64,000 bases of DNA from Candidatus Raymondbacteria bacterium RIFOXYA2_FULL_49_16 (GTDB lineage: Bacteria; Fibrobacterota; OXYB2-FULL-49-7; XYB2-FULL-49-35), in assembly GCA_001789205.1 (NCBI GenBank), contig MFYT01000018.1, positions 43,864 through 107,863 on the forward strand, in the 5' to 3' direction. The position numbers and the translations under genes are program-made. A model generated the notes under the pieces. That model saw nothing but the letters and a program-made list of their open reading frames with translations, made no database searches and had not been told where the DNA came from. Positions within the stretch are counted from its first letter, which is position 1. Every line of letters begins with the position of its first letter. Of the stretch, positions 1-64,000 are shown in pieces.

Positions 1-1175
1 ACCACCACCTGGTCGCCCCGGTTCGCGTCGTACCCCACGGCGTTCTTGACCAGGTCCTCTATCTTCAGCATCTCTTCGGCCGGACGCGTCTGGTATTCGC
101 GCACCCCGTCCGCCTTGGTCCGGTAGATGCCGTCGACCGCGACCGATATGGAGAGTTTCTTGACCGTGCCCACCGCGCCAATGATATTGGCCACGGTCTT
201 GTTGATTTCGTAGTTGGTAATGGAATTTTCCCGCTTCTCGTTGGTGGATGTGGGCGTGTTGGCGGAAGATTCCTCGTTCCGCTCCTCGCTCCGCACGACC
301 TTGCTTTCAGGATCGAATTTTTCCTCGGTGCGCGTGGTCTGTTCGAAATCGAGATCCACCGAGACCTTGACATTCGCCTTGTTCGGCCCGAGCACCCCCT
401 CAAGCATTTCCTGCGCCTTTTTGGAGAGGGCGCCTTCAACCTTGTTCTGGAGCTGGAGCTGGTTTGAGGTACGTTCGGCCAACTCGTTGCTGCCATAGGC
501 GTTGGAGAGTGAATTGCCTTCGGTATCAAGGATGGAGACGTTTTTGGGCTTCAGGCCTTCAACCGAATAGGCCACAAGGTTGGCAATGCCCACGATCTGC
601 TGTTCCTTGAGTCTAACGCCTGGTTTCAGTTTCAGGACCACCGAGGCCGTGGGCTCCTTCTGCTTTTCAATAAAAATAGTCTCTTTAGGGATGACGATGT
701 GTATGCGCGCCTTTTCGACTTCCTCGAGGATTTCAATGGTACGCGCAATCTCGCCCTCGAGCGCGCGCCGGTAATTGAGATGCTGGACAAAGTCGGTCAT
801 GCCCAGGTTGGTCTTGTCGAAGATCTCATAGCCAATGCCGCCGCTTTTGGGCATGCCCAGTTTGGCGAAATTCATGCGGAGTTCATACACGTCTTTTTTG
901 GGTACTGTAAGGGTGCGGCCGTCGTTCTCGATCTTATACTCGTAGCCGCCCGCCTTAAGCTGCTCGACAATGGACCCGGATTCGGCCAAATCGAGGCTCG
1001 AGAAAAGGGTCATATAACTCGATGATTTGCCGCTCCATCCGGCCCAGACGACAAGCCCCACAAACCCGACAAAGGTCAGGGTCACGACTGAGGCGGTGAT
1101 GATTTTTTGGCCTGTGGTCAGGCGCGTCCAGATGTCGTTGAGCTGGCGAAGCAGCTGTTTGAAAAAATCAGCCAT
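1..1175 (-). CDS. fliF: Flagellar M-ring protein FliF (3' part outside window)
   Basis: This is the MS-ring protein of the flagellar basal body, an inner-membrane ring that seats the rod and the export gate. The 391 visible residues start at the ATG at 1175 behind a GGGAG ribosome site. A membrane helix lies at about 25-47, followed by the YscJ/FliF ring region with the family stretch GMTDFVQHLNYRRALEGE and a charged Ser/Asn/Glu-rich linker. FliF is usually around 550 residues, so the second membrane helix and the FliG-binding tail lie beyond base 1. It is the last visible gene of flgB-flgC-x-fliE-fliF, all on one strand. Identification is firm. Confidence 0.95.
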   Translation of the reverse strand, partial: MADFFKQLLRQLNDIWTRLTTGQKIITASVVTLTFVGFVGLVVWAGWSGKSSSYMTLFSSLDLAESGSIVEQLKAGGYEYKIENDGRTLTVPKKDVYELRMNFAKLGMPKSGGIGYEIFDKTNLGMTDFVQHLNYRRALEGEIARTIEILEEVEKARIHIVIPKETIFIEKQKEPTASVVLKLKPGVRLKEQQIVGIANLVAYSVEGLKPKNVSILDTEGNSLSNAYGSNELAERTSNQLQLQNKVEGALSKKAQEMLEGVLGPNKANVKVSVDLDFEQTTRTEEKFDPESKVVRSEERNEESSANTPTSTNEKRENSITNYEINKTVANIIGAVGTVKKLSISVAVDGIYRTKADGVREYQTRPAEEMLKIEDLVKNAVGYDANRGDQVV

Positions 1176-1270
1176 GGCACTCTCCCAATTGTATGTCTGA
1201 CCATCAAGCTGTCGCGGGAATCCCGTTTTCCCGCGCCAGCGGCATATGCCCGGTCATCGGGCTTCTATCG

Positions 1271-1585
1271 CTATACCTGCATGCGCAGGATTTCCTGATA
1301 TGCGTCGAGCATTTTTGTGCGCAGCTCCATCATAAGGCTGAACGCGGTGTTCGCCTCCTCTACCGCGACCATGACCTGGTGCACATCCGTGATCTCGCCG
1401 GCCACCATCTTTTCAATGGATTTGTCCGCGTGGTTCTGCATCGAATTCACGTCTTTGATAAAACTCTTCAGCGTATCGCCGAACGAAGGAACGTTCGACG
1501 GATTCACCACTGTCTTGCGTTTGCCTGGATCAATCTGCTGGTTAAGCTGGTCAATCCGGCTGATGCTGTTTTCAAGGTCTGCCAT
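1271..1585 (-). CDS. fliE: Flagellar hook-basal body protein FliE
   Basis: FliE is the small adaptor that joins the MS ring to the rod. The protein is 104 residues, the usual length. The C-terminal half carries the family pattern (VAGEITDVHQVMVAVEEA, then a run ending in YQEILRMQV). The start at 1585 has a strong AAGGAGA site. Order flgB, flgC, unknown, fliE, fliF matches the common rod operon with one extra gene. Confidence 0.95.
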   Translation of the reverse strand: MADLENSISRIDQLNQQIDPGKRKTVVNPSNVPSFGDTLKSFIKDVNSMQNHADKSIEKMVAGEITDVHQVMVAVEEANTAFSLMMELRTKMLDAYQEILRMQV

Positions 1586-1605
1586 GTATGTCTCCTTGTC
1601 CTTTT

Positions 1606-1935
1606 TTACGCTACTGCGTCAAAGAAAGCACCCAGGTGCCTTCTGCTGACAATGGTCTCGCGCGCCGGGCTGCTTGAAAAGGTCTTTCCCAGCGCCTGGT
1701 TCAGACTGTATACGGTAGAAAGTCCGTCTTTGGCCGCTGGAGCGGCCTTGGGAGCCGCAGCCTGAGCCTGTACTGATCCGCTCTTCCGTTCCCTGGCCAT
1801 GCGAAGTGTGTCAAAAAACAGCGCTTTGGGGTCTGTTGCGCCCTTGGCCGACGTTGCCGTTGCCAGCCGCTTTTCAGCTGCCTTTTTCAGCTCAAGGAAC
1901 TGCTGTATCCTCGTCAGGTCGTTCTGTATCTGCAT
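1606..1935 (-). CDS. Unrecognised 109-aa protein between flgC and fliE
   Basis: I do not recognise this family. The protein begins MQIQNDLTRIQQFLELKKAAEKR, a charged amphipathic helix, then an Ala/Pro-rich low-complexity middle (QAQAAAPKAAPAAK) and a short C-terminal part ending HLGAFFDAVA. There is no signal peptide or membrane helix. It starts at 1935 after an AAGGGA site and is co-directional with flgC and fliE, so a role in rod or export assembly is plausible, possibly as a substrate or chaperone, but that is inference from position only. The coding frame is supported by the ribosome site and operon fit. Confidence 0.7.
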   Translation of the reverse strand: MQIQNDLTRIQQFLELKKAAEKRLATATSAKGATDPKALFFDTLRMARERKSGSVQAQAAAPKAAPAAKDGLSTVYSLNQALGKTFSSSPARETIVSRRHLGAFFDAVA

Positions 1936-1953
1936 GTTTCTTTCCCTTGTGCA

Positions 1954-1970
1954 CCCCCTTTCTAAGGGGG
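1954..1970. repeat. C-rich/G-rich hairpin between flgC and the 109-aa gene
   Basis: CCCCCTT (1954-1960), a 3-nt loop and AAGGGGG (1964-1970) form a 7-bp perfect hairpin followed by TTGGGGG. The same C-run/G-run-TTGGGGG design occurs at 11735-11838, so this looks like a short copy of a dispersed repeat that landed in the flagellar operon. Confidence 0.55.
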
Positions 1971-1985
1971 TTGGGGGAATCAGTC

Positions 1986-2492
1986 CTAAATCTCCAGCGC
2001 CTTCATGAGCATGCCTTTGGTGGCCCCAAGAGCCGTGGCATTGGCTTCGTACGCCCGTGTGGCGGTGATCATATCGGTCATCTCCTGGACAACATTGACA
2101 TTGGGCATTGCCACATATCCCTGCTCGTTCGCGTCCGGGTGCGTGGGGTCGTACACAAGCCGGGGCGGCGCCTTGTCCTGGGCAATCTGCTGCACTTCAA
2201 CGCCAGCGCCTATTTTCTCGGTTATGATAGGAAACTCCGGCTTCGGAATTCCCATGTGGTTCCGCTTTGTGGCAGTACCTTCGAGCCGTTCAGGGCCAAA
2301 GACCATGCGGTAATCGCGCTCATTCGGATTGGATTCAAGGACCACGAACTGCCGTTTGTAGGGACCGCCCTCTTTGGTGCGCGTGGTTTCGGCATTGGCC
2401 AGGTTGCTGGAAATAACGTTCTGCCGTATGCGCTGGGCGCGCAGGCCCGATGCGCTGATGTTGATTCCTGAAAAGAGTCCTACAAGTGGCAT
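1986..2492 (-). CDS. flgC: Flagellar proximal rod protein FlgC
   Basis: FlgC is one of the rod proteins exported through the flagellar type III apparatus. The 168-residue sequence starts MPLVGLFSGINISASGLRAQR and carries the rod-family N-terminal pattern with SSNLANAETT, and the conserved C-terminal coiled region (VQEMTDMITATRAYEANATAL). No signal peptide is expected or seen. An AGGGGAT site precedes the ATG at 2492; the gap to flgB is 13 bases. Confidence 0.95.
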   Translation of the reverse strand: MPLVGLFSGINISASGLRAQRIRQNVISSNLANAETTRTKEGGPYKRQFVVLESNPNERDYRMVFGPERLEGTATKRNHMGIPKPEFPIITEKIGAGVEVQQIAQDKAPPRLVYDPTHPDANEQGYVAMPNVNVVQEMTDMITATRAYEANATALGATKGMLMKALEI

Positions 2493-2505
2493 ATGCTATC
2501 CCCTG

Positions 2506-2928
2506 TTATCTGTTCTTGCCTTGGATCGCCTGCTGGATTGCGGAGAACCGCTCCTGGGCAAACCTGGTCCCAAAATTGAACAAAAGCTGCGTTTCGGCAA
2601 GCTTCGCATTTTCCATATCTATGTCAACGTCATTTTCCCCGCTGGGAAGGGACGGGTCGATTGGACGATACGACTTGGGATGCACCTTTGGAATGGAAGG
2701 CCGTCCAAGATCAAAATGGGCCTGGTCGGTTTTTACACCTTTTAATTTGGTCTTGTCCAAAGCCTTTTTAAGATCGTCCTCGAAAGCCACCTCAACCCTC
2801 TTATAACCAGGGACATTTATATTAGCGATATTGTTTGCGATCGCCTTTGATCTGAGCATGCTTGCATCAAGGCTCTTTTCAACAGCTGGCAGTGAGGTCT
2901 TTTTAAACAAGAGTTCTTTTGTAATCAT
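2506..2928 (-). CDS. flgB: Flagellar basal body rod protein FlgB
   Basis: FlgB is the rod protein closest to the MS ring. The 140 residues contain the family core ANNIANINVPGYKRVEVAFE near residues 31-50 and a helical end (LLFNFGTRFAQERFSAIQQAI). It is the first gene of the visible flagellar run, and a candidate sigma-54 promoter lies upstream at 2993-3008. Length and order are normal. Confidence 0.95.
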   Translation of the reverse strand: MITKELLFKKTSLPAVEKSLDASMLRSKAIANNIANINVPGYKRVEVAFEDDLKKALDKTKLKGVKTDQAHFDLGRPSIPKVHPKSYRPIDPSLPSGENDVDIDMENAKLAETQLLFNFGTRFAQERFSAIQQAIQGKNR

Positions 2929-2992
2929 ATCATTTTTAACGTTTTACATGTTTTTAACAATTTAAACACACTATTATTCCCATTGAAATAGA

Positions 2993-3008
2993 AACAATTT
3001 ATGTGCCA
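2993..3008 (-). promoter_or_regulatory. Candidate sigma-54 promoter of the flgB operon
   Basis: On the minus strand the bases read TGGCACATAAATTGTT. Against the sigma-54 consensus (TGGCAC, N5, TTGCW) the -24 block is perfect and the spacing is exact, with a T for the usual C in the -12 block. The predicted start would be about 50 bases before flgB. Sigma-54 control of rod operons is known in many flagellated bacteria. This is a motif match only. Confidence 0.5.
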
Positions 3009-3092
3009 TTAAATTAATGGAAAAGGGGTACTATCTATCCCTTTTATTTTTAATGCCTTAAAACAATAAATCGGTTTTGCAAAAAGGGAGGC

Positions 3093-4643
3093 TTACTGGA
3101 AATTATTGCCGAGGATTGTCATTATCTTCTGCGGTTCAGTATATAGAGCAGCTTGTTCAAGGGTCTTTGGCTGCTGGTACAAACCAAGTATCTGAGATCT
3201 GACCTGTTCCATGATCCTTTTGAACCATGCTTCATCCAGAGGTATGCGCTCGTAGAGAAGAACAAGCCACCCATCGTCCGTATAGCTGCGGAGATATTTT
3301 GCCAGTGTGGGCTTGAGACCGCATGGGCTGCTGTTGAAATGGAAACGGAAATCAGGCATGCCCAATTCCTTCAAAAGGGTCACTGCCTCGGGATTATATT
3401 CGTCAAGAAGCAGGTGCACGGTTTTCGGGTACATGCACCCTTCAAAGAGGTATTTGATTTGTTCGAGGACCGCGCGGTCGAGCCGGTCGCAATACAATAC
3501 AAAGGTCAATTCCTTCATGCGGTCCCACGGTTTGTCCGGCCGCTTGGAAAAGAGGCGCCGCCGGTTTGCGTACCATTTGTCCGGCTCCTTTTCCATCATG
3601 TTCGAAATGCGCTCCTGCTTGTTTCTCGGGAAATAATACTCGCCCGTCACTTCGCGCACATGGAAAAAATCGGTATAAAACGACATGCGCCGTAAAAGGT
3701 CCCAGTCGATAAGCGCGGTAAGCTGTTCGTCGTAATATCCGCATTTCTGCATGATCTGCCGCCGGTGCATCAGGCAGGGGTGCGGGATGTAGTTAAGATA
3801 CGCGATCATGTATATCTTGTCAAAATCGTATGAATAGGCGATGCGCTTTTCGTGGATTGCCGTGTATTCGCCGTCGTTGAGGTCGCAGGAGACTTCGTAC
3901 TGGTCCGCATAGGCGGCCCCGAACTGCCGGTTCTTCTCAAGCGCGTTGACCAGCGTCTCTGCGTGGTTGGGATAAAGGATGTCGTCATCGGCCAGATAGC
4001 CGATGTAGGGGGCCGTGGATTCGTAGATGGCGTAGTTATACGAATGGGCCGCGCCGAAATTCGCGGCCATTGAAAAATATTTCAGCCGCGGGTCGTTAAA
4101 GCTATTGACAATATGGCTCACGTCCATGCCGCCATCGTTGACGATCATCATCTCCCACTTGGGATAGGTCTGGGCGATCACGCTCTGGATGGCGTTTTTC
4201 AGGAGCTTGGGACGATTGAGCGTTCCTGTGACAATGGTGCAGACAGGCGGCTCCCTCACCTGAATGGGACCGGCTACCTGGTTCACCGCGGTCTCAAGGG
4301 AAATGAGCTCAGGATTGGCCGGGTCCTTTTTCCGCAAAATCTCCAGTTCCCGCACCGCCGCGACCCGGTCTTTTTTGTCTATGCACAGGTTGATAAGATT
4401 GATCCGGGCGTCGAGGTAGTTCTCCTGCACGGACAGGGCCTTTTTAAAAGCGTTTTCCGCTTCCTTCACATAGTTCGCCTTGTGCAAAAGCACGCCTATG
4501 TTGTTCCAGGCGATAAAATGGCCTTCATTCGACCGTACGGTCTTTTCAAAGCTCTTGAGCGCCTCAAGGGCGTTTCCCTGGGCAAGCCAATCCATGCCCG
4601 CCTTGTACGCGGGATCAGCGATAAGTTCGGATATGTCCGCCAT
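3093..4643 (-). CDS. TPR-linked family 2 glycosyltransferase
   Basis: This 516-residue protein has tetratricopeptide repeats at about 13-115 and a GT2 (GT-A fold) domain from about 133. The domain opens with PVCTIVTGTLNRP and has an acidic metal and nucleotide-sugar motif DDD at 219-221 (YLADDDILYP), then an IDWD motif. The region after about 380 may be a second degenerate transferase-like part. Proteins with this TPR plus GT2 layout commonly modify flagellin or surface glycans, and the gene adjoins the flagellar operon; the acceptor is inference. There is no Shine-Dalgarno site before the ATG at 4643, and a promoter sits only about ten bases upstream. Confidence 0.85.
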   Translation of the reverse strand: MADISELIADPAYKAGMDWLAQGNALEALKSFEKTVRSNEGHFIAWNNIGVLLHKANYVKEAENAFKKALSVQENYLDARINLINLCIDKKDRVAAVRELEILRKKDPANPELISLETAVNQVAGPIQVREPPVCTIVTGTLNRPKLLKNAIQSVIAQTYPKWEMMIVNDGGMDVSHIVNSFNDPRLKYFSMAANFGAAHSYNYAIYESTAPYIGYLADDDILYPNHAETLVNALEKNRQFGAAYADQYEVSCDLNDGEYTAIHEKRIAYSYDFDKIYMIAYLNYIPHPCLMHRRQIMQKCGYYDEQLTALIDWDLLRRMSFYTDFFHVREVTGEYYFPRNKQERISNMMEKEPDKWYANRRRLFSKRPDKPWDRMKELTFVLYCDRLDRAVLEQIKYLFEGCMYPKTVHLLLDEYNPEAVTLLKELGMPDFRFHFNSSPCGLKPTLAKYLRSYTDDGWLVLLYERIPLDEAWFKRIMEQVRSQILGLYQQPKTLEQAALYTEPQKIMTILGNNFQ

Positions 4644-4652
4644 TGCAAAGTT

Positions 4653-4681
4653 AAAATAAGTCTTTACATAATATTTGTCAA
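4653..4681 (-). promoter_or_regulatory. Promoter for the TPR-glycosyltransferase, near-leaderless
   Basis: Minus-strand TTGACA (4681-4676), a 17-base spacer and TATTTT (4658-4653). Transcription would start around 4646, two or three bases before the ATG at 4643, which has no ribosome site. It overlaps the opposing promoter of the 4697 gene. Confidence 0.55.
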
Positions 4682-4689
4682 TTTATAAT
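4663..4689 (+). promoter_or_regulatory. Promoter for the 1017-aa glycosyltransferase, near-leaderless
   Basis: A perfect TATAAT at 4684-4689 lies 15 bases after TTTACA (4663-4668). The start site would fall at about 4696, directly at the ATG at 4697, and no ribosome site is seen. The short spacer is a weakness. Confidence 0.45.
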
Positions 4690-4696
4690 ACTGTGT

Positions 4697-7600
4697 ATGA
4701 ACATGCTTTTCTCCATCATTACCCTGGTGACCAATCCCGGCGTATATGCCGGGTTCAAACAATCACTCCTGGCCGATATTCACAATACTACCGTGATCGA
4801 ATTCATTCCTGTCGACAATAGCGACAATCGGTATTCAGCCGCGCAAGGCCTGAACAAAGGACTCGAACAAGCGACAGGGACCTATGTCATGTTTTGCCAT
4901 CAGGACATCCTGTGCAAAAACCAGTGGCTCGACCAGGTTCAAAAACGCATTGCACTGGTCGAACAGTACGATCCTTTATGGGGCGTCATAGGCATGGCCG
5001 GCGAATACTGCACTGTGCGCGGCTCCCAGATCTCCTTCAATCCCGCAGGCGCGGTCAACGATTTCCTCAAAACCGACGGCTCTCCCTACAGGCCCGCACA
5101 GGTGGTTGATGAGCTCTGTCTGATCATACGGAAAGCATCGGGTCTTGCTTTTGATCCCGCGACTTTCACGCATTTTCATTTTTATGGAGCGGATCTCTGT
5201 CTCTCGGCTCTTTCAAGCAATATGCGCAACTATGTGATTCTAGTGCCAACAATCCATTTGTCCGACGGCGGGAGTAATATCGCCCTTCATTATCCAACCT
5301 ACCGGGACGAGGCGAAAAAGCTCTACCGGAAATGGTCTGACGCCTTTCCCTGTTTTGGCACCACAACAGCCTGGTTTCTTAACGGACGGATCATATATTT
5401 GATCGGTACGCGTGACAATCTTGAACCAGCCGAAGAGCGCGTCCCCTGCGCGGCCCCTGCGTGCGCGCCTGCTGTTCAGGAAACACGCATGGATCTTTCG
5501 GTCATACTTGCCGATACAGGGTCGTGCGCTGATCTGCGGCCGGTCATCCATACCTGGACCCAACAGCCGCCCCAGGCGGCTACGTTCGAAATTATTATAG
5601 TATCGCCCAATGCGGACCGTATAAAATCGCTTGTCATGCCCAATACTGGCGGGCCAGGCCTGAAAACCATTGTCAGTACTGTTGCCGGTGTTGGAGCACT
5701 GCTGAACGCGGGCATTGAACACGCCTCAGGAGACATTCTGCTCTTTTCATCAACCCAGGTATGGCCCAGCCCTGGCCTGGTCGCAACCCACCTGCAGGCC
5801 CACCTGGCGCACAATAGCCCAACCACAGCTATATGCGGCCAGGTTGCGCCCGAATCCAGCGCCACTGTTTCAGCGCTGAACGAGTATATCTTTGAAGCAT
5901 GCAGGGAATTCCCGTTCTTTACCCGGGACCAGACCACGCCCGCATACCTGCAATGTACGAGCATGAACCTTTCGATAAAACGGGATTTTCTCAGTTCAAC
6001 GCGATTCAACGAAGGGTTCCTGTTCACTTCGTTTGAAGGAGCTGAGCTTGGCTTCCGTCTTATGGCAAAAGGCCTCCATCTGCTGTACGAAAAACAGGCT
6101 GCAACAACCCTGCCTGTCATAGGGACCATTGCTGATGTTGCCGGAGAAATGGCCCGTATAGGTACCATGGCCTTTCTCTGCAATTCCCTCTGCCCCAACA
6201 CCATTAATTTCGGCGAACTCCTTACGCAAAACGAGTTCACCCCTCATTTCTTTGAGGAAAAAATCAGGATTGCCTTTGGTAAAAACATTCCCTGGCTCGA
6301 ATACCAGTATGCGCGCACGCGCGACCCACGGGTAAAAAAAGCGCTCTTTGATCTCTATGATACTATCGCCTATGCGCACTGGTGTTGCGGGGTTCTTGCG
6401 GCCGCGGGAAAGCCCGGGAAACAATGTGTTGAAATAAAATGCTCCATAATCATCGTCACTTTTAATAATCGCGGCCTCACGGAAACATGTATCGAATCGC
6501 TGGTAAAAAATACAGCGTGGCAAAACTATGAAATCATCATCGTGGACAACAATTCCACGGATGGAACGCGGGAATACCTGCACACCATTGCAGGTTTTGT
6601 GCGCGTCCATGACAACCAGGCAAATGAAGGCTTTGCAAAGGCGTGCAACACGGGCGCCAGCCTTGCCACAGGCCCCATTCTGCTCTTTCTGAACAACGAC
6701 ACCGAAATCAGTGATCCCGCATGGCTGGACGCGCTCATGGAGGAATTTGCAGACCAGGAAACAGCCATTGCAGGCCCAAAACTCCTGTTTTCCAATGGTA
6801 CAATCCAGCACGCGGGCGTTGTCTTTGCAATAAACAACTTTCCCTACCACCTCTATCAGCATTTCCCGGCTGCATACGGACCAGCCTGCCTCAGGCGCGA
6901 ATTTCAGGCAGTGACCGGCGCCTGTCTTGCCATTCGTGCCGCGCTCTTTGCCTCCTGCGGCGGTTTTGACCAAGGGTATGTGAATGGCTGGGAAGACATT
7001 GACCTATGCCTCAGGATACGGGCCCTTGGCAAAAAGGTCCTCTATTCCCCAAAAAGCGTTATTGTGCACCACGAAGGCCAAAGCACGGGACGCAATGAAC
7101 ACATGGCAAACAACCAGGAACGGTTTGAAAAAACCTGGGGAAACAGCGAGCTGTGGGACGACTACCGTTACTTTGTCCCAGATAGGGCGCTCAAAAAAGA
7201 CGACCCTGCGGGCCTCCATATCATGCTTACCCATCGTATCACCTCGCCCCTGCCAAACCTTTTCAACGCTGTTTTCCAATGTTTTCACACGCTCCAGCAA
7301 AAGTTCCGCATCACGGTCCTTGTCGAAGGAGGCAATCCAATCGTTGAAAAATTCGCCCGCGCGCACAATCCTGGTATGGCGGTCGCTGACTTTGCTCCTG
7401 GCAACTATTGTTCGGTCTTTAGAACGTGCGCCATATCCAGCGCAGCCGCTTTGGTCCTCCATTTTGAGACTGGCATCATCATCCATGGCCCGCTCCCCGA
7501 ATTGTTCAACGCGGCCGCGCAGATGCCCGGGGCCATTATCGAGGTTCCTGGAATAAAAAAAATGGGGGCAGGCAGTCTGGGACCTGTGGAATCAATTGGA

Positions 7601-7750
7601 TCAACAACCTTTGTGTTTGCAAAAAAAGTCCTGGAAGAGAACAGCGCGTGCAGCGGCGCCTATCCCGAAGGGTTCCTTGCCATGCTAAACCGCCTGCCAG
7701 GCCAGAAGCTGCGCGCAAACAGCCATAGCACAGCCATTGTGCCGCGCTAG
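4697..7750 (+). CDS. Large multidomain glycosyltransferase (GT2 modules)
   Basis: The 1017-residue protein appears to hold three GT-A-like modules. The first (about 1-240) has CHQD near residue 66. The second (about 260-500) is degenerate. The third (from about 575) is a clear GT2/rhamnosyltransferase-like domain: CSIIIVTFNNRG, VDNNSTDGT, LFLNNDTEIS near 664 and GWEDIDLCLR near 764. The last 180 residues have no domain I recognise. It diverges from the TPR-glycosyltransferase, and the two share a 53-base promoter region. Likely role is building or attaching a glycan on flagellin or the cell surface (inference). Confidence 0.85.
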   Translation: MNMLFSIITLVTNPGVYAGFKQSLLADIHNTTVIEFIPVDNSDNRYSAAQGLNKGLEQATGTYVMFCHQDILCKNQWLDQVQKRIALVEQYDPLWGVIGMAGEYCTVRGSQISFNPAGAVNDFLKTDGSPYRPAQVVDELCLIIRKASGLAFDPATFTHFHFYGADLCLSALSSNMRNYVILVPTIHLSDGGSNIALHYPTYRDEAKKLYRKWSDAFPCFGTTTAWFLNGRIIYLIGTRDNLEPAEERVPCAAPACAPAVQETRMDLSVILADTGSCADLRPVIHTWTQQPPQAATFEIIIVSPNADRIKSLVMPNTGGPGLKTIVSTVAGVGALLNAGIEHASGDILLFSSTQVWPSPGLVATHLQAHLAHNSPTTAICGQVAPESSATVSALNEYIFEACREFPFFTRDQTTPAYLQCTSMNLSIKRDFLSSTRFNEGFLFTSFEGAELGFRLMAKGLHLLYEKQAATTLPVIGTIADVAGEMARIGTMAFLCNSLCPNTINFGELLTQNEFTPHFFEEKIRIAFGKNIPWLEYQYARTRDPRVKKALFDLYDTIAYAHWCCGVLAAAGKPGKQCVEIKCSIIIVTFNNRGLTETCIESLVKNTAWQNYEIIIVDNNSTDGTREYLHTIAGFVRVHDNQANEGFAKACNTGASLATGPILLFLNNDTEISDPAWLDALMEEFADQETAIAGPKLLFSNGTIQHAGVVFAINNFPYHLYQHFPAAYGPACLRREFQAVTGACLAIRAALFASCGGFDQGYVNGWEDIDLCLRIRALGKKVLYSPKSVIVHHEGQSTGRNEHMANNQERFEKTWGNSELWDDYRYFVPDRALKKDDPAGLHIMLTHRITSPLPNLFNAVFQCFHTLQQKFRITVLVEGGNPIVEKFARAHNPGMAVADFAPGNYCSVFRTCAISSAAALVLHFETGIIIHGPLPELFNAAAQMPGAIIEVPGIKKMGAGSLGPVESIGSTTFVFAKKVLEENSACSGAYPEGFLAMLNRLPGQKLRANSHSTAIVPR

Positions 7751-7756
7751 CAACCT

Positions 7757-7790
7757 AAAAAAAGCGGCCTGAATGCCCTAGCCTTTTTTT
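7757..7790. terminator. Candidate bidirectional terminator between convergent genes
   Basis: An A7 run (7757-7763), an imperfect GC-rich stem (GCGGC/GCC-GC) and a T7 run (7784-7790) lie between the converging 1017-aa glycosyltransferase and cysE. The symmetric A-run/T-run would serve both strands. The stem has a bulge, so the call is moderate. It overlaps the cysE stop codon. Confidence 0.45.
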
Positions 7791-8710
7791 CCTGTCCTGA
7801 ACACCAGGTCCGGCTTTGCAATGGTGACCGTGGTGCCTGGCTGTACTGATGACGTGACCCACGTATTACCGCCGATCACCGCTCCCTTGCCAATCACCGT
7901 GTCTCCGCCAAGAATTGTAGCGCCCGCATATACCGTGACATGGTCGCAGAGCGTGGGATGACGTTTCATGCCCTTGATGACCCTGCCGCGCTCGTCCTTG
8001 GGAAACGAAAGCGCGCCCAAGGTGACCCCCTGGTAAATTTTTACATTGTTCCCTATCTGCGCTGTCTCGCCGATCACTACGCCCGTGCCATGGTCGATAA
8101 AAAAGCCCCTGCCGATCACCGCTCCCGGATGGATGTCGATCCCGGTCTCCTTGTGCGCCCACTCGCCCATCATGCGCGGAATAAGCGGCACGTTTTCACA
8201 ATAGAGAAGATGGGCAATGCGGTGCACGGTAATGGCTTTGATGAACGGATAGCTCACGATTATTTCATCGAACGACTTTGCCGCAGGATCGCCCTCAAAG
8301 GCCGCACGCACATCGTCCTTGAGCATGTTCCGGATTGCAGGCAGTTGCTCCAAAACCTCGACCGTTATCGAATAGGCCATTGACTCGCAGTCGCAGGCCT
8401 TGCATGATTTGGCGCTTTTTGACGGGCATTGATATTCGAGCGCCCGGTGTATCTGGTAGAACATCTTGTCGAACAGGCCTTCGAGCAGATTGCCCACGTA
8501 GTACGAGACGCCCGACGATGTTATGGACTCCCTGCCGATATACCCGGGAAAAATGATCTTAAAGAAATCGACGATGATTTCCATCACGTTCTCGACACTG
8601 GGCAGATTCAGCCCGTCAATCTGGTTTATCCCCTTTCTCTTATCGTACGATTTGATGAGCTTCCGGGTCAGGTTCTTCAGTTTCTTGTGTTTCCAGTCCC
8701 ATGCGTCCAT
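7778..8710 (-). CDS. cysE: Serine O-acetyltransferase (EpsC/CysE type)
   Basis: The enzyme acetylates serine with acetyl-CoA to O-acetylserine, the first step of cysteine synthesis. The 310-residue form has a long helical N-terminal part and a left-handed beta-helix with hexapeptide repeats from about 195. The active-site region reads GIDIHPGAVIGRGFFIDHGTG, the CysE signature with the catalytic Asp and His. The ATG at 8710 has an AGGAGG site; an upstream in-frame start lies inside nadA and is unlikely. It is 10 bases after nadA and closes the sulfur gene block. The Cys-rich segment (CPSKSAKSCKACDCESM, about 93-109) is typical of the longer EpsC-like forms. Confidence 0.92.
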   Translation of the reverse strand: MDAWDWKHKKLKNLTRKLIKSYDKRKGINQIDGLNLPSVENVMEIIVDFFKIIFPGYIGRESITSSGVSYYVGNLLEGLFDKMFYQIHRALEYQCPSKSAKSCKACDCESMAYSITVEVLEQLPAIRNMLKDDVRAAFEGDPAAKSFDEIIVSYPFIKAITVHRIAHLLYCENVPLIPRMMGEWAHKETGIDIHPGAVIGRGFFIDHGTGVVIGETAQIGNNVKIYQGVTLGALSFPKDERGRVIKGMKRHPTLCDHVTVYAGATILGGDTVIGKGAVIGGNTWVTSSVQPGTTVTIAKPDLVFRTGKKG

Positions 8711-8720
8711 GGCGCCTCCT

Positions 8721-9623
8721 CTATAGTAAAAGCATCGCCGATATGGCTTTGCGCGCCCGCTCCATAATCGCGGGAGCGACAACGACCTCGTCCTGCTCCT
8801 CCTGCAGCGAAACCAGCAGCTTTTGCAGATCTATCTTTTTCATGTTGGGGCAGATCACGTCCTTGCCAACAAGATAAAAATCCTTTCTTGGGTTCTCTTT
8901 TTTCAGTTGGTATAGAATGCCTTTTTCCGTGCCTATAATAAACTCCGTACGGCCGGATTTCTTCACATACGCAATCATCTGTCCGGTGGACATGGCTTCA
9001 TCAGCGGCATCGACCACGTCTTCCGTGCATTCAGGGTGTACCAAAACAACGGCATTGGGATGCTTTTTTCTTGCGGCAAGCACCATGTCGCGCGTGACCC
9101 GGGCGTGCGTGGGGCAAAACCCTTTCCAGCACACGATGTTCCTGCTGGTCTTTTTTCTGACAAAATCACCCAGATACCGGTCTGGGACAAAAAGGATGGT
9201 TTTATCAGCCGGAAGCGACAAAACAACCTGCACAGCGTTCGCGGAGGTGCAGCACATATCGCTCTCAGCCTTTACCTCAGCGGTTGAATTGACATAGCAG
9301 ACCACCACGCTGCCGGGATATTTGTTCCTGAATTCCCTGACCTGCTGGGCGGTTATCATGTCCGCCATGGGACACCCCGCGCCCCTGTCAGGAATAATCA
9401 CTTTTTTATCGGGCGACAGTATTTTTGCCGTCTCAGCCATAAAATACACGCCGCAAAAAACAATGAGCTCCTTGTCCTGTATCGAGGCCGCTTTTTTGCT
9501 GAGCCCAAGCGAATCGCCCGTATAATCCGCGATCTCCTGTATCTCGTCGCGCTGATAGTTATGCGCCAGGATAATCGCCCGCTTTTTGTTCTTTAAACGG
9601 ACTATTTCTTCCCGTATGTCCAC
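8721..9623 (-). CDS. nadA: Quinolinate synthase NadA
   Basis: NadA condenses iminoaspartate with dihydroxyacetone phosphate to quinolinate for NAD synthesis and carries a [4Fe-4S] cluster. The 300-residue protein has the family motifs AHNYQRDEIQEIADYTGDS, FCGVYFMAET, CCTSAN and HPECTEDVVDAAD, which include the three cluster cysteines. The start is GTG at 9623 behind GGGGAG. It lies between mnmA and cysE with gaps of 10-11 bases. No nadB or nadC is in the window. Confidence 0.95.
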   Translation of the reverse strand: MDIREEIVRLKNKKRAIILAHNYQRDEIQEIADYTGDSLGLSKKAASIQDKELIVFCGVYFMAETAKILSPDKKVIIPDRGAGCPMADMITAQQVREFRNKYPGSVVVCYVNSTAEVKAESDMCCTSANAVQVVLSLPADKTILFVPDRYLGDFVRKKTSRNIVCWKGFCPTHARVTRDMVLAARKKHPNAVVLVHPECTEDVVDAADEAMSTGQMIAYVKKSGRTEFIIGTEKGILYQLKKENPRKDFYLVGKDVICPNMKKIDLQKLLVSLQEEQDEVVVAPAIMERARKAISAMLLL

Positions 9624-9634
9624 AAGACTCCCCG

Positions 9635-10690
9635 CTATGATACTTTCCTCGAAATAATGCCGCCGCCCATCACTTCAGTGTCCCGATACAGCACAGCCGC
9701 CTGGCCAGCCGCAGGCGCATCAACCGGTTCAGTAAAAATAATCTTCAGCGTATCAGGACCTGTAACGAAAACCTGGGCTTTTTTCGGTTTTGCCTTGTAT
9801 CTGATAAGGACGTCGTATTGCCCGCCATCGACAATAGGATCATTGCATACGGAAAGCGCGCGAACCTCAATGGTGTTTGCCAGCACATCGTCCTTGCTCC
9901 CGACAACCAGAACATTGGCCTCAGGGTCCATAGAAACAACGTATGACCGTTCGCCAAGCGGTCCAAGACCTTTACGCTGGCCAATGGTGTAGCAATGCAG
10001 CCCTGTATGCGTTCCCACTGTTTCACCCAACAGAGTGACAATGGGTCCTGGGCCGCCAACAATGCCATGGTCTTCGAGAAACTCCCGGTATTTTCCCCGC
10101 GGCAAGAAACAAATGTCCTGACTCTCTTCCTTGTCGTGCACTGGTAAATTCAAAGAACGGGCAATTGCGCGTGTTTCGCTCTTTTCCTTGTCTCCAACAG
10201 GAAAAAGAATACGGCCGATGTTTTTCCGAGTAAGGGTGTACAGGAAATATGACTGGTCCTTGGCCCGGTCATTTGCCCTGTAAAGCCGGTTGTCCCGTAT
10301 TTGCGCATAGTGTCCTGTGGCCACATACGCGCACCCAAGTTCTGTGGCCTTTGCAATAAGAAAATCAAATTTTAGATAGGTATTGCACCTGATGCACGGG
10401 TTGGGTGTTCTGCCAGCCGCGTATTCCCTGCAAAAATCATCAACGACCTTCTCCTGGAAAAGCTCCTCAGCATTGACAACGCTATACCGGATCCCCAGTT
10501 GTTCGGCAACACAACGCGCGTCAAAAGCAGGGGCAAAACCGCAGCAGCTCTTCATGGACGCTTTGCCCGAGTCTGGGTAGAGCTTCATAGTAACGCCGAC
10601 AACCTCGAATCCCTGCTGCTGCAAAAGGGCCGCTGCCACCGATGAATCAACCCCGCCGCTCATGGCAGCCAGAACGCGTTTAGCACCCAT
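9635..10690 (-). CDS. mnmA: tRNA-specific 2-thiouridylase MnmA
   Basis: MnmA puts the 2-thio group on U34 of Lys, Glu and Gln tRNAs. The 351 residues show the PP-loop SGGVDSS near the N-terminus, the first catalytic cysteine in NPCIRCNTYLKF and the second in SQDICFL, and the usual C-terminal beta domain. The ATG at 10690 overlaps the end of bioB by 11 bases, suggesting translational coupling; an upstream TTG at 10711 is possible but less likely. Confidence 0.95.
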   Translation of the reverse strand: MGAKRVLAAMSGGVDSSVAAALLQQQGFEVVGVTMKLYPDSGKASMKSCCGFAPAFDARCVAEQLGIRYSVVNAEELFQEKVVDDFCREYAAGRTPNPCIRCNTYLKFDFLIAKATELGCAYVATGHYAQIRDNRLYRANDRAKDQSYFLYTLTRKNIGRILFPVGDKEKSETRAIARSLNLPVHDKEESQDICFLPRGKYREFLEDHGIVGGPGPIVTLLGETVGTHTGLHCYTIGQRKGLGPLGERSYVVSMDPEANVLVVGSKDDVLANTIEVRALSVCNDPIVDGGQYDVLIRYKAKPKKAQVFVTGPDTLKIIFTEPVDAPAAGQAAVLYRDTEVMGGGIISRKVS

Positions 10691-11663
10691 TATCCGCAAT
10701 CTCAAATCCAAGGTCCTGGATCATGGCAAGATCATCGTCAACAGCCCTGCCCTTTGTTGTCAGGTAATCGCCAATCATGATGCCCGATGCTCCAGCAAAG
10801 AACACAAACGACTGCATGTCCCGTAAGATCACTGCGCGGCCGCCGCAGATTTTAATATCTTTTGAAGGGTTCACCAGCCTGAACATGGCAATTGCCCGCA
10901 ATGCCTCAAGCGGCTGTATGGGCGTAACACACTCCAGCCGTGTGCCAGCAATGGGATTGAGGAAATTCAGCGGGACACTATCAGGATTTATCTTCCTGAT
11001 CTCAAAGGCAAAGTCCACCCGGTCTTCAAGCGCTTCCCCCATGCCCATGATGCCGCCGCAACAGAGCTTCAGTCCCGCTTTCCGGACATTGCGAATTGTT
11101 TCGATCCGTTCATCATAACTGTGCGTTGAAACAATGTTTGGGAAATATTTTTTTGATGTTTCAACATTGTGGTGGTAGATTGAAAGGCCGGATGTTTTCA
11201 GCGCCATTGCCTTGTCCTGGGAAATAATGCCCAATGACGCGTCAACACTGCAGATTTTTGCCATTTTTCTGGTATACTCAAGGATTGCGTCAAATTCCTC
11301 TGGACTATCTACTCCTCTGCCAGAGGACACTAGACCCATACGGCTTTTCCATGCTTTCACTTTGTCGCCATATTCCTGGATAGGATCAAAACTCATGATG
11401 CCGTATTGGGGAGTGTCTGTTTCATGATGGCCTGACTGGGCGCAAAAGGCGCAATCCTCTTCGCACCCACCGGATTTAATGTTGATGATTGAGCAGACCG
11501 AAACTTTATTGCCAAAAAAATGGTCCCGCACCTGGTTGGCCTGGGCAAAAATTTGCATAAGATCCGGGCCGCTGGCAGTGAGCACCCCTTGCGCATCTTC
11601 CCGCGAAATGCCGTTGTCTTTCAGTGCCTTGTCCGCAAGCCCGCTGTAGAAATTATCTATCAT
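10680..11663 (-). CDS. bioB: Biotin synthase BioB
   Basis: BioB is a radical SAM enzyme that inserts sulfur into dethiobiotin. The 327 residues carry the SAM cluster motif CEEDCAFCAQS (CX3CX2C) near 65-75, then motifs typical of the family (YHHNVETS, NFLNPIAGTRLE, ICGGR). The start at 11663 has an AGGAAT site. No other biotin gene is near; its neighbours are sulfur and Fe-S enzymes, which suggests grouping by cofactor chemistry rather than by the biotin pathway. Confidence 0.96.
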   Translation of the reverse strand: MIDNFYSGLADKALKDNGISREDAQGVLTASGPDLMQIFAQANQVRDHFFGNKVSVCSIINIKSGGCEEDCAFCAQSGHHETDTPQYGIMSFDPIQEYGDKVKAWKSRMGLVSSGRGVDSPEEFDAILEYTRKMAKICSVDASLGIISQDKAMALKTSGLSIYHHNVETSKKYFPNIVSTHSYDERIETIRNVRKAGLKLCCGGIMGMGEALEDRVDFAFEIRKINPDSVPLNFLNPIAGTRLECVTPIQPLEALRAIAMFRLVNPSKDIKICGGRAVILRDMQSFVFFAGASGIMIGDYLTTKGRAVDDDLAMIQDLGFEIADNGC

Positions 11664-11734
11664 AAACTTATTCCTGCCTGGTTTTAATTCACTATGGGTA
11701 TAATTCTCCGCAGCTTGCTGCGGCTTCGCAAAAT

Positions 11735-11838
11735 ATGGAACTCACCCCCTTGCCCCCTCTCTTAAAAAGAGGGGGTATGCAGGTATTTTTCTCCCCCTTC
11801 TCTTTCCAAGAGAAGGGGGTTGGGGGGATGAGTTCCAT
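11735..11838. repeat. 104-bp C/G-run inverted-repeat element
   Basis: The ends ATGGAACTCA (11735-11744) and TGAGTTCCAT (11829-11838) are perfect inverted repeats. Inside are a 7-bp hairpin (CCCCCTC/GAGGGGG) and an 11-bp perfect hairpin CCCCCTTCTCT (11793-11803) with AGAGAAGGGGG (11809-11819). Related pieces occur at 1954 and 19733. It resembles a non-coding MITE-like or palindromic repeat. Confidence 0.65.
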
Positions 11839-11928
11839 GTTGCCTGCTTTTAATAAATTTCTTTTCACTATCTGTTGATTTCTGGCGCTAAGTGCGCCTG
11901 CGGAGCAAAGCGCCCACATACCCGGGAA

Positions 11929-11960
11929 AACGCTCGTTTCGACTACGCTCAACGGGCGTT
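11929..11960. repeat. Hairpin of the conserved-loop repeat family (copy 1)
   Basis: Arms AACGCTCGTT and AACGGGCGTT pair at 9 of 10 positions around a 12-base loop TCGACTACGCTC. The loop, in the other orientation GAGCGTAGTCGA, recurs exactly or with one or two changes at 12005, 50548 and 50590 while the arms differ. Confidence 0.65.
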
Positions 11961-12004
11961 TCAATCAATTTACTCATCCGGCCACCGGCCCCTGTTTAAT
12001 CATC

Positions 12005-12041
12005 GGCCACGGCCCCTGAGCGAAGCCGAAGGGCCGTGGCC
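12005..12041. repeat. Hairpin of the conserved-loop repeat family (copy 2)
   Basis: GGCCACGGCCC (12005-12015) and GGGCCGTGGCC (12031-12041) form an 11-bp perfect stem; the loop contains GAGCGAAGCCGA. It touches the larE stop codon and may stop transcription, although no T-run follows. Confidence 0.65.
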
Positions 12042-12853
12042 TATGAATTTTTAATCACTTCATTCATACTCCCTGTCCTATACCCCTGTAAATCAAGGGA
12101 CACAAAGGCATAACCAAGCTCTTTCATGTGCACTACAGTCTCGTTTCTGAACCCTTCATCAAAAAAACGTCCCATTTCCCCTGCTGAAGTCTCAATCCGA
12201 ACCATGGTCCCATGGTCCCGGACCCGAAGCACCCTGAACCCCTTGTCGCGCAAATAGTTTTCCGCTTGTTCAACCCGGGCAAGCTTTTCTTTTGTAATCG
12301 CATCACCGTATTGGAACCTGGACGATAGACAGGCAAACGAAGGTTTGTCCCACGTCGGAAGGCCAAGACCGCGGGAAAGTTCCCGTATTTCATTCTTACT
12401 CAGCCCTGCCTCTTTGAGAGGGCTGCGTATGGCAAGTTCGCCAAGCGCCCTAAACCCTGGCCTGTGGTCAGACACATCATCAATATTTGATCCATCGAGC
12501 ACATAAGCAATTCCGAGCAAGCGGGCCTGCTCAAGCAGCTTGGAAAACAATTCTTTTTTACAAAAATAGCACCGGTCAGGCGGATTGTTCTTGAATTCCG
12601 GAATATCCGTCTCCTCAGAATCAAAAAACACCTGCCGTATGCCAATCCGCCGGGCCAGCACAATACTCTCTTCCCGTTCCCGTTGAGGAAAAGAGAGCGA
12701 TACAGCTGTAAAAGCCACTGCCTTGTCGTTGAGCGTATCAAAGGCAATTTTTGCGAGAAAGGTACTATCAACGCCTCCTGAAAAAGCGATTGCCACTGAT
12801 CCCATGTCTTGGAGAATGGCCTGCAGTCTGCCAAATTTGTCATTGTTTTCCAT
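12041..12853 (-). CDS. larE: ATP-dependent sulfur transferase of the LarE family
   Basis: LarE-type PP-loop enzymes adenylate a carboxylate and transfer sulfur; in lactate racemase maturation they make the thiocarboxylates of the nickel pincer cofactor. The 270 residues have the PP-loop SGGVDSTF near the N-terminus, a CXXC pair (RCYFCKKELF) and a third cysteine in PSFACLSSRF. The third matches the position of the sacrificial cysteine; the three together fit the LarE subgroup reported to bind an Fe-S cluster. The second ATG (12853) is best spaced from AGAGG. larA, larB and larC are not in the window, so the true substrate is open. It follows the Rrf2 regulator by 13 bases. Confidence 0.85.
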   Translation of the reverse strand: MENNDKFGRLQAILQDMGSVAIAFSGGVDSTFLAKIAFDTLNDKAVAFTAVSLSFPQREREESIVLARRIGIRQVFFDSEETDIPEFKNNPPDRCYFCKKELFSKLLEQARLLGIAYVLDGSNIDDVSDHRPGFRALGELAIRSPLKEAGLSKNEIRELSRGLGLPTWDKPSFACLSSRFQYGDAITKEKLARVEQAENYLRDKGFRVLRVRDHGTMVRIETSAGEMGRFFDEGFRNETVVHMKELGYAFVSLDLQGYRTGSMNEVIKNS

Positions 12854-12866
12854 CATATCCTCTTAG

Positions 12867-13262
12867 TTACAGAAAATCAGCAACCAGGGTCTTTTTCATT
12901 ATCGTCTCAATCTGGCGCGTGAGATCTGCCCACAACGATTTTGTCCTGCATCGTTTGATACGGGCGCAGTTTCCGTGGAACACGCAGGGAACAATCGAGA
13001 GCGGGCCTTCCATGGCAGTGACAATATCATGCACTGACAAAGCCTTGGCAGGGCGCGCAAGAGCATAGCCACCCTTTACCCCCCGCCTGCTCTTGAGCAA
13101 TCCCTTTTTCTTAAGCTTGGTAAAAATCGCCTCAAGATATTTTATCGACAGGTCCTGCCGCCGGGCAATGTCCTTCAAATACACATGGCCTTTCTCACTG
13201 TGATCGGCAAGATCAATGACCGCGCGCAGGGCATACCGCCCCTTGGTCGATACCTTCAGCAT
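12867..13262 (-). CDS. Rrf2-family regulator, IscR-like
   Basis: A winged-helix regulator of 131 residues. The start MLKVSTKGRYALRAVIDLA is the Rrf2 signature, and three cysteines near the C-terminus are spaced C-x5-C-x5-C (CVFHGNCARIKRC), the same spacing as the [2Fe-2S] ligands of IscR. It is the first gene of a run leading to larE, bioB, mnmA, nadA and cysE, so it probably senses Fe-S or cysteine status and controls them, itself included. An inverted repeat that could be its operator lies 16 bases upstream. The GGGAGG site fixes the ATG at 13262. Confidence 0.88.
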   Translation of the reverse strand: MLKVSTKGRYALRAVIDLADHSEKGHVYLKDIARRQDLSIKYLEAIFTKLKKKGLLKSRRGVKGGYALARPAKALSVHDIVTAMEGPLSIVPCVFHGNCARIKRCRTKSLWADLTRQIETIMKKTLVADFL

Positions 13263-13277
13263 AGCGCCTCCCTATAA

Positions 13278-13297
13278 TTCCTATCCTTTTATAGGAA
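13278..13297 (-). promoter_or_regulatory. Operator-like inverted repeat before the Rrf2 gene
   Basis: TTCCTAT (13278-13284), six bases, ATAGGAA (13291-13297): a perfect 7-bp inverted repeat in an AT-rich stretch just upstream of the ribosome site. Placement over the likely -10 region suggests autorepression by the Rrf2 protein. It does not match the E. coli IscR type-1 site. Confidence 0.55.
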
Positions 13298-13358
13298 AAT
13301 ACAAATCCGGAAACCAGGTTCTCAAGGGGCAGTAATGAAAATCCAACTTCTAAAATCC

Positions 13359-13376
13359 GGCGGCGCAGAGGCCGCC
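13359..13376. repeat. RAYT-flanking hairpin A' (outer left)
   Basis: GGCGGC-GCAGAG-GCCGCC, a 6-bp stem with a 6-base loop. Read on the other strand its loop is CTCTGC, the loop of hairpin A at 13908-13927. It is followed by GTTAATCAACG, which matches GTTAATCATCG next to hairpin A on the opposite strand. Confidence 0.7.
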
Positions 13377-13409
13377 AGTTAATCAACGTGATTTGTTTTC
13401 TTATAAAGC

Positions 13410-13425
13410 GAGGCTAGACGGCCTC
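13410..13425. repeat. RAYT-flanking hairpin B' (inner left)
   Basis: GAGGC-TAGACG-GCCTC, a 5-bp stem just after the transposase stop. Its reverse complement (GAGGC-CGTCTA-GCCTC) resembles the core of hairpin B at 13859-13880 (GAGCC-GTCTCT-GGCTC). Confidence 0.6.
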
Positions 13426-13432
13426 ACAACAG

Positions 13433-13846
13433 TTATTTCCAGCTTTTTCTTCCGAATATAGGTTCAGCCCAATAAGGCCATTCTTTCCATAACGAAACCA
13501 GTCCTGCCTCTTGAGAGTTGAATAAAACATACGAGGTCACCTTTTCAGTTGCGGTCAAGCTAACTACTTCTTTAGACAAATGGCCATCGCGCCAAAGTTT
13601 TCCATTCCACCCATATTTCCAAGATTCGTGCGTTACGAATGATTTCCACCGTCCAAGAAAATAGTCCGGATCATCATGGCCTTTTTCTATGCAAAGATGT
13701 AAATGATCAGGCATCAGGCAGAAAGCGTGTATCCTCACTCGTTTCATCTCATGACAATTTATCAGATTATTGCAACAGACCAATGCGATCTCCGGGTTAT
13801 CGAATGGCCTTTGATAGTTATGCGCAGTTACCATGTAATGCACCAT
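13433..13846 (-). CDS. REP-associated tyrosine transposase (RAYT, IS200-like Y1 family)
   Basis: A 137-residue HUH endonuclease-type transposase. The HUH pair is in CLMPDHLHLCIE and the likely catalytic tyrosine in TSYVLFNSQEAGLV, which precedes the common EWPY motif. RAYTs cut single-stranded hairpin repeats (REPs) and are thought to spread them. The start at 13846 has AAGGA seven bases upstream and a hairpin directly before that. Paired hairpins flank the gene in mirror order. It looks intact. It sits between the Rrf2 regulator and the OmpA gene. Confidence 0.88.
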   Translation of the reverse strand: MVHYMVTAHNYQRPFDNPEIALVCCNNLINCHEMKRVRIHAFCLMPDHLHLCIEKGHDDPDYFLGRWKSFVTHESWKYGWNGKLWRDGHLSKEVVSLTATEKVTSYVLFNSQEAGLVSLWKEWPYWAEPIFGRKSWK

Positions 13847-13858
13847 GAGTTCGTCCTT

Positions 13859-13880
13859 GCCGAGCCGTCTCTGGCTCGGC
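13859..13880. repeat. RAYT-flanking hairpin B (inner right)
   Basis: GCCGAGCC (13859-13866), loop GTCTCT, GGCTCGGC (13873-13880): an 8-bp perfect stem. On the minus strand it ends immediately before the AAGGA ribosome site of the transposase, so it could also limit its translation. Confidence 0.7.
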
Positions 13881-13907
13881 CGTTAAAACAATAAAACGAT
13901 GATTAAC

Positions 13908-13927
13908 AGGCAGCCTCTGCGCTGCCT
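13908..13927. repeat. RAYT-flanking hairpin A (outer right)
   Basis: AGGCAGC (13908-13914), loop CTCTGC, GCTGCCT (13921-13927): a 7-bp perfect stem and the inverted counterpart of hairpin A' at 13359. Confidence 0.7.
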
Positions 13928-14171
13928 AGTGGACCCAGCGAGCAGTCCTGCAACTATCATTCCCTGACCCCCGTGTTGCCAAGTGGCTCGGTTGGCTAGC
14001 CTGGACCACCGGTTATTGTCTGGATATAATATAACGTTTGGATGTGACAAAACCTGTCACACATCGACGCATATGCGTAAAAAGGTTGGGAAATTATTCG
14101 CAGCAGTTCTATCAGGGTGAGGTCTTTCAGTCCCCTTTGTATTTACCTGTAAAAATTACTATTTTCAACAT
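13928..14171. other. Non-coding region and leader upstream of the OmpA gene
   Basis: No gene of family type is seen. The first part (about 13929-14009) can fold with GTGG-A-CC..AG against CTGG-A-CCAC and an inner GCCAA/TTGGC hairpin, but matches no riboswitch I know. A promoter follows at 14002-14030. The likely leader then has a TGTGAC/GTCACA hairpin (14043-14061) and the 12-bp palindrome ACGCATATGCGT (14067-14078). Confidence 0.5.
14002..14030 (+). promoter_or_regulatory. Candidate sigma-70 promoter of ompA-like/ligA
   Basis: TGGACC (14002-14007), 17 bases, TATAAT (14025-14030). The -10 is perfect, the -35 matches four of six. It would make a leader of about 210 bases before the OmpA-like start at 14251. 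Confidence 0.55.
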
Positions 14172-14250
14172 ATGAAGTTAATTTGCATCCTGTTGATCAT
14201 CATGGGCGCGTTCCTTATCTCTGTTTCATTGCGCATGCCGCAGAGTTTTT

Positions 14251-18070
<3,820 letters not shown>

Positions 18071-18104
18071 CAATTTACAATACAAATACTATATTCAAAT
18101 ACCC

Positions 18105-18797
18105 ATGAACCCTAAAAAACCGGTACACATCTCTGAATTTGCTGAAAAATGTCTTCAGGCGCTCTCTGAAAGCGGCCAAGGCTCCGCCATTTCACTTGGC
18201 GGCGCCTTTGGCTTGTCGCATTATCATGAATACCGCGCCACCCATGACATTGATGCCTGGTGGAATGAAAAAGCGGGCCTCGAACAGCGTGAAAAAGTCA
18301 TTACCGTTATTAAAGCCGTTCTGGTAAAATTCGGTCTTGTCCAGGTTCGTGCGTGGGGAGATGTCACGAGCATTGATCTGCAACAAGAAGGCCGGGCTGT
18401 CTTTTCCTTTCAAATCGCCATGAGAAGCGCTTTGCTGGAACACTCCTCCCCTTCTCCGTGGCCCGGAATTGAAGTAGACAGCTTTTCCGATCTAGTGGCA
18501 AGCAAAATGTCCGCGCTTATTGAACGCGGCGCACCAAGGGATTTCAGGGACATCTATTCACTGTGCCTGAATAAGCTGATTTCTCCGAAAGAGTGCTGGG
18601 AACTCTGGGGAGAAAGGCAAACCCTCATCCATGGCAACGCTGACACTGCAAGAGCTAAAATCGCCATCTCAACACACCTTGAAAGAATTGAACTCCATCG
18701 CCCCCTAAAGAACATCCAAGGCGTTGCTGAACAAGAAGAAGCCAGAAAAGTCAGGCAGTGGTATACCACAGAGTTCCAAAATGCAATCATGGGTTGA
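18105..18797 (+). CDS. AbiEii-like nucleotidyltransferase (toxin-type)
   Basis: The 230-residue protein has the pattern of the AbiEii/AbiGii nucleotidyltransferase-like family: SLGGAFGLSHY, then RATHDIDAWW (the acidic metal pair), and later LVASKMSALIERGAPRDFRDIY. Members of this family act as toxins of type IV toxin-antitoxin and abortive-infection systems by modifying tRNA. The usual AbiEi antitoxin is not upstream; instead a 101-aa frame overlaps its end. The function as a toxin is inference from family. Confidence 0.7.
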   Translation: MNPKKPVHISEFAEKCLQALSESGQGSAISLGGAFGLSHYHEYRATHDIDAWWNEKAGLEQREKVITVIKAVLVKFGLVQVRAWGDVTSIDLQQEGRAVFSFQIAMRSALLEHSSPSPWPGIEVDSFSDLVASKMSALIERGAPRDFRDIYSLCLNKLISPKECWELWGERQTLIHGNADTARAKIAISTHLERIELHRPLKNIQGVAEQEEARKVRQWYTTEFQNAIMG

Positions 18798-19086
18798 CGG
18801 CTCCTTGTATCCGGACGAAAGTCCTCCCCTGACGTTTACCGGTTTGCCGGAAAAAGTCGATTTTTTAGCAAGAGTATGCGGCGCATGGGACTTTGGGATA
18901 CTGCCAAGGTCTGATACTATCCAGGAAATTCTTCAACCGGAATGGAAAGCAGCAGTGGACGCATGCAACTTGCTGACTTCAGCATCCTATCATCTAGTGA
19001 GAAAGTGGCATGGTCTAAAGCAATTGCCGTATCTGGGTGACCAGCTAGCGTACATTAGAGACGATGAAAATCTGCAGCATATTTAA
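18781..19086 (+). CDS. Unrecognised 101-aa protein coupled to the AbiEii-like gene
   Basis: Starts at the ATG at 18781 (MQSWVDGSLYPDESPPLTF) and overlaps the previous gene by 17 bases, which suggests coupling. It is mixed in composition with several tryptophans and no membrane helix. I do not recognise it. By place it may be the partner of the nucleotidyltransferase. Confidence 0.6.
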   Translation: MQSWVDGSLYPDESPPLTFTGLPEKVDFLARVCGAWDFGILPRSDTIQEILQPEWKAAVDACNLLTSASYHLVRKWHGLKQLPYLGDQLAYIRDDENLQHI

Positions 19087-19113
19087 ACGCTTCTGTTCCG
19101 CTGAATACCCAAG

Positions 19114-19392
19114 TCAATAGACATCGTCGTGCGAACCTATGCTGATGGGAATTATCCGATCTTTTTCGATCAGAAATTCAAGACATATCCGGTACGACAT
19201 ATTTATTGAAACGGAATAAATGCCATCGAGTCTGCCCCGCAGCTTATGCAATCGTAATGAGGGATGGGCAGGGTTGGCCTCAAGAAGAATAAGGGTTTTC
19301 TTATACTGAGTAACAAGCTCAGTGTGTCTTTGAAAAAACTTGCGGGCTTTCCGAACGTATGAATCAGTAAAAACAAGTTCAGCCACGACCAA
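19114..19392 (-). CDS. RelE/YafQ-type toxin
   Basis: A 92-residue protein of the RelE superfamily of mRNA-cutting toxins. The layout fits the fold: basic helices (FTDSYVRKARKFFQRH), LHKLRGRLDGIYSVSINMSYRICLEF, and the end IPISIGSHDDVY, a common C-terminal motif. It overlaps the antitoxin upstream by 14 bases, the normal order (antitoxin first). It looks intact. Confidence 0.85.
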   Translation of the reverse strand: MVVAELVFTDSYVRKARKFFQRHTELVTQYKKTLILLEANPAHPSLRLHKLRGRLDGIYSVSINMSYRICLEFLIEKDRIIPISIGSHDDVY

Positions 19393-19636
19393 GGCCTTTT
19401 ACATGGTCCTCAGCTGATTGAACAACAAAACGGCCCTTTTCCATGTCATCGCGAACTTCCTGCACAGCTGCTTCGAGTTCACACTCCCTGAGATGGTTGT
19501 ACTGTTCAATGGGAAGCACAACATAGGTCATTTTGTTCCTGACCGTAATCACCGCCTCCTCGCCATTTGCAGTGGCCTTTGCGATTGCGCTTACACCGCG
19601 TGTTTTTAGATCATTGGCATGAATGATGTTACTCAT
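19379..19636 (-). CDS. Phd/YefM-like antitoxin
   Basis: An 85-residue protein with a Phd-like N-terminal DNA-binding part (IIHANDLKTRGVSAIAKATANGEEAVITVRNK, then YVVLPIEQYNHL) and an acidic C-terminal toxin-binding tail. AAGGTG precedes the ATG at 19636. Three phased repeats and a 16-bp palindrome lie just upstream, as expected for an autoregulated module. Confidence 0.85.
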   Translation of the reverse strand: MSNIIHANDLKTRGVSAIAKATANGEEAVITVRNKMTYVVLPIEQYNHLRECELEAAVQEVRDDMEKGRFVVQSAEDHVKGLGRG

Positions 19637-19655
19637 TTAATCACCTTGTTTATAA

Positions 19656-19694
19656 TACTATTATTTGTACTATTAAATATACTATTAATAGTAT
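19656..19694 (-). promoter_or_regulatory. Operator of the RelE/Phd module: three phased repeats
   Basis: TACTATTA occurs at 19656, 19668 and 19680, exactly 12 bases apart. The last copy is part of the perfect 16-bp palindrome ATACTATTAATAGTAT (19679-19694). The arrangement suits cooperative binding of antitoxin dimers over the promoter. Confidence 0.65.
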
Positions 19695-19732
19695 TGTTTG
19701 TCAAAAAAAATTAAAACCAATCTGTTCCGGTT

Positions 19733-19828
19733 CTGACCTCACCCCCGAGGGTGTTTAATAAAGGCATTTCCCCTCTCCCATCTGGGAGAGGGGCGTTTTG
19801 TCAACTATCACCTTCGGGGTGAGGTCAG
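19733..19828. repeat. Nested inverted repeat overlapping the wzi-like gene end
   Basis: CTGACCTCACCCCCGAGGG (19733-19751) pairs with CCTTCGGGGTGAGGTCAG (19811-19828). Inside lies a 10-bp perfect hairpin CCCCTCTCCC/GGGAGAGGGG (19770-19793). The right arm encodes the last residues (LTSPRR) of the neighbouring barrel protein. It may stop transcription from either side. Confidence 0.65.
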
Positions 19829-21346
19829 AGCAAACAGCGTAGACCGCGTATTCCACTGAAGTAATCTATCAAAATAATACTGCAAACCTACCTGCCAGAC
19901 AACACCTGAATTATCGTTATCCAGGACATTTGATTTATTCACGAACCAGTGGTAACCAACATTTCCTGAGATGGAAAACCCATTGAAATGAATAAAACCA
20001 GCTTCGCCAACAAGAGTGTGTTCAGAACATACAACCCCATGCGGTATTGCCTCATCAGCCTTTCCATGCGCATCCCAAATCCCATAGACTGAATTGAGAT
20101 CGCCGCGACGTACCAGAGAATACCGCAGTCCTGAATTCAGGTGGCGCTTCCAGCGTTTGGCAATATTCACCTGCAATGCCTCTGCATCAGGCCCTATCTC
20201 ATGGCCAATGACACCGCCATGCAGATTGGCAATATAATACACTGGAAACCCGCCGCTGTTCTTATACACGTAAGAATTTGCACGATAGTACTCGAATCCA
20301 GCGTCCATGCCTTTATATAAGTTCGGGCAATCAAGGCCCACAAGCCAGGCTATCGCATTCTGCGTTGTCCGAGAACGGGTATCCCTGTCGACCTGAAAAT
20401 CATCAGCTAAAAACTCAAAATAGAGTCTGTATTTATTTCGTATGTTCCATTCGCCGTCAGCGCCCACAAGAAGGTTCTCTGTCTTGTTCTTAAGTGCAAA
20501 CCCAAAAGTCCCGAAGTAATAAATGAATGACGGAATAACATAATGCATTTCAAAGTTCCGGCCCGCTCCTGCGTACACCACGGACTGATTAAGTGCAATA
20601 TACAGATTCTTTTTCAGACTTATTACCAGGCGAGATGCTGAAAAATAGCGGCTTGTAACAGAGTCCGTAGGCGTAAGGCGCGAAGAGAGAGTATATCCCT
20701 TTAAAAAACCGAAATTGCCCCACAGAAGAACCTGATTCAGCGGCGGCATGTGGTCGCCAAGCATAAGATTGCCAGACATGCCCGGCCCCCATTTTACCTG
20801 GTTTCTACCTGCCAGCAGGCCCCATTTGTCTCCGTGGTACTGGAGATATGCCTGTGGCATATCAGCAGCCATCTTCTTGTTGTATTTCCGCTCAAGATGG
20901 TCGTACCGGTCTTTCTCATTGGTTGCATCAACAGCAACCCGATTCACGAGCGAAAACCGTTTATACGTATATGCTGCGCCAACATGGAGCCGGGAATGGT
21001 ATGAGAAGGTATCTGCGCTACTTGCGACTGCCTTAAGGTGCGCATCCAGTAGCAAGTTGTTCTCTTGACTACCCTTGGATGCCTTATCTAGATAGGCCAT
21101 AGCATCCTGATAATACAAGAATTGGACCGGAGAAAAATTTGTCGGATTAATGCGCTTCAGTTCATCGTTCACAACCCGCAGATCATACGGTTTGACCTGT
21201 CTCTGCAGACCCGGTAAAAAACCGCTATTCGAGAGATAATCTACGGATTCGTAGACAGGATGATCAAGGGGAATGGTGATTCCTTCTACTACGACCGCCA
21301 TGATGACTAAAAGCCCAAAAATATACGTAATAAGAGACGTCCTCAT
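19808..21346 (-). CDS. Wzi-like capsule assembly outer membrane barrel
   Basis: The 512-residue protein has a signal peptide (MRTSLITYIFGLLVIMAVVVEG) and a long beta-strand-rich body. The segment HGDKWGLLAGRNQVKWGPGM followed by LMLGDHMPPLNQVLL is typical of the Cap_assemb_Wzi family, which helps attach capsule at the cell surface. The ATG at 21346 (GGAGGG upstream) is chosen over an earlier in-frame start because the signal peptide begins there. It lies a few kb from the polysaccharide locus. The C-terminal residues derive from a repeat, so the true ancestral end may have been different. Confidence 0.78.
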   Translation of the reverse strand: MRTSLITYIFGLLVIMAVVVEGITIPLDHPVYESVDYLSNSGFLPGLQRQVKPYDLRVVNDELKRINPTNFSPVQFLYYQDAMAYLDKASKGSQENNLLLDAHLKAVASSADTFSYHSRLHVGAAYTYKRFSLVNRVAVDATNEKDRYDHLERKYNKKMAADMPQAYLQYHGDKWGLLAGRNQVKWGPGMSGNLMLGDHMPPLNQVLLWGNFGFLKGYTLSSRLTPTDSVTSRYFSASRLVISLKKNLYIALNQSVVYAGAGRNFEMHYVIPSFIYYFGTFGFALKNKTENLLVGADGEWNIRNKYRLYFEFLADDFQVDRDTRSRTTQNAIAWLVGLDCPNLYKGMDAGFEYYRANSYVYKNSGGFPVYYIANLHGGVIGHEIGPDAEALQVNIAKRWKRHLNSGLRYSLVRRGDLNSVYGIWDAHGKADEAIPHGVVCSEHTLVGEAGFIHFNGFSISGNVGYHWFVNKSNVLDNDNSGVVWQVGLQYYFDRLLQWNTRSTLFALTSPRR

Positions 21347-21380
21347 TTTTAAGTTACCCTCCCAAATATTACTACAATTC

Positions 21381-22655
21381 CTATAATTGGAGCAACAACC
21401 ATTCCCATACAGGAAGAACACTGATAGTCCTTCCGGCAACATGCCTGCTTTCCTTCTGCGACATGGTCAGGATTGTCCCTGATCCCAGATTATATGCAGT
21501 AAGCGCGCCCAGAAGACCGTTGATCTCCCGTTTTTCATTTTGGGAGTTCAGTTCATAGCACACCTGGTAGACCACTGAAACCTTTTTCCCGGTTTTAATG
21601 ATAAAATCGCATTCGTTAAGATAATTATCCCAGTAAAAAAGCTCGGTATCCTTGTTCGCACAACGGCGCTTAAGTTCAACGGCAACCAGATTTTCCAGAA
21701 GCCGGCCCTTGTTCTCGGAAAAATTAAAAGCGAGCGCCTCAATGAACCCGTTGTCAATAGTATATATTTTCTTGAAGGACGACAACTGCTCTTTCAGCTT
21801 ATAGGAAAACTTGTTGATGCTGAAAACAAGGTACGTATTCTGAATATACGCAAGATAATCCTGGATTGTATGATAGCTCTTTACTTTGAATTGTTTCGCA
21901 ATCTTGTTCGTTGATATCTTTGTCGCAAAACCCGTTATCAGGGTCAATGCCATTTCTTCAAGAACGGTCGGATACCCGATTTTATACCTGCCTAATATAT
22001 CCTTTGTAATAATGGAGGAAAAGAGAGAGCGGAGATGCGGTTTGCCGAATTTATAATATTCAAATATTCCGCCAAACCTAAGATACTCGGCAAATAGGGC
22101 CTCTATAGCGGCTCTTTTCCGGGTTGAATGAATATCATTGGGCGACACCTTGAACGATTTATAGAGAATAAATTCACTAAAACTCATGGGAAAAAGAGAG
22201 AAAGGGACAAACCGGCCGGTCAGATGGCTGGCCATTTCAGAGCTTAACAGATTTGCATTTGAGCCGGTGACAATTATTTTATGTCCCTGCCGCAGACGGC
22301 TGATAAACAGTTCCCACCCATGGATATTCTGAATTTCGTCAAACAACAGGTATTCGGGGTCACCATAAAGCTCATAAAAACATTCCAGAATTTGATTGAA
22401 ATCCTCAGATGAGAAGCCAAGAAGCCTTTCATCGTCAAAGTTAATGAATGCGTAACGCCTCTCTGCGGCCAGTATATGGGAAAAAAAAGATTTGCCCGTA
22501 CGCCGTGGGCCGCTGACAAGCAGGATATTTGGATGGGACAACAGCTTCCGGCACTGGGGTATGCCTTCCCGGGAAACAGGTTTTTCAGCCCGGAATAATT
22601 GTTCAAGGTCTTCCCTCTGATCAACGATTATACGTTTTAAGGTGTCCTTGGTCAT
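21381..22655 (-). CDS. AAA+ ATPase with DUF4143
   Basis: A 424-residue ATPase. The Walker A is GPRRTGKSF near 50-58 and the Walker B is YLLFDEIQNI near 105; TGSNANLLSSEM is the usual sensor-1 stretch. The C-terminal half is the DUF4143 region with a nuclease-like pattern (ENLVAVELKRR, WDNYLNECDFII). Proteins of this family are common in bacterial and archaeal accessory islands; their role is not settled. The ATG at 22655 is preferred to the TTG two codons earlier. It diverges from the MNT/HEPN pair across a strong palindromic region. Confidence 0.82.
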   Translation of the reverse strand: MTKDTLKRIIVDQREDLEQLFRAEKPVSREGIPQCRKLLSHPNILLVSGPRRTGKSFFSHILAAERRYAFINFDDERLLGFSSEDFNQILECFYELYGDPEYLLFDEIQNIHGWELFISRLRQGHKIIVTGSNANLLSSEMASHLTGRFVPFSLFPMSFSEFILYKSFKVSPNDIHSTRKRAAIEALFAEYLRFGGIFEYYKFGKPHLRSLFSSIITKDILGRYKIGYPTVLEEMALTLITGFATKISTNKIAKQFKVKSYHTIQDYLAYIQNTYLVFSINKFSYKLKEQLSSFKKIYTIDNGFIEALAFNFSENKGRLLENLVAVELKRRCANKDTELFYWDNYLNECDFIIKTGKKVSVVYQVCYELNSQNEKREINGLLGALTAYNLGSGTILTMSQKESRHVAGRTISVLPVWEWLLLQL

Positions 22656-22667
22656 CAGCAATAATAT

Positions 22668-22716
22668 ATAATATTAGCGATTAAAACGCTAATATTATAA
22701 CAATATTAGCGTTTTA
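22668..22716. promoter_or_regulatory. Overlapping palindromes between the ATPase and MNT/HEPN genes
   Basis: ATAATATTAGCG (22668-22679) and CGCTAATATTAT (22687-22698) are a perfect 12-bp inverted repeat with 7 bases between. The right half also pairs, as TAAAACGCTAATATT (22682-22696), with AATATTAGCGTTTTA (22702-22716), a perfect 15-bp repeat. Three half-sites thus alternate in orientation in the intergenic promoter region. Confidence 0.7.
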
Positions 22717-22832
22717 CTTATATTAAAGTGATCAATGAGGCAAGGGTCTGTCATTGCACATCGAAATTAAGGAGCTTCATAAAAAGTTGCTTTTCTTTTC
22801 ATCCATATTCTATATCTTCCCTGGCGGATATC

Positions 22833-23189
22833 ATGGAAACAACCATAAAACCAGGCCGCATCCCTGCCTGGAAACCAGTCAATGACGGCCTGGACAGTCA
22901 ATATCGAAAAGCCTGGAAAACGGCCTTCAGCGCCGTAAAAACCCTGCGCAAGCGTTTTAAAACCGGCGAAATCAGGATAGGCGGATCGCTCCTGAAACGC
23001 GACCGTTTTTATGAGGGTTCTGATATAGACATCATTGTGCCTGAATTCACCATGTCAAATAAAATGGACGCGGAAAAGATGCTTGATGGCCTGTTCCCCC
23101 CCCCTACTATCGACATTGTGCCTCTTAAAAGCATGCCACCAGCCAAAGCAGCCTATTTTCTGGAAAGGAGTGTTCCCATTGAGTCCTGA
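22833..23189 (+). CDS. MNT-type nucleotidyltransferase (antitoxin of a MNT/HEPN pair)
   Basis: A 118-residue minimal nucleotidyltransferase. The signature is IGGSLLKRDRFYEGSDIDIIV: the GS motif and the metal-binding DID. In MntA/HepT systems this protein AMPylates and silences the HEPN toxin. The ATG at 22833 follows GGCGG; a GTG at 22728 would add 35 unlikely residues. It overlaps the HEPN gene by 11 bases. Confidence 0.75.
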   Translation: METTIKPGRIPAWKPVNDGLDSQYRKAWKTAFSAVKTLRKRFKTGEIRIGGSLLKRDRFYEGSDIDIIVPEFTMSNKMDAEKMLDGLFPPPTIDIVPLKSMPPAKAAYFLERSVPIES

Positions 23190-23679
23190 AAGAAAAAACA
23201 AGACCGCGTACCTGGCCCTAAACGCTTTTCTCGAACAGGAGAAGCAAATAATCGCTCAAAATCTGCAAGGCCTGCGCGATCTACTGAAGAAAAAAAGTTC
23301 CCTGTTGTCGGGGCATGAGTTACGGGCCGAGGCGCTTTATATTCATGACTTTTATAATTCAGTCGAAAATATCTTTAAAAACATTGCTGAAGAGACGGGC
23401 GGCGGCGTTCCTAAAAATGAAGCATGGCATAAAAACCTTCTGCTTGAAATGCATACCGCAATACCAGGAGAACGCGGAAAAATCCTTTCAGACAATACAT
23501 TCCGCGCTCTTGACGAAATTCTTCGCTTCCGGCACTTGGTCCGCAATAGTTATGGAATTTTCCTTGAAAAACAGCGCACAAGAGCTGTATCCAGGCTTGT
23601 CCTAAGAAGCGTAAGACCGTTTTTAAAGGAAATCGGGGACTATATCGTTTCTCTTGCCGCGAATAAAGGCAAAGCCTGA
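23179..23679 (+). CDS. HEPN-domain protein (HepT-like toxin)
   Basis: A 166-residue all-helical protein. The motif LRFRHLVRNSYGIFLE near residues 115-130 resembles the conserved Arg-His core and downstream Tyr of HepT-like HEPN proteins, RNases that are toxins of MNT/HEPN pairs. The start is a TTG at 23179 with AAAGGAG eight bases upstream, overlapping the MNT stop, so the two are coupled. The longer frame reading back to 23035 runs through the MNT gene and is rejected. Confidence 0.72.
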   Translation: MSPERKNKTAYLALNAFLEQEKQIIAQNLQGLRDLLKKKSSLLSGHELRAEALYIHDFYNSVENIFKNIAEETGGGVPKNEAWHKNLLLEMHTAIPGERGKILSDNTFRALDEILRFRHLVRNSYGIFLEKQRTRAVSRLVLRSVRPFLKEIGDYIVSLAANKGKA

Positions 23680-23707
23680 GAAAGCTAACAATTGAAGTTA
23701 TTACTGC

Positions 23708-24226
23708 TTATTTTATGTCATCTGGCGAATAGAGCACTATCCCGGTTACACCTGAAAATCCTTTGTCCGCTGATGCTATAGAATGTATCCGTAATCGTTC
23801 AGCCACGGCAACAATCAGCGCATCATTGGTTAGCAATCCAGCCTGGCTTTGGATGGCCAGAGCAGCGATGAAATCCTCCTGAATAACAGGTTCTGTTTGG
23901 ATACCCAGGCCAAGTATATCCCGGACCAACTCCTTATATCGTGATAATGCTCTCACACGGTCTGGCATTGCGGACAACTGATGGGCAGGATTTGGGCCTT
24001 TTATCCATTGGTAATCCCGCGCTTCGGCCATCATCAATTGATGCATGACCTCGGCCAGGACATGACAGGGCATGATGCCTGCCACCTCTCCCTGTGCGCA
24101 ACGGGCAAGGAATTGTTCGCATTGAGGCGATCCTCCATTGATCGCATATATGCAGATATTGGCATCTACTAAAACAATGTCGGATTTTGGAACATGGTCG
24201 AGGTTTTGGCAGGGCTTACTGCTCAT
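23708..24226 (-). CDS. PIN-domain toxin (VapC-like)
   Basis: A 172-residue PIN-domain RNase. The acidic residues of the fold are visible: VDANICIYAI, VLAEVMHQ, LTNDALIVAVA, and ASADKGFSG. The ATG at 24226 overlaps the antitoxin stop by 11 bases. In this family the toxin cuts tRNA or rRNA, and the partner upstream is a CopG-type antitoxin. Confidence 0.82.
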   Translation of the reverse strand: MSSKPCQNLDHVPKSDIVLVDANICIYAINGGSPQCEQFLARCAQGEVAGIMPCHVLAEVMHQLMMAEARDYQWIKGPNPAHQLSAMPDRVRALSRYKELVRDILGLGIQTEPVIQEDFIAALAIQSQAGLLTNDALIVAVAERLRIHSIASADKGFSGVTGIVLYSPDDIK

Positions 24227-24464
24227 AAAAGTCCTCTTCCATGATCTCGTTCCATGCATCGCGCGGAATATTGAATGGCCTGGAGCAAAGTCTTTTTAAA
24301 GCAGCTAACCTTAGTTCTTGTTTGCTGCCTGCACCGCCACTGTGAAGATATGTTACTATGGCCTCCTGGACAATATTGCTGATTGGTCTTCCCCGTTTGG
24401 CAGAAAATTCCTTGAGTTCCTGCACAACATTACCTTCCAGGATAGTACCTATTTTTATTTTCAC
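24216..24464 (-). CDS. CopG/ribbon-helix-helix antitoxin
   Basis: An 82-residue protein with an RHH-like N-terminal part (VKIKIGTILEGNVVQELKEF, then GRPISNIVQEAIVTYL). The start is GTG at 24464 with GGAGG five bases upstream; a longer frame to 24536 would enter the operator region. It is upstream of and overlaps the PIN toxin. An inverted repeat ACTATA-AA-TATAGT (24513-24526) lies upstream. Confidence 0.75.
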   Translation of the reverse strand: MKIKIGTILEGNVVQELKEFSAKRGRPISNIVQEAIVTYLHSGGAGSKQELRLAALKRLCSRPFNIPRDAWNEIMEEDFYEQ

Positions 24465-24512
24465 AAGAGCCTCCAGGTTTGCGAATCCCTTCTTAACCCT
24501 GATATAACAACA

Positions 24513-24526
24513 ACTATAAATATAGT
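24513..24526 (-). promoter_or_regulatory. Operator-like palindrome upstream of the PIN/CopG module
   Basis: ACTATA-AA-TATAGT, a 6-bp inverted repeat about 50 bases before the antitoxin start. Similar in style to the ACTATTA repeats of the RelE module but not the same sequence. The stretch 24527-24719 beyond it has one further 8-bp repeat (ATTCAAGA at 24553 with TCTTGAAT at 24574) and no gene. Confidence 0.45.
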
Positions 24527-24719
24527 CAATAAGCATAGAGAAATCAATATGTATTCAAGAAATATAGATACTATCTTGAATTTATTATATCTCAATCAAA
24601 TTCAACACTTTGTAGCAGGCTTAATAATTATTTATCGAGTAACAGCGATCAAACCAGCGCCCATCTCAAATCTTGCTCAGCCTTTCAAGCGCTACAATTG
24701 TTCGTTTCTATAAATGATG

Positions 24720-25841
24720 CTATATTCGCGTCTCAGTTTTGGTGATCGGGCCTTCTAATTTCTCCAGAACTGCCACAATCCTCTCTCCTGCCTTCCCATC
24801 CCAACCCTTTGGAATTTTCCCTTTCTTCCATTTTCCTCTAAGAATCCTATCAACAGCATTCAATATCCTGCGGGGAGAATTCCCTACCACTTCATTGGTT
24901 CCGATTTTAGCCGTAATCGGCCGTTCTGTATTGTTTCGCATGGTTATACAGGGCACACCCAGAACAGTAGTCTCTTCCTGAAGTCCGCCAGAATCAGTAA
25001 GTACAAAACGTGCATCTTTATTCAGTTTGAGCATGGTATGGTAATCAAGAGGCTCAAGAAGAATGAAGTTTTTCATCGCCTTTATTCGCTTCATCAGTCC
25101 GAAAGTCTTGAACATTTTCACTGTCCGAGGATGCGCTGGAAAAACCATGGGGATCTTTTTTTGAATTACATCAAATGCGTTCACCAGACCAGTAAGGACC
25201 TTTTTATCGTCAACATTTGACGGCCGGTGCATGGTCATGGAACAATAATTACTTTTTTTCAGTCCCAGCCGTTTCAGAACATCTATTGTATCTGCCTTAG
25301 AGAGATTCGACTTAAGCGTGTCGATCATTACATTGCCGGTAAAATATATCGCTGTCTTCTTTACGCCTTCTTTTACAAGATTCTTCTTTGCCGCAGGATC
25401 AGTAATGAAGTAATAATCACAGATGGAATCCGTTACCATTCTATTGATCTCTTCAGGCATGGAACGGTCTCCGCTGCGCAGTCCAGCCTCAACATGCGCC
25501 ACCTTCACCTGCATCTTCTTCGCCACGATTGCACAAGCCATGGTGGAGTTCACATCGCCAACCACAAGAACAATGTCAGGTCGTTCCTTTTCGACCACCT
25601 TTTCAAATTCTATCATGATGCGCGCAGTTTGTTCGGCATGCGATCCTGACCCCACCTCAAGATTCACGTCAGGACGAGGTATGCTGAGGGCGTCGAAAAA
25701 TGACTGTGACATTTTTTCATCATAATGCTGTCCGGTATGAACGAGATATGGCTTAATTATCCTGGACCGCTTCATGGCCGTCATGATAGGGGCAATTTTC
25801 ATAAAATTGGGACGGGCGCCGCAAACGTTGATAATGGTCAT
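24720..25841 (-). CDS. wecB: UDP-N-acetylglucosamine 2-epimerase (non-hydrolysing)
   Basis: Interconverts UDP-GlcNAc and UDP-ManNAc, giving a sugar donor for surface polysaccharide. The 373 residues start with NVCGARPNFMKIAPIM and show VVGDVNSTMAC, VEAGLRSGDRSMPEEINR, TMHRPSNVD and LTDSGGLQEE, all family hallmarks. The ATG at 25841 forms an ATGA overlap with the upstream gene; four codons earlier is another ATG. It is the last gene of the polysaccharide operon. Confidence 0.95.
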   Translation of the reverse strand: MTIINVCGARPNFMKIAPIMTAMKRSRIIKPYLVHTGQHYDEKMSQSFFDALSIPRPDVNLEVGSGSHAEQTARIMIEFEKVVEKERPDIVLVVGDVNSTMACAIVAKKMQVKVAHVEAGLRSGDRSMPEEINRMVTDSICDYYFITDPAAKKNLVKEGVKKTAIYFTGNVMIDTLKSNLSKADTIDVLKRLGLKKSNYCSMTMHRPSNVDDKKVLTGLVNAFDVIQKKIPMVFPAHPRTVKMFKTFGLMKRIKAMKNFILLEPLDYHTMLKLNKDARFVLTDSGGLQEETTVLGVPCITMRNNTERPITAKIGTNEVVGNSPRRILNAVDRILRGKWKKGKIPKGWDGKAGERIVAVLEKLEGPITKTETRI

Positions 25842-27064
25842 TTTTTTTCGCATCGTTGGTTCTCCAGAATGGTAAGGTACTGTTCAGCCAAGGCGTTCCG
25901 ATTGAAGAATTCCTGAACAAAAAGTCGTCCCTTTTTTCCCAGCATCTCCAATTGAGAAGGATTGTCAGCGAATTGTTTAACGATTTGAATCAGCATGTCC
26001 TCATTTTCAGGTTCAATGATAAATCCCGCTCCAGAGCGGAGTAAAATATCACTGGCTTCTCCCTGAACCCCCATAATGATAGGTTTTTCCATGGCCATTG
26101 CCTCAAACATCTTTGAAGGAATTACGGTTGTAAAAAGATCGGTTTTGCGAAGATGGATAAAACAAATGTCCAGGGCGGACCAAACACGAGGCATCTCTTC
26201 TTTTGGCAATCTTCCGGTAAATATCAGATTAGACAAATCCGCCTCGTTGCTTCTTTGTTCGAGATTCTCACGCCTGGCTCCATCACCGACAACCATCCAT
26301 GTCCAATCTCTGTCCCGGGTTTTCTGGGCTGCCCGGATCATGACCTCCAAGCCGTGCGCCATGCCCACGGTACCGATATACCCGATAATCATGTTTCCTG
26401 AAAGGTGATACTTGTCTTTGAATGCTGCATTGGCAGTCATGGGAACATATCTTTCTACATCCGCCCCATTATAGACGACCGATGTTTTTCCTCTGGCAAC
26501 ACCTTTGGCAACGATATTCTCCCGATAACCTTCACCAACAGCCACAACATGGTCTGCACTATTGTACATCACCTTTTCCAGCGCTTCCAAGAAACGAATG
26601 ACCTTGCCCTTTTTCATTGCACCCACAGTGGTGATTGATTCCGGCCAAATGTCCCGTATTTCCAAAACAAAACAAAACCTCCGGATCTTTTTAATTACGG
26701 CTCCGGCAAATCCACAAAAGAACTGGGGAGAGGTGGCGATCATGATGTCCGGCTTACAAATGAACATGCCAACCGCTATTGCCGCAACCATATAACTCAG
26801 GTAATTGAGAATTCGCCGGAAAGCCCCTTTATTGGGAGCAATAAAAGTCCACAAACGTATGACCTCAATGCCATCCACCATTTCTTTTTGAAAGAGTCGA
26901 TTCCTGTATCCTTTGTACACTATACCATCGGGGCAATTCGGGACACAGGTTACGACCCGGACGCGATGACCCGCAACCACCCACCGTTTCGCGTTTTCGT
27001 ACGTCCGGGAAGCAGGGGCATTCACTTCAGGCGGAAAATAATGTGTTAAAAATATAATCGTCAT
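25838..27064 (-). CDS. GT4 glycosyltransferase, WbuB-like
   Basis: A GT-B fold transferase of 408 residues. The start MTIIFLTHYFPPEVNAPASR and the following domain are typical of WbuB-type enzymes that extend polysaccharide repeat units using UDP-sugars. The C-terminal half has IGYIGTVGMAHGLEVMI and the PSKMFEAMAMEKPI motif. Start and stop codons form ATGA overlaps with the genes on each side. Substrate not determined. Confidence 0.88.
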   Translation of the reverse strand: MTIIFLTHYFPPEVNAPASRTYENAKRWVVAGHRVRVVTCVPNCPDGIVYKGYRNRLFQKEMVDGIEVIRLWTFIAPNKGAFRRILNYLSYMVAAIAVGMFICKPDIMIATSPQFFCGFAGAVIKKIRRFCFVLEIRDIWPESITTVGAMKKGKVIRFLEALEKVMYNSADHVVAVGEGYRENIVAKGVARGKTSVVYNGADVERYVPMTANAAFKDKYHLSGNMIIGYIGTVGMAHGLEVMIRAAQKTRDRDWTWMVVGDGARRENLEQRSNEADLSNLIFTGRLPKEEMPRVWSALDICFIHLRKTDLFTTVIPSKMFEAMAMEKPIIMGVQGEASDILLRSGAGFIIEPENEDMLIQIVKQFADNPSQLEMLGKKGRLFVQEFFNRNALAEQYLTILENQRCEKK

Positions 27065-28656
27065 AGAATATGTATTATATAGCTCATTTCATTGTCTGAA
27101 GTCGTGATCTTAATAATTTTATTTTGAATTTTAATGCCAAACTCAGGACAAAACCATCCTTCCTCCAAAATAGGTTGGTGCGAACAAAGGATTTTAACAG
27201 CAACCCCCGCTCTCTCAATAATAGCCGTCAAACCGTCCAGAACAATATTCGAATCCGGTGCACAATGGATAAAAGAATCCGACTGATGTCTTCTTGATGA
27301 TATAACGCGATCCACTACGGTTATCTGTTTTTCCCGCAATTCTATCCGTCTTTCATGCAGAGGAGCGCCTGAAAAATGGGAAAAGCCATCATGCCTGCCT
27401 TCTAATACAGCGCCATGGGCAACTGGCATAGCAGAAACAGAAATGGGACGTCCACGACGTCCAACTCGATGCGAACGCCACATCTCAGCCTGTTCTCCAT
27501 TATCCACCGTTAAAGCATTATGCGCCGCTGTTGACCTGCAATACGCCCTCATTTGGCCGGGGATGTATTCGTAATTACCGCTATCAACAACAACAGGTTC
27601 TCCGTTTACCCATAAACAATAACTAAATATATCGCAATGCGCATGGGCAAGATTGTCGTCCGGGCCAAGAGGACCGCCGTCCCAGATCATAAGATAGTTC
27701 TGATTCTGATATCGATAGTAACCCGAGGATCCAAGCATATGGAGTCCATCAGATACCAGGAAAGTATCAGAGCAACCCAATACTGCCTGTCCAAAAGTTA
27801 AAAGGGATGATATTTTTGGCGTGGCATCATAACAGGAGTCGTTAAATAACGCAATCTGTCCCTGTACCGACATTATTGACAGCCAACGCATGGCTTTCAT
27901 TACTATACTTTTTAGGAGCATATACATATCGCCTTGATCCTTACGTGGCCAAACATTTAACAACCCAATCATTCGCTGTAAGAGTATGGAATGATACATT
28001 GGCGACCGCTCATAATGGCCCCCATCCGCAAGAAATTGTCCCTGCAGTTCGGACATCAACCAGGCATCGATTCGTCGGGCAATTCCGGAGGGTTTAAGAT
28101 GAAACGAAACCATCTTAAGTGCGATAAGGTTTTCGAGAAGATGGTTGGCACCATGCTGAAACTCAAGATTATTATATAAAAATGCCGCTTGCAGACCCAT
28201 GGAACTTAGAATTTCATCAGAGGGGGATCTCTCCGTATTCTGAAAATACATAATCCAGTTATTAAGTCGAAGTGAAACAGGATACGGTTCCCATCCATTT
28301 CCTGAGAAAGGAGGGTTTTCTCTGATCCATTGTTCAATCCATGCGGTCTGCGCATCCCTAAGCTCATGTATCCAATCAAAATAATGAAGATTGTATAACC
28401 ATAACTTATTAAAAACAGGGCTATTCCAATCTCCGCCGGTAAAAGAAGAAGATCGATTAATGAAACGGAACTGACCGTCAGAATAACGCGGATGATCCAA
28501 GCCATCCAGACCAATGGATGCCTTAACTGAACAGGGGTACCAGTCTAATGATAAAGGGGAGAATCGGGTGCGAGCCCCAACCATCCTTAAAAGACGATAA
28601 GCGATTTGCCGAATTGTTAGAAAACGGACCGCAAAAAACGTTTGAACAAGAGTCAT
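27061..28656 (-). CDS. Heparinase II/III-like alginate lyase-type protein
   Basis: The 531-residue protein has the alpha/alpha-toroid then beta-sandwich layout of heparinase II/III-like proteins. HGANHLLENLIAL, and in the second half DDNLAHAHCDIFSYCLWVNGEPVVVDSGNYEY and STAAHNALTVDNGEQAEMW, are conserved in the family. No signal peptide is seen, so the enzyme may act in the cytoplasm or be exported by another route. Such genes sit in many polysaccharide loci next to a two-domain dehydrogenase. The start is uncertain; a GTG lies 5 codons upstream. Confidence 0.85.
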   Translation of the reverse strand: MTLVQTFFAVRFLTIRQIAYRLLRMVGARTRFSPLSLDWYPCSVKASIGLDGLDHPRYSDGQFRFINRSSSFTGGDWNSPVFNKLWLYNLHYFDWIHELRDAQTAWIEQWIRENPPFSGNGWEPYPVSLRLNNWIMYFQNTERSPSDEILSSMGLQAAFLYNNLEFQHGANHLLENLIALKMVSFHLKPSGIARRIDAWLMSELQGQFLADGGHYERSPMYHSILLQRMIGLLNVWPRKDQGDMYMLLKSIVMKAMRWLSIMSVQGQIALFNDSCYDATPKISSLLTFGQAVLGCSDTFLVSDGLHMLGSSGYYRYQNQNYLMIWDGGPLGPDDNLAHAHCDIFSYCLWVNGEPVVVDSGNYEYIPGQMRAYCRSTAAHNALTVDNGEQAEMWRSHRVGRRGRPISVSAMPVAHGAVLEGRHDGFSHFSGAPLHERRIELREKQITVVDRVISSRRHQSDSFIHCAPDSNIVLDGLTAIIERAGVAVKILCSHQPILEEGWFCPEFGIKIQNKIIKITTSDNEMSYIIHIL

Positions 28657-28679
28657 AATAACGGAAGGCACTCCTCTTT

Positions 28680-30392
28680 TTATTTCACACTTGAAAGGAT
28701 TTGAATTTGTTCAACCACAGCCGCTCTCAATGCATCAAGATCTTCCGTGGGGTCCAACGCGTTCACCCAGGATTCATAACGAGACATATCATGACCCTTC
28801 GCCTTTAACACTTCAATTCGATCTAGGAGAGTCGACAGATAGCGGACATCATCCACTGCCTCGCGAAACCCCTCCCACTGTATGGTGGGAATAAGCCCAT
28901 TGCTGGTGGGATACACAAAGGTTTCATCACGGTATGGTTTCTTCTTGCCTGTTCTCGATGAAACAGCTTCGTCAAAGTCATTCCAAATAGCTTTGTAATT
29001 TTTTTGGTACGCGTAATCCATTGCGCCATCATACCCAGACTTAAAAAGCGCAAATCCATAGTTACGACGATATGTTTCCGGGTTCTCAACACCAACTTGA
29101 GGGTTGGCATAAGAAAATATCTTTGCGCCCGCAGCATGGAAGCGCCTCGCATATTTGGGATGTAGGGCATATGCTACAATGCCAACATCCAACAATCCAC
29201 TCATAGAATCTATCAATTCAACGGCTCCAGCTGCAAATATTTTTGCTCCGGCTAGGTGCACAGCTTTCCAAGCTTTCCGTTGTTTCGCGAGTATTTTACC
29301 GCGTGCTTCATCAACCCCATATATAAAAAGATTTCTATAGCCCATAGAGTTTACTATATTTTTTAAATTTTGAATTCCCATCCGCTTGGCCTCTAATACA
29401 GCACTATCAAGCGAAGCCCCTGTTGTAATACCAAGATAATAAAGTTTATCCTGAGAAAAGCCCAACTCATTTCTGATTTTTAGGTGTTCTTCGAGTCGCA
29501 TCAACGATTGATAGCAAGTTGGATTTGTGACCCCGTGTTTTTGCATATCTAATAGTTCTTGACGAAGCTGTTTAGCGCTTTTCTCAGAACAGGTTAATGG
29601 CGTCGGAGCATCTACAAGAACTCCATGATAATATAGAGAATAAGTTAATCGTGCAGGCGTCAAATCAAATGGTAGAACCTCAATTTTCATAGGCAGAGAA
29701 AGTAATGTATCATGAGAGTTATTCACTAGATGAAAAATACCATAATAATCACCAGACTTAGTAAATACTGGAACATGAAGGGTAATCCAAAGCTGCTTAA
29801 ATCCATTTGGCCCCAGAGAAAAGGGCATAATGGTATCAGAATCATAAATTGTATCCTTTAATGGAAAAACAACCGAAGGGGTACTAATGTCTTGATAGCG
29901 TATGCCTTTTTCCGAATGCATCCGCAGCCAATTCATTTTACGAACCGTGTCAACGATCACTAAACTATCATCTTTTAGAAGCAACTCATGGGTAAATGTT
30001 TTCACCGTCTTCAAAGGTGAGATACTACCCGCCTGATACCATGCCTTGACTATTCGCACGTCTAGTGATCCTGCAGGAATGATTGAAGATTCGCTTATAA
30101 GAGCACTCCAGCGACAGCATACATCAGAATATCTCATGTTAGAATGAACAACGATACTGGCCGGTTCATATTCGCCACGACAAGCTTTAATAGATAGCTT
30201 TTTACATTCTTGTGCCCAAGAAAGCACCAAACCTATATCAGTACTTATTAATTTAGTTGAAGGGACATCATACGCGTGGAGATGACTTAATTCGACAATC
30301 TCTCTGGTATTCGCGTGGACTATTCCTGGCAGTATAAGGAGCAGAAAAATCAATAGAAACCGAAATATGCCGTTTTCAAGGATAATAATCAT
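28680..30392 (-). CDS. Secreted DUF4091-type glycoside-hydrolase-like protein
   Basis: The 570 residues start with a signal peptide (FRFLLIFLLLILPGIVHA). The middle part resembles the beta-sandwich plus TIM-barrel layout of glycoside-hydrolase-like proteins, and the C-terminus has TIQWEGFREAVDDVRYL, the DUF4091 signature. It may trim the polymer or be an assembly protein outside the cytoplasmic membrane. It is within the operon between the heparinase and the two-domain dehydrogenase. Confidence 0.72.
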   Translation of the reverse strand: MIIILENGIFRFLLIFLLLILPGIVHANTREIVELSHLHAYDVPSTKLISTDIGLVLSWAQECKKLSIKACRGEYEPASIVVHSNMRYSDVCCRWSALISESSIIPAGSLDVRIVKAWYQAGSISPLKTVKTFTHELLLKDDSLVIVDTVRKMNWLRMHSEKGIRYQDISTPSVVFPLKDTIYDSDTIMPFSLGPNGFKQLWITLHVPVFTKSGDYYGIFHLVNNSHDTLLSLPMKIEVLPFDLTPARLTYSLYYHGVLVDAPTPLTCSEKSAKQLRQELLDMQKHGVTNPTCYQSLMRLEEHLKIRNELGFSQDKLYYLGITTGASLDSAVLEAKRMGIQNLKNIVNSMGYRNLFIYGVDEARGKILAKQRKAWKAVHLAGAKIFAAGAVELIDSMSGLLDVGIVAYALHPKYARRFHAAGAKIFSYANPQVGVENPETYRRNYGFALFKSGYDGAMDYAYQKNYKAIWNDFDEAVSSRTGKKKPYRDETFVYPTSNGLIPTIQWEGFREAVDDVRYLSTLLDRIEVLKAKGHDMSRYESWVNALDPTEDLDALRAAVVEQIQILSSVK

Positions 30393-30462
30393 TCAAAACA
30401 GCTATTTCCTTTCTAGGCTTACGGTTTCGTGCACAAATAATAAAAGTATGCTAGTAAAACAA

Positions 30463-32625
30463 CTACGGCTGAATTGAAACTGAGCGTCTTTCCTTTAGGG
30501 ACTGCAATACCGCAAAAGTTATTCTTGTGGTTTCACACAGGGATTTCAAAGGAATTGGAGCAGGGCTGCCGTTCTTGATCGCGGATAGAAAAGCGGCAAT
30601 TTCTTCAGAAAACCCTTTGTCTTGCTTCCCCTTTATCTTTACCCTGCCTCGTTTACCATAAATCAGCGTCTCTTGGAAATTATCCATAACCGCCATGGAG
30701 CTGTCAGCGTATACCTCGCACCGTTCTTTTGAAAAATCAGGAGACCCTATCGCAACATATTGGATAGTTGCCATAGAACCATCCGCGTAGCGAACACAGA
30801 AACACACATTATCATCATTTCGTATTTGAGTGTTTTGAGACTGAATGGAGCTAGCCAAGACTTCGGTGGGCTGATCCGCAATTAAAAAACTGGCAAAATC
30901 AATAAAATGGCACGCTTCACCAACAATACGTCCACCACCGATTCTGCTGTCGTGTATCCAGCTGTCAGGAGGAATATATCCGGCATTCACTCTGTAATTC
31001 ACAATCATCGGCGTTTTTCTGTCAATAAAATATTCCTTTATTTTATTTGCATGTGAGGTGAAACGCCGATTAAAACCAACCATGAGAACACGGTCTGACG
31101 TCAGCGTTAGCGCTTCCAAGGCAGCGAGGTCTTTGAGGGTCAGAGCCAAAGGTTTCTCCACAAAAATATGTTTTCCCGCTTTTAGGCCCTTTTCAATCAG
31201 GCTACAATGAGAATCGTGCCGCGTTGTAACAAATATCGCATTAATCGTTGGATCCGCCATTGTTGCATCGATATCCGTGGAGGCAATCTCAAACCTTTCC
31301 TTTCGGGCAGTTTCCGCCGCAGCAGAACCGTCAAGATCACACACTGCGCGTCGAATAACATCCGTTCGTTTGCGAAGATGGGGAAGAAGAACACTTTTTG
31401 CAAAATTACCGGCACCGATAAACGCGATGCCCGGCTTTCCTGCTGAAGGATTGGCGGCCCGCACATCCCCCGTGCGAATAGTCTGTTCGGGCGCCATTGT
31501 AGAACTTTCTTGTGGATAGTGTAGTACAATTCCCAAATACGGCTCCTCGATTTCACCCTGCAGCAACTGGTATGCTGATAAGGACTTCTGAAAATCAAAC
31601 CGATGGGTTATCAGTTGTTGAGGAGTCACCTTTCCTTGTGCGATAAGATCCAAGACAGCGGCGATATTTCTTTGTTCCGTCCAACGGACGTATCCAAAGG
31701 GGTAGTCGTTGCCCGCTTCTTCATACGAAGGATCGTATCGGCCGGGCCCATACGACAGACTCAGCTTAAAATCAAGTTCTTTCTTATAATACATGTCTCT
31801 TGGAATGTCCATCCCTACCATACCCGTAACGATTACCTTGCCTTTGATTCGAGCAATTTCACCAGCAACCGTGACAGGTTCATTAGATTTGGTGGCTGCG
31901 GTTATTAATACTGCGTCTACCCCGCGTCCTTTCGAAAACTGCCCACAAGCCAATAATAGATCCGTATTTACAGCAAAATCAAATCCCAGTTCAAGAGCCT
32001 GCCTGCATCTTTCTGGGTTTGGATCAAAGCCTATAATCCGTACACCGCTGGCTTTAAGTATTTGTCCGGCTAAAAGCCCCAGCAAGCCTAGTCCCATAAC
32101 ACAGGCATTCTCTCCAATCCTCAAATCACATTGCCGTACACCCTGCAGCGCGATAGAGGCTACTGTTGCGCATGAGGCGTCCTCAAACGAGACTTTTTCA
32201 GGTATTTTCACGGCCAAATTCATGGGTATATAGTTATACTCGGCATGATTTGCGTAACCAGCGCCACCACAGGCGACCCTATCGCCATGTACAAAACCCA
32301 AAACACCTGGACCGACATCAATAACTGTGCCGGAACAAGAGTATCCTAGCGGAATTGGTTGATCCAGCTTAGACTGGACCTTCTCAAGGGTGGATAATAT
32401 GCCTTCAGTTTTCATCTTTCGGACAACTTTTTTAACCTGATCCGGCATGGCCAATGCTTTGCCAATTATATTTTTTTGGGCAAACTCAATCAGCATTTTT
32501 TCAGTACCGGCAGAAACAAAAGAAGCATGGGTTTGTATGACAATTCCGGCATATTTAACCGCTGGCGCCGGTACCTCTGCAAGCCAAAGCTCACCATTTT
32601 TGTATGATTGAAGTATTTGTTTCAT
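30463..32625 (-). CDS. Two-domain oxidoreductase: zinc-type alcohol dehydrogenase plus Gfo/Idh/MocA
   Basis: A fusion of 720 residues. The first 365 are a medium-chain dehydrogenase-like domain with GYSCSGTVIDVG, GHG-type GFVHGDRVACGG and a Rossmann motif (GLGLLGLLAGQ). From about 385 the Gfo/Idh/MocA fold begins (IAFIGAGNFAKSVLLPHL), with EKPLALT and GGGRIVGEACHFIDF. It is the typical partner of heparinase II/III in polysaccharide clusters. The reaction is likely oxidation-reduction on a nucleotide sugar or the polymer, not known. AAGGGT precedes the ATG. Confidence 0.88.
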   Translation of the reverse strand: MKQILQSYKNGELWLAEVPAPAVKYAGIVIQTHASFVSAGTEKMLIEFAQKNIIGKALAMPDQVKKVVRKMKTEGILSTLEKVQSKLDQPIPLGYSCSGTVIDVGPGVLGFVHGDRVACGGAGYANHAEYNYIPMNLAVKIPEKVSFEDASCATVASIALQGVRQCDLRIGENACVMGLGLLGLLAGQILKASGVRIIGFDPNPERCRQALELGFDFAVNTDLLLACGQFSKGRGVDAVLITAATKSNEPVTVAGEIARIKGKVIVTGMVGMDIPRDMYYKKELDFKLSLSYGPGRYDPSYEEAGNDYPFGYVRWTEQRNIAAVLDLIAQGKVTPQQLITHRFDFQKSLSAYQLLQGEIEEPYLGIVLHYPQESSTMAPEQTIRTGDVRAANPSAGKPGIAFIGAGNFAKSVLLPHLRKRTDVIRRAVCDLDGSAAAETARKERFEIASTDIDATMADPTINAIFVTTRHDSHCSLIEKGLKAGKHIFVEKPLALTLKDLAALEALTLTSDRVLMVGFNRRFTSHANKIKEYFIDRKTPMIVNYRVNAGYIPPDSWIHDSRIGGGRIVGEACHFIDFASFLIADQPTEVLASSIQSQNTQIRNDDNVCFCVRYADGSMATIQYVAIGSPDFSKERCEVYADSSMAVMDNFQETLIYGKRGRVKIKGKQDKGFSEEIAAFLSAIKNGSPAPIPLKSLCETTRITFAVLQSLKERRSVSIQP

Positions 32626-32724
32626 TGGTTACCCTTATAATGAAGTCTTTTTTCAATCTATTACCTCTCAAGTGAAACGTGCCCAAAAATAAAACTCTAT
32701 CAACCTACACTAATTTTAATCATC

Positions 32725-33279
32725 TTATCCTGAAGCGTGCGATATGTTTTGGACAGATTCAGTTCGTTTCCTTATTATTTTTGCAGGATTTCCTCCAACT
32801 ATTGTAAAAGGTTCCACAGATTTTGTTACTACGCTTCCTGCGGCTACAACAGCTCCTTCACCAATGATAATGCCGGGAAGAATAATTACATTTGCACCAA
32901 TCCACACATCATTTCCGATTTCAACAGGACTATTTGAATGTCCAGAATAATATATTTTATCTGAACTACAAGGGATGGTATGATTAGAAGATAATATTTT
33001 TGTTCCATATCCTATAAGGGTTCTATCTCCTATTGTTACGCCTCCTGATGTTGTAATAAGAACTCCAAAAGCTAAATCAACATCATCTCCAATTACCAAT
33101 TTTCTCCCCGGAGCAATCCACAGCCCAGGATAAAAAATTACTCCTTTCCCAATTTTAGCACCCATTATGCGCAAAAACTGTGCCTTTACCATATTTAGAA
33201 TCATAAACCTAGGAAAATTCATCAATAATCTCATGCCAGTTTCAAAAACGATTACTGCGACCGAGTGGAATCTTTTCAT
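32725..33279 (-). CDS. Hexapeptide-repeat O-acetyltransferase
   Basis: A left-handed beta-helix acyltransferase of 184 residues. The coil repeats are clear, with [20 protein letters not shown] and [17 protein letters not shown] followed by the family end [10 protein letters not shown]. It likely O-acetylates a sugar of the repeat unit using acetyl-CoA. The gene is well placed behind a GGTGGAG site. Confidence 0.87.
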
Positions 33280-33289
33280 TATACTCCAC

Positions 33290-34480
33290 CTAGTTTTTTA
33301 ATATTTTTGGCCAATTGATCTTTCTCCTCTCAATGTTTGGACAGAACCCAACGTTTGCAGCCAGTGTAATATAATTATAATATTTTATGTTTTTTTCTTC
33401 TGGTGTCGGATATTGCGATAGACATACCTCTCCTTTTTTCACTAGTTTTTCAGCAATTTCATCCTGTCTTATTAAATCCTGCAATTTCCCGCAACACTCC
33501 AATATATTTTCTGGATCAACGTAAAGTGCGCTATCGCCGCAGGCGTCTCTAGACCAATCCGCGTCTGTTACAATAAGAGGCTTTTTCATTTTCCAAGCTT
33601 CAACAAAATTATTACTGAAGCTTTCAAGCACACTAAAATTACACATTGCATCAACACATTGAATAAGAGATGCAACATCCTCAGCTAAAACGGGCCCTAT
33701 ATTGACTATCCGGCCGTTAACCTTTAGCCGATCTGCATTCTTGAGTACTTTATTTCCGTATTCATTTCCTTCAGGAAAAGTAGTTACAAATACAAAATTG
33801 CTCTCAATTTTAGACAAGCTCTTTGCTAGTGCTGGTAATAGGTGAAGTCTTTTATTCGGGTGTGCCCCACAAAGAAAAAGGAATTTGAAAGACAATGGGA
33901 GTTGCTTTTTATACCTATCCACAATACCAGCACGTACGTTTTTAAAGCTAATTAATTTACTAGGCGACATTCTTACAATACCGACCCGTTGTTCAGGAAA
34001 ACCAATTCGAACAGCCCGATCCTTGAGAACCTGAGTTTCTAAAATCCAATAATCGCCTTGCGTCACCAACCATCTACGCGCCATATCAACAAGTTCTTTT
34101 CTCCATCTTTTTACAATGGACAGACGAGCCCAAAAATGAATTTCAGGATATAGTAGATTTGAATAGGCAAAGCCAAGAATATTAATTAAATAATTTTTAG
34201 ATGAAAGCATTGGGGGGCCAAATAAAGTAAAACAAACTTGACCGTACTCATACCTTTTTCTACACTGGATTTCAAAGAACAATCTGGATATCATGTTATT
34301 TCTAACAGCAACACAATCACAATCGGAAAGGATACAAAGATCATAAATTTCAGTTTCTTTTCTTACTATAATTATAAAATTGTCTTTTTTATCAGAAGAT
34401 AAAAGCACTTTCAGAAAGCTTAAGCTGTTCTGCAGACCTCCACCTGTAAGAACAGGCAATAGGTTTAAAATTATTTTCAA
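33290..34480 (-). CDS. GT4 glycosyltransferase
   Basis: A 396-residue GT-B protein. The N-terminus ([16 protein letters not shown]) is of the GGGLQ acceptor-domain type. The C-terminal half has [17 protein letters not shown] and the donor-binding [26 protein letters not shown]. The start forms an ATGA overlap with the pyruvyltransferase gene upstream. The sugar is not known. Confidence 0.83.
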
Positions 34481-35838
34481 TCAATTTCCTTTCCGCGAAT
34501 AATATCTTTAATTTCGTTGCCAACAGTAGCAAGTCTTCCATTTATTATCATCGAGGTCTTACTGAGTCGTTCTTTTAAGGTTGTCTTTGCAGACCATACA
34601 TTATCGAAAAAAGTCTCGAAAGAAGCTTGGTTCGCATCGTTTAGTAAATATATCAAATCGTGACACTCACACATTTCACCAATTATACCCATAACTCTGT
34701 TGTCCTGTTCAACACCCATACTAATAAAAGGGGTATTAACTCCAAAGGCACCAATTATTGAATGAATCCTCTCTCCAATAAGAAGATCTGCCCGCGAAAC
34801 TAACCCTTTTAGGATTCTTCCTGAAAAATCGCCAACAAGATTTGTTGCCATATCGAATCGTTGCATCCGCCTGATTACATCATTTGCGATTTTTCTATCG
34901 TCTAAGCCGGGGGTTGGGCCGATTGCGTGTGGAATAAATAAAATGTGTGCATCATGTTTATTAACTATATAGTCAAAAATTGAGGCAAGAAAATCTCTAT
35001 GAACATTCTTTTTTTTTCTTAAAGGAATATTTTTAAAACTATGCCGCTCAATTGGTGCAGGTTCAGCGCAAGTCACCATAATCACCGGTTTAGTAAAAAG
35101 CCTTATTAATCCTTCCCGTTCTATCATTTCGTCCACATCATTTTGAGAAGCCGGCCGCATCCCAAACGCAGGATCAGGTGCCAACTGAATATTTAAATGT
35201 TTGAATTTATTTTTAGCCCAATCAAAGGCAATTCTATCCCTACAATATATAAAATCAGCATTTTGAAGAGTCTTTTCGAAAACAGATATTATATACTTAC
35301 TTTTTGTTTTAGTTTTCATTGAACTTCCGAATATTCCATAGCGCATTCCGAATTCATGCATAAGATTAATCACATGACAATCATACTCGTCAAATGCCCC
35401 ATCGTGTCCTGCAATCAAATATCCACACTTAAGGACTTCCTCTAACGCTTTTCTCCTTACCTTATTTTTAAACCAGGTTGATTTTAATATAAATCGATTA
35501 TATCGATTAGGAAATGGCTCCCAAAGAACCCACATCGGTATTATTCTATTTAATACGTTTCTGATAAGTGAACATATCGAACTCCATACAGCAGCTGGCT
35601 GTACACTAATGGTAAATTCTTGCCGACGCCAAGAAGGATAAAACCATTTATTTGGATACCTCACGAAATGATCTTCGTTAATTATTTTATTCAATTTTGT
35701 ATCTAAAATAACGAATGTGCTAGCACTATCAGGATAAATTACATCAGCCATGCCACAAATAATAGCCTCTTCTCCTTTGTTTTCTAATGGAACATATTCT
35801 GGTACGAATATATTGTTCTTAGAGTCTGACATTGTCAT
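34477..35838 (-). CDS. Polysaccharide pyruvyl transferase family protein
   Basis: A 453-residue enzyme of the CsaB/pyruvyltransferase family, which puts ketal pyruvate on sugars. The start PEYVPLENKGEEAIICGM has the ENKGEEA motif, and the C-terminal region has the FIPHAIGPTPGLDDR and LIGERIHSIIGAFGVNTPFISMG motifs. It overlaps the FrhB-like gene upstream by 20 bases. Both an ATG at 35838 and one two codons on are possible. Confidence 0.85.
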   Translation of the reverse strand: MTMSDSKNNIFVPEYVPLENKGEEAIICGMADVIYPDSASTFVILDTKLNKIINEDHFVRYPNKWFYPSWRRQEFTISVQPAAVWSSICSLIRNVLNRIIPMWVLWEPFPNRYNRFILKSTWFKNKVRRKALEEVLKCGYLIAGHDGAFDEYDCHVINLMHEFGMRYGIFGSSMKTKTKSKYIISVFEKTLQNADFIYCRDRIAFDWAKNKFKHLNIQLAPDPAFGMRPASQNDVDEMIEREGLIRLFTKPVIMVTCAEPAPIERHSFKNIPLRKKKNVHRDFLASIFDYIVNKHDAHILFIPHAIGPTPGLDDRKIANDVIRRMQRFDMATNLVGDFSGRILKGLVSRADLLIGERIHSIIGAFGVNTPFISMGVEQDNRVMGIIGEMCECHDLIYLLNDANQASFETFFDNVWSAKTTLKERLSKTSMIINGRLATVGNEIKDIIRGKEID

Positions 35839-37093
35839 TTCTCCTTAAGTACTTTGCGAGCAATGGATACAACATAATCTTTTCGGACCATTCAGATAAT
35901 GTATATTTTATATAAACCCATAATTCAAGAAGGATATTTCCAGCAATTAAAGAATAGCCACCATCAAAATCAGGAACTCTACAGCCAACTAGACGCATGA
36001 ATCGACGTCGTGCCGCTTGGCGTATCTTCTTTGAAATTATATTTTGTTTCTGTGATGACAGTATCTCATCGTATGTGAGTGCAGCGGTTTCGATTGCACT
36101 TGTTTGTTTCATTCTATGAATTATCGCTATATTTTTTGGTGATCGAATAATTAAAATTGACCACGCCTTTCCCGTTTTTAGAAAGCGTGAAATCCATGCG
36201 TCACCACAACAAAAGTCTGCAAGTTCTGCAGTTGCATCAACACATAACCGGCACCGTACATGTTTTACATACCCTGTTAATCGTGCGTAATCAGGATATT
36301 TTAGAAGAACTTTTCTTCCTGACTTATCTATTATTTCCATGGAACCAGGTTGACCTCCACCTCGGTAGCGAAAACTGGCAACCCTATCAAGAGCAATGCC
36401 TGCACGTTGAATAATCGCATTCGTTTCCCGGAAGTCTCTGAACCCACCACAAAAATTACCAATTGTATACCTTATTTTGTTTTTTAAAATGGAATCTTCT
36501 TTTTGGATTAATCTAATCCCAGCTATTTGACACGGAGTACCAATAAATGCAAGCGCTCCGGGAAAATTATATATGTCTTTCAATATCTCCAGCACTGGAA
36601 CTGGGCAATATTTAGAGCCTTGTGCTAGCAATAATTCTCTCTTGCTTGTTGCGATATAACTCAAAGTTCTGGGACCTCCTCCAGTATAATCAATTTTGGT
36701 AACTATAACACCACCAACAAGGCCTTCAGACAACAAGAATTGAGCTATTGAGGTCATAATTCCACCAGAACTTGCATTTTTCTGAATAGTTAAATCCGTT
36801 GATCTTACCGCGGACGCTTCCTGCCAATGCCCTAATTCCATGGTATAATTATCTGCATCATAAAATAAACTGTCCCCCATTTCTTTAATAGGATATCCTT
36901 TGCCGGGACAAAATGATATCAGTTTTTGGTGTTCTGCTTTTGAGATAGTGTCTGATATACGGGGATAATACATCCCTTGAGCCATGCGATATTCTAGCTT
37001 TATGTGATCAGAATCACTAATACCAGAACATATACCACATGATATGCACAAGTGTGATTTAGTGATATTGCTAATAGTTAATGGAATGGTCAT
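35819..37093 (-). CDS. Coenzyme F420 hydrogenase beta-subunit (FrhB)-like protein
   Basis: A 424-residue protein of the FrhB/FdhB family. Near the N-terminus is CISCGICSG (CXXCXXC) for an Fe-S cluster, with a fourth cysteine in SFCPGKGYP; later KNASSGGIMTSIAQFLL, GTPCQIAG and CRLCVDATAELADFCCGDAW are family motifs. Such genes occur in capsule loci next to pyruvyltransferases, where the redox role is not settled. Here the two genes overlap. Confidence 0.83.
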   Translation of the reverse strand: MTIPLTISNITKSHLCISCGICSGISDSDHIKLEYRMAQGMYYPRISDTISKAEHQKLISFCPGKGYPIKEMGDSLFYDADNYTMELGHWQEASAVRSTDLTIQKNASSGGIMTSIAQFLLSEGLVGGVIVTKIDYTGGGPRTLSYIATSKRELLLAQGSKYCPVPVLEILKDIYNFPGALAFIGTPCQIAGIRLIQKEDSILKNKIRYTIGNFCGGFRDFRETNAIIQRAGIALDRVASFRYRGGGQPGSMEIIDKSGRKVLLKYPDYARLTGYVKHVRCRLCVDATAELADFCCGDAWISRFLKTGKAWSILIIRSPKNIAIIHRMKQTSAIETAALTYDEILSSQKQNIISKKIRQAARRRFMRLVGCRVPDFDGGYSLIAGNILLELWVYIKYTLSEWSEKIMLYPLLAKYLRRNDNVRL

Positions 37094-37102
37094 GTTTTTA
37101 AA

Positions 37103-38293
37103 TCAATTAAACAGCTGTTTATAGACAGATAAATACTTTTCAGATACAAGTCGAGGGTGTAATTCTTTAACAAGCGCAATCCCATATTCAATTTTCTGCT
37201 GCCTGAGTTCAGGCAAACTTTCAACCATGAGCATCTGCTTCAAATATGAATCTTTTTCCCAATTGTCAGCATAATATATTCCCTTACCCAAGGGATCTAT
37301 GGCATAATTTCCAGGAATTTTACTAGAAATGACAGGACACCCACAAGCCAGAGCCTCCTTAACGACTCTTGGTGAACCTTCGATAAATGTTGGCAGAACA
37401 AACATATCAACAGAACGATATAGTTGTCTTATGCCATAAGGATCTACTGAATCCATAAAAAGAATATTTGATCGACAGGGAAGGGAACAAATAATACTTT
37501 CAAACCAACGATATCCTGTATCCCCAACTCTTCCTACCATTATAAGTTTTGAATTGGAATGCTCAGAATAAAATGCGTTAAATGATAAAAGTAATGTTTC
37601 AACACCTTTCCTTCTTTGAAAAGAACCAGCGAAAAGAATTAGAATGTCTCTGTTTGAAAATCCGAGCTTTTGCCTTTCGGTATCTCCAGGACAAAAGAAA
37701 TCTGTATTTACCTCAGAGGGAATGAGAACTGTCTTGTCTGGTTTTATATGGTAATATTTTATAACGTCTTGGGTAACAGTCTCACCATTCCCGATTATCA
37801 GATCAGCAAATCTACACGATAAAGCTTCTGGAACGTATACTGTAAGAAATCGCTTAAGGTAATATGGATACTCACTCAACCGGATAGGTATTTGCGAGTA
37901 CTTACTTTTGGTTATATATCTTATAAAAAAGCTTAGGTTTGGTGCATAAAGACTAAGAACTTTGCGAACATTAATTAGTCTTGAACAAGCATCTCTAAAC
38001 GAAAAACCTAATTGCATTAGAAACGTATCGTGTATAATTACTTTGTTACCTTTAATAATATCATCTTTAATGAAGGAATATACCTGATCGCGTCTCTGAA
38101 ATATATTTTTTTTCGGGTTAAATAATAATTTTAAAAGGTTTGGTCGACTAATTTCCTTTGGGTGGTCTCCATTTAAGAGTAAAATTTTGACACAAACAAT
38201 GCGATCACATAAATGCACAAACATTTCATATCTATCCCTATATTTTTCATAACTGGGCAAACAAGCCAGCACCACTATATTGTTATCTATCAT
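37103..38293 (-). CDS. GT4 glycosyltransferase
   Basis: A 396-residue GT-B transferase. The donor-binding half has ILILFAGSFQRRKGVETLLLSF and VDMFVLPTFIEGSPRVVKEALACGCPVISS, the usual GT4 signature with the EX7E pattern. The first half is less conserved. It lies between the FrhB-like gene and another GT4 with gaps of 4-9 bases. Confidence 0.87.
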   Translation of the reverse strand: MIDNNIVVLACLPSYEKYRDRYEMFVHLCDRIVCVKILLLNGDHPKEISRPNLLKLLFNPKKNIFQRRDQVYSFIKDDIIKGNKVIIHDTFLMQLGFSFRDACSRLINVRKVLSLYAPNLSFFIRYITKSKYSQIPIRLSEYPYYLKRFLTVYVPEALSCRFADLIIGNGETVTQDVIKYYHIKPDKTVLIPSEVNTDFFCPGDTERQKLGFSNRDILILFAGSFQRRKGVETLLLSFNAFYSEHSNSKLIMVGRVGDTGYRWFESIICSLPCRSNILFMDSVDPYGIRQLYRSVDMFVLPTFIEGSPRVVKEALACGCPVISSKIPGNYAIDPLGKGIYYADNWEKDSYLKQMLMVESLPELRQQKIEYGIALVKELHPRLVSEKYLSVYKQLFN

Positions 38294-38297
38294 ATGA

Positions 38298-39425
38298 TTA
38301 ATTATTTACCATTTTTCCTGAAGAAATAGGTTTTGAATGAAATAACATTTCCCATTGTCTGGCAACATTTTGCATAGAAAACAAAGTTGTTATCTTCTGT
38401 GCTTCTTGTCCAAACACCTTGCGCTTGTCTGGGGAATCAATCAAATCTATAAGAGACGTTAAAAAAACCTCACCATTTCCATTGGGAATTAGCATACCAT
38501 TCTTTCCATTAATAATAATATCAGAGGGTCCCGAAGGACAATCGTAACTAATGACACTCAAACCTACTGCCATGGCCTCGCACAAAGAATTCGGAAAACC
38601 TTCGTATTGGGAAGTAAATAAAAAGATGTCTGCTTGTTTGAGAAGAGCGGTTGGGTTTGCTTCGTACCCCAATAAAACAACGCTACCCTCAAGACCCAAA
38701 CGTTTAACTTGGGCTTCGATTTTTTTTCTTTCGGGGCCCTCTCCTATGATGAACAAACGCCATTCAGGCCTGACCAAATGGAGGTCATAATAGATATCAA
38801 TCATACGATCATATCTTTTTGACTCAACGAGCCTGCCCATCGATATCAATGCCTTTCCAGGTAATACAATAGTGTTCTCGAGTGTCGTTCTATCATCATA
38901 CCCAAGAATGGGATTTGGTATAACTCTACGTTTATTCCTACTGACGATCCTGGTAAACAATTCATCTATTTCCTTATTTTGCGTTACCAAAAAGGCCGCT
39001 CGTGGATACAAGATATAACGTAATAAATAACGATAGAACGGCTGCTTTCTAGCGGACATATTTGTTCGCTCAGAAACGATTACCTGGTAATCTGTTCCAA
39101 TCAACGCTATTAGTGTAACAAAACTTGTTATATCTCCAAAAACGATTATAGCAATTGGATCAATTTTACCTATATGCGTCCTAAACGATACTATTTTTCC
39201 TACTTTTCCAGGAAAACGCGATGGTAAATCTTGTGCACTTACTAATTTGACACGTTTATCTATTGGGAAAGCTACAGCATTCGTGCGCCGTGCAAGTGTC
39301 ATTAAAAAAACCTCTCTCCCATTATTGACCCAGTAATTGGCCAATAAACACATAACACGTTCTTGCCCACCGCATTCAAGATGGGAAGTAACAAGCATTA
39401 TCTTTTCGGTATCTTGTCTTTCCAT
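38298..39425 (-). CDS. GT4 glycosyltransferase
   Basis: A 375-residue GT-B enzyme: MLVTSHLECGGQERVMCLLANYW at the start, ALISMGRLVESKRYDRMI and FTSQYEGFPNSLCEAMAVGLSVISYDCPSGP in the second half, close to enzymes that add GalNAc or Glc to O-antigen units. The true start may be the ATG at 39398, which overlaps the previous stop as TAATG. Confidence 0.88.
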   Translation of the reverse strand: MERQDTEKIMLVTSHLECGGQERVMCLLANYWVNNGREVFLMTLARRTNAVAFPIDKRVKLVSAQDLPSRFPGKVGKIVSFRTHIGKIDPIAIIVFGDITSFVTLIALIGTDYQVIVSERTNMSARKQPFYRYLLRYILYPRAAFLVTQNKEIDELFTRIVSRNKRRVIPNPILGYDDRTTLENTIVLPGKALISMGRLVESKRYDRMIDIYYDLHLVRPEWRLFIIGEGPERKKIEAQVKRLGLEGSVVLLGYEANPTALLKQADIFLFTSQYEGFPNSLCEAMAVGLSVISYDCPSGPSDIIINGKNGMLIPNGNGEVFLTSLIDLIDSPDKRKVFGQEAQKITTLFSMQNVARQWEMLFHSKPISSGKMVNN

Positions 39426-40483
39426 TGTTTTATAACGAGTTCTAATATAAGGTCTTGTGGCCATAAATGTTTTATATGATAATTCAAATTAACATCCCAA
39501 TATCCAGGGCAGTTGTATATGGCTTTGGAATTATAACAATAGCTAGTCTCAACTATTAGCGGCTCGCAATTTTCTGTCATAACAAAATCAAATGCAATAC
39601 TTTGACACCCTAGCTTTTGAGTAATATCAAACGCTATTTTTACACAAAGAGGATCAACACGTGTTATATTGTAATCTATAGACCCACTACCAGATGCGCG
39701 CCAATCGTTTTTTCTAACATTACGCGTGAATCCGAACGCTTTATCCCCTACAACGGTAATCCTGATATCGTATTGGTTATTCGGAATAAAGGATTGAAAA
39801 AGAACGTAGCCAATCTCATTGCCCATAAGACGACACAAATCCTTTGCACGAGAAGATCGTTGAAAATATCGGTTTAATCTTCCTGGAAGGTTAAACAATT
39901 TTTTTATTTTTTCCGACCCGGCAGGATTCTGCTTACCAAGATAATCTTTTACTTCTTCGATGTGTGGTGGTTTAAAGGAAAAACCGTTGCCAAAAGCTTG
40001 ATTGATAATTTTAATTGCTTCTTTTTTGGTTTTTAGCAATCGCACATTTGATGAACCGGCACCACATCTGAGTTTAAATACCTTTGGAAACGAAACGGAA
40101 TCAGCCCATTCTAAGGCATCCTTGCGTTGGAAGAATGCTGCTGTTTCTGCTAAAGGCGCGCCGATAGATTGCAGTTGGTACTTTTGGGCTAATTTATTAT
40201 CAAAAGACCAGCACGTTGACGAATCAGGGAAGACTGTTAAGCCTTTTATTTCAGCACTTCTTAGCAGGTCTCGTGCGCACAATTTTGACGGGGGGTCATT
40301 GTGATGCCAATGCCATAATAAAATATCAATTTCATTTAAATCCTGAAAGATTGTATTTGAAAAACAATCTACAACCCTGTAGTTATATCCAACTTCTTGA
40401 CAAACTTCAATCCATCGTTCCGAAAAACTGTTAACTCTTCTATGTATTGCAATAATAGGGCGTTTATTTTTGCTATTTTTCAT
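39398..40483 (-). CDS. ATP-grasp ligase-like protein
   Basis: A 361-residue protein that appears to be an ATP-grasp enzyme of the RimK/glutathione-synthase type. Signs are FPKVFKLRCGAGSSNVRLLK (the ATP-binding lysines and glycine-rich loop), then YVLFQSFIPNNQYDIRITVVGDKAFGF and AFDFVMTENCEPLIVETSY. These enzymes form amide bonds by way of an acyl phosphate. In a polysaccharide operon directly after a CapA-type gene it may add an amino acid or peptide to a sugar carboxyl; this is inference. Confidence 0.75.
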   Translation of the reverse strand: MKNSKNKRPIIAIHRRVNSFSERWIEVCQEVGYNYRVVDCFSNTIFQDLNEIDILLWHWHHNDPPSKLCARDLLRSAEIKGLTVFPDSSTCWSFDNKLAQKYQLQSIGAPLAETAAFFQRKDALEWADSVSFPKVFKLRCGAGSSNVRLLKTKKEAIKIINQAFGNGFSFKPPHIEEVKDYLGKQNPAGSEKIKKLFNLPGRLNRYFQRSSRAKDLCRLMGNEIGYVLFQSFIPNNQYDIRITVVGDKAFGFTRNVRKNDWRASGSGSIDYNITRVDPLCVKIAFDITQKLGCQSIAFDFVMTENCEPLIVETSYCYNSKAIYNCPGYWDVNLNYHIKHLWPQDLILELVIKQWKDKIPKR

Positions 40484-40492
40484 GATGTTCTA

Positions 40493-41806
40493 TTACGTTA
40501 AATCATTAGATTCCCTGAGTGTCTTTAATTGATCATATTTCTTTTGGATAGCCTCTCTTTGCATGCCACACTCCAACTCTCTCAATTCAATCGTAGTTCG
40601 AAATATATCTTGATGAGAAGGACACATAGTTAAATTTTTTATCCTGAGAAACATCTTTCTTCTCTGTGCTGAAGACTGAATTAATTTTAAAACACCAATA
40701 AAAAGTATTAATATTGCCCCGCTGACGCTACCTTTTTTTATTAATCGAATAAATTGAAACAAGCTGAACGATTGCAATGAAAATGCTGCAAGCATAAAGT
40801 TAAATGTAAATCCTTTTTGACAGGTTGCACACCAATGATTCCAGTATTCGTGTAATAGCTTTTGATCTAAAATAATCTCTGATTGTATTGAAATTATCTG
40901 ACGATAATCATTAATTCGGTTGCCGCTTGCCAACATTACTTTTTTAGGTTTTCCTTCGCAACAAGTAAGCGCTAAAGCAACTTTTGAGATCTCGTTCTTT
41001 TTAATGTCAAGAATAACCAATAGCCCTTCTCGGGTGACAGAAGATGCATGATAACCGTCAGGAAAATAAAAGTTCCCAAGACCATATAATATTGGAGCTC
41101 CTTTATAAATTTCTAACCCCTGAATAACATGAGAGTGATGACCAATCACAGCACTTGCACCGATGTCAACCATAAATCGATACCACCTTTGAAGGCGTGG
41201 ATTGGGAAACGGGCTAAGTTCACTGCCGCCATGTGCACTAACTATTAATAAATCAGCGTTTGCTTTGGCCTCTGTAATTGCATGCCAAGCATTTATTGGA
41301 TCAAGTTCTGCTGCACCGGCTGTATTGTTATCAGCAATTGAAAATTCACGTTCTGTGAGTGCAATGATCGCTAATTTAATACCTTTGATATTGTACTGAC
41401 GAGGTGATCGAGCAATCATACTATTAGATTCTGCTCCTACGGTATCCAGACCTTTCGTATGGCAGGAAAACAATGTTTGATCCAAGCCTTTTTTACCATA
41501 ATCAAAAATATGATTATTTGCTATGGAAACAAGGTGAAAACCGGCGTCACGCAAAACAGACGCTCCACTTGGTTTTGCTTTAATCAACGGTCCAGATTTT
41601 TCTATGGGGTCAGTACCGTCTGTTAAGGGGGCTTCCAAATTTGCCATTGCCAGATCTGCAGATTGAATATATTGCTTTATATTCTCCGTTACAATGCTCT
41701 CGGTTGTATCTGGAACAATATCCCCTACTGCCATCAGTTTTATACATTCAGACGTGTCTGACCTATCTGATATGATAATTTCAGATATCAAATTGATCTC
41801 ATTCAT
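40493..41806 (-). CDS. CapA-family protein (poly-gamma-glutamate synthesis type)
   Basis: A 437-residue protein with a CapA domain (metallophosphatase fold) from about 21 to 280: LMAVGDIVPD, LAMANLEAPLTDG, FHLVSIANNHIFDYGKKGLDQT, VIGHHSHVIQGLEIYKG and GLGNFYFP. CapA proteins occur in poly-gamma-glutamate and other polymer loci. There is no signal peptide here; a hydrophobic stretch (about 365-378, GAILILFIGVLKLI) may tether it. It is next to the ATP-grasp gene and one base from wzx. Confidence 0.86.
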   Translation of the reverse strand: MNEINLISEIIISDRSDTSECIKLMAVGDIVPDTTESIVTENIKQYIQSADLAMANLEAPLTDGTDPIEKSGPLIKAKPSGASVLRDAGFHLVSIANNHIFDYGKKGLDQTLFSCHTKGLDTVGAESNSMIARSPRQYNIKGIKLAIIALTEREFSIADNNTAGAAELDPINAWHAITEAKANADLLIVSAHGGSELSPFPNPRLQRWYRFMVDIGASAVIGHHSHVIQGLEIYKGAPILYGLGNFYFPDGYHASSVTREGLLVILDIKKNEISKVALALTCCEGKPKKVMLASGNRINDYRQIISIQSEIILDQKLLHEYWNHWCATCQKGFTFNFMLAAFSLQSFSLFQFIRLIKKGSVSGAILILFIGVLKLIQSSAQRRKMFLRIKNLTMCPSHQDIFRTTIELRELECGMQREAIQKKYDQLKTLRESNDLT

Positions 41807-41807
41807 A

Positions 41808-43340
41808 CTATTGTAAATTCCTTTTTTTGTGGATCAACATTTCTGTAAGCATGGTCTTTTCCGACCTGTTTAGGAAAAAGAACCAGATGATAGGCACTGT
41901 TAAAATAGATAGAACCGATATGTTTAATAGCAGGTCATATATCGAAATGCAGACATGAATTTTATTAATAAAATAACTCCCTAGCCAAGCAACGCCGAAA
42001 ATAGGAAGTCCACAAATGGTAGGCGATATAAAAACCCAAACAGATGTTTTTTCAACATGGGCAGTATATAAAGGCATAAGTATTACATTTTTAATTATTA
42101 GAGTCACGGCAGTTGAAACACCAAGCCCAATTAAACCATTGCCCACATATTTGATAAATAAAACGGATAGCGCTACATGTATGGCACCCATTACTAAAGT
42201 CAAAATTGCAGGAAACCGTATTTTCAGTTTTGCTGCATTTAATTGGTGTAAGGGTGTTATAACAAAAAACAATGGCGACGCTATCAGAACCATTACCAGC
42301 CATAACTTACCATATTCAATCCCTAACCAAAATTCAAGAATATTTTTACTGTATATAATAATTATGGACACTGGAACTGCAAGTGCTAAAGATAACATTT
42401 TAAGCGATATCGTAGAAAGTCTTACCGCCAAATCCGACTCCTTACGTCCAACATAGGCCATAACCATTGGTCCTACTAATACTGACAATCCACCAGATAC
42501 AACGGATAAAATCCCCACCCACTGTGAGATCGCTGCAAATTCACCACCTGCAGTTGGAGATATAAATCTATTCGCTAACCAGATGCTAGTTCTTGAATGA
42601 AATATTATTCCCATTTTATTAACTATAATCCATAGTGAAAGACCAAACATCGGGATAATTATTTTAAGTGACGCTGCTTGAAACGAAACAAATAAATCTG
42701 GAGTCAGTTTTTTCCAGAATGCTATTTGCGTAATAAAAACGATGATCGCTAATAAAATATCAACATACCCTATATAGCGTAATTTTGGTCCTAATATGGT
42801 AAATAATATAACAATGGCTATCAAACGTAGAACTTTTTTTCCAGCAACAATATTTTCTATTACATCAATTCGATTGTTTGCATAGGCAGATGTACTAAAG
42901 ACTCCCCCAACTAAAGAAAGCAAATATGCTGAGGCAGAACAAGCCAATAATATCATCGCATCATAAAACAAACCTTCTGGAATTTTTATTAGGGTGTTAC
43001 TGTAATTGATAACTAGAATAAATATTGGTATTTGAACACATGATATCGCTATATATAGAAAAAAAGAGGTGTTGAAAGTTTGATTGGGGTTTCCATTAGA
43101 CTTATGCAACTCCATGGTGAAAAATCGATTGATTGAGGCTGATATTCCTTGGGTAATAGTACTAGAATATTGTGTTAGAACTGCCGCTAATGGTATCATT
43201 CCGTATGCAGAGATACCAAGATATCTAATTAAATACGGCGTTAACCATATTCCCGATAAAATAGTAGCAACCATAGAAATGCTTTTTGCGCTCATATTTT
43301 TCCGAAATTGTCTCTTAAATCCAACCGTAATATTACTCAT
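41808..43340 (-). CDS. wzx: Wzx-type polysaccharide flippase
   Basis: A 510-residue membrane protein of the MATE/RfbX superfamily with about 12-14 hydrophobic helices. It moves lipid-linked repeat units across the inner membrane. ATP is not used; no soluble domain is seen. The N-terminus (ISMVATILSGIWLTPYLIRYLG) is typical. It sits with wzy and wzz, as in Wzx/Wzy loci. Confidence 0.88.
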   Translation of the reverse strand: MSNITVGFKRQFRKNMSAKSISMVATILSGIWLTPYLIRYLGISAYGMIPLAAVLTQYSSTITQGISASINRFFTMELHKSNGNPNQTFNTSFFLYIAISCVQIPIFILVINYSNTLIKIPEGLFYDAMILLACSASAYLLSLVGGVFSTSAYANNRIDVIENIVAGKKVLRLIAIVILFTILGPKLRYIGYVDILLAIIVFITQIAFWKKLTPDLFVSFQAASLKIIIPMFGLSLWIIVNKMGIIFHSRTSIWLANRFISPTAGGEFAAISQWVGILSVVSGGLSVLVGPMVMAYVGRKESDLAVRLSTISLKMLSLALAVPVSIIIIYSKNILEFWLGIEYGKLWLVMVLIASPLFFVITPLHQLNAAKLKIRFPAILTLVMGAIHVALSVLFIKYVGNGLIGLGVSTAVTLIIKNVILMPLYTAHVEKTSVWVFISPTICGLPIFGVAWLGSYFINKIHVCISIYDLLLNISVLSILTVPIIWFFFLNRSEKTMLTEMLIHKKRNLQ

Positions 43341-43411
43341 TTGACCTTAAAGTATATTATTAAATAAAGTTCTCTTTTAACGAAAAACGTCTTGCCTTCG
43401 AACTAATCAAA

Positions 43412-44131
43412 CTAGATTTTACAGCAGACAAAAATCTGATTTGTGGCAAGGTCACGCAATTTTCCAATCTTGCTTAACATACGCTCCAACGGCAACAAAA
43501 CAAAAACGGGCAACCAGGTTTTTTCCTTGGAAACGGGAACAACCCCAACATGATATATTTTAACTATTTTCAACCCAACAGAGGCAATAAGCTCCTGACA
43601 ATCGCTGAAAAGCATTTTACCCGACAACTTTCGTTTTCTAATCATATAATATAACCTATCAAAAGAATATGACGCATTAAGATGGTTATTAAATACTATA
43701 TATCCATCTTTTTTTAAACATGAATTTAGTGCTCTCATCGTTTCAAAACGTAATATAGGATCTGCATTTGGAAAAAACCTGAAAGCAGTAATAAGATTAT
43801 ACTTCAAATTACCTATTTTGTTTTCTTTTGTAATATCAGTTTTTATCAACGAACTACGAATAACATTTTGCCGTGCAACTTGTAACATTGTACTGCTGAC
43901 ATCGACGCCACAGGACTCTGCGGTCCAATTTTCCAAAAAGGACAGAATTCGTCCAGTACCGCAGGCAAAATCAAGATGACGTATTGTTTGTCCTTTATAA
44001 AACATAGTAACGATATCTTTCAACACTTGTTTTTCAAGAGTCCAAATCATTGACCGATATGGATTTGATTTAAACGCATGGTGATATGACTGGCCCTTTC
44101 CTGGACTTGTGTGTGAGTCTCTATAATCCAA
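43412..44131 (-). CDS. SAM-dependent methyltransferase
   Basis: A 239-residue class I methyltransferase with LDFACGTGRILSFL as the SAM motif and CGVDVSSTMLQVARQN as motif II. The start is a TTG at 44131 with a strong AAAGGAGG seven bases upstream. It may methylate a sugar or a terminal group of the polysaccharide. It is next to a kinase-like gene (19 bases apart), a pair that recalls the two activities of WbdD. Confidence 0.83.
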   Translation of the reverse strand: MDYRDSHTSPGKGQSYHHAFKSNPYRSMIWTLEKQVLKDIVTMFYKGQTIRHLDFACGTGRILSFLENWTAESCGVDVSSTMLQVARQNVIRSSLIKTDITKENKIGNLKYNLITAFRFFPNADPILRFETMRALNSCLKKDGYIVFNNHLNASYSFDRLYYMIRKRKLSGKMLFSDCQELIASVGLKIVKIYHVGVVPVSKEKTWLPVFVLLPLERMLSKIGKLRDLATNQIFVCCKI

Positions 44132-44150
44132 TGAAAAACCTCCTTTACAA

Positions 44151-44903
44151 CTAAATATTGCTTTGTCTAAGTTTTGAAATAAATCTCAGGAAAAGACGCT
44201 GGCAAGGCTCATAATGCATCCGAGTGCGAAAACTGCATTCTTCCCGCCGCTTTAGAAATTTGAAAATCATGGCTTTTCGCATGTACCAAGCCAACGTGTT
44301 ATAAGAAAATGAGTTCGGTTCACTCGATCTATATCCGGAAATAAAATCAAGTGCGCGATTATAAATGCTGAAATACCGGTATATCTGTCTTATCGGGAAA
44401 TAAAATAGATTGTTAACAAACCACATAATATCGTAATATCGTGTACCATATGTAGCAATACCACCGTGTATCTTTGTCATTTGCCAGTCAATAATCACAA
44501 TTTCACCGGTTGAAGAATTAACCCCAACATTATCCAGACTAAAATCCCCATGAATGAATACATTATTATGATCCAAAGCGAGTTCCTCTGGCAAACATAG
44601 TTTATTAGTATCATCGAGAGACAATTCGTGATGGATGCGAGACAATGATTGCCCAATTTTTCCATATAAGGCACTTAATTTCTTTTCGTAACCCAGTTCC
44701 CGCATAGACTTAAACCCAAGAATTCTTTCAAAAACAATGTGTCCTTGTAGTTCATTTATGTCAAGTACTTTCGGGACGTAAAACAACCCGCTCGAAAGAC
44801 CAATCTGACGTGCGGCATTGGATTTTAAAACTTCTTGTTTTAACATTGCTGAGTCAACACGTTTTATTATACGATCCGACTCAACAATAATGGTTTTTTT
44901 CAT
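44151..44903 (-). CDS. Kinase-like phosphotransferase (APH/LPS-kinase fold)
   Basis: A 250-residue protein of the aminoglycoside-phosphotransferase-like kinase fold. The catalytic loop is FIHGDFSLDNVGVN, and the metal-binding aspartate lies in VIIDWQMTKIHGG. The glycine-rich loop is weak, as in many such kinases. It likely phosphorylates a sugar or a chain end. Confidence 0.8.
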   Translation of the reverse strand: MKKTIIVESDRIIKRVDSAMLKQEVLKSNAARQIGLSSGLFYVPKVLDINELQGHIVFERILGFKSMRELGYEKKLSALYGKIGQSLSRIHHELSLDDTNKLCLPEELALDHNNVFIHGDFSLDNVGVNSSTGEIVIIDWQMTKIHGGIATYGTRYYDIMWFVNNLFYFPIRQIYRYFSIYNRALDFISGYRSSEPNSFSYNTLAWYMRKAMIFKFLKRREECSFRTRMHYEPCQRLFLRFISKLRQSNI

Positions 44904-44954
44904 CCGACAAATAATGGTCTCAACATATAAATTTTACTAGGGAATGATCAAATC

Positions 44955-46226
44955 TCATGAAAACTTATTCAATCTGCTGATATACCCAGCATAAGCCGCA
45001 AGCAGAGGCCAGAACAATTTGTGCCCATACATTACAGCAAAGAAATTGTAGAACAACACAAGTATGATAAGTATGATACCAAATTTAAGAACTACCGCAT
45101 CCTCCTTTGATTGGTCAATCGCAAGTGTTCTCTTGATGCCAATTAAAATCATTAAAAATGTCCCAAAATACAGGCAGACACCAATAAAACCATTATCAGC
45201 AAGAAGTTCAAAAAAAGTTGAGTGAGCGTAGGACCCTTCCTTCGATCCGTAGATGTGTGATAAATGACGAAATTGATTGAACCCTTTGCCACAAAAAGGC
45301 GATTCGGCAAACATGAGGACTGCGGATTTAGCAAATCCAATTCGTTCTACGTCAGAGTCGGACGTATAATTCAATTTTACAAGATTCATAAGCCTATCTC
45401 CAAAAGGAGACCGAGCAATACTAACGATAGTAAGGCTAAAAAGCATGACAAAAAATGATGTTATTAGCACTTTATGAATAATATCCTTCTTTATCGTATG
45501 CCGTATGTGAAAATAATAAACCATCAGAAATAAAAAGACAACAGACAATAATCCCTTCCGGGATCCTGACATGAATATTATTACCATGGACGGAACAATA
45601 TTAAAAAGTATTAAATATTTTAATTTGCTTCTAAAAACACAATAAAGACACAACGACGCCCATATTGACACAATAGATATCATCGCCATTTCGTTTGCGT
45701 TTCCAATTGTACCAGCAAGCCTCGCTGCACCGCCTCGATAATTCATACTTGTTAAATATCTAGAAACTAGTATCTGTTCTTGATTTATATTATAAAGAAC
45801 AAGCGATGAACAACTAATTATAAAAAAAACGAAGAGCAACTCATTTCTACTTTTTATGAAATTTGAAACAATAAATGTTATAACAGTGATTTTCATCAGA
45901 CTAATAATTGCATGCGTGTCCGTATCCGAGGAGGGTAAATAAATATACGAAATACCACACAAAATAAAAAAGATGTAGTACGTTTTTAAATATTGGTTGA
46001 TTTCGATAACGGGGTGTATTTTTTTGATAAAATGTGGGATATAGAACAACACCAAGAGGGCGGAAGAGTAAAAGAAAACCCTTGTTTCTGATTCCTGCCA
46101 GTAACTAAAAATCGCGGAAGAAAAAAAATAAAAGCCAACAAGGATGGTTTTTAGGTCAGGTATAAAAAAGCTAGTTAGGTTTATTCCATATTTTGGCAAT
46201 AAGACTCTAAAATTAACCGTTGGCAT
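44955..46226 (-). CDS. wzy: O-antigen polymerase/ligase (Wzy/WaaL type)
   Basis: A 423-residue membrane protein with about ten hydrophobic helices. The region GTIGNANEMAMISI, the basic MSGSRKGLLSVVF and the periplasmic loop GKGFNQFRHL with AHSTFFELLADNGFIG are typical of the Wzy_C/WaaL family. With wzx and wzz next to it, a role as polymerase of lipid-linked units is the best guess. Confidence 0.85.
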   Translation of the reverse strand: MPTVNFRVLLPKYGINLTSFFIPDLKTILVGFYFFSSAIFSYWQESETRVFFYSSALLVLFYIPHFIKKIHPVIEINQYLKTYYIFFILCGISYIYLPSSDTDTHAIISLMKITVITFIVSNFIKSRNELLFVFFIISCSSLVLYNINQEQILVSRYLTSMNYRGGAARLAGTIGNANEMAMISIVSIWASLCLYCVFRSKLKYLILFNIVPSMVIIFMSGSRKGLLSVVFLFLMVYYFHIRHTIKKDIIHKVLITSFFVMLFSLTIVSIARSPFGDRLMNLVKLNYTSDSDVERIGFAKSAVLMFAESPFCGKGFNQFRHLSHIYGSKEGSYAHSTFFELLADNGFIGVCLYFGTFLMILIGIKRTLAIDQSKEDAVVLKFGIILIILVLFYNFFAVMYGHKLFWPLLAAYAGYISRLNKFS

Positions 46227-46228
46227 TA

Positions 46229-47137
46229 TTACTTACGACTAATTTGATGCCGAATATTTTCGTAGAATTTATATCCAATGATACCTATAATTGAAAAGAA
46301 AAGACCTAAAAAGAAGGATGTCATTAAAATCATTTTTCTTTTTGGTCTGGATTTTATATTTGGAACAAACGTTTTTTCGATAATGTCTATTGACTGCGTA
46401 CTTACAAGCATCGACTTTTCAATTTCGCTAGCTACTAGATCTCGTATTTTGTCCTTAATTATTGGATCAGCGGCATTATGAAGCTGACTCGTCAAGTAGA
46501 TCTGATTCCTTCTAGATTCTTGCACGATGTCTTCTCTTAATCTTGCGTTTAGGGCCGTAAGATAGAAGTCAACAATTTGCTTTGCCATAATTGGATTCTT
46601 ATGATCCGCACCAATAGTAATTACATTCTTTTTATCATCTATCGATATCTTCAGAATGATTGTCCGAAGTTTTTCTATCCCTTGCCAGAGTTTTGGGATA
46701 CTACTTGTATCTTCCGTATTCCACTTTCCTTTTACAGTATCCCATTTATCAGCATATAAAATAGGCATTAAACGATTTTCTTCAATTACCTTTTGTGCTA
46801 AATCCCGGCCTTGAAGTATGATGCCTATTCTATCCATATTTGTATTCCCCAGACCAAGCTGCGAAGCAACTGATCCTCCAAACCCCCCAAGCTGGGACAA
46901 TACAGCAGATGCACTATTACTTTTTTGAGATTCCTTAGGTGCAACAACTGCATTCGAATGATAAATGGGTGTGGCTAGAAAAGCATATACCAATCCGATA
47001 ATAGATACAAACATTGTTCCGGCTATGATAACGCTTCGGTAATTCCAAAATAGAATGAGGGCTTGAATCAAATCTATTTCATCCTTCTTTGTATCAGAAG
47101 ATAATACATCACTATCGGCATGACTCTGTAAAGCCAT
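46229..47137 (-). CDS. wzz: Wzz-type chain length determinant protein
   Basis: The protein (302 residues from the ATG at 47137) has two membrane helices: one near the N-terminus (SVIIAGTMFVSIIGLVYAFLA) and one near the end (ILMTSFFLGLFFSIIGIIGYKF), with a periplasmic part between them and PNIKSRPKRK before the second. This is a Wzz/PCP layout without the cytoplasmic tyrosine kinase. Starts at 47158 or a TTG at 47206 are also open; AAGGATAGGG favours 47137. Confidence 0.85.
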   Translation of the reverse strand: MALQSHADSDVLSSDTKKDEIDLIQALILFWNYRSVIIAGTMFVSIIGLVYAFLATPIYHSNAVVAPKESQKSNSASAVLSQLGGFGGSVASQLGLGNTNMDRIGIILQGRDLAQKVIEENRLMPILYADKWDTVKGKWNTEDTSSIPKLWQGIEKLRTIILKISIDDKKNVITIGADHKNPIMAKQIVDFYLTALNARLREDIVQESRRNQIYLTSQLHNAADPIIKDKIRDLVASEIEKSMLVSTQSIDIIEKTFVPNIKSRPKRKMILMTSFFLGLFFSIIGIIGYKFYENIRHQISRK

Positions 47138-47206
47138 TATATCCCTATCCTTTTCCATAATCAAGTTCCATTTAAAATTGTGTTTTTTATTTAATGTATC
47201 AATCAA

Positions 47207-47553
47207 ACATGTTAAAATAATTAATTATTAAGTTTTTTATGGTCTTTCGAGGTTTTAAAAACACTTCGTCCCTTTCGGCGGCACCCACCACCTATCTAGT
47301 TTTTGATATAATATTAAAATATAGAATGTCTGTAAGTCTTTGTCAAACATTGTGATAAATTCGACAGGTTCAATATTAAATTCAGCATTTTAGAAAAATA
47401 ATACATTGAATTCTTAATCAGATTCCATGAGTTAATCTAGAAGTACCTATTTCAAAAATCTGTAAATATAGAACTTTATTTCAACAAATAAATGACCCTC
47501 TTTGAACCTTCACCCCCACCTTAATTCTTGCCTTATATACACCGGTCATGCTC
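47207..47553. other. AT-rich gap between wzz and the SLBB export gene
   Basis: About 350 bases with no credible gene on either strand. It is AT-rich, with one short GC-rich patch at 47270-47295. I see no clear terminator or hairpin of the repeat families found elsewhere. It may hold a promoter for wzz and the genes after it, since it breaks an otherwise compact operon. Confidence 0.5.
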
Positions 47554-50322
47554 TTATTTAAATAATGTAATGACTACCCCAGTCGTTACTGCTAAATTAT
47601 AAATAATACTTGTAATCTGCTGCATTTCTCCCAACAAACTCTTCTTCGGTACTTTCGGCGGCACCACGATCGTTGCACCAGGTTCTACGTCAACCCATGA
47701 AAAAACCGTGAAAAAACTAATCGTCTTTGGGGTAACCACCGTACCATCAGCCTTTATCAAATAAATATTATCTTCATCGCCATATTCGTTAATGCCACCT
47801 GCCTTGGCAAGACACTCGCCGATCTCATCATTTTCCTTAGAATACACAACAGTGACTGGCGCAAAAACTTCTCCCATGACCGTGACTGTGTTCAGGTTTT
47901 CGTTCACAGCCAACTCATCGCCATCCTCAACTTCAACATCATACTCACTCTGTGCGAAAGAATTAATATCATCCAATTTGAGGACCACACGGCCCAAAGG
48001 AATCGAGTTTCTCAATTCCTCGAGCATCTGCCTCCGGTTATTGATCAGCACAGCCCTATACGCTTTGTCTTCCTCTGACATGCCGCCGCCCATCTCATTG
48101 AGCATATTGTCTAATTGTCTTTCCAATTGGTCGGCAACCATCTTGATATGCTCTTGCTGCCTTTCGCGAACACGTTTCCGCGTATACACAATCCCTGGTA
48201 AATACGCGTTTTCCCTAAACCCGCCCGCACGGCTGATAACGCTGCTCAACTTCTCGCCTTTTTCCGCCCTGTAGATGCCGGGAAATTTGAACAGTCCGTT
48301 CAGCCGTATGGAAATCATCCTGCCATAATCAATGATCTTTCGTACGTATACATTGTCTTTAGCCTGCAGTTCAAAATGCACATTCTCACCAAAATCTTTC
48401 CCATAATGGAGTTTGAAAACATCCTCCACCTCAACTGAATCGCCATGTATCTTCTGTCGGACAACTTCAATATAAAGTTTGAACGTGCCCTCAGTATAGC
48501 CGCCAGCTTGTTTAATAAGGTCAGAAACGGTCATACCTTTCACAAGCTTATAAATACCGGGCTGTTTAACTTCGCCAATAATCAAAACCGAATCCTTAAA
48601 ATTAAAATTCCATTTTGAAAACACCAGCACCTTATCATTGGGCCCTAAAACAATGTTTTCATCAGATGCATAATCAGCAAGCACAGACTCCATATTGACA
48701 CGTTTTAAAGACGAGCCGCTGAATTCCGGTGAATATTTGAGAACATGGGTCTCTTCCTTGTACGTGTCTTCCTTAAAACCGCCCGCGGCGATTATAGCGT
48801 CGGAAACGCGCATGTTCTCAACATAATGAACGCGTCCGGGCTTGCGCACATTCCCTTCAACAACGATAAAAGAAGTGTCGAGCAACTCCCATTTATTGAA
48901 AATAAAAAGCGCGTCGCGCGGTTTGAGCGTAAAATCGCCCCCTCCGGAATATATGTTTTTAAGCGAAAAGGGGATGTATTCCGCATGGAAATCAGGTTCA
49001 AAAAGCCTCTTTACGACACCGTAATCGAAAAAGGTCTCTGGTTTGTATGATTCAATTGTAGGTAAAATGCCTTTTACTGTAAGGCCGTCACGATACTGAT
49101 ATTTCCCTGGTGCAAGGACATTTCCCGATACGGACACAAAATTGGTCTCCTTTGAAAGTAACGGAAAGACCTTGATTAGGTCACCATCGGATACTTTAAT
49201 TGTCTGTGCATTGTTTTTTTTATCGCCTGGGGCGTACTGGACATTGAGCACAATTTTTTCATTATTGTCCCTGGTGCGCTCAACAACAATACGCTCGCAG
49301 TCGGCAAGGGGCGCCAAACCGCCGGCATAATCCAACATATCCGCCACGGTCTCGTTGTTCCTTGCCTCATATATGGCCGGCCGTTTGACAAAACCAGCCA
49401 CAATCACCTTTTTCTTTAAAACCGGGATAAAGAGCGCGTCGCCACTCACCAATTGCTCGTCGTCTTTTGTGTTTCCTTTGCATAGAATCTCATAGAGGTC
49501 AACCATCCGCCAGGTACGGCCATTTCGTTTTATCTCAATTGACCTGAGACTGCCTATATCGCTGATACCGCCATATGCCATGAGCGCGTTTAGCACTGTT
49601 GTTCCTGAGGGAAGAGAATAGGACCCGGGCTGGCTGGCATCGCCGATAATCATGACACGGATGGATTTCAACTGGCCAAGTGAAATGCGCGCCTGGAGAC
49701 CGGAAATATTTTCAAGGGAGGATTTAATCGCCTCCTGGGCCTTTGCGAAGGTCAATCCTGCTACGCGGATGGGCGCAAGGGGCGGATAATTGAAATATCC
49801 GTCCTTGTCAACAAATACGCTTCGTGTGGCGGTCTCACGCCCCCAGGTATACACTACGATCTCATCACTTACGCCTAAGACGTATTGCTCCACTGGAGGA
49901 ACAGACGCATCACCCTGGGCCATGCCTTCTTTTCTTAAAAGGTCGCTTCCAAACATGGGAAGGCCCAGATCTTCTGGTGTGGCTTTTATCAATGACTGGT
50001 AGATTTCTTCAAGACCTGGATTTTTAATTTTTTGTATTGCCGCTGTATTCTTAACCAAGGAATCTGTAATGGTATCATTGCCGCTGGTAATGGCCATTGT
50101 CCGGGGTGTATCAGATTTAGCTGTTTTGCCTTCGTCAATTCGCGTCTTTAGCACATCTTGTCCCTGCTGCATCATTTCCGGGGAAATTTGTATTTCACCG
50201 GATTTGATTTTCTCAATAATTTGTTGTTTGCCCTGGTCATCCAATTGGCCAAACAATGGAACAAACCACATACCTACAAAAAAATAGAAGCAAAGAACAG
50301 GTGCAAAAATATTTTTTTTCAT
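47554..50322 (-). CDS. SLBB-domain polysaccharide export protein (Wza-like)
   Basis: A large 922-residue protein with a signal peptide (MKKNIFAPVLCFYFFVGMWF). An N-terminal charged coil is followed by a polysaccharide-export domain (around VEQYVLGVSDEIVVYTWGRE) and a string of about six or more SLBB domains with the repeating YxxxxTVxDxIxxAGG pattern (for instance MRVSDAIIAAGG, MTVSDLIKQAGG, EKLSSVISRAGG). It ends in a hydrophobic helix (IIYNLAVTTGVVITLFK) that may cross the outer membrane. It is longer than Wza (about 380). Start chosen at 50322 for the signal peptide; there is no good ribosome site. Confidence 0.88.
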   Translation of the reverse strand: MKKNIFAPVLCFYFFVGMWFVPLFGQLDDQGKQQIIEKIKSGEIQISPEMMQQGQDVLKTRIDEGKTAKSDTPRTMAITSGNDTITDSLVKNTAAIQKIKNPGLEEIYQSLIKATPEDLGLPMFGSDLLRKEGMAQGDASVPPVEQYVLGVSDEIVVYTWGRETATRSVFVDKDGYFNYPPLAPIRVAGLTFAKAQEAIKSSLENISGLQARISLGQLKSIRVMIIGDASQPGSYSLPSGTTVLNALMAYGGISDIGSLRSIEIKRNGRTWRMVDLYEILCKGNTKDDEQLVSGDALFIPVLKKKVIVAGFVKRPAIYEARNNETVADMLDYAGGLAPLADCERIVVERTRDNNEKIVLNVQYAPGDKKNNAQTIKVSDGDLIKVFPLLSKETNFVSVSGNVLAPGKYQYRDGLTVKGILPTIESYKPETFFDYGVVKRLFEPDFHAEYIPFSLKNIYSGGGDFTLKPRDALFIFNKWELLDTSFIVVEGNVRKPGRVHYVENMRVSDAIIAAGGFKEDTYKEETHVLKYSPEFSGSSLKRVNMESVLADYASDENIVLGPNDKVLVFSKWNFNFKDSVLIIGEVKQPGIYKLVKGMTVSDLIKQAGGYTEGTFKLYIEVVRQKIHGDSVEVEDVFKLHYGKDFGENVHFELQAKDNVYVRKIIDYGRMISIRLNGLFKFPGIYRAEKGEKLSSVISRAGGFRENAYLPGIVYTRKRVRERQQEHIKMVADQLERQLDNMLNEMGGGMSEEDKAYRAVLINNRRQMLEELRNSIPLGRVVLKLDDINSFAQSEYDVEVEDGDELAVNENLNTVTVMGEVFAPVTVVYSKENDEIGECLAKAGGINEYGDEDNIYLIKADGTVVTPKTISFFTVFSWVDVEPGATIVVPPKVPKKSLLGEMQQITSIIYNLAVTTGVVITLFK

Positions 50323-50547
50323 ATATATCTGAAAAATTAAAGCAATTCTTGAACCAAAACAAAATAGAAAGTTAGGACAATAAAAATCAAGCTCATGCAG
50401 GGAAACCGTGATAAAGGACTTGTTTAATTTCCGGCATTTTTTTCCTTGTAACTCACTCATTAGAAACAAGTTAAGCCCTTAACAACATTCTCCGTTTCCC
50501 TGGGAATGGAGAGAAGTGTATATTTAATTGGTAAATTTAACTATTGC

Positions 50548-50573
50548 GCTGACTTCGACTCCGCTCAGTCAGC
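50548..50573. repeat. Hairpin of the conserved-loop repeat family (copy 3)
   Basis: GCTGACT (50548-50554) and AGTCAGC (50567-50573) form a perfect 7-bp stem around a 12-base loop TCGACTCCGCTC, one base different from copy 1. Confidence 0.65.
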
Positions 50574-50589
50574 ACATCGCAGGCAGCGC

Positions 50590-50621
50590 ATCGTACGTTG
50601 AGCGTAGTCGAAACGTACGAT
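50590..50621. repeat. Hairpin of the conserved-loop repeat family (copy 4)
   Basis: ATCGTACGTT (50590-50599) and AACGTACGAT (50612-50621) form a perfect 10-bp stem around the 12-base loop GAGCGTAGTCGA, identical to copy 1 read on the other strand. Stem differs from all other copies. Confidence 0.7.
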
Positions 50622-50676
50622 AAAAATATTGGGGATGAATAATTACAATAAATTTAACGAGTGTAAAAGGGCGCAC

Positions 50677-51726
50677 ATGAAAAAAGCTTTTATTACCGGC
50701 ATAACTGGCCAGGACGGGTCGTACCTTGCGGAACTTCTTCTTAAAAAAGGATATGAGATAACAGGCCTGGTTCGCAGAAGCGCCACCTTTAACAGGGGCA
50801 GGATTGAACACCTCTATCCCCAATACCGCGAAAACGGCCGGCTGCAGCTTTTGTACGGCGACCTGAGCGACTCAAGCAGCATGAAAAGGATCATTGAGAA
50901 AACCCAACCCGATGAAATATACAACCTTGCCGCCCAGTCCCATGTAAAAATTTCCTTTGAAGTGCCTGAATACACGGCTGATGTTGACGCCATTGGCGTT
51001 ATCAGACTGCTCGACGCCATCCGCGAAACCAATAAAAAGACCAAATTCTACCAGGCCTCGACAAGCGAACTCTACGGCAAGGTCATTGAAATTCCCCAGA
51101 GTGAAAAAACCCCCTTCTATCCCCGCTCCCCCTATTCTGTGGCAAAATTGTACGGCTATTGGATAGTAAAAAATTACCGCGAAGCATACAACATGTTCGC
51201 CTGCAATGGCATACTTTTCAACCATGAATCTCCCCGGCGCGGCGAGAATTTCGTGACCCGGAAAATTACCCTGGGCGCGGCAAAGATCAAGTTGGGCCTT
51301 ATGAAAACATTGCGCCTGGGAAACCTGGGCGCAAAACGCGACTGGGGCTTTGCCGGTGACTATGTGGAAGCCATGTGGCTCATGCTGCAGAGAAAAAACC
51401 CGCAGGACTATGTCATTGCGACCGGAAAGACCCATACAGTCAGGAAATTCGCGGAACTGGCCTTCAGGGCGCTCGGTTATTCCCTTGTATGGAAAGGCGC
51501 TGGCGTACAAGAAAAAGGCGTGGACAAAAAAACCAACAAAGTCCTTGTTGAAGTTGACCCGAAATATTTCAGGCCCGCTGAGGTTGATCTGCTTATCGGC
51601 GATCCCACAAAAGCGAAAAAAGAGCTGGGCTGGAAACCAACTGTTGGCATTGAAGAATTGGTCACCATGATGGTAACATCAGACTACGATCTTCTAAAGA
51701 AGGGCCTTGTACCGTCAGGCATCTGA
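50677..51726 (+). CDS. gmd: GDP-mannose 4,6-dehydratase
   Basis: Gmd converts GDP-mannose to GDP-4-keto-6-deoxymannose, the branch point to fucose, rhamnose and perosamine. The 349 residues have the Rossmann loop [15 protein letters not shown], the [10 protein letters not shown] catalytic tyrosine/lysine motif, [17 protein letters not shown] and [17 protein letters not shown]. The ATG at 50677 follows AAGGGC. It runs opposite to the main operon and ends at the stop of the NusG-like gene. No fcl, rmd or perosamine gene is in the window, so the final sugar is unknown. Confidence 0.95.
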
Positions 51727-52272
51727 TCAGCGGATTTTTTCCACTTCCATTTCTTCGATCCTGATTGAGACAGCCTGGCCGAACATTTCTATTCCCACCT
51801 GCAAGCGCGTCTCTTTTTCCTGGCTTATCACAACCCCTTCAATGCCTGAAAACGGGCCATGCGCCACACGCACGCGCGCGCCAGGCGCAGGCCGTGCGTG
51901 CAGGCGGACATCCGCTCCCTGATTCAAAATGCGCTGGATCTGAAGCAACTCAGCGACAAAGAGCCGCTGGTTTTTTACCGGAAGCACGCGCGCGATGTTT
52001 TGTATGGTCAGAACGTCCTTGGCCGCGCCTGCAAACGCGATATATCCGGGAAAAAGAGGAACAATGGTCTTGCGGAGCTTGTGGTTGTCTTTTCTACGGA
52101 CTTTCTTTTCGAACAAGGGAAGATAATACCCCATGCCCTGCGCGCAAAATTCCGTTGCCACCGCTTTTTCGCAGCGTGAAAGAAGGCAGGCCACCATCCA
52201 GATGCCCATATCCGCCTCAAGCGGCCGCTCCTCAGGAAAACGGCTTGGCGGATTGTCCTGCTGCCGGTACAT
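51727..52272 (-). CDS. Specialised NusG paralogue (RfaH/UpxY/LoaP type)
   Basis: A 181-residue protein with an NGN domain (about 22-120: WMVACLLSRCEKAVATEF, YYLPLFEKK, PLFPGYIAF) and a KOW-type domain at the end (ARVRVAHGPFSGIEGVVISQ). True NusG genes sit by secE and ribosomal genes; this one is beside a polysaccharide locus, as RfaH, UpxY and LoaP often are. It could keep RNA polymerase on the 25-kb EPS operon. It is 2 bases after pheA. Confidence 0.82.
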   Translation of the reverse strand: MYRQQDNPPSRFPEERPLEADMGIWMVACLLSRCEKAVATEFCAQGMGYYLPLFEKKVRRKDNHKLRKTIVPLFPGYIAFAGAAKDVLTIQNIARVLPVKNQRLFVAELLQIQRILNQGADVRLHARPAPGARVRVAHGPFSGIEGVVISQEKETRLQVGIEMFGQAVSIRIEEMEVEKIR

Positions 52273-52274
52273 GG

Positions 52275-53102
52275 CTAGAAACGTTCTTTTCCCACAGGGT
52301 AAGAACCAAGCACCTTCAGGTATTGGGTGATCTCTTTCAGGTGGTCAATGGCTTTTTGGGCCGCAGTCTGCCCCATATGGCCGGCAAAATCGAGGTAGAA
52401 AATATATTGCCATGGATTGCCTGGAATGGGCCGCGACTCAATCTTGAAAAGGTCGATGTCCCGGATCGCAAAGACACTCAGGCTTTTGTAGAGTGCGCCG
52501 GGAATATTTTTAAGCGCGAAAACAACCGATGTTTTACAGGCGCCTTTTGGAACAAGGGGTTTTTTCGCCAAAAGGACAAAGCGGGTGAAATTCTTCTCGT
52601 TGTCCTCGATATTTCGTTTCAGGATCTTCATGCCATAGTCTTCCGCTGCCCGGGAACCGGCAATTGCGGCGCTGTCGTATGCGCGGGAATCCCTGACAAA
52701 CCGGACCGAGCCAGCGGTATCGTAATAGGGGCGCTGTTCAATGGCGCCCAGCGTCTTTATAAACGCCTGGCACTGGGCCAGGGCGGCTGGATGGGAATAG
52801 ATGTTCCTGATGTCTTTTATCCTTGTCCGGTGATTGGCGATAAGATTGTGGCTTATCCGCAATTTGATTTCGCCGACAATGGAAAGCGGGTATTTCAGGA
52901 GCAGATCGTAGTTTTGGTGGATGCTGCCCGCAAGCGAATTCTCGACAGGGATGATCCCGCAATCAACCCGTCCTTTTTGTATGGCGTTAAAAACCTTCTC
53001 AAAATCCGCGAACGCGACTGTCCGGACCTGTGCGGAAAAATACTTCACTGCCGCGAGTTCGCTGAACGCGCCGTTTTCTCCCTGAAATGCGACTGTCTTC
53101 AT
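52275..53102 (-). CDS. pheA: Prephenate dehydratase
   Basis: Converts prephenate to phenylpyruvate for phenylalanine. The 275 residues have VAFQGENGAFSELAA, DCGIIPVENSLAGSIHQNYDLL, the catalytic TRF in EKNFTRFVLL (residues 173-175) and a C-terminal ACT domain (from about 190) with the ESRP phenylalanine-binding motif. No chorismate mutase domain is fused. It is 18 bases after the lipoprotein gene. Confidence 0.94.
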   Translation of the reverse strand: MKTVAFQGENGAFSELAAVKYFSAQVRTVAFADFEKVFNAIQKGRVDCGIIPVENSLAGSIHQNYDLLLKYPLSIVGEIKLRISHNLIANHRTRIKDIRNIYSHPAALAQCQAFIKTLGAIEQRPYYDTAGSVRFVRDSRAYDSAAIAGSRAAEDYGMKILKRNIEDNEKNFTRFVLLAKKPLVPKGACKTSVVFALKNIPGALYKSLSVFAIRDIDLFKIESRPIPGNPWQYIFYLDFAGHMGQTAAQKAIDHLKEITQYLKVLGSYPVGKERF

Positions 53103-53120
53103 GGTTGGTCTCCCTGCCTG

Positions 53121-53648
53121 TCATTCAAAATAGAGCCGTTTGGCCAGTACAAACCGCGCGCTGTAATAGGGGTCGTCAAAGGGCGTCACCGTGACTCCCT
53201 GGGTAAGGCTGGCATGGGCGAATTTGCCGTCGCCGATATAGAGTCCCACATGATCTATGGAAAACCCGTTGATTTTAAAAAATACCAAGTCGCCCATCCG
53301 CAGGTCTTCGGGCCTGACCCGTTTGCCATATCCGGCCTGTTCCTTGGAACTGTGCGGCAAGTCAATGCGTTCCGCGTCCCAATAGACCTTTTTGACAAAA
53401 CCCGAGCAATCCATGCCCGTCATACTCATGCCGCCCCATTTGTAGGGAATGTTCTTGAGCGGCTGGATTGCGCGCATCATGCGTTCCTGGTTGACATCCA
53501 CAAAACAAGAGAACGTGGCTGCCTGGGGCCGCGTTGCGCTGTCAGGGTTTCTGCTGAACCGGTTGGTGGAAGAACAGGAAAGGAGGCCAGCGACAACAAA
53601 TACGGCCGCTGTCCAAACCAGGGAAAAGATAAGAAATTCTTTTTTCAT
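53121..53648 (-). CDS. NlpC/P60 lipoprotein, cell-wall endopeptidase
   Basis: A 175-residue lipoprotein. The signal ends with lipobox LLSC, cysteine at residue 25. The NlpC/P60 domain starts near 55; the catalytic cysteine is in MTGMDCSGFVKK (residue 81) and the histidine in SIDHVGLYIGDG. It likely cuts peptide stems of peptidoglycan. First gene of a short run with pheA and the nusG-like gene. Confidence 0.92.
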   Translation of the reverse strand: MKKEFLIFSLVWTAAVFVVAGLLSCSSTNRFSRNPDSATRPQAATFSCFVDVNQERMMRAIQPLKNIPYKWGGMSMTGMDCSGFVKKVYWDAERIDLPHSSKEQAGYGKRVRPEDLRMGDLVFFKINGFSIDHVGLYIGDGKFAHASLTQGVTVTPFDDPYYSARFVLAKRLYFE

Positions 53649-53721
53649 GCGATATGCGACAATAAATATTTAGATATTTGGCCCTCTATTGCAAGGAAAA
53701 TGGCTTAAACGTACCAGAATG

Positions 53722-53751
53722 TTGACTTCGCCGCGCCCGAACATGTATTTT
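53722..53751 (+). promoter_or_regulatory. Candidate promoter of rpsT
   Basis: TTGACT (53722-53727), 18 bases, TATTTT (53746-53751). Transcription would start near 53758, giving a leader of about 18 bases before the TTG start. Confidence 0.45.
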
Positions 53752-53775
53752 AATTCGCTAAAAAAGGAGATTATT

Positions 53776-54030
53776 TTGGCCCACCACAAATCATGCCTCA
53801 AGCGTATAAAAACCAACGAAAAGGCGCGGGTCCGCAACCTTGCGGCAAAAAGCGCCGTGCGTACCATGCTGAAAAAGGTCCTTCAGGCCGGTAAAGACGA
53901 GGCCGCAACCGTATCCAAGGACCTGCTTGCCCTGGTCGACCGTACCGCGCGCAAAGGCATCATGCATAAAAACAAAGCTTCACGGATAAAGTCAAGGATA
54001 CAGAAGCGGCTCGCTCCGGCAAAAGCATAA
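53776..54030 (+). CDS. rpsT: 30S ribosomal protein S20, with UUG start
   Basis: S20 binds the 5' domain of 16S rRNA. The 84-residue protein begins (M)AHHKSCLKRIKTNEKARVRN, the normal N-terminus of the family, which puts the start at a TTG at 53776 with GGAG six bases upstream. The upstream ATG would add 29 foreign residues. The E. coli gene also starts with UUG, where the weak start takes part in autoregulation. Confidence 0.92.
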   Translation: MAHHKSCLKRIKTNEKARVRNLAAKSAVRTMLKKVLQAGKDEAATVSKDLLALVDRTARKGIMHKNKASRIKSRIQKRLAPAKA

Positions 54031-54081
54031 CCGTCCGTTCCTGAATTCTATTATATTTCCCCTGCACCAATAAAGGCTGGT

Positions 54082-55335
54082 ATGTCTATGGTTCAAAATC
54101 CGTTTTACTATAAAACCAGGACACTGTATTGTGAAAACATGCCGGTCCGGACGCTGGTAAAAAAATACGGCACCCCTCTGTATATATACAGCAGGCAGGC
54201 GTTTCTCCAGCGCTATGCCGAGGTTGCGGGAGGGCTGAAGGAGTTCAATCCCCTGATCTGCTTCTCGGTCAAGTCGAATGCCAACATTGCCATCTTAAAA
54301 ATGCTGGGGCGAGCCGGAGCTGGCGCTGATATTGTATCGGGTGGAGAGCTTTTCCGTTGCCTCAAGGCGGGCATTCCCCCTTCACGCATCGTATACGCGG
54401 GCGTGGGAAAGACCACTGCTGAAATCCGTTTTGCCCTGAAGAGCGGCATCAGGCTCTTCAATGTTGAGTCTCTGCCCGAACTCCACGCCATCAACGCCGT
54501 GGCACGCGGCATGGGAACAATTGCGCGCATCGGTTTCAGGCTCAATCCCGATGTTGACGCAAAGACCCACGCGCTCACCACGACCGGCAAAAAGGAAAAC
54601 AAGTTCGGTCTTCCCATTGCGCACGCTCTCGACTATTACCGCGAGGCAGGCCGCCTTGCGCACGTGCGGGCCGTGGGCATTGACATGCACCTTGGCTCCC
54701 CCATTTTCTCGCTGCAGCCCTATACCACGGCGCTCCGCAAGCTTCTTGCCGTTTTGGACACGCTGGCCACGCACAACATTACTCTCGAGGAACTGGATAT
54801 TGGCGGGGGCCTGGGAATAACCTACGCGAATGAAAAGCCCTTTACAGTCGCGGCCTTTGCCAGGGCAATCCGCCCCTTTGTGCGGCGCTCAGGACTGCGT
54901 CTTATCGTGGAACCAGGCCGCTATATCTGCGGCAATTCGGGTATCCTGGCAACCAGCGTAACATACGTAAAAAAAACCCCGGTAAAGAATTTCATCATCA
55001 CCGACTCGGGCATGAACGACCTTATCAGGCCGCCGCTCTATGGCAGTTATCACCGGATAGAACCAGTGCAAAAGCGGGGGCAACGCACAATGACGGCCGA
55101 TATAGTTGGACCCATCTGCGAATCCTCTGATTTCATGGGAAAAGACCGGAAAATTGAGGAGCCCGGAGCAGGCGACTGTCTTGCGGTCATGAGCGCGGGC
55201 GCCTACGGGTTTTCCATGTCCTCCAATTATAATTCCCGGCCGCGCGCCTGCGAAGTCCTTGTGTCGGTCAACAACGCATCGGTCATCCGCCGCCGGGAAA
55301 CCTATGACGACCTGGTCCGCGCGGAGGTACGCTGA
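54082..55335 (+). CDS. lysA: Diaminopimelate decarboxylase
   Basis: LysA, the last step of lysine synthesis, is a PLP enzyme. The 417 residues have the PLP lysine in ICFSVKSNAN (residue 64), the EALAD-type segments FNVESLPELHAIN and RIGFRLNPDVDAKTH, ELDIGGGLGI and EPGRYICGNSG, and CESSDFMGKDR with the substrate cysteine. Length is normal. The neighbours are of other kinds. Confidence 0.95.
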   Translation: MSMVQNPFYYKTRTLYCENMPVRTLVKKYGTPLYIYSRQAFLQRYAEVAGGLKEFNPLICFSVKSNANIAILKMLGRAGAGADIVSGGELFRCLKAGIPPSRIVYAGVGKTTAEIRFALKSGIRLFNVESLPELHAINAVARGMGTIARIGFRLNPDVDAKTHALTTTGKKENKFGLPIAHALDYYREAGRLAHVRAVGIDMHLGSPIFSLQPYTTALRKLLAVLDTLATHNITLEELDIGGGLGITYANEKPFTVAAFARAIRPFVRRSGLRLIVEPGRYICGNSGILATSVTYVKKTPVKNFIITDSGMNDLIRPPLYGSYHRIEPVQKRGQRTMTADIVGPICESSDFMGKDRKIEEPGAGDCLAVMSAGAYGFSMSSNYNSRPRACEVLVSVNNASVIRRRETYDDLVRAEVR

Positions 55336-55375
55336 AAAAACGGGTTTCACGACCGGAAAGGGATAGCGGTTCCCG

Positions 55376-55906
55376 GTGAAATATTCGATACGAAATCTCC
55401 GGATACTCCCGGCCCTGGTCTTGTCCCTCATTCTCGTCCTGGCGGCCATGCACCTCTTCTTTTCCCCGGATGCCGACCCCGACCGGGTCTTCAGGCAGGA
55501 AAGGGAGGCGCAAAAGCTGCCTGCCATGTTCCGGGAGTTTGAGGCGCGGATATACGACCCTTCAGCCGCAGACATCAATACCCTGCGCCAGACCGCCTTT
55601 GAGATAAAACCGAATGAGAAGGAGCAGACCGTGGTCTGCAAGGTGTCCTTTACCCTTGCAAGAAAGGACACCACCCAGCTCACGTTCTCCTGGTTCCATG
55701 AGGATGAATATGTGTTTTCAGAAACAGCGCGGATACACCGCCACGAACAGGCCTGCTCGAGCTCAATCGCCATCCCGCGAAACAGAAGCGGCGCATGGTC
55801 AGTGGACATTGTCTTGCCCGACAGTTCCATCATCGAGACAATAAGTTTTTCCGTTGCGGCGAAAGTTATGCCGCGGCATTTTAAAAGCCTCAGAAACAAA
55901 TCTTAA
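55376..55906 (+). CDS. Membrane-anchored protein, DUF2914-like
   Basis: A 176-residue protein starting at GTG (55376) with one N-terminal helix (LPALVLSLILVLAAMHLFF). The rest is a beta-rich domain with VVCKVSFTL, SWFHEDEYVF and GAWSVDIVLPDSSIIETISFSV, reminiscent of DUF2914. Function not known. It precedes the FecR-domain gene by 15 bases. Confidence 0.65.
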   Translation: MKYSIRNLRILPALVLSLILVLAAMHLFFSPDADPDRVFRQEREAQKLPAMFREFEARIYDPSAADINTLRQTAFEIKPNEKEQTVVCKVSFTLARKDTTQLTFSWFHEDEYVFSETARIHRHEQACSSSIAIPRNRSGAWSVDIVLPDSSIIETISFSVAAKVMPRHFKSLRNKS

Positions 55907-55921
55907 CAAGGGGCGTTTCCC

Positions 55922-57133
55922 ATGATCAAAACCCTGGAGTATGCCGCGGTTCTTGCCTGCCTCTGCTGCCACGCGTGGGGCCAGGCGCAACAGGGCAGGA
56001 TATCCTCGGTCACGGGAGCAATTGAAACGAGCGCTGGCAACCCCTCCTTGTGGAAGACCGTCGCGGACAATGCGCTGGTACCGGGCAACACACGGATCCG
56101 GTCAAACGACAATGCGTCGTGCGTGGTAACACTGTTCGGCACTACAACGATCTACCTGAACCAGAAAAGCCAGATTAAAATTGAGTTTTCAAAGGATTCC
56201 GCATCCGCTCTCCGGTCGCAGACCATTACAGTCTACTACGGAGAAATATTTCTCTCATGCGACATGCCCGAGAACAGACGATGCAGATATACCGTGGCAA
56301 CGCCTTCCGCGTCAATGACCATTGACCAGGGCGCTGGCTTCTCGGTGCTGAGCGATACCACCAACGCGACCACGCGGCTCATGGTGCTGCGGGGTGTTGT
56401 CGACGCAAAAGTCATTGGCGCGGACAAACGGCTCTTTGTCCAGGCGCCGACCAAGGCGTTTATTGATCGCCGCGCCTTTGCGGACAGGCCCGAGCCCATG
56501 GATTCGCTGGACCTGATGGATTTATCATGGACCCAGCCGCTCAATCCATTATTGCTTTCTAATGAACAAAACCAACAGGCAACCTGGAAAAACCGCATTA
56601 AGGCCACGCTCGCGGACACTAGCGAGTCCGCCATTGTTGTCTGCAGGCTGAAAAACAGCGCCGGATACACAGGCGCATGGGACATTGAACAGGCGTTTGC
56701 CGCATTGCTTGCGGACAAGATCCGCGAACTGACGCCCACGCCAGTGGAAATCAGCCCCCTGTATGGCACAGAGACCGAACTCGCGGCCTTCAACGGCAAG
56801 GCGCTGCAGGTGGTTTCCGGAAAAATCGTCGATTTCGAACTGGCCCGCTACACACCGCCCAAAGGCAGCGCCAAGGAATACGGGGCGTATTTCCACTGTA
56901 AAATCACACTCCTGCTCTCGGTGGACGCGCCCGCCCACCCCGGCGACGGCGCGAAATTCAAGGCCGCCAAGGAGATGCTGGCCAAGGACACACCGGGCAA
57001 CTCTCTTGACGAAATAATCGCCATGCGCTTCTCACTTGCCGACCCCGCCTTTTCCGAAAGCGCTATGGGAAAGACCCTGAGGAGCGTCTTGTCTAGTTTC
57101 GAATTCCAGGTGAAAAACCACCTGCCGCTCTGA
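55922..57133 (+). CDS. FecR-domain protein
   Basis: A 403-residue exported protein with a signal peptide (LEYAAVLACLCCHAWG) and a FecR domain (about 28-150; GRISSVTGAIETS, TRIRSNDNASCVVTLFG, YGEIFLSC, TPSASMTI). The C-terminal half is not recognised. FecR domains are found in sensory or structural periplasmic proteins; no sigma factor is next to it. Role unknown. Confidence 0.75.
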   Translation: MIKTLEYAAVLACLCCHAWGQAQQGRISSVTGAIETSAGNPSLWKTVADNALVPGNTRIRSNDNASCVVTLFGTTTIYLNQKSQIKIEFSKDSASALRSQTITVYYGEIFLSCDMPENRRCRYTVATPSASMTIDQGAGFSVLSDTTNATTRLMVLRGVVDAKVIGADKRLFVQAPTKAFIDRRAFADRPEPMDSLDLMDLSWTQPLNPLLLSNEQNQQATWKNRIKATLADTSESAIVVCRLKNSAGYTGAWDIEQAFAALLADKIRELTPTPVEISPLYGTETELAAFNGKALQVVSGKIVDFELARYTPPKGSAKEYGAYFHCKITLLLSVDAPAHPGDGAKFKAAKEMLAKDTPGNSLDEIIAMRFSLADPAFSESAMGKTLRSVLSSFEFQVKNHLPL

Positions 57134-57165
57134 GTGCGGGACCTGCGAATCATGGGAAATTTTTC

Positions 57166-57193
57166 TTGTAATGCCAAACGTTTTTATTGTAAT
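57166..57193 (+). promoter_or_regulatory. Candidate promoter of dnaN
   Basis: TTGTAA (57166-57171), 16 bases, TGTAAT (57188-57193). The leader would be about 26 bases with an AGGGAG ribosome site before the ATG at 57226. Confidence 0.4.
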
Positions 57194-57225
57194 TTAACAG
57201 CAACGATCAAATCCAGGGAGTCCTT

Positions 57226-58362
57226 ATGAAGTTCTACGTCCAGAAATCAGACCTGCTGACGGTCATGCAGAAGGTGATCAAGATTGTACCCGCGCGGCCC
57301 ACGCTGCAGGTCCTGTCGAATATATGTATTTCTGTCAAGGGATCTGTCCTTGCCATGCGCGCTGCCGACCTCGACCTTTCCATGAGCGCGCGGACCGAAG
57401 TCAAATCCAGCGGCCAAGACCGCGATTTCATCATAAACGCGAAAAAGCTCTTTGACATATGCAAGGAACTGCCCGAAAAGGAGATTCTTTTTAATGCGGA
57501 GAAAAGCGGGTTTGTCCAAATCTCCACGGGCGTCGACGAATTCAAGCTTCCCATCCAGACCGCGGACGAATATCCCGAAATTCCCTCATTCGAAGAGCGG
57601 GCCAGCTTCTCCCTCAACGCGAAACTGCTGGACGACATGGCCTCGCGCGTCAGGTTCGCGGTCTCGCGCGACACCACCCGTGTGGCGCTCAAGGGCGTGC
57701 TTATGGAACTTGAACAGGGATCGCTCAAAATGGTGGCCACCGACGGCCACAAACTGGGTTTCTGCAAGGAGACCGGCCTTCCAGTCACTACAAAAAAGAA
57801 AATTTCTATTATTGTCCCTCCCAAGGCGCTCGACCAGCTTCCCAACATCATGGACCCCGCGGGCGGCGATGTTTCGGTGAAACTCGGTGAAACCTACATT
57901 GAATTCACCGTGAACACCACGGTGCTCACCTCCAAGCTCATTGAGGGCGAGTACCCAAACTACGAGCAGGTGATTCCCCAGACCAACACCAAAAAGGCCG
58001 TCATCAAGCGCGACGAACTCTTCTCCTCGCTTCGCCGGATCTCGGTCATTTCAAACAGCCGCACCCGGCAAATACGCTTCGCGTTCGAGAAAAATTCACT
58101 CACGGTTTCCACCTCTGACCGCGATTTCAACGGCGAGGGCAAAAGCTCGCTTCCCATCATCTACGACACTGACCCCATTGCCATTGGGTTCAATGTCGAC
58201 TTTTTCATTGAGATCCTGCGGCTCATCGACGACGAAGACATTGTCATCAATATGAATACGCCGCTGTCGGCCGTGCTGGTGCTGCCCGCGGACAAGAAAA
58301 AGAGCGAGAAAATGCTCTTTCTCATCATGCCGCTCCGTCTTCTCGACGAAGGAAATGAATAA
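57226..58362 (+). CDS. dnaN: DNA polymerase III beta subunit (sliding clamp)
   Basis: DnaN forms the ring that holds the polymerase to DNA. The 378-residue length is normal, with the three-domain pattern; MKFYVQKSDLLTVMQKVIKIV at the start, ATDGHKLGF in domain two, and the C-terminal FLIMPLRL that ends the clamp. It is not next to dnaA or gyrB, so the origin is probably not here. It overlaps the following gene by 8 bases. Confidence 0.95.
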   Translation: MKFYVQKSDLLTVMQKVIKIVPARPTLQVLSNICISVKGSVLAMRAADLDLSMSARTEVKSSGQDRDFIINAKKLFDICKELPEKEILFNAEKSGFVQISTGVDEFKLPIQTADEYPEIPSFEERASFSLNAKLLDDMASRVRFAVSRDTTRVALKGVLMELEQGSLKMVATDGHKLGFCKETGLPVTTKKKISIIVPPKALDQLPNIMDPAGGDVSVKLGETYIEFTVNTTVLTSKLIEGEYPNYEQVIPQTNTKKAVIKRDELFSSLRRISVISNSRTRQIRFAFEKNSLTVSTSDRDFNGEGKSSLPIIYDTDPIAIGFNVDFFIEILRLIDDEDIVINMNTPLSAVLVLPADKKKSEKMLFLIMPLRLLDEGNE

Positions 58363-59653
58363 ATTTTTCTGTGCGCTCGCTGCCTGGCTTTTCTGCGGCG
58401 CCGCCTGTTTTGCCGGCCCTGCCTATACGGCCTTTACCGCTCTGGGCCACTATCCTTTTCTCACCCGTTTCCCTGGACCCCATGCGGTCTTTTCCTTTGG
58501 ATCATCAGCTGGGTTCGATAATCCCGCATTCTTCGCCAGCGCCAGCAGCCATACCCTCATGGCCGGGGGTTATGGCCTTCAAACCCCTGACTTTTCCAAA
58601 AGTCCCCTGCTTCTCGACCTTTCGTACACAGGCCGGTTTCTCGAGAAGGGCGCTGTGGGAGCGGGTACCGCCTTTTTTTCAAACAACGGCTATAATGAAA
58701 GCGTCACCTCAATCTCGTTTGGCGCACAGGCCTTGCAGTTGGCCTATGGCGCATCCGCAAAGATCATGACCAGCAGCGGTCTGTCCAACGGCGCCTATGG
58801 CAAACGGACCCTTACCATCGACTTTGACGCTGGCGGACTATGGGAGATTGTTCCGCGCCTGTATGCCGGTCTTGCCCTGTTCAATATCATTGGCACAGGC
58901 GTTATCAACGACTATGCCATCACCATCTCGACCGAACGGGCCGCAAAGGTCCATTTCGGTTATTTCATTGACCAGGACCGGACCGCTCAGGTCTTGGCCG
59001 AAGGCAGGATCGACAGCCTGCACGAACTGCGCGTCAGGAAATACTCGTGGGGCGCGGCCATGGACAAGGCCTTTTTTGAAAAACGATATCTGGCTGTACG
59101 GGCGGGCTTTCTCTCTCAGACAGCGGCACGCGGGGCCGATCCTGACAACGCAATCATGTTCGGGTGCACGGGAAACATCCCGGTCCGCGGAAGCCAGCTT
59201 AAAATCGAATACAGCCTTTCCTACTCGCTGGGAAACGCCTCGGCCGGGAACGACGCGACCGCCTCCCATGCGCTGCGGGCTGGAGTGGCCTTTGGCGGGT
59301 ACGAGGACTATGTTCCACCCTTGGCAAAGGTGTCCATACAGCAGAACGCGCTCTCCCCCAATGGCGACGGAGTTGACGACGCCATCACCTTTTTCATATC
59401 CGCTAAAGACAATGCCGGCGGTACTGGCATCAAAAAATGGGCTCTTATTTTGTATACCCGTGAACCAGGCCGGAGACTCCGCGCAATCAAATCATTTTCA
59501 GGCACTGGGGTGCCGCCCACGGCCATAGAATGGGACGGCAGGGACGCGGGGAACACGCTTGTGGCAAAAGGCGCCTACCACTACCAGTTGCGCGTGGTTG
59601 ATCAGGCAAATAACTTTTCTGATTCTCCGCTTTTTACAATCCTTGTCCAATAA
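58355..59653 (+). CDS. PorV/PorQ-like barrel with FlgD Ig-like C-terminus
   Basis: The 432-residue protein has a signal peptide (FCALAAWLFCGAACFAGPA) and a beta-rich part (about 20-320) in the style of PorV/PorQ outer membrane proteins. From about 326 it has an Ig-like FlgD domain: NALSPNGDGVDDAITFF, WDGRDAGNTLVAKGAYHYQLRVVDQANN. That combination is common in the FCB group. It overlaps dnaN by 8 bases. Function is not known; it may be an outer membrane scaffold. Confidence 0.75.
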   Translation: MNKFFCALAAWLFCGAACFAGPAYTAFTALGHYPFLTRFPGPHAVFSFGSSAGFDNPAFFASASSHTLMAGGYGLQTPDFSKSPLLLDLSYTGRFLEKGAVGAGTAFFSNNGYNESVTSISFGAQALQLAYGASAKIMTSSGLSNGAYGKRTLTIDFDAGGLWEIVPRLYAGLALFNIIGTGVINDYAITISTERAAKVHFGYFIDQDRTAQVLAEGRIDSLHELRVRKYSWGAAMDKAFFEKRYLAVRAGFLSQTAARGADPDNAIMFGCTGNIPVRGSQLKIEYSLSYSLGNASAGNDATASHALRAGVAFGGYEDYVPPLAKVSIQQNALSPNGDGVDDAITFFISAKDNAGGTGIKKWALILYTREPGRRLRAIKSFSGTGVPPTAIEWDGRDAGNTLVAKGAYHYQLRVVDQANNFSDSPLFTILVQ

Positions 59654-59666
59654 CCCTGTACGCCCC

Positions 59667-60599
59667 ATGATATTCGAAAAGGAGATAAACAACCGCTTTG
59701 CCGGCATGCGTCTCGACCTGTACCTGGCGGAAAAATACACCTACCATACCCGGAACGTCTGGCAGGCCATTATCCGTGATGGCAGGGTCTCGATAAATGG
59801 AAAAAAAGCCAAGGCCGCGCTCAAACTGCCCCGCGACAGCGTGCTTGCATACGATTTGGGAGATTGGGAAGAACGGCCTGTCAACACAGACTACGCGGTC
59901 CTTTTCGACGATGAACACCTCCTCATCATCAACAAACCGCCCAACATTCCCGTCCATACCAGCGGCAAATATATCAACAATACCCTGATAAAACTGTTGC
60001 GCCGCGATTTCCCCGCATACGAACTCAATCTCATCAACCGGCTCGACCGTGAGACAAGCGGCATCATTATGCTTGGCAAGTCGCTTGTTGCGCGCAAGCA
60101 CCTGGGCCTCCAATTCAGGCATAAACAGGTAAAAAAAACGTATATCGCGTATGTATTCGGCGAGGTTGCTGAAGACCGGTTCAGCATTGACGCCCCCATT
60201 GCCGAGGACGTATCAACAGTAGTCCGAATCAGGATGGGCATTGATCCTGAACGCGGACTGGCGGCGCAGACCGATTTTGAGGTCATTAGACGGAAGAACG
60301 GGTTCACGAAACTCTACTGCTATCCAATTACCGGCAGGACCAACCAGATCAGGGTCCATATGGCGCACAAGGGGCATCCGCTTGTTGGCGACAAACTCTA
60401 TTCGGGAAACGACGACGATTTTCTCCAGTTCATCGAGAAGGGCAACACGCCTGAAGTGCTTGCGCGCGTCATTATGGAGCGCCAGGCGCTGCACGCCCAC
60501 AGGCTTGTCTTCACCCATCCGACGACAGAGCAGTTGGTTGAAATCAACGCGCCTGAACCGGCTGACATGGCCGCCTTCGAAGCCCAGCGCATGGGTTGA
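59667..60599 (+). CDS. RluD-family pseudouridine synthase
   Basis: A 310-residue enzyme of the RluA/RluD family. An S4 RNA-binding domain (about 14-70) precedes the catalytic domain, where the aspartate lies in INRLDRETSG (residue 127). The later TGRTNQIRVHMAHKGHPLVGDKLY is typical. It modifies uridines of rRNA or tRNA; the exact target is not evident. The start at 59667 is 14 bases after the preceding stop. Confidence 0.9.
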   Translation: MIFEKEINNRFAGMRLDLYLAEKYTYHTRNVWQAIIRDGRVSINGKKAKAALKLPRDSVLAYDLGDWEERPVNTDYAVLFDDEHLLIINKPPNIPVHTSGKYINNTLIKLLRRDFPAYELNLINRLDRETSGIIMLGKSLVARKHLGLQFRHKQVKKTYIAYVFGEVAEDRFSIDAPIAEDVSTVVRIRMGIDPERGLAAQTDFEVIRRKNGFTKLYCYPITGRTNQIRVHMAHKGHPLVGDKLYSGNDDDFLQFIEKGNTPEVLARVIMERQALHAHRLVFTHPTTEQLVEINAPEPADMAAFEAQRMG

Positions 60600-60620
60600 C
60601 GAATTATATATATTATCCCC

Positions 60621-60743
60621 ATGTTCATTGGGAAAAGTCCGCTGCTGAGGATTGCGGCAATTGTCTGGATGCTTCTGGTCACCGCGGCCTTTTTCGCGCT
60701 CCGGTTCAGTAATTCGTCCTTTATGACAAAAGTACTTGACTAA
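60621..60743 (+). CDS. Small 40-aa membrane protein
   Basis: ATG at 60621 encodes 40 residues, with one hydrophobic helix (IAAIVWMLLVTAAFFAL) and short polar ends. It stops 2 bases before the start of the large membrane transferase and 21 bases after the RluD-type gene. No family is known to me. Position suggests a partner of the transferase. Confidence 0.5.
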   Translation: MFIGKSPLLRIAAIVWMLLVTAAFFALRFSNSSFMTKVLD

Positions 60744-60745
60744 CC

Positions 60746-62557
60746 ATGCTTGCACTTATTGTTTTGACGCTCAGTTCATGGGGCCTTGGGTATGGTACTC
60801 TACGACTCTTCAGGATTCCCCATACAACAGACCTTTCTTTTATTGGTATTACCGCGGCAACAGGACTTGGTGTCTGGTGTGTTCTGCTTTTTTTTCTGGG
60901 ACATGCCCATCTTTTCATCCGTCCTTTTCTCATTGTTCTTTCGTCCATTTTTGCCGCTGTCTCGCTTGTTATTTTTATTCTTAAAAGACCTGTTTCTTTG
61001 AAAAAATATGGACCAGACTCCGGCATCACCCTGCTCATTAAATTCTTTTACGCAGGAAGCGCGGCCATACTATTTCTCTCGTTCCTCGCCTGCTTTGCGC
61101 CTGTGACTGGCGGCATTAGCAACGATGAAGTGAGCTGCCATCTCTTTATTCCAAAACTCTGGCTCTCCCAAGGAAACATGGGTATCCTCCCCTACCTCAC
61201 GTCGTATCAGGCGGGCGGCTGCGATCTGCTCTTTCTCCTGGCCGGATGCTTTTCACCCGGACCAGGCCAGCGTCTTGTTTCATGGCTGGCGCTTGTCCTT
61301 TGCCTGGCTGTGCTCTACGACATATGCCGGCCTCGGCTGGGAAAAAAAAGCGCCATTATCTGTGTAACCATTGCGGTGATGAATCCGCTTATTTTCAGAA
61401 CAGCTTCTGTTGCGTTTACCGATATGACATCAGCGCTTTTTGTCCTGCTCGGTTTGCGGGCGCTGCTCGAATTCGAACAATCCGGACATAAAAAATACCT
61501 CTGGCTCATGGCGCTGTACGCGGGCATGGGTATTGCCATAAAGCCCACCAATGCGATCTACAGCGCCTGCCTCATGGCAGCGTCGGCGGTACTTGCCTTT
61601 CACGCAACTCCTTTTAGAAGCGCGGCAAAAAGCGTCATAATAGCCGCATGCATTGCCTGTTGCATCGGCGCATTGTGGCCAATACGTTCCCTGCTTTTAA
61701 CCGGGAGCCCTGTGTTCCCGCCGCCATTACAGGTATACGAACATAGGGACATAAAACCTTTGCTAGCCCTTGAAAAGCCTTTTTCGCAACAGGACATCAA
61801 AGCATTTTACACCCATGTCCTGGCCCGGTACAGTGGATACAAACGGGATATCTTTCATCTTATCCGCTTTCCCTGGGATTTCACCATGCATCCCGGCAAA
61901 TTCCAAGCCGGCGATTCCCTTGGCGCGGTGTTACTTGCCCTGCTTCCTCTCCTCGTCTTTCTCCTTCCCTTGCAGCGCTGGATATGGTACATTGTGGGGT
62001 TGGCCTGCAGCGCATCCACGCTGCTCTACGCTTTTGTGCTCCCCGAGGCACGGTACTATATCCCTGCGTACATGGCCCTGTGCATTCCCGCGGCTCTGGT
62101 CGTTGACAAACTTGCGGCATGGACGGCAACGCGGCGTGCGGTAGAATGCGTGCTCTGTTGCAATCTGATTTTCGCGTGCGCAGTGGCAATACGCATATAT
62201 GACAAACCCATCAGGGCGGTTTTTGACCAAAAGACCCGTGACCAGTACAGAGGCTCGCGCACGCCTTTTTTCGAAGCATTCGCGTACCTGGAGGCAATGC
62301 GCGCTTCCCTTGTGGTGATTCCCCGGCCGAATGAAATGAGCTATTACCTGACCGCTCAGTGCATTATTGACCAAGACATTGAGAACCGCGCCGCACAGTA
62401 TCCCGAGGCGTACATTCTTGACATGGATTATTCACAGGCGCTTAAACGTGATCCACAACACCGTGCCCATGAATACGCATTGGCAGGGACTCCCGCGGGC
62501 GCACGCCTTGTTTTTGAAGGAAGCGACGCGCGCATTTATAAGGTAACAAAATTATGA
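60746..62557 (+). CDS. GT39-like membrane glycosyltransferase (ArnT/PMT type)
   Basis: A 603-residue membrane protein with about 12 hydrophobic helices. The first outer loop has ISNDEVSCHLFIPKLW, with acidic residues where the lipid-phosphate-sugar-using enzymes have the DE pair. The C-terminal part is a soluble domain. It uses a polyprenyl-phosphate sugar, which is presumably made by the GT2 gene that overlaps it (ATGA). Confidence 0.78.
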   Translation: MLALIVLTLSSWGLGYGTLRLFRIPHTTDLSFIGITAATGLGVWCVLLFFLGHAHLFIRPFLIVLSSIFAAVSLVIFILKRPVSLKKYGPDSGITLLIKFFYAGSAAILFLSFLACFAPVTGGISNDEVSCHLFIPKLWLSQGNMGILPYLTSYQAGGCDLLFLLAGCFSPGPGQRLVSWLALVLCLAVLYDICRPRLGKKSAIICVTIAVMNPLIFRTASVAFTDMTSALFVLLGLRALLEFEQSGHKKYLWLMALYAGMGIAIKPTNAIYSACLMAASAVLAFHATPFRSAAKSVIIAACIACCIGALWPIRSLLLTGSPVFPPPLQVYEHRDIKPLLALEKPFSQQDIKAFYTHVLARYSGYKRDIFHLIRFPWDFTMHPGKFQAGDSLGAVLLALLPLLVFLLPLQRWIWYIVGLACSASTLLYAFVLPEARYYIPAYMALCIPAALVVDKLAAWTATRRAVECVLCCNLIFACAVAIRIYDKPIRAVFDQKTRDQYRGSRTPFFEAFAYLEAMRASLVVIPRPNEMSYYLTAQCIIDQDIENRAAQYPEAYILDMDYSQALKRDPQHRAHEYALAGTPAGARLVFEGSDARIYKVTKL

Positions 62558-63318
62558 ACCAGACAATTTTTGTAGTGCTTCCCGCGTACAATGAAGGCGC
62601 CTGCATTGCTGAACTTTGTTCAAACATTGCCAAAACGCTCGCAAACCGCGCCTATTCGTACCGGATCATCATTGTGGACGACGGCAGCGCTGATACCACA
62701 CCCGCTGTTGCACAATCGCTTTCGCGTGACATGCCGGTCACTGTTTTCACCCATGCGCACAATATGGGCCTTGGGGCCACGCTTCGCGACGGCATAGTAC
62801 GGACCATGGAACTCTCCGCTTCGAATGACATGATTGTAACCATGGACGCTGACAACACCCATCCGCCTGAAATAATCCCAGGCATGGCGGCAAAAATTGC
62901 GGAGGGGAACGATGTTGTCATTGCCTCCCGTTTTCAGAAGGGCGCACGGGTGCATGGCGTGCCCTTTCTACGGCGGCTCTTTTCAGACACGGTCGCTTTG
63001 ATCTTCAGGCTCCTTCTCCCCATTCCAGGAATCCGGGACTATACCTGCGGTTTCAGGGCGTACAAAGCAACCGCACTGCAAAAGGCGATGGACAAATGGC
63101 AGGAGCGGTTGTTCACGGAAAAAGGCTTTCAGTGTATGGCTGATCTGTTGCTGAAAATGCGAGGGCTTGACCTGCGCTTTGCCGAAGTACCCTTTGCGCT
63201 CAGGTACGACCGGAAACAAGGCCAGACAAAAATGAAGGTGTTAAAAACGATAGTAATGACGCTGGTTCTGATTTGGAAACATAGACTCAGCTTATCTTCT
63301 CCCGCAAAGGCGGATTAA
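62554..63318 (+). CDS. Dolichyl-phosphate-mannose-synthase-like GT2
   Basis: A 254-residue GT2 enzyme. The start IFVVLPAYNEGACIAEL, VDDGSADTTP, GLGATLRDGI and TMDADNTHPPEII (DAD metal site) fit polyprenyl-phosphate sugar synthases (DPM1, GtrB-like). It lacks C-terminal membrane helices. It is the likely donor maker for the membrane transferase upstream, with an ATGA overlap. Confidence 0.88.
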   Translation: MNQTIFVVLPAYNEGACIAELCSNIAKTLANRAYSYRIIIVDDGSADTTPAVAQSLSRDMPVTVFTHAHNMGLGATLRDGIVRTMELSASNDMIVTMDADNTHPPEIIPGMAAKIAEGNDVVIASRFQKGARVHGVPFLRRLFSDTVALIFRLLLPIPGIRDYTCGFRAYKATALQKAMDKWQERLFTEKGFQCMADLLLKMRGLDLRFAEVPFALRYDRKQGQTKMKVLKTIVMTLVLIWKHRLSLSSPAKAD

Positions 63319-63767
63319 CGGGCCTTCATCTTGTTGATCAGGGAATAGGCAAAATCCGTATTAAGCTCAAGGTTTGATTTTCCATATATGGACGTGGCAA
63401 AAGACGCCGCATCCATGGGTTTTGTCGCCGACAACTTGTTCGCGGGATTCGAAGCAAGGTGCTCGGCCGCCAGCGTCCCCAAAATATTGTCGAATGTCCA
63501 CCAGCGCTTTGAATATTCCGGCGCCCAGTCCTTGGTATTTACAAACCAGGGATACTGTTCATTATCAGGGTCGTGCTGGACATTACTCATCGCGGAAAGA
63601 TAGGTGATAAGCTTCTGCGACCCGGTTGCGAACAGTATGAGAATATGTCCTTCGCGCATCTTGGGTTTCCTGTCCTTGGCAAACCTGATCCTTTTTGTAT
63701 CCAAAGCGCCTTCCTGTTCGGGAAGGGCCTCTGTTTTTGTTCCCATGGGTAATAGAAAATGTGCCAT
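63315..63767 (-). CDS. Unrecognised 150-aa protein
   Basis: I do not recognise this family. It begins MAHFLLPMGTKTEALPEQEG, has a beta-strand-like HILILFATGSQKLITYL, then an aromatic EQYPWFVNTKDWAPEYSKRWWTFDN, and a Ser/Ala-rich helical tail. No signal peptide or membrane helix is seen. Its stop overlaps the end of the GT2 gene on the opposite strand by 4 bases. Coding is supported by length and composition only. Confidence 0.6.
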   Translation of the reverse strand: MAHFLLPMGTKTEALPEQEGALDTKRIRFAKDRKPKMREGHILILFATGSQKLITYLSAMSNVQHDPDNEQYPWFVNTKDWAPEYSKRWWTFDNILGTLAAEHLASNPANKLSATKPMDAASFATSIYGKSNLELNTDFAYSLINKMKAR

Positions 63768-63924
63768 TCACGCGCCTTTCATTAAAGTATGTCAGTAGAA
63801 TATAGTTTAAATGCGGGGACCAATGGCGGGGTGATGCCTTTACATGTAATAAATCTACACGAAGTCCGTCCTTGCCACCGCCTCGCCAAGTTATTATTTT
63901 TTGAATTCGCTTTGCGCGCTGAAT

Positions 63925-63966
63925 GGGGCTGTAGTTCAGTTGGTAGAATCCGCCTCAGGCGGATTC
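63925..63966 (+). other. tRNA-Asp-like 5' fragment joined to a palindrome
   Basis: GGGGCTGTAGTTCAGTTGG and the following TAGAAT match the acceptor strand and D-arm of a tRNA (63925-63949), closest to tRNA-Asp types. After this no anticodon loop or T-arm can be found; instead GAATCCGCCT-C-AGGCGGATTC (63946-63966) forms a 10-bp perfect palindrome. So the tRNA is incomplete or disrupted within the bases visible. Confidence 0.55.
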
Positions 63967-64000
63967 GCAATGACCAGCCGAGGTAACTTTAGAATATATG

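Follow-up and report, generated by a model that had tools for sequence, protein, structure and literature searches.

The window, a stretch of 64,000 nucleotides, harbors on its minus strand a 137-aa gene (13433..13846) for a predicted RAYT/TnpAREP-type Y1 HUH transposase with the residues H48-L-H50 and Y106. Two hairpins lie on each side of this gene, and the order A'-B'-RAYT-B-A that had been described in a sequence-only reading of the DNA was recovered in our analysis at the same positions. The outer left hairpin A' (13357..13378, plus strand) consists of the stem GGCGGC/GCCGCC at 13359-13376 with the loop GCAGAG and extends to 13357. It is followed by an inner foot, GTTAATCA (13378..13385, plus strand), which is kept in every unit family in an alignment of 17 ends. 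The inner left hairpin B' (13410..13425, plus strand; GAGGC-TAGACG-GCCTC) is located just 3' of the RAYT stop codon, and the inner right hairpin B (13859..13880, plus strand) reads GCCGAGCC-GTCTCT-GGCTCGGC; both were delimited by alignment, covariation and folding. On the right, the foot TGATTAAC (13900..13907, plus strand) mirrors the left foot in the same alignment and precedes the outer hairpin A (13908..13927, plus strand; AGGCAGC-CTCTGC-GCTGCCT). A and A' were both identified by folding, arm complementarity and matches to the R1/R2 models. Over 31 nt, 87% of the positions in the outer arms (13359-13389 and 13896-13926) are complementary, and the inverted match between the flanks reached a local alignment score of 47, compared with a maximum of 27 in shuffles (n = 100). 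When folded as single-stranded DNA, each end formed two hairpins (z -2.6 on the left, -5.4/-5.6 on the right).

The ribosome-binding site of the RAYT gene, AAGGA (13854..13858, minus strand), is positioned 7-8 nt 5' of the ATG. As had been pointed out before, hairpin B directly adjoins this site on the coding strand, and the leader RNA folds better than shuffled sequences (z -3.3). Because hairpin B ends at the ribosome site, it may restrain translation of the RAYT. GC-rich stems just outside both gene ends, one of them next to the ribosome site, could also serve an ordinary small gene as terminators of transcription or as elements of mRNA stability, with the symmetry being incidental. We regard this explanation as barely credible. 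A U-tract terminator was predicted at none of the hairpins, on which ground the terminator reading was rejected, and it is largely refuted by the ordered hairpin pairs that recur gene-free at ten further sites (see below), where conservation covers loop, foot and linker beyond the stems.

The RAYT protein

The Pfam model Y1_Tnp matched the protein above its cut-off. NCBIfam NF047646 (REP_Tyr_transpos) scored 62.7 bits (E 3.5e-17), which is below the curated equivalog cut-off of 80 bits and marks a related protein, and transpos_IS200 remained far below its cut-off (16 versus 55 bits). A two-sequence profile retrieved a single relative from the PDB, E. coli TnpAREP (4er8, E 4e-6). The same REP hairpin-bound structure ranked first in Foldseek (probability 1.00, E 7e-6), above every IS200/IS605 structure, when an AlphaFold2 model (pLDDT 91.4) was used as query. 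The earlier assignment of the gene as RAYT is thus borne out by the best PDB match in sequence and in fold. H48, H50 and Y106 are invariant in an alignment of 16 RAYTs of many phyla. The tyrosine motif reads YVLFNS in the window RAYT (N kept, P replaced) and YVLWNP in a paralogue (see below), which corresponds to the class Y---N. Judged by its catalytic motif and predicted fold, the product is an intact TnpAREP/RAYT-type HUH nuclease. IS200/IS605-type elements likewise possess a Y1 HUH transposase that works on hairpin ends, and known members have neither terminal inverted repeats nor larger duplications (PMC2817692); in contrast, the ends of the window unit are inverted and its Y motif is of the RAYT class. 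The whole genome contains four Y1 genes, two of which are of the window RAYT type. Between these two, synonymous sites are saturated (pS 0.85) while pN is 0.30, which means that purifying selection has maintained the protein.

Copies of the unit in the genome

Using both ends as DNA queries, we retrieved gene-free copies from the same genome in which left and right ends are held close together. A second RAYT unit is located to the left of the window, at a distance of 28 kb on the same contig and strand (C18:29408-29987; L099:4409-4988). It has the same order A'-B'-gene-B-A, its protein is 51% identical to the window RAYT, and the outer flanks of the two units are unrelated. Eight ends from four units could be aligned over hairpin, linker and hairpin. 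Among the window unit and the gene-free copies C9a and C49, the ends are similar by side, left to left and right to right. Both stems covary: 96.6% of cells are paired, with 20 double-change cells compared to 6.8 in shuffles, and the effect was lost when the stem partners were slid against each other. A covariance model of the ends gave 31 matches at E<=1 in this genome, 24 of which belong to 12 pairs in inverted orientation; two of these pairs bracket a RAYT gene and ten, 119-266 bp long, are gene-free. A second model, restricted to hairpin A and its foot, gave 30 matches in 5.4 Mb, comprising the same 12 pairs and about six singlets; all 12 doublets are inverted, and the singlet:doublet ratio is 0.5. 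As single-stranded DNA, gene-free units each fold into one long hairpin (z -6.9 and -8.9). Nine of the ten overlap no ORF of at least 150 aa, in agreement with a dispersed extragenic repeat. Besides the stems, the sequences of loop, foot and linker are conserved among the copies.

The sequence-only reading had proposed one mobile unit of about 570 bp rather than loose REPs, and had suggested a genome search for further copies of the ends. This search was productive, and the proposal is not refuted by a lack of other copies: both ends recur, in ten gene-free paired-hairpin doublets and in the second RAYT unit. Since the second unit carries the same hairpins, gene-free doublets exist and the stems covary, the notion of one repeated unit instead of loose REPs holds. 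Its right limit at 13927 does not hold. A right outer tail (13931..13962, plus strand) is common to the window unit and C9a (C9:77425-77582; L106:1926-2083), with 25 of 32 positions identical, a level reached in 0 of 1000 shuffles. On this evidence, the unit probably reaches past hairpin A on the right, to about 13962.

C9a is also central to the question of whether the unit moves as a whole. Between its B' and B lie 25 bp that resemble the 3' end of the RAYT gene, a collinear and weak match that was equalled in 136 of 2000 shuffles and is, perhaps and only suggestively, a deletion scar. Such a scar would be expected if the whole A'-B'-RAYT-B-A segment of about 600 bp were an insertion sequence capable of moving itself, from which the gene-free copies arose by internal deletion. 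The existence of two RAYT-carrying units and the presence of both ends and the 32-bp tail in C9a are also in line with this idea. However, the two RAYT proteins differ at 49% of positions, which together with the saturated synonymous sites argues against a recent movement of the whole unit. Moreover, neither RAYT unit has a target duplication, the two have no outer flank in common, and the remnant match is of a quality that shuffles attain. We therefore consider a self-mobile insertion sequence unlikely, and movement of the RAYT-carrying unit of about 570 bp as a whole remains hypothetical.

A motif like GCATCTTT recurs 1-10 bp outside A' at the left ends of units of several families (C9a, C6, C11a, C78 and C11b). 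E. coli TnpAREP cuts at a CT dinucleotide, and the motif, which contains CT, might be a cleavage site.

Distribution in other genomes

With the covariance model, 166 further genomes of the phylum yielded no convincing unit. Four weak R1 matches (26-34 bits) in these genomes were single and unpaired and were not counted as units. A close RAYT match was not found in the other 59 genomes searched, none nearer than phylum, and most further RAYT matches within the phylum belong to other subclasses, being long proteins that are not closely related. RAYT scans of viral contigs and of phages retrieved nothing, and a scan of plasmids gave one match with 31%. Of 38 distant RAYT loci in other phyla, about half are flanked on either side by inverted repeats, most of which are palindromic, and two of these loci (L127 and L130) have two hairpins per side. 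RAYT genes have been described as always flanked by two inverted REPs that form a transposon-like unit (Nunvar et al., 2010, PMC2817692). The idea of a mobile unit, at which the symmetric arrangement had been taken to hint, is therefore already established, and the symmetry has to be seen as a general feature of RAYT loci.

Gene-free doublets within TIR/TSD elements

Five of the ten gene-free doublets are enclosed by outer terminal inverted repeats (TIRs; 13-21 bp, perfect or near-perfect) and exact target duplications (TSDs) of 9-10 bp. The resulting elements of 181-347 bp have no coding capacity and belong to three different TIR families. C78 (C78:15462-15643, 182 bp) and C11a (C11:2216-2396, 181 bp) share the TIR CTATCTATTACCCA and are flanked by the duplications CATTGCCACC and CCCTCAGAAC, respectively. 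C100 (C100:18097-18443, 347 bp) has the TIR GGGTGCAGGACAGGGTTTGCA and the duplication AACAACACA. C26 (C26:68097-68393, 297 bp) has a TIR like CAGTAGTGTCCGG and the duplication ATTCGTTTT, and C48 (C48:39051-39328, 278 bp) carries the same TIR type with the duplication AAAACTAAT. C78 splits one of two adjacent copies of a local repeat, so that the intact neighbor represents the empty site; it is 89% identical over 57 bp to the joined flanks of C78. The pairs C11a/C78 (179 of 183 columns identical) and C100/C9b (344 of 357) are nearly identical, which indicates that these TIR elements have spread recently. Neither TIRs nor a target duplication were found around the window unit, the paralogous RAYT unit, C9a, C49 and C6.

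Inverted repeats together with duplications of 9-10 bp are a mark of DDE transposition, and a reaction of this kind is not known from RAYTs. Therefore, the last move of these five doublets looks DDE-type, not RAYT-type, and was most likely made by a different kind of transposase. As the body of DDE-type MITEs, several doublets would thus have spread by at least one further route. It could be argued from this that the A/B doublets serve first of all as structural components of DDE-type MITEs, elements that RAYT genes only use or by which they were captured. The TIRs and TSDs at half of the gene-free doublets, in three TIR families, and the recent spread of the near-identical pairs speak in favor of this. 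On the other hand, hairpin and foot occur in all families while the TIRs differ, which makes the hairpins look older. Furthermore, TIRs are absent from both RAYT units and from three gene-free copies, a pair of these TIRs 1-3 kb apart, as expected for an autonomous element, was not found in the assembly of 112 contigs, and RAYT genes of other phyla typically have inverted hairpins. An origin of the hairpins as MITE parts thus appears quite improbable to us. From hairpin and foot being common to families with different TIRs, we infer instead that the doublets are older and were later taken up by DDE elements, an order of events that is tentative. A more specific proposal, which we put forward tentatively and at somewhat less than even odds, is that a non-GTAG, RAYT-cognate doublet has become the core common to three or more families of DDE-type MITEs, which differ in their outer TIRs and each have 9-10 bp duplications, and hence combines the sites of two unrelated transposition chemistries. 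If true, one repeat would have sites for a single-strand HUH enzyme inside and for a double-strand DDE enzyme outside.

An overlap of CTATCTATTACCCA with an Rfam group II intron family raised the possibility that it is merely intron domain 6. This was rejected, because C78 has the same ends and another 10-bp duplication at a place where no intron was detected; CTATCTATTACCCA is consequently read as a TIR that is inserted into introns at some sites. C11a is inserted at GTTCTGAGGG beside a group II intron domain 5 (L097:2216-2396 and 2380-2438), and two other contigs have ends of the same TIR at an identical position of the intron (L095:2134-2147 and L096:2629-2642), hinting that the TIR elements prefer insertion into introns or that introns carry them. 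Partial GTGTCCGGTTAAA-ended copies with complete or degenerate A hairpins are present in L100 near 2165 (C97:113664), in L101 near 1820 (C98:22319), at C101:18966 and at C98:3309, so the GTGTCCGGTTAAA family is larger than its intact pairs.

The foot and the putative guide

On the inner side of the hairpin, the 17 aligned ends have TTAATCA (TGATTAA when read from the opposite strand) or a close variant of it, and none has a GTAG tag. On the minus strand, the foot of A' lies 5' of its hairpin and reads TGATTAAC, which is a candidate guide. In E. coli TnpAREP, GTAG is contacted by W94, Q95, E/D100, H101 and R104 (PMC6006769). The corresponding region of the window RAYT is WRDGHLSKEVV, in which W alone is kept of the contact residues. 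A Calditrichaeota RAYT (L124) that is accompanied by GTAG hairpins reads WQPRSFDHGLR. Absence of the GTAG tag together with absence of the contact residues is as expected if the guide has changed, and such a change is plausible for the window RAYT/hairpin pair on the basis of these few sequences.

Discussion

We interpret the locus as a REPtron, i.e. a RAYT with its own REP-like hairpins, doubled and inverted, that acts in trans on doublets, several of which are now bodies of DDE-type MITEs; we assign this reading a probability of about 0.7. The observed part of the model comprises the anatomy, the covariation, the intact catalytic motif with the predicted fold, the purifying selection, the copy number, the inverted pairing and the TIR/TSD marks on five gene-free copies. 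Mechanistically, the RAYT as a single-strand HUH nuclease would bind hairpin A via stem, loop and TTAATCA foot and cut beside it through Y106. Gene-free A'...A doublets, which would form one long hairpin when single-stranded, might be mobilized in trans as REPINs. Hairpin B is possibly a second RAYT binding site. Additionally, several gene-free doublets have most likely spread as bodies of DDE-type MITEs. The REPtron reading has points against it, namely the low copy number for REPs, the sub-threshold REP_Tyr_transpos score, the missing GTAG tag and the non-conserved guide-contact residues. Moreover, half of the gene-free copies bear DDE marks and can thus be explained without any spread driven by the RAYT.

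The locus resembles described REPtrons (PMC2817692; 4er8) in having a Y1 HUH RAYT between inverted palindromes that are also scattered in the genome, as well as in predicted fold and catalytic residues. It deviates from them by two distinct hairpins per end, by an inner TTAATCA foot in place of a GT(A/G)G head, by guide-binding residues that are not conserved and by few copies: REPs usually exceed 100 per genome, compared to ~30 hairpins here. Inverted doublets were defined as the replicating unit, or REPIN, using a singlet:doublet ratio below 2 (Bertels & Rainey, 2011, PMC3116915). The doublets of this genome conform to that description, as they are inverted, outnumber singlets (ratio 0.5) and fold into one long hairpin. 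In contrast to REPINs, they number about 12 instead of hundreds, and half of the gene-free ones reside inside TIR/TSD elements. TIRtrons with TIRYT genes contain RAYT-like genes between non-GTAG inverted repeats, some of which are 'double palindromic' or combine a REP with an unrelated stem-loop (Di Nocera et al., 2013, PMC3733652). Compared by text description, the portions of that article considered here do not describe a double hairpin with a TTAATCA foot or gene-free doublets enclosed by TIRs and TSDs. The five TIR/TSD elements correspond to bacterial DDE-type MITEs in their TIRs, 9-10 bp duplications and lack of coding capacity. They differ from them in that their body is a RAYT-type hairpin doublet, and the window unit itself is without such ends.

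RAYTs cut REPs in vitro, and the mechanism by which REPs are disseminated has not been demonstrated (PMC8266576). The genome studied here offers a small, countable set of two gene-bearing units and ten gene-free doublets, in which some gene-free copies have TIRs and duplications and other copies lack them. This points to DDE transposition as a way for a REP-like doublet to travel and cautions against ascribing every REP copy to RAYT activity. Whereas inverted REPs around RAYT genes were already published (PMC2817692), what is new is mainly the putatively changed guide and the occurrence of REP-like doublets inside TIR/TSD elements. With neither GTAG tag nor guide-binding residues, the RAYT/hairpin pair represents a testable change of recognition. 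Seven distant RAYTs (L129, L132, L138, L139, L142, L147 and L148), including those of Zambryskibacteria and Nomurabacteria, are flanked left and right by hairpins of the TGTCAAAG type; those that were aligned have an FQDxFK motif in place of WQ..DH..R. Potentially, this set is another non-GTAG RAYT/hairpin pairing.
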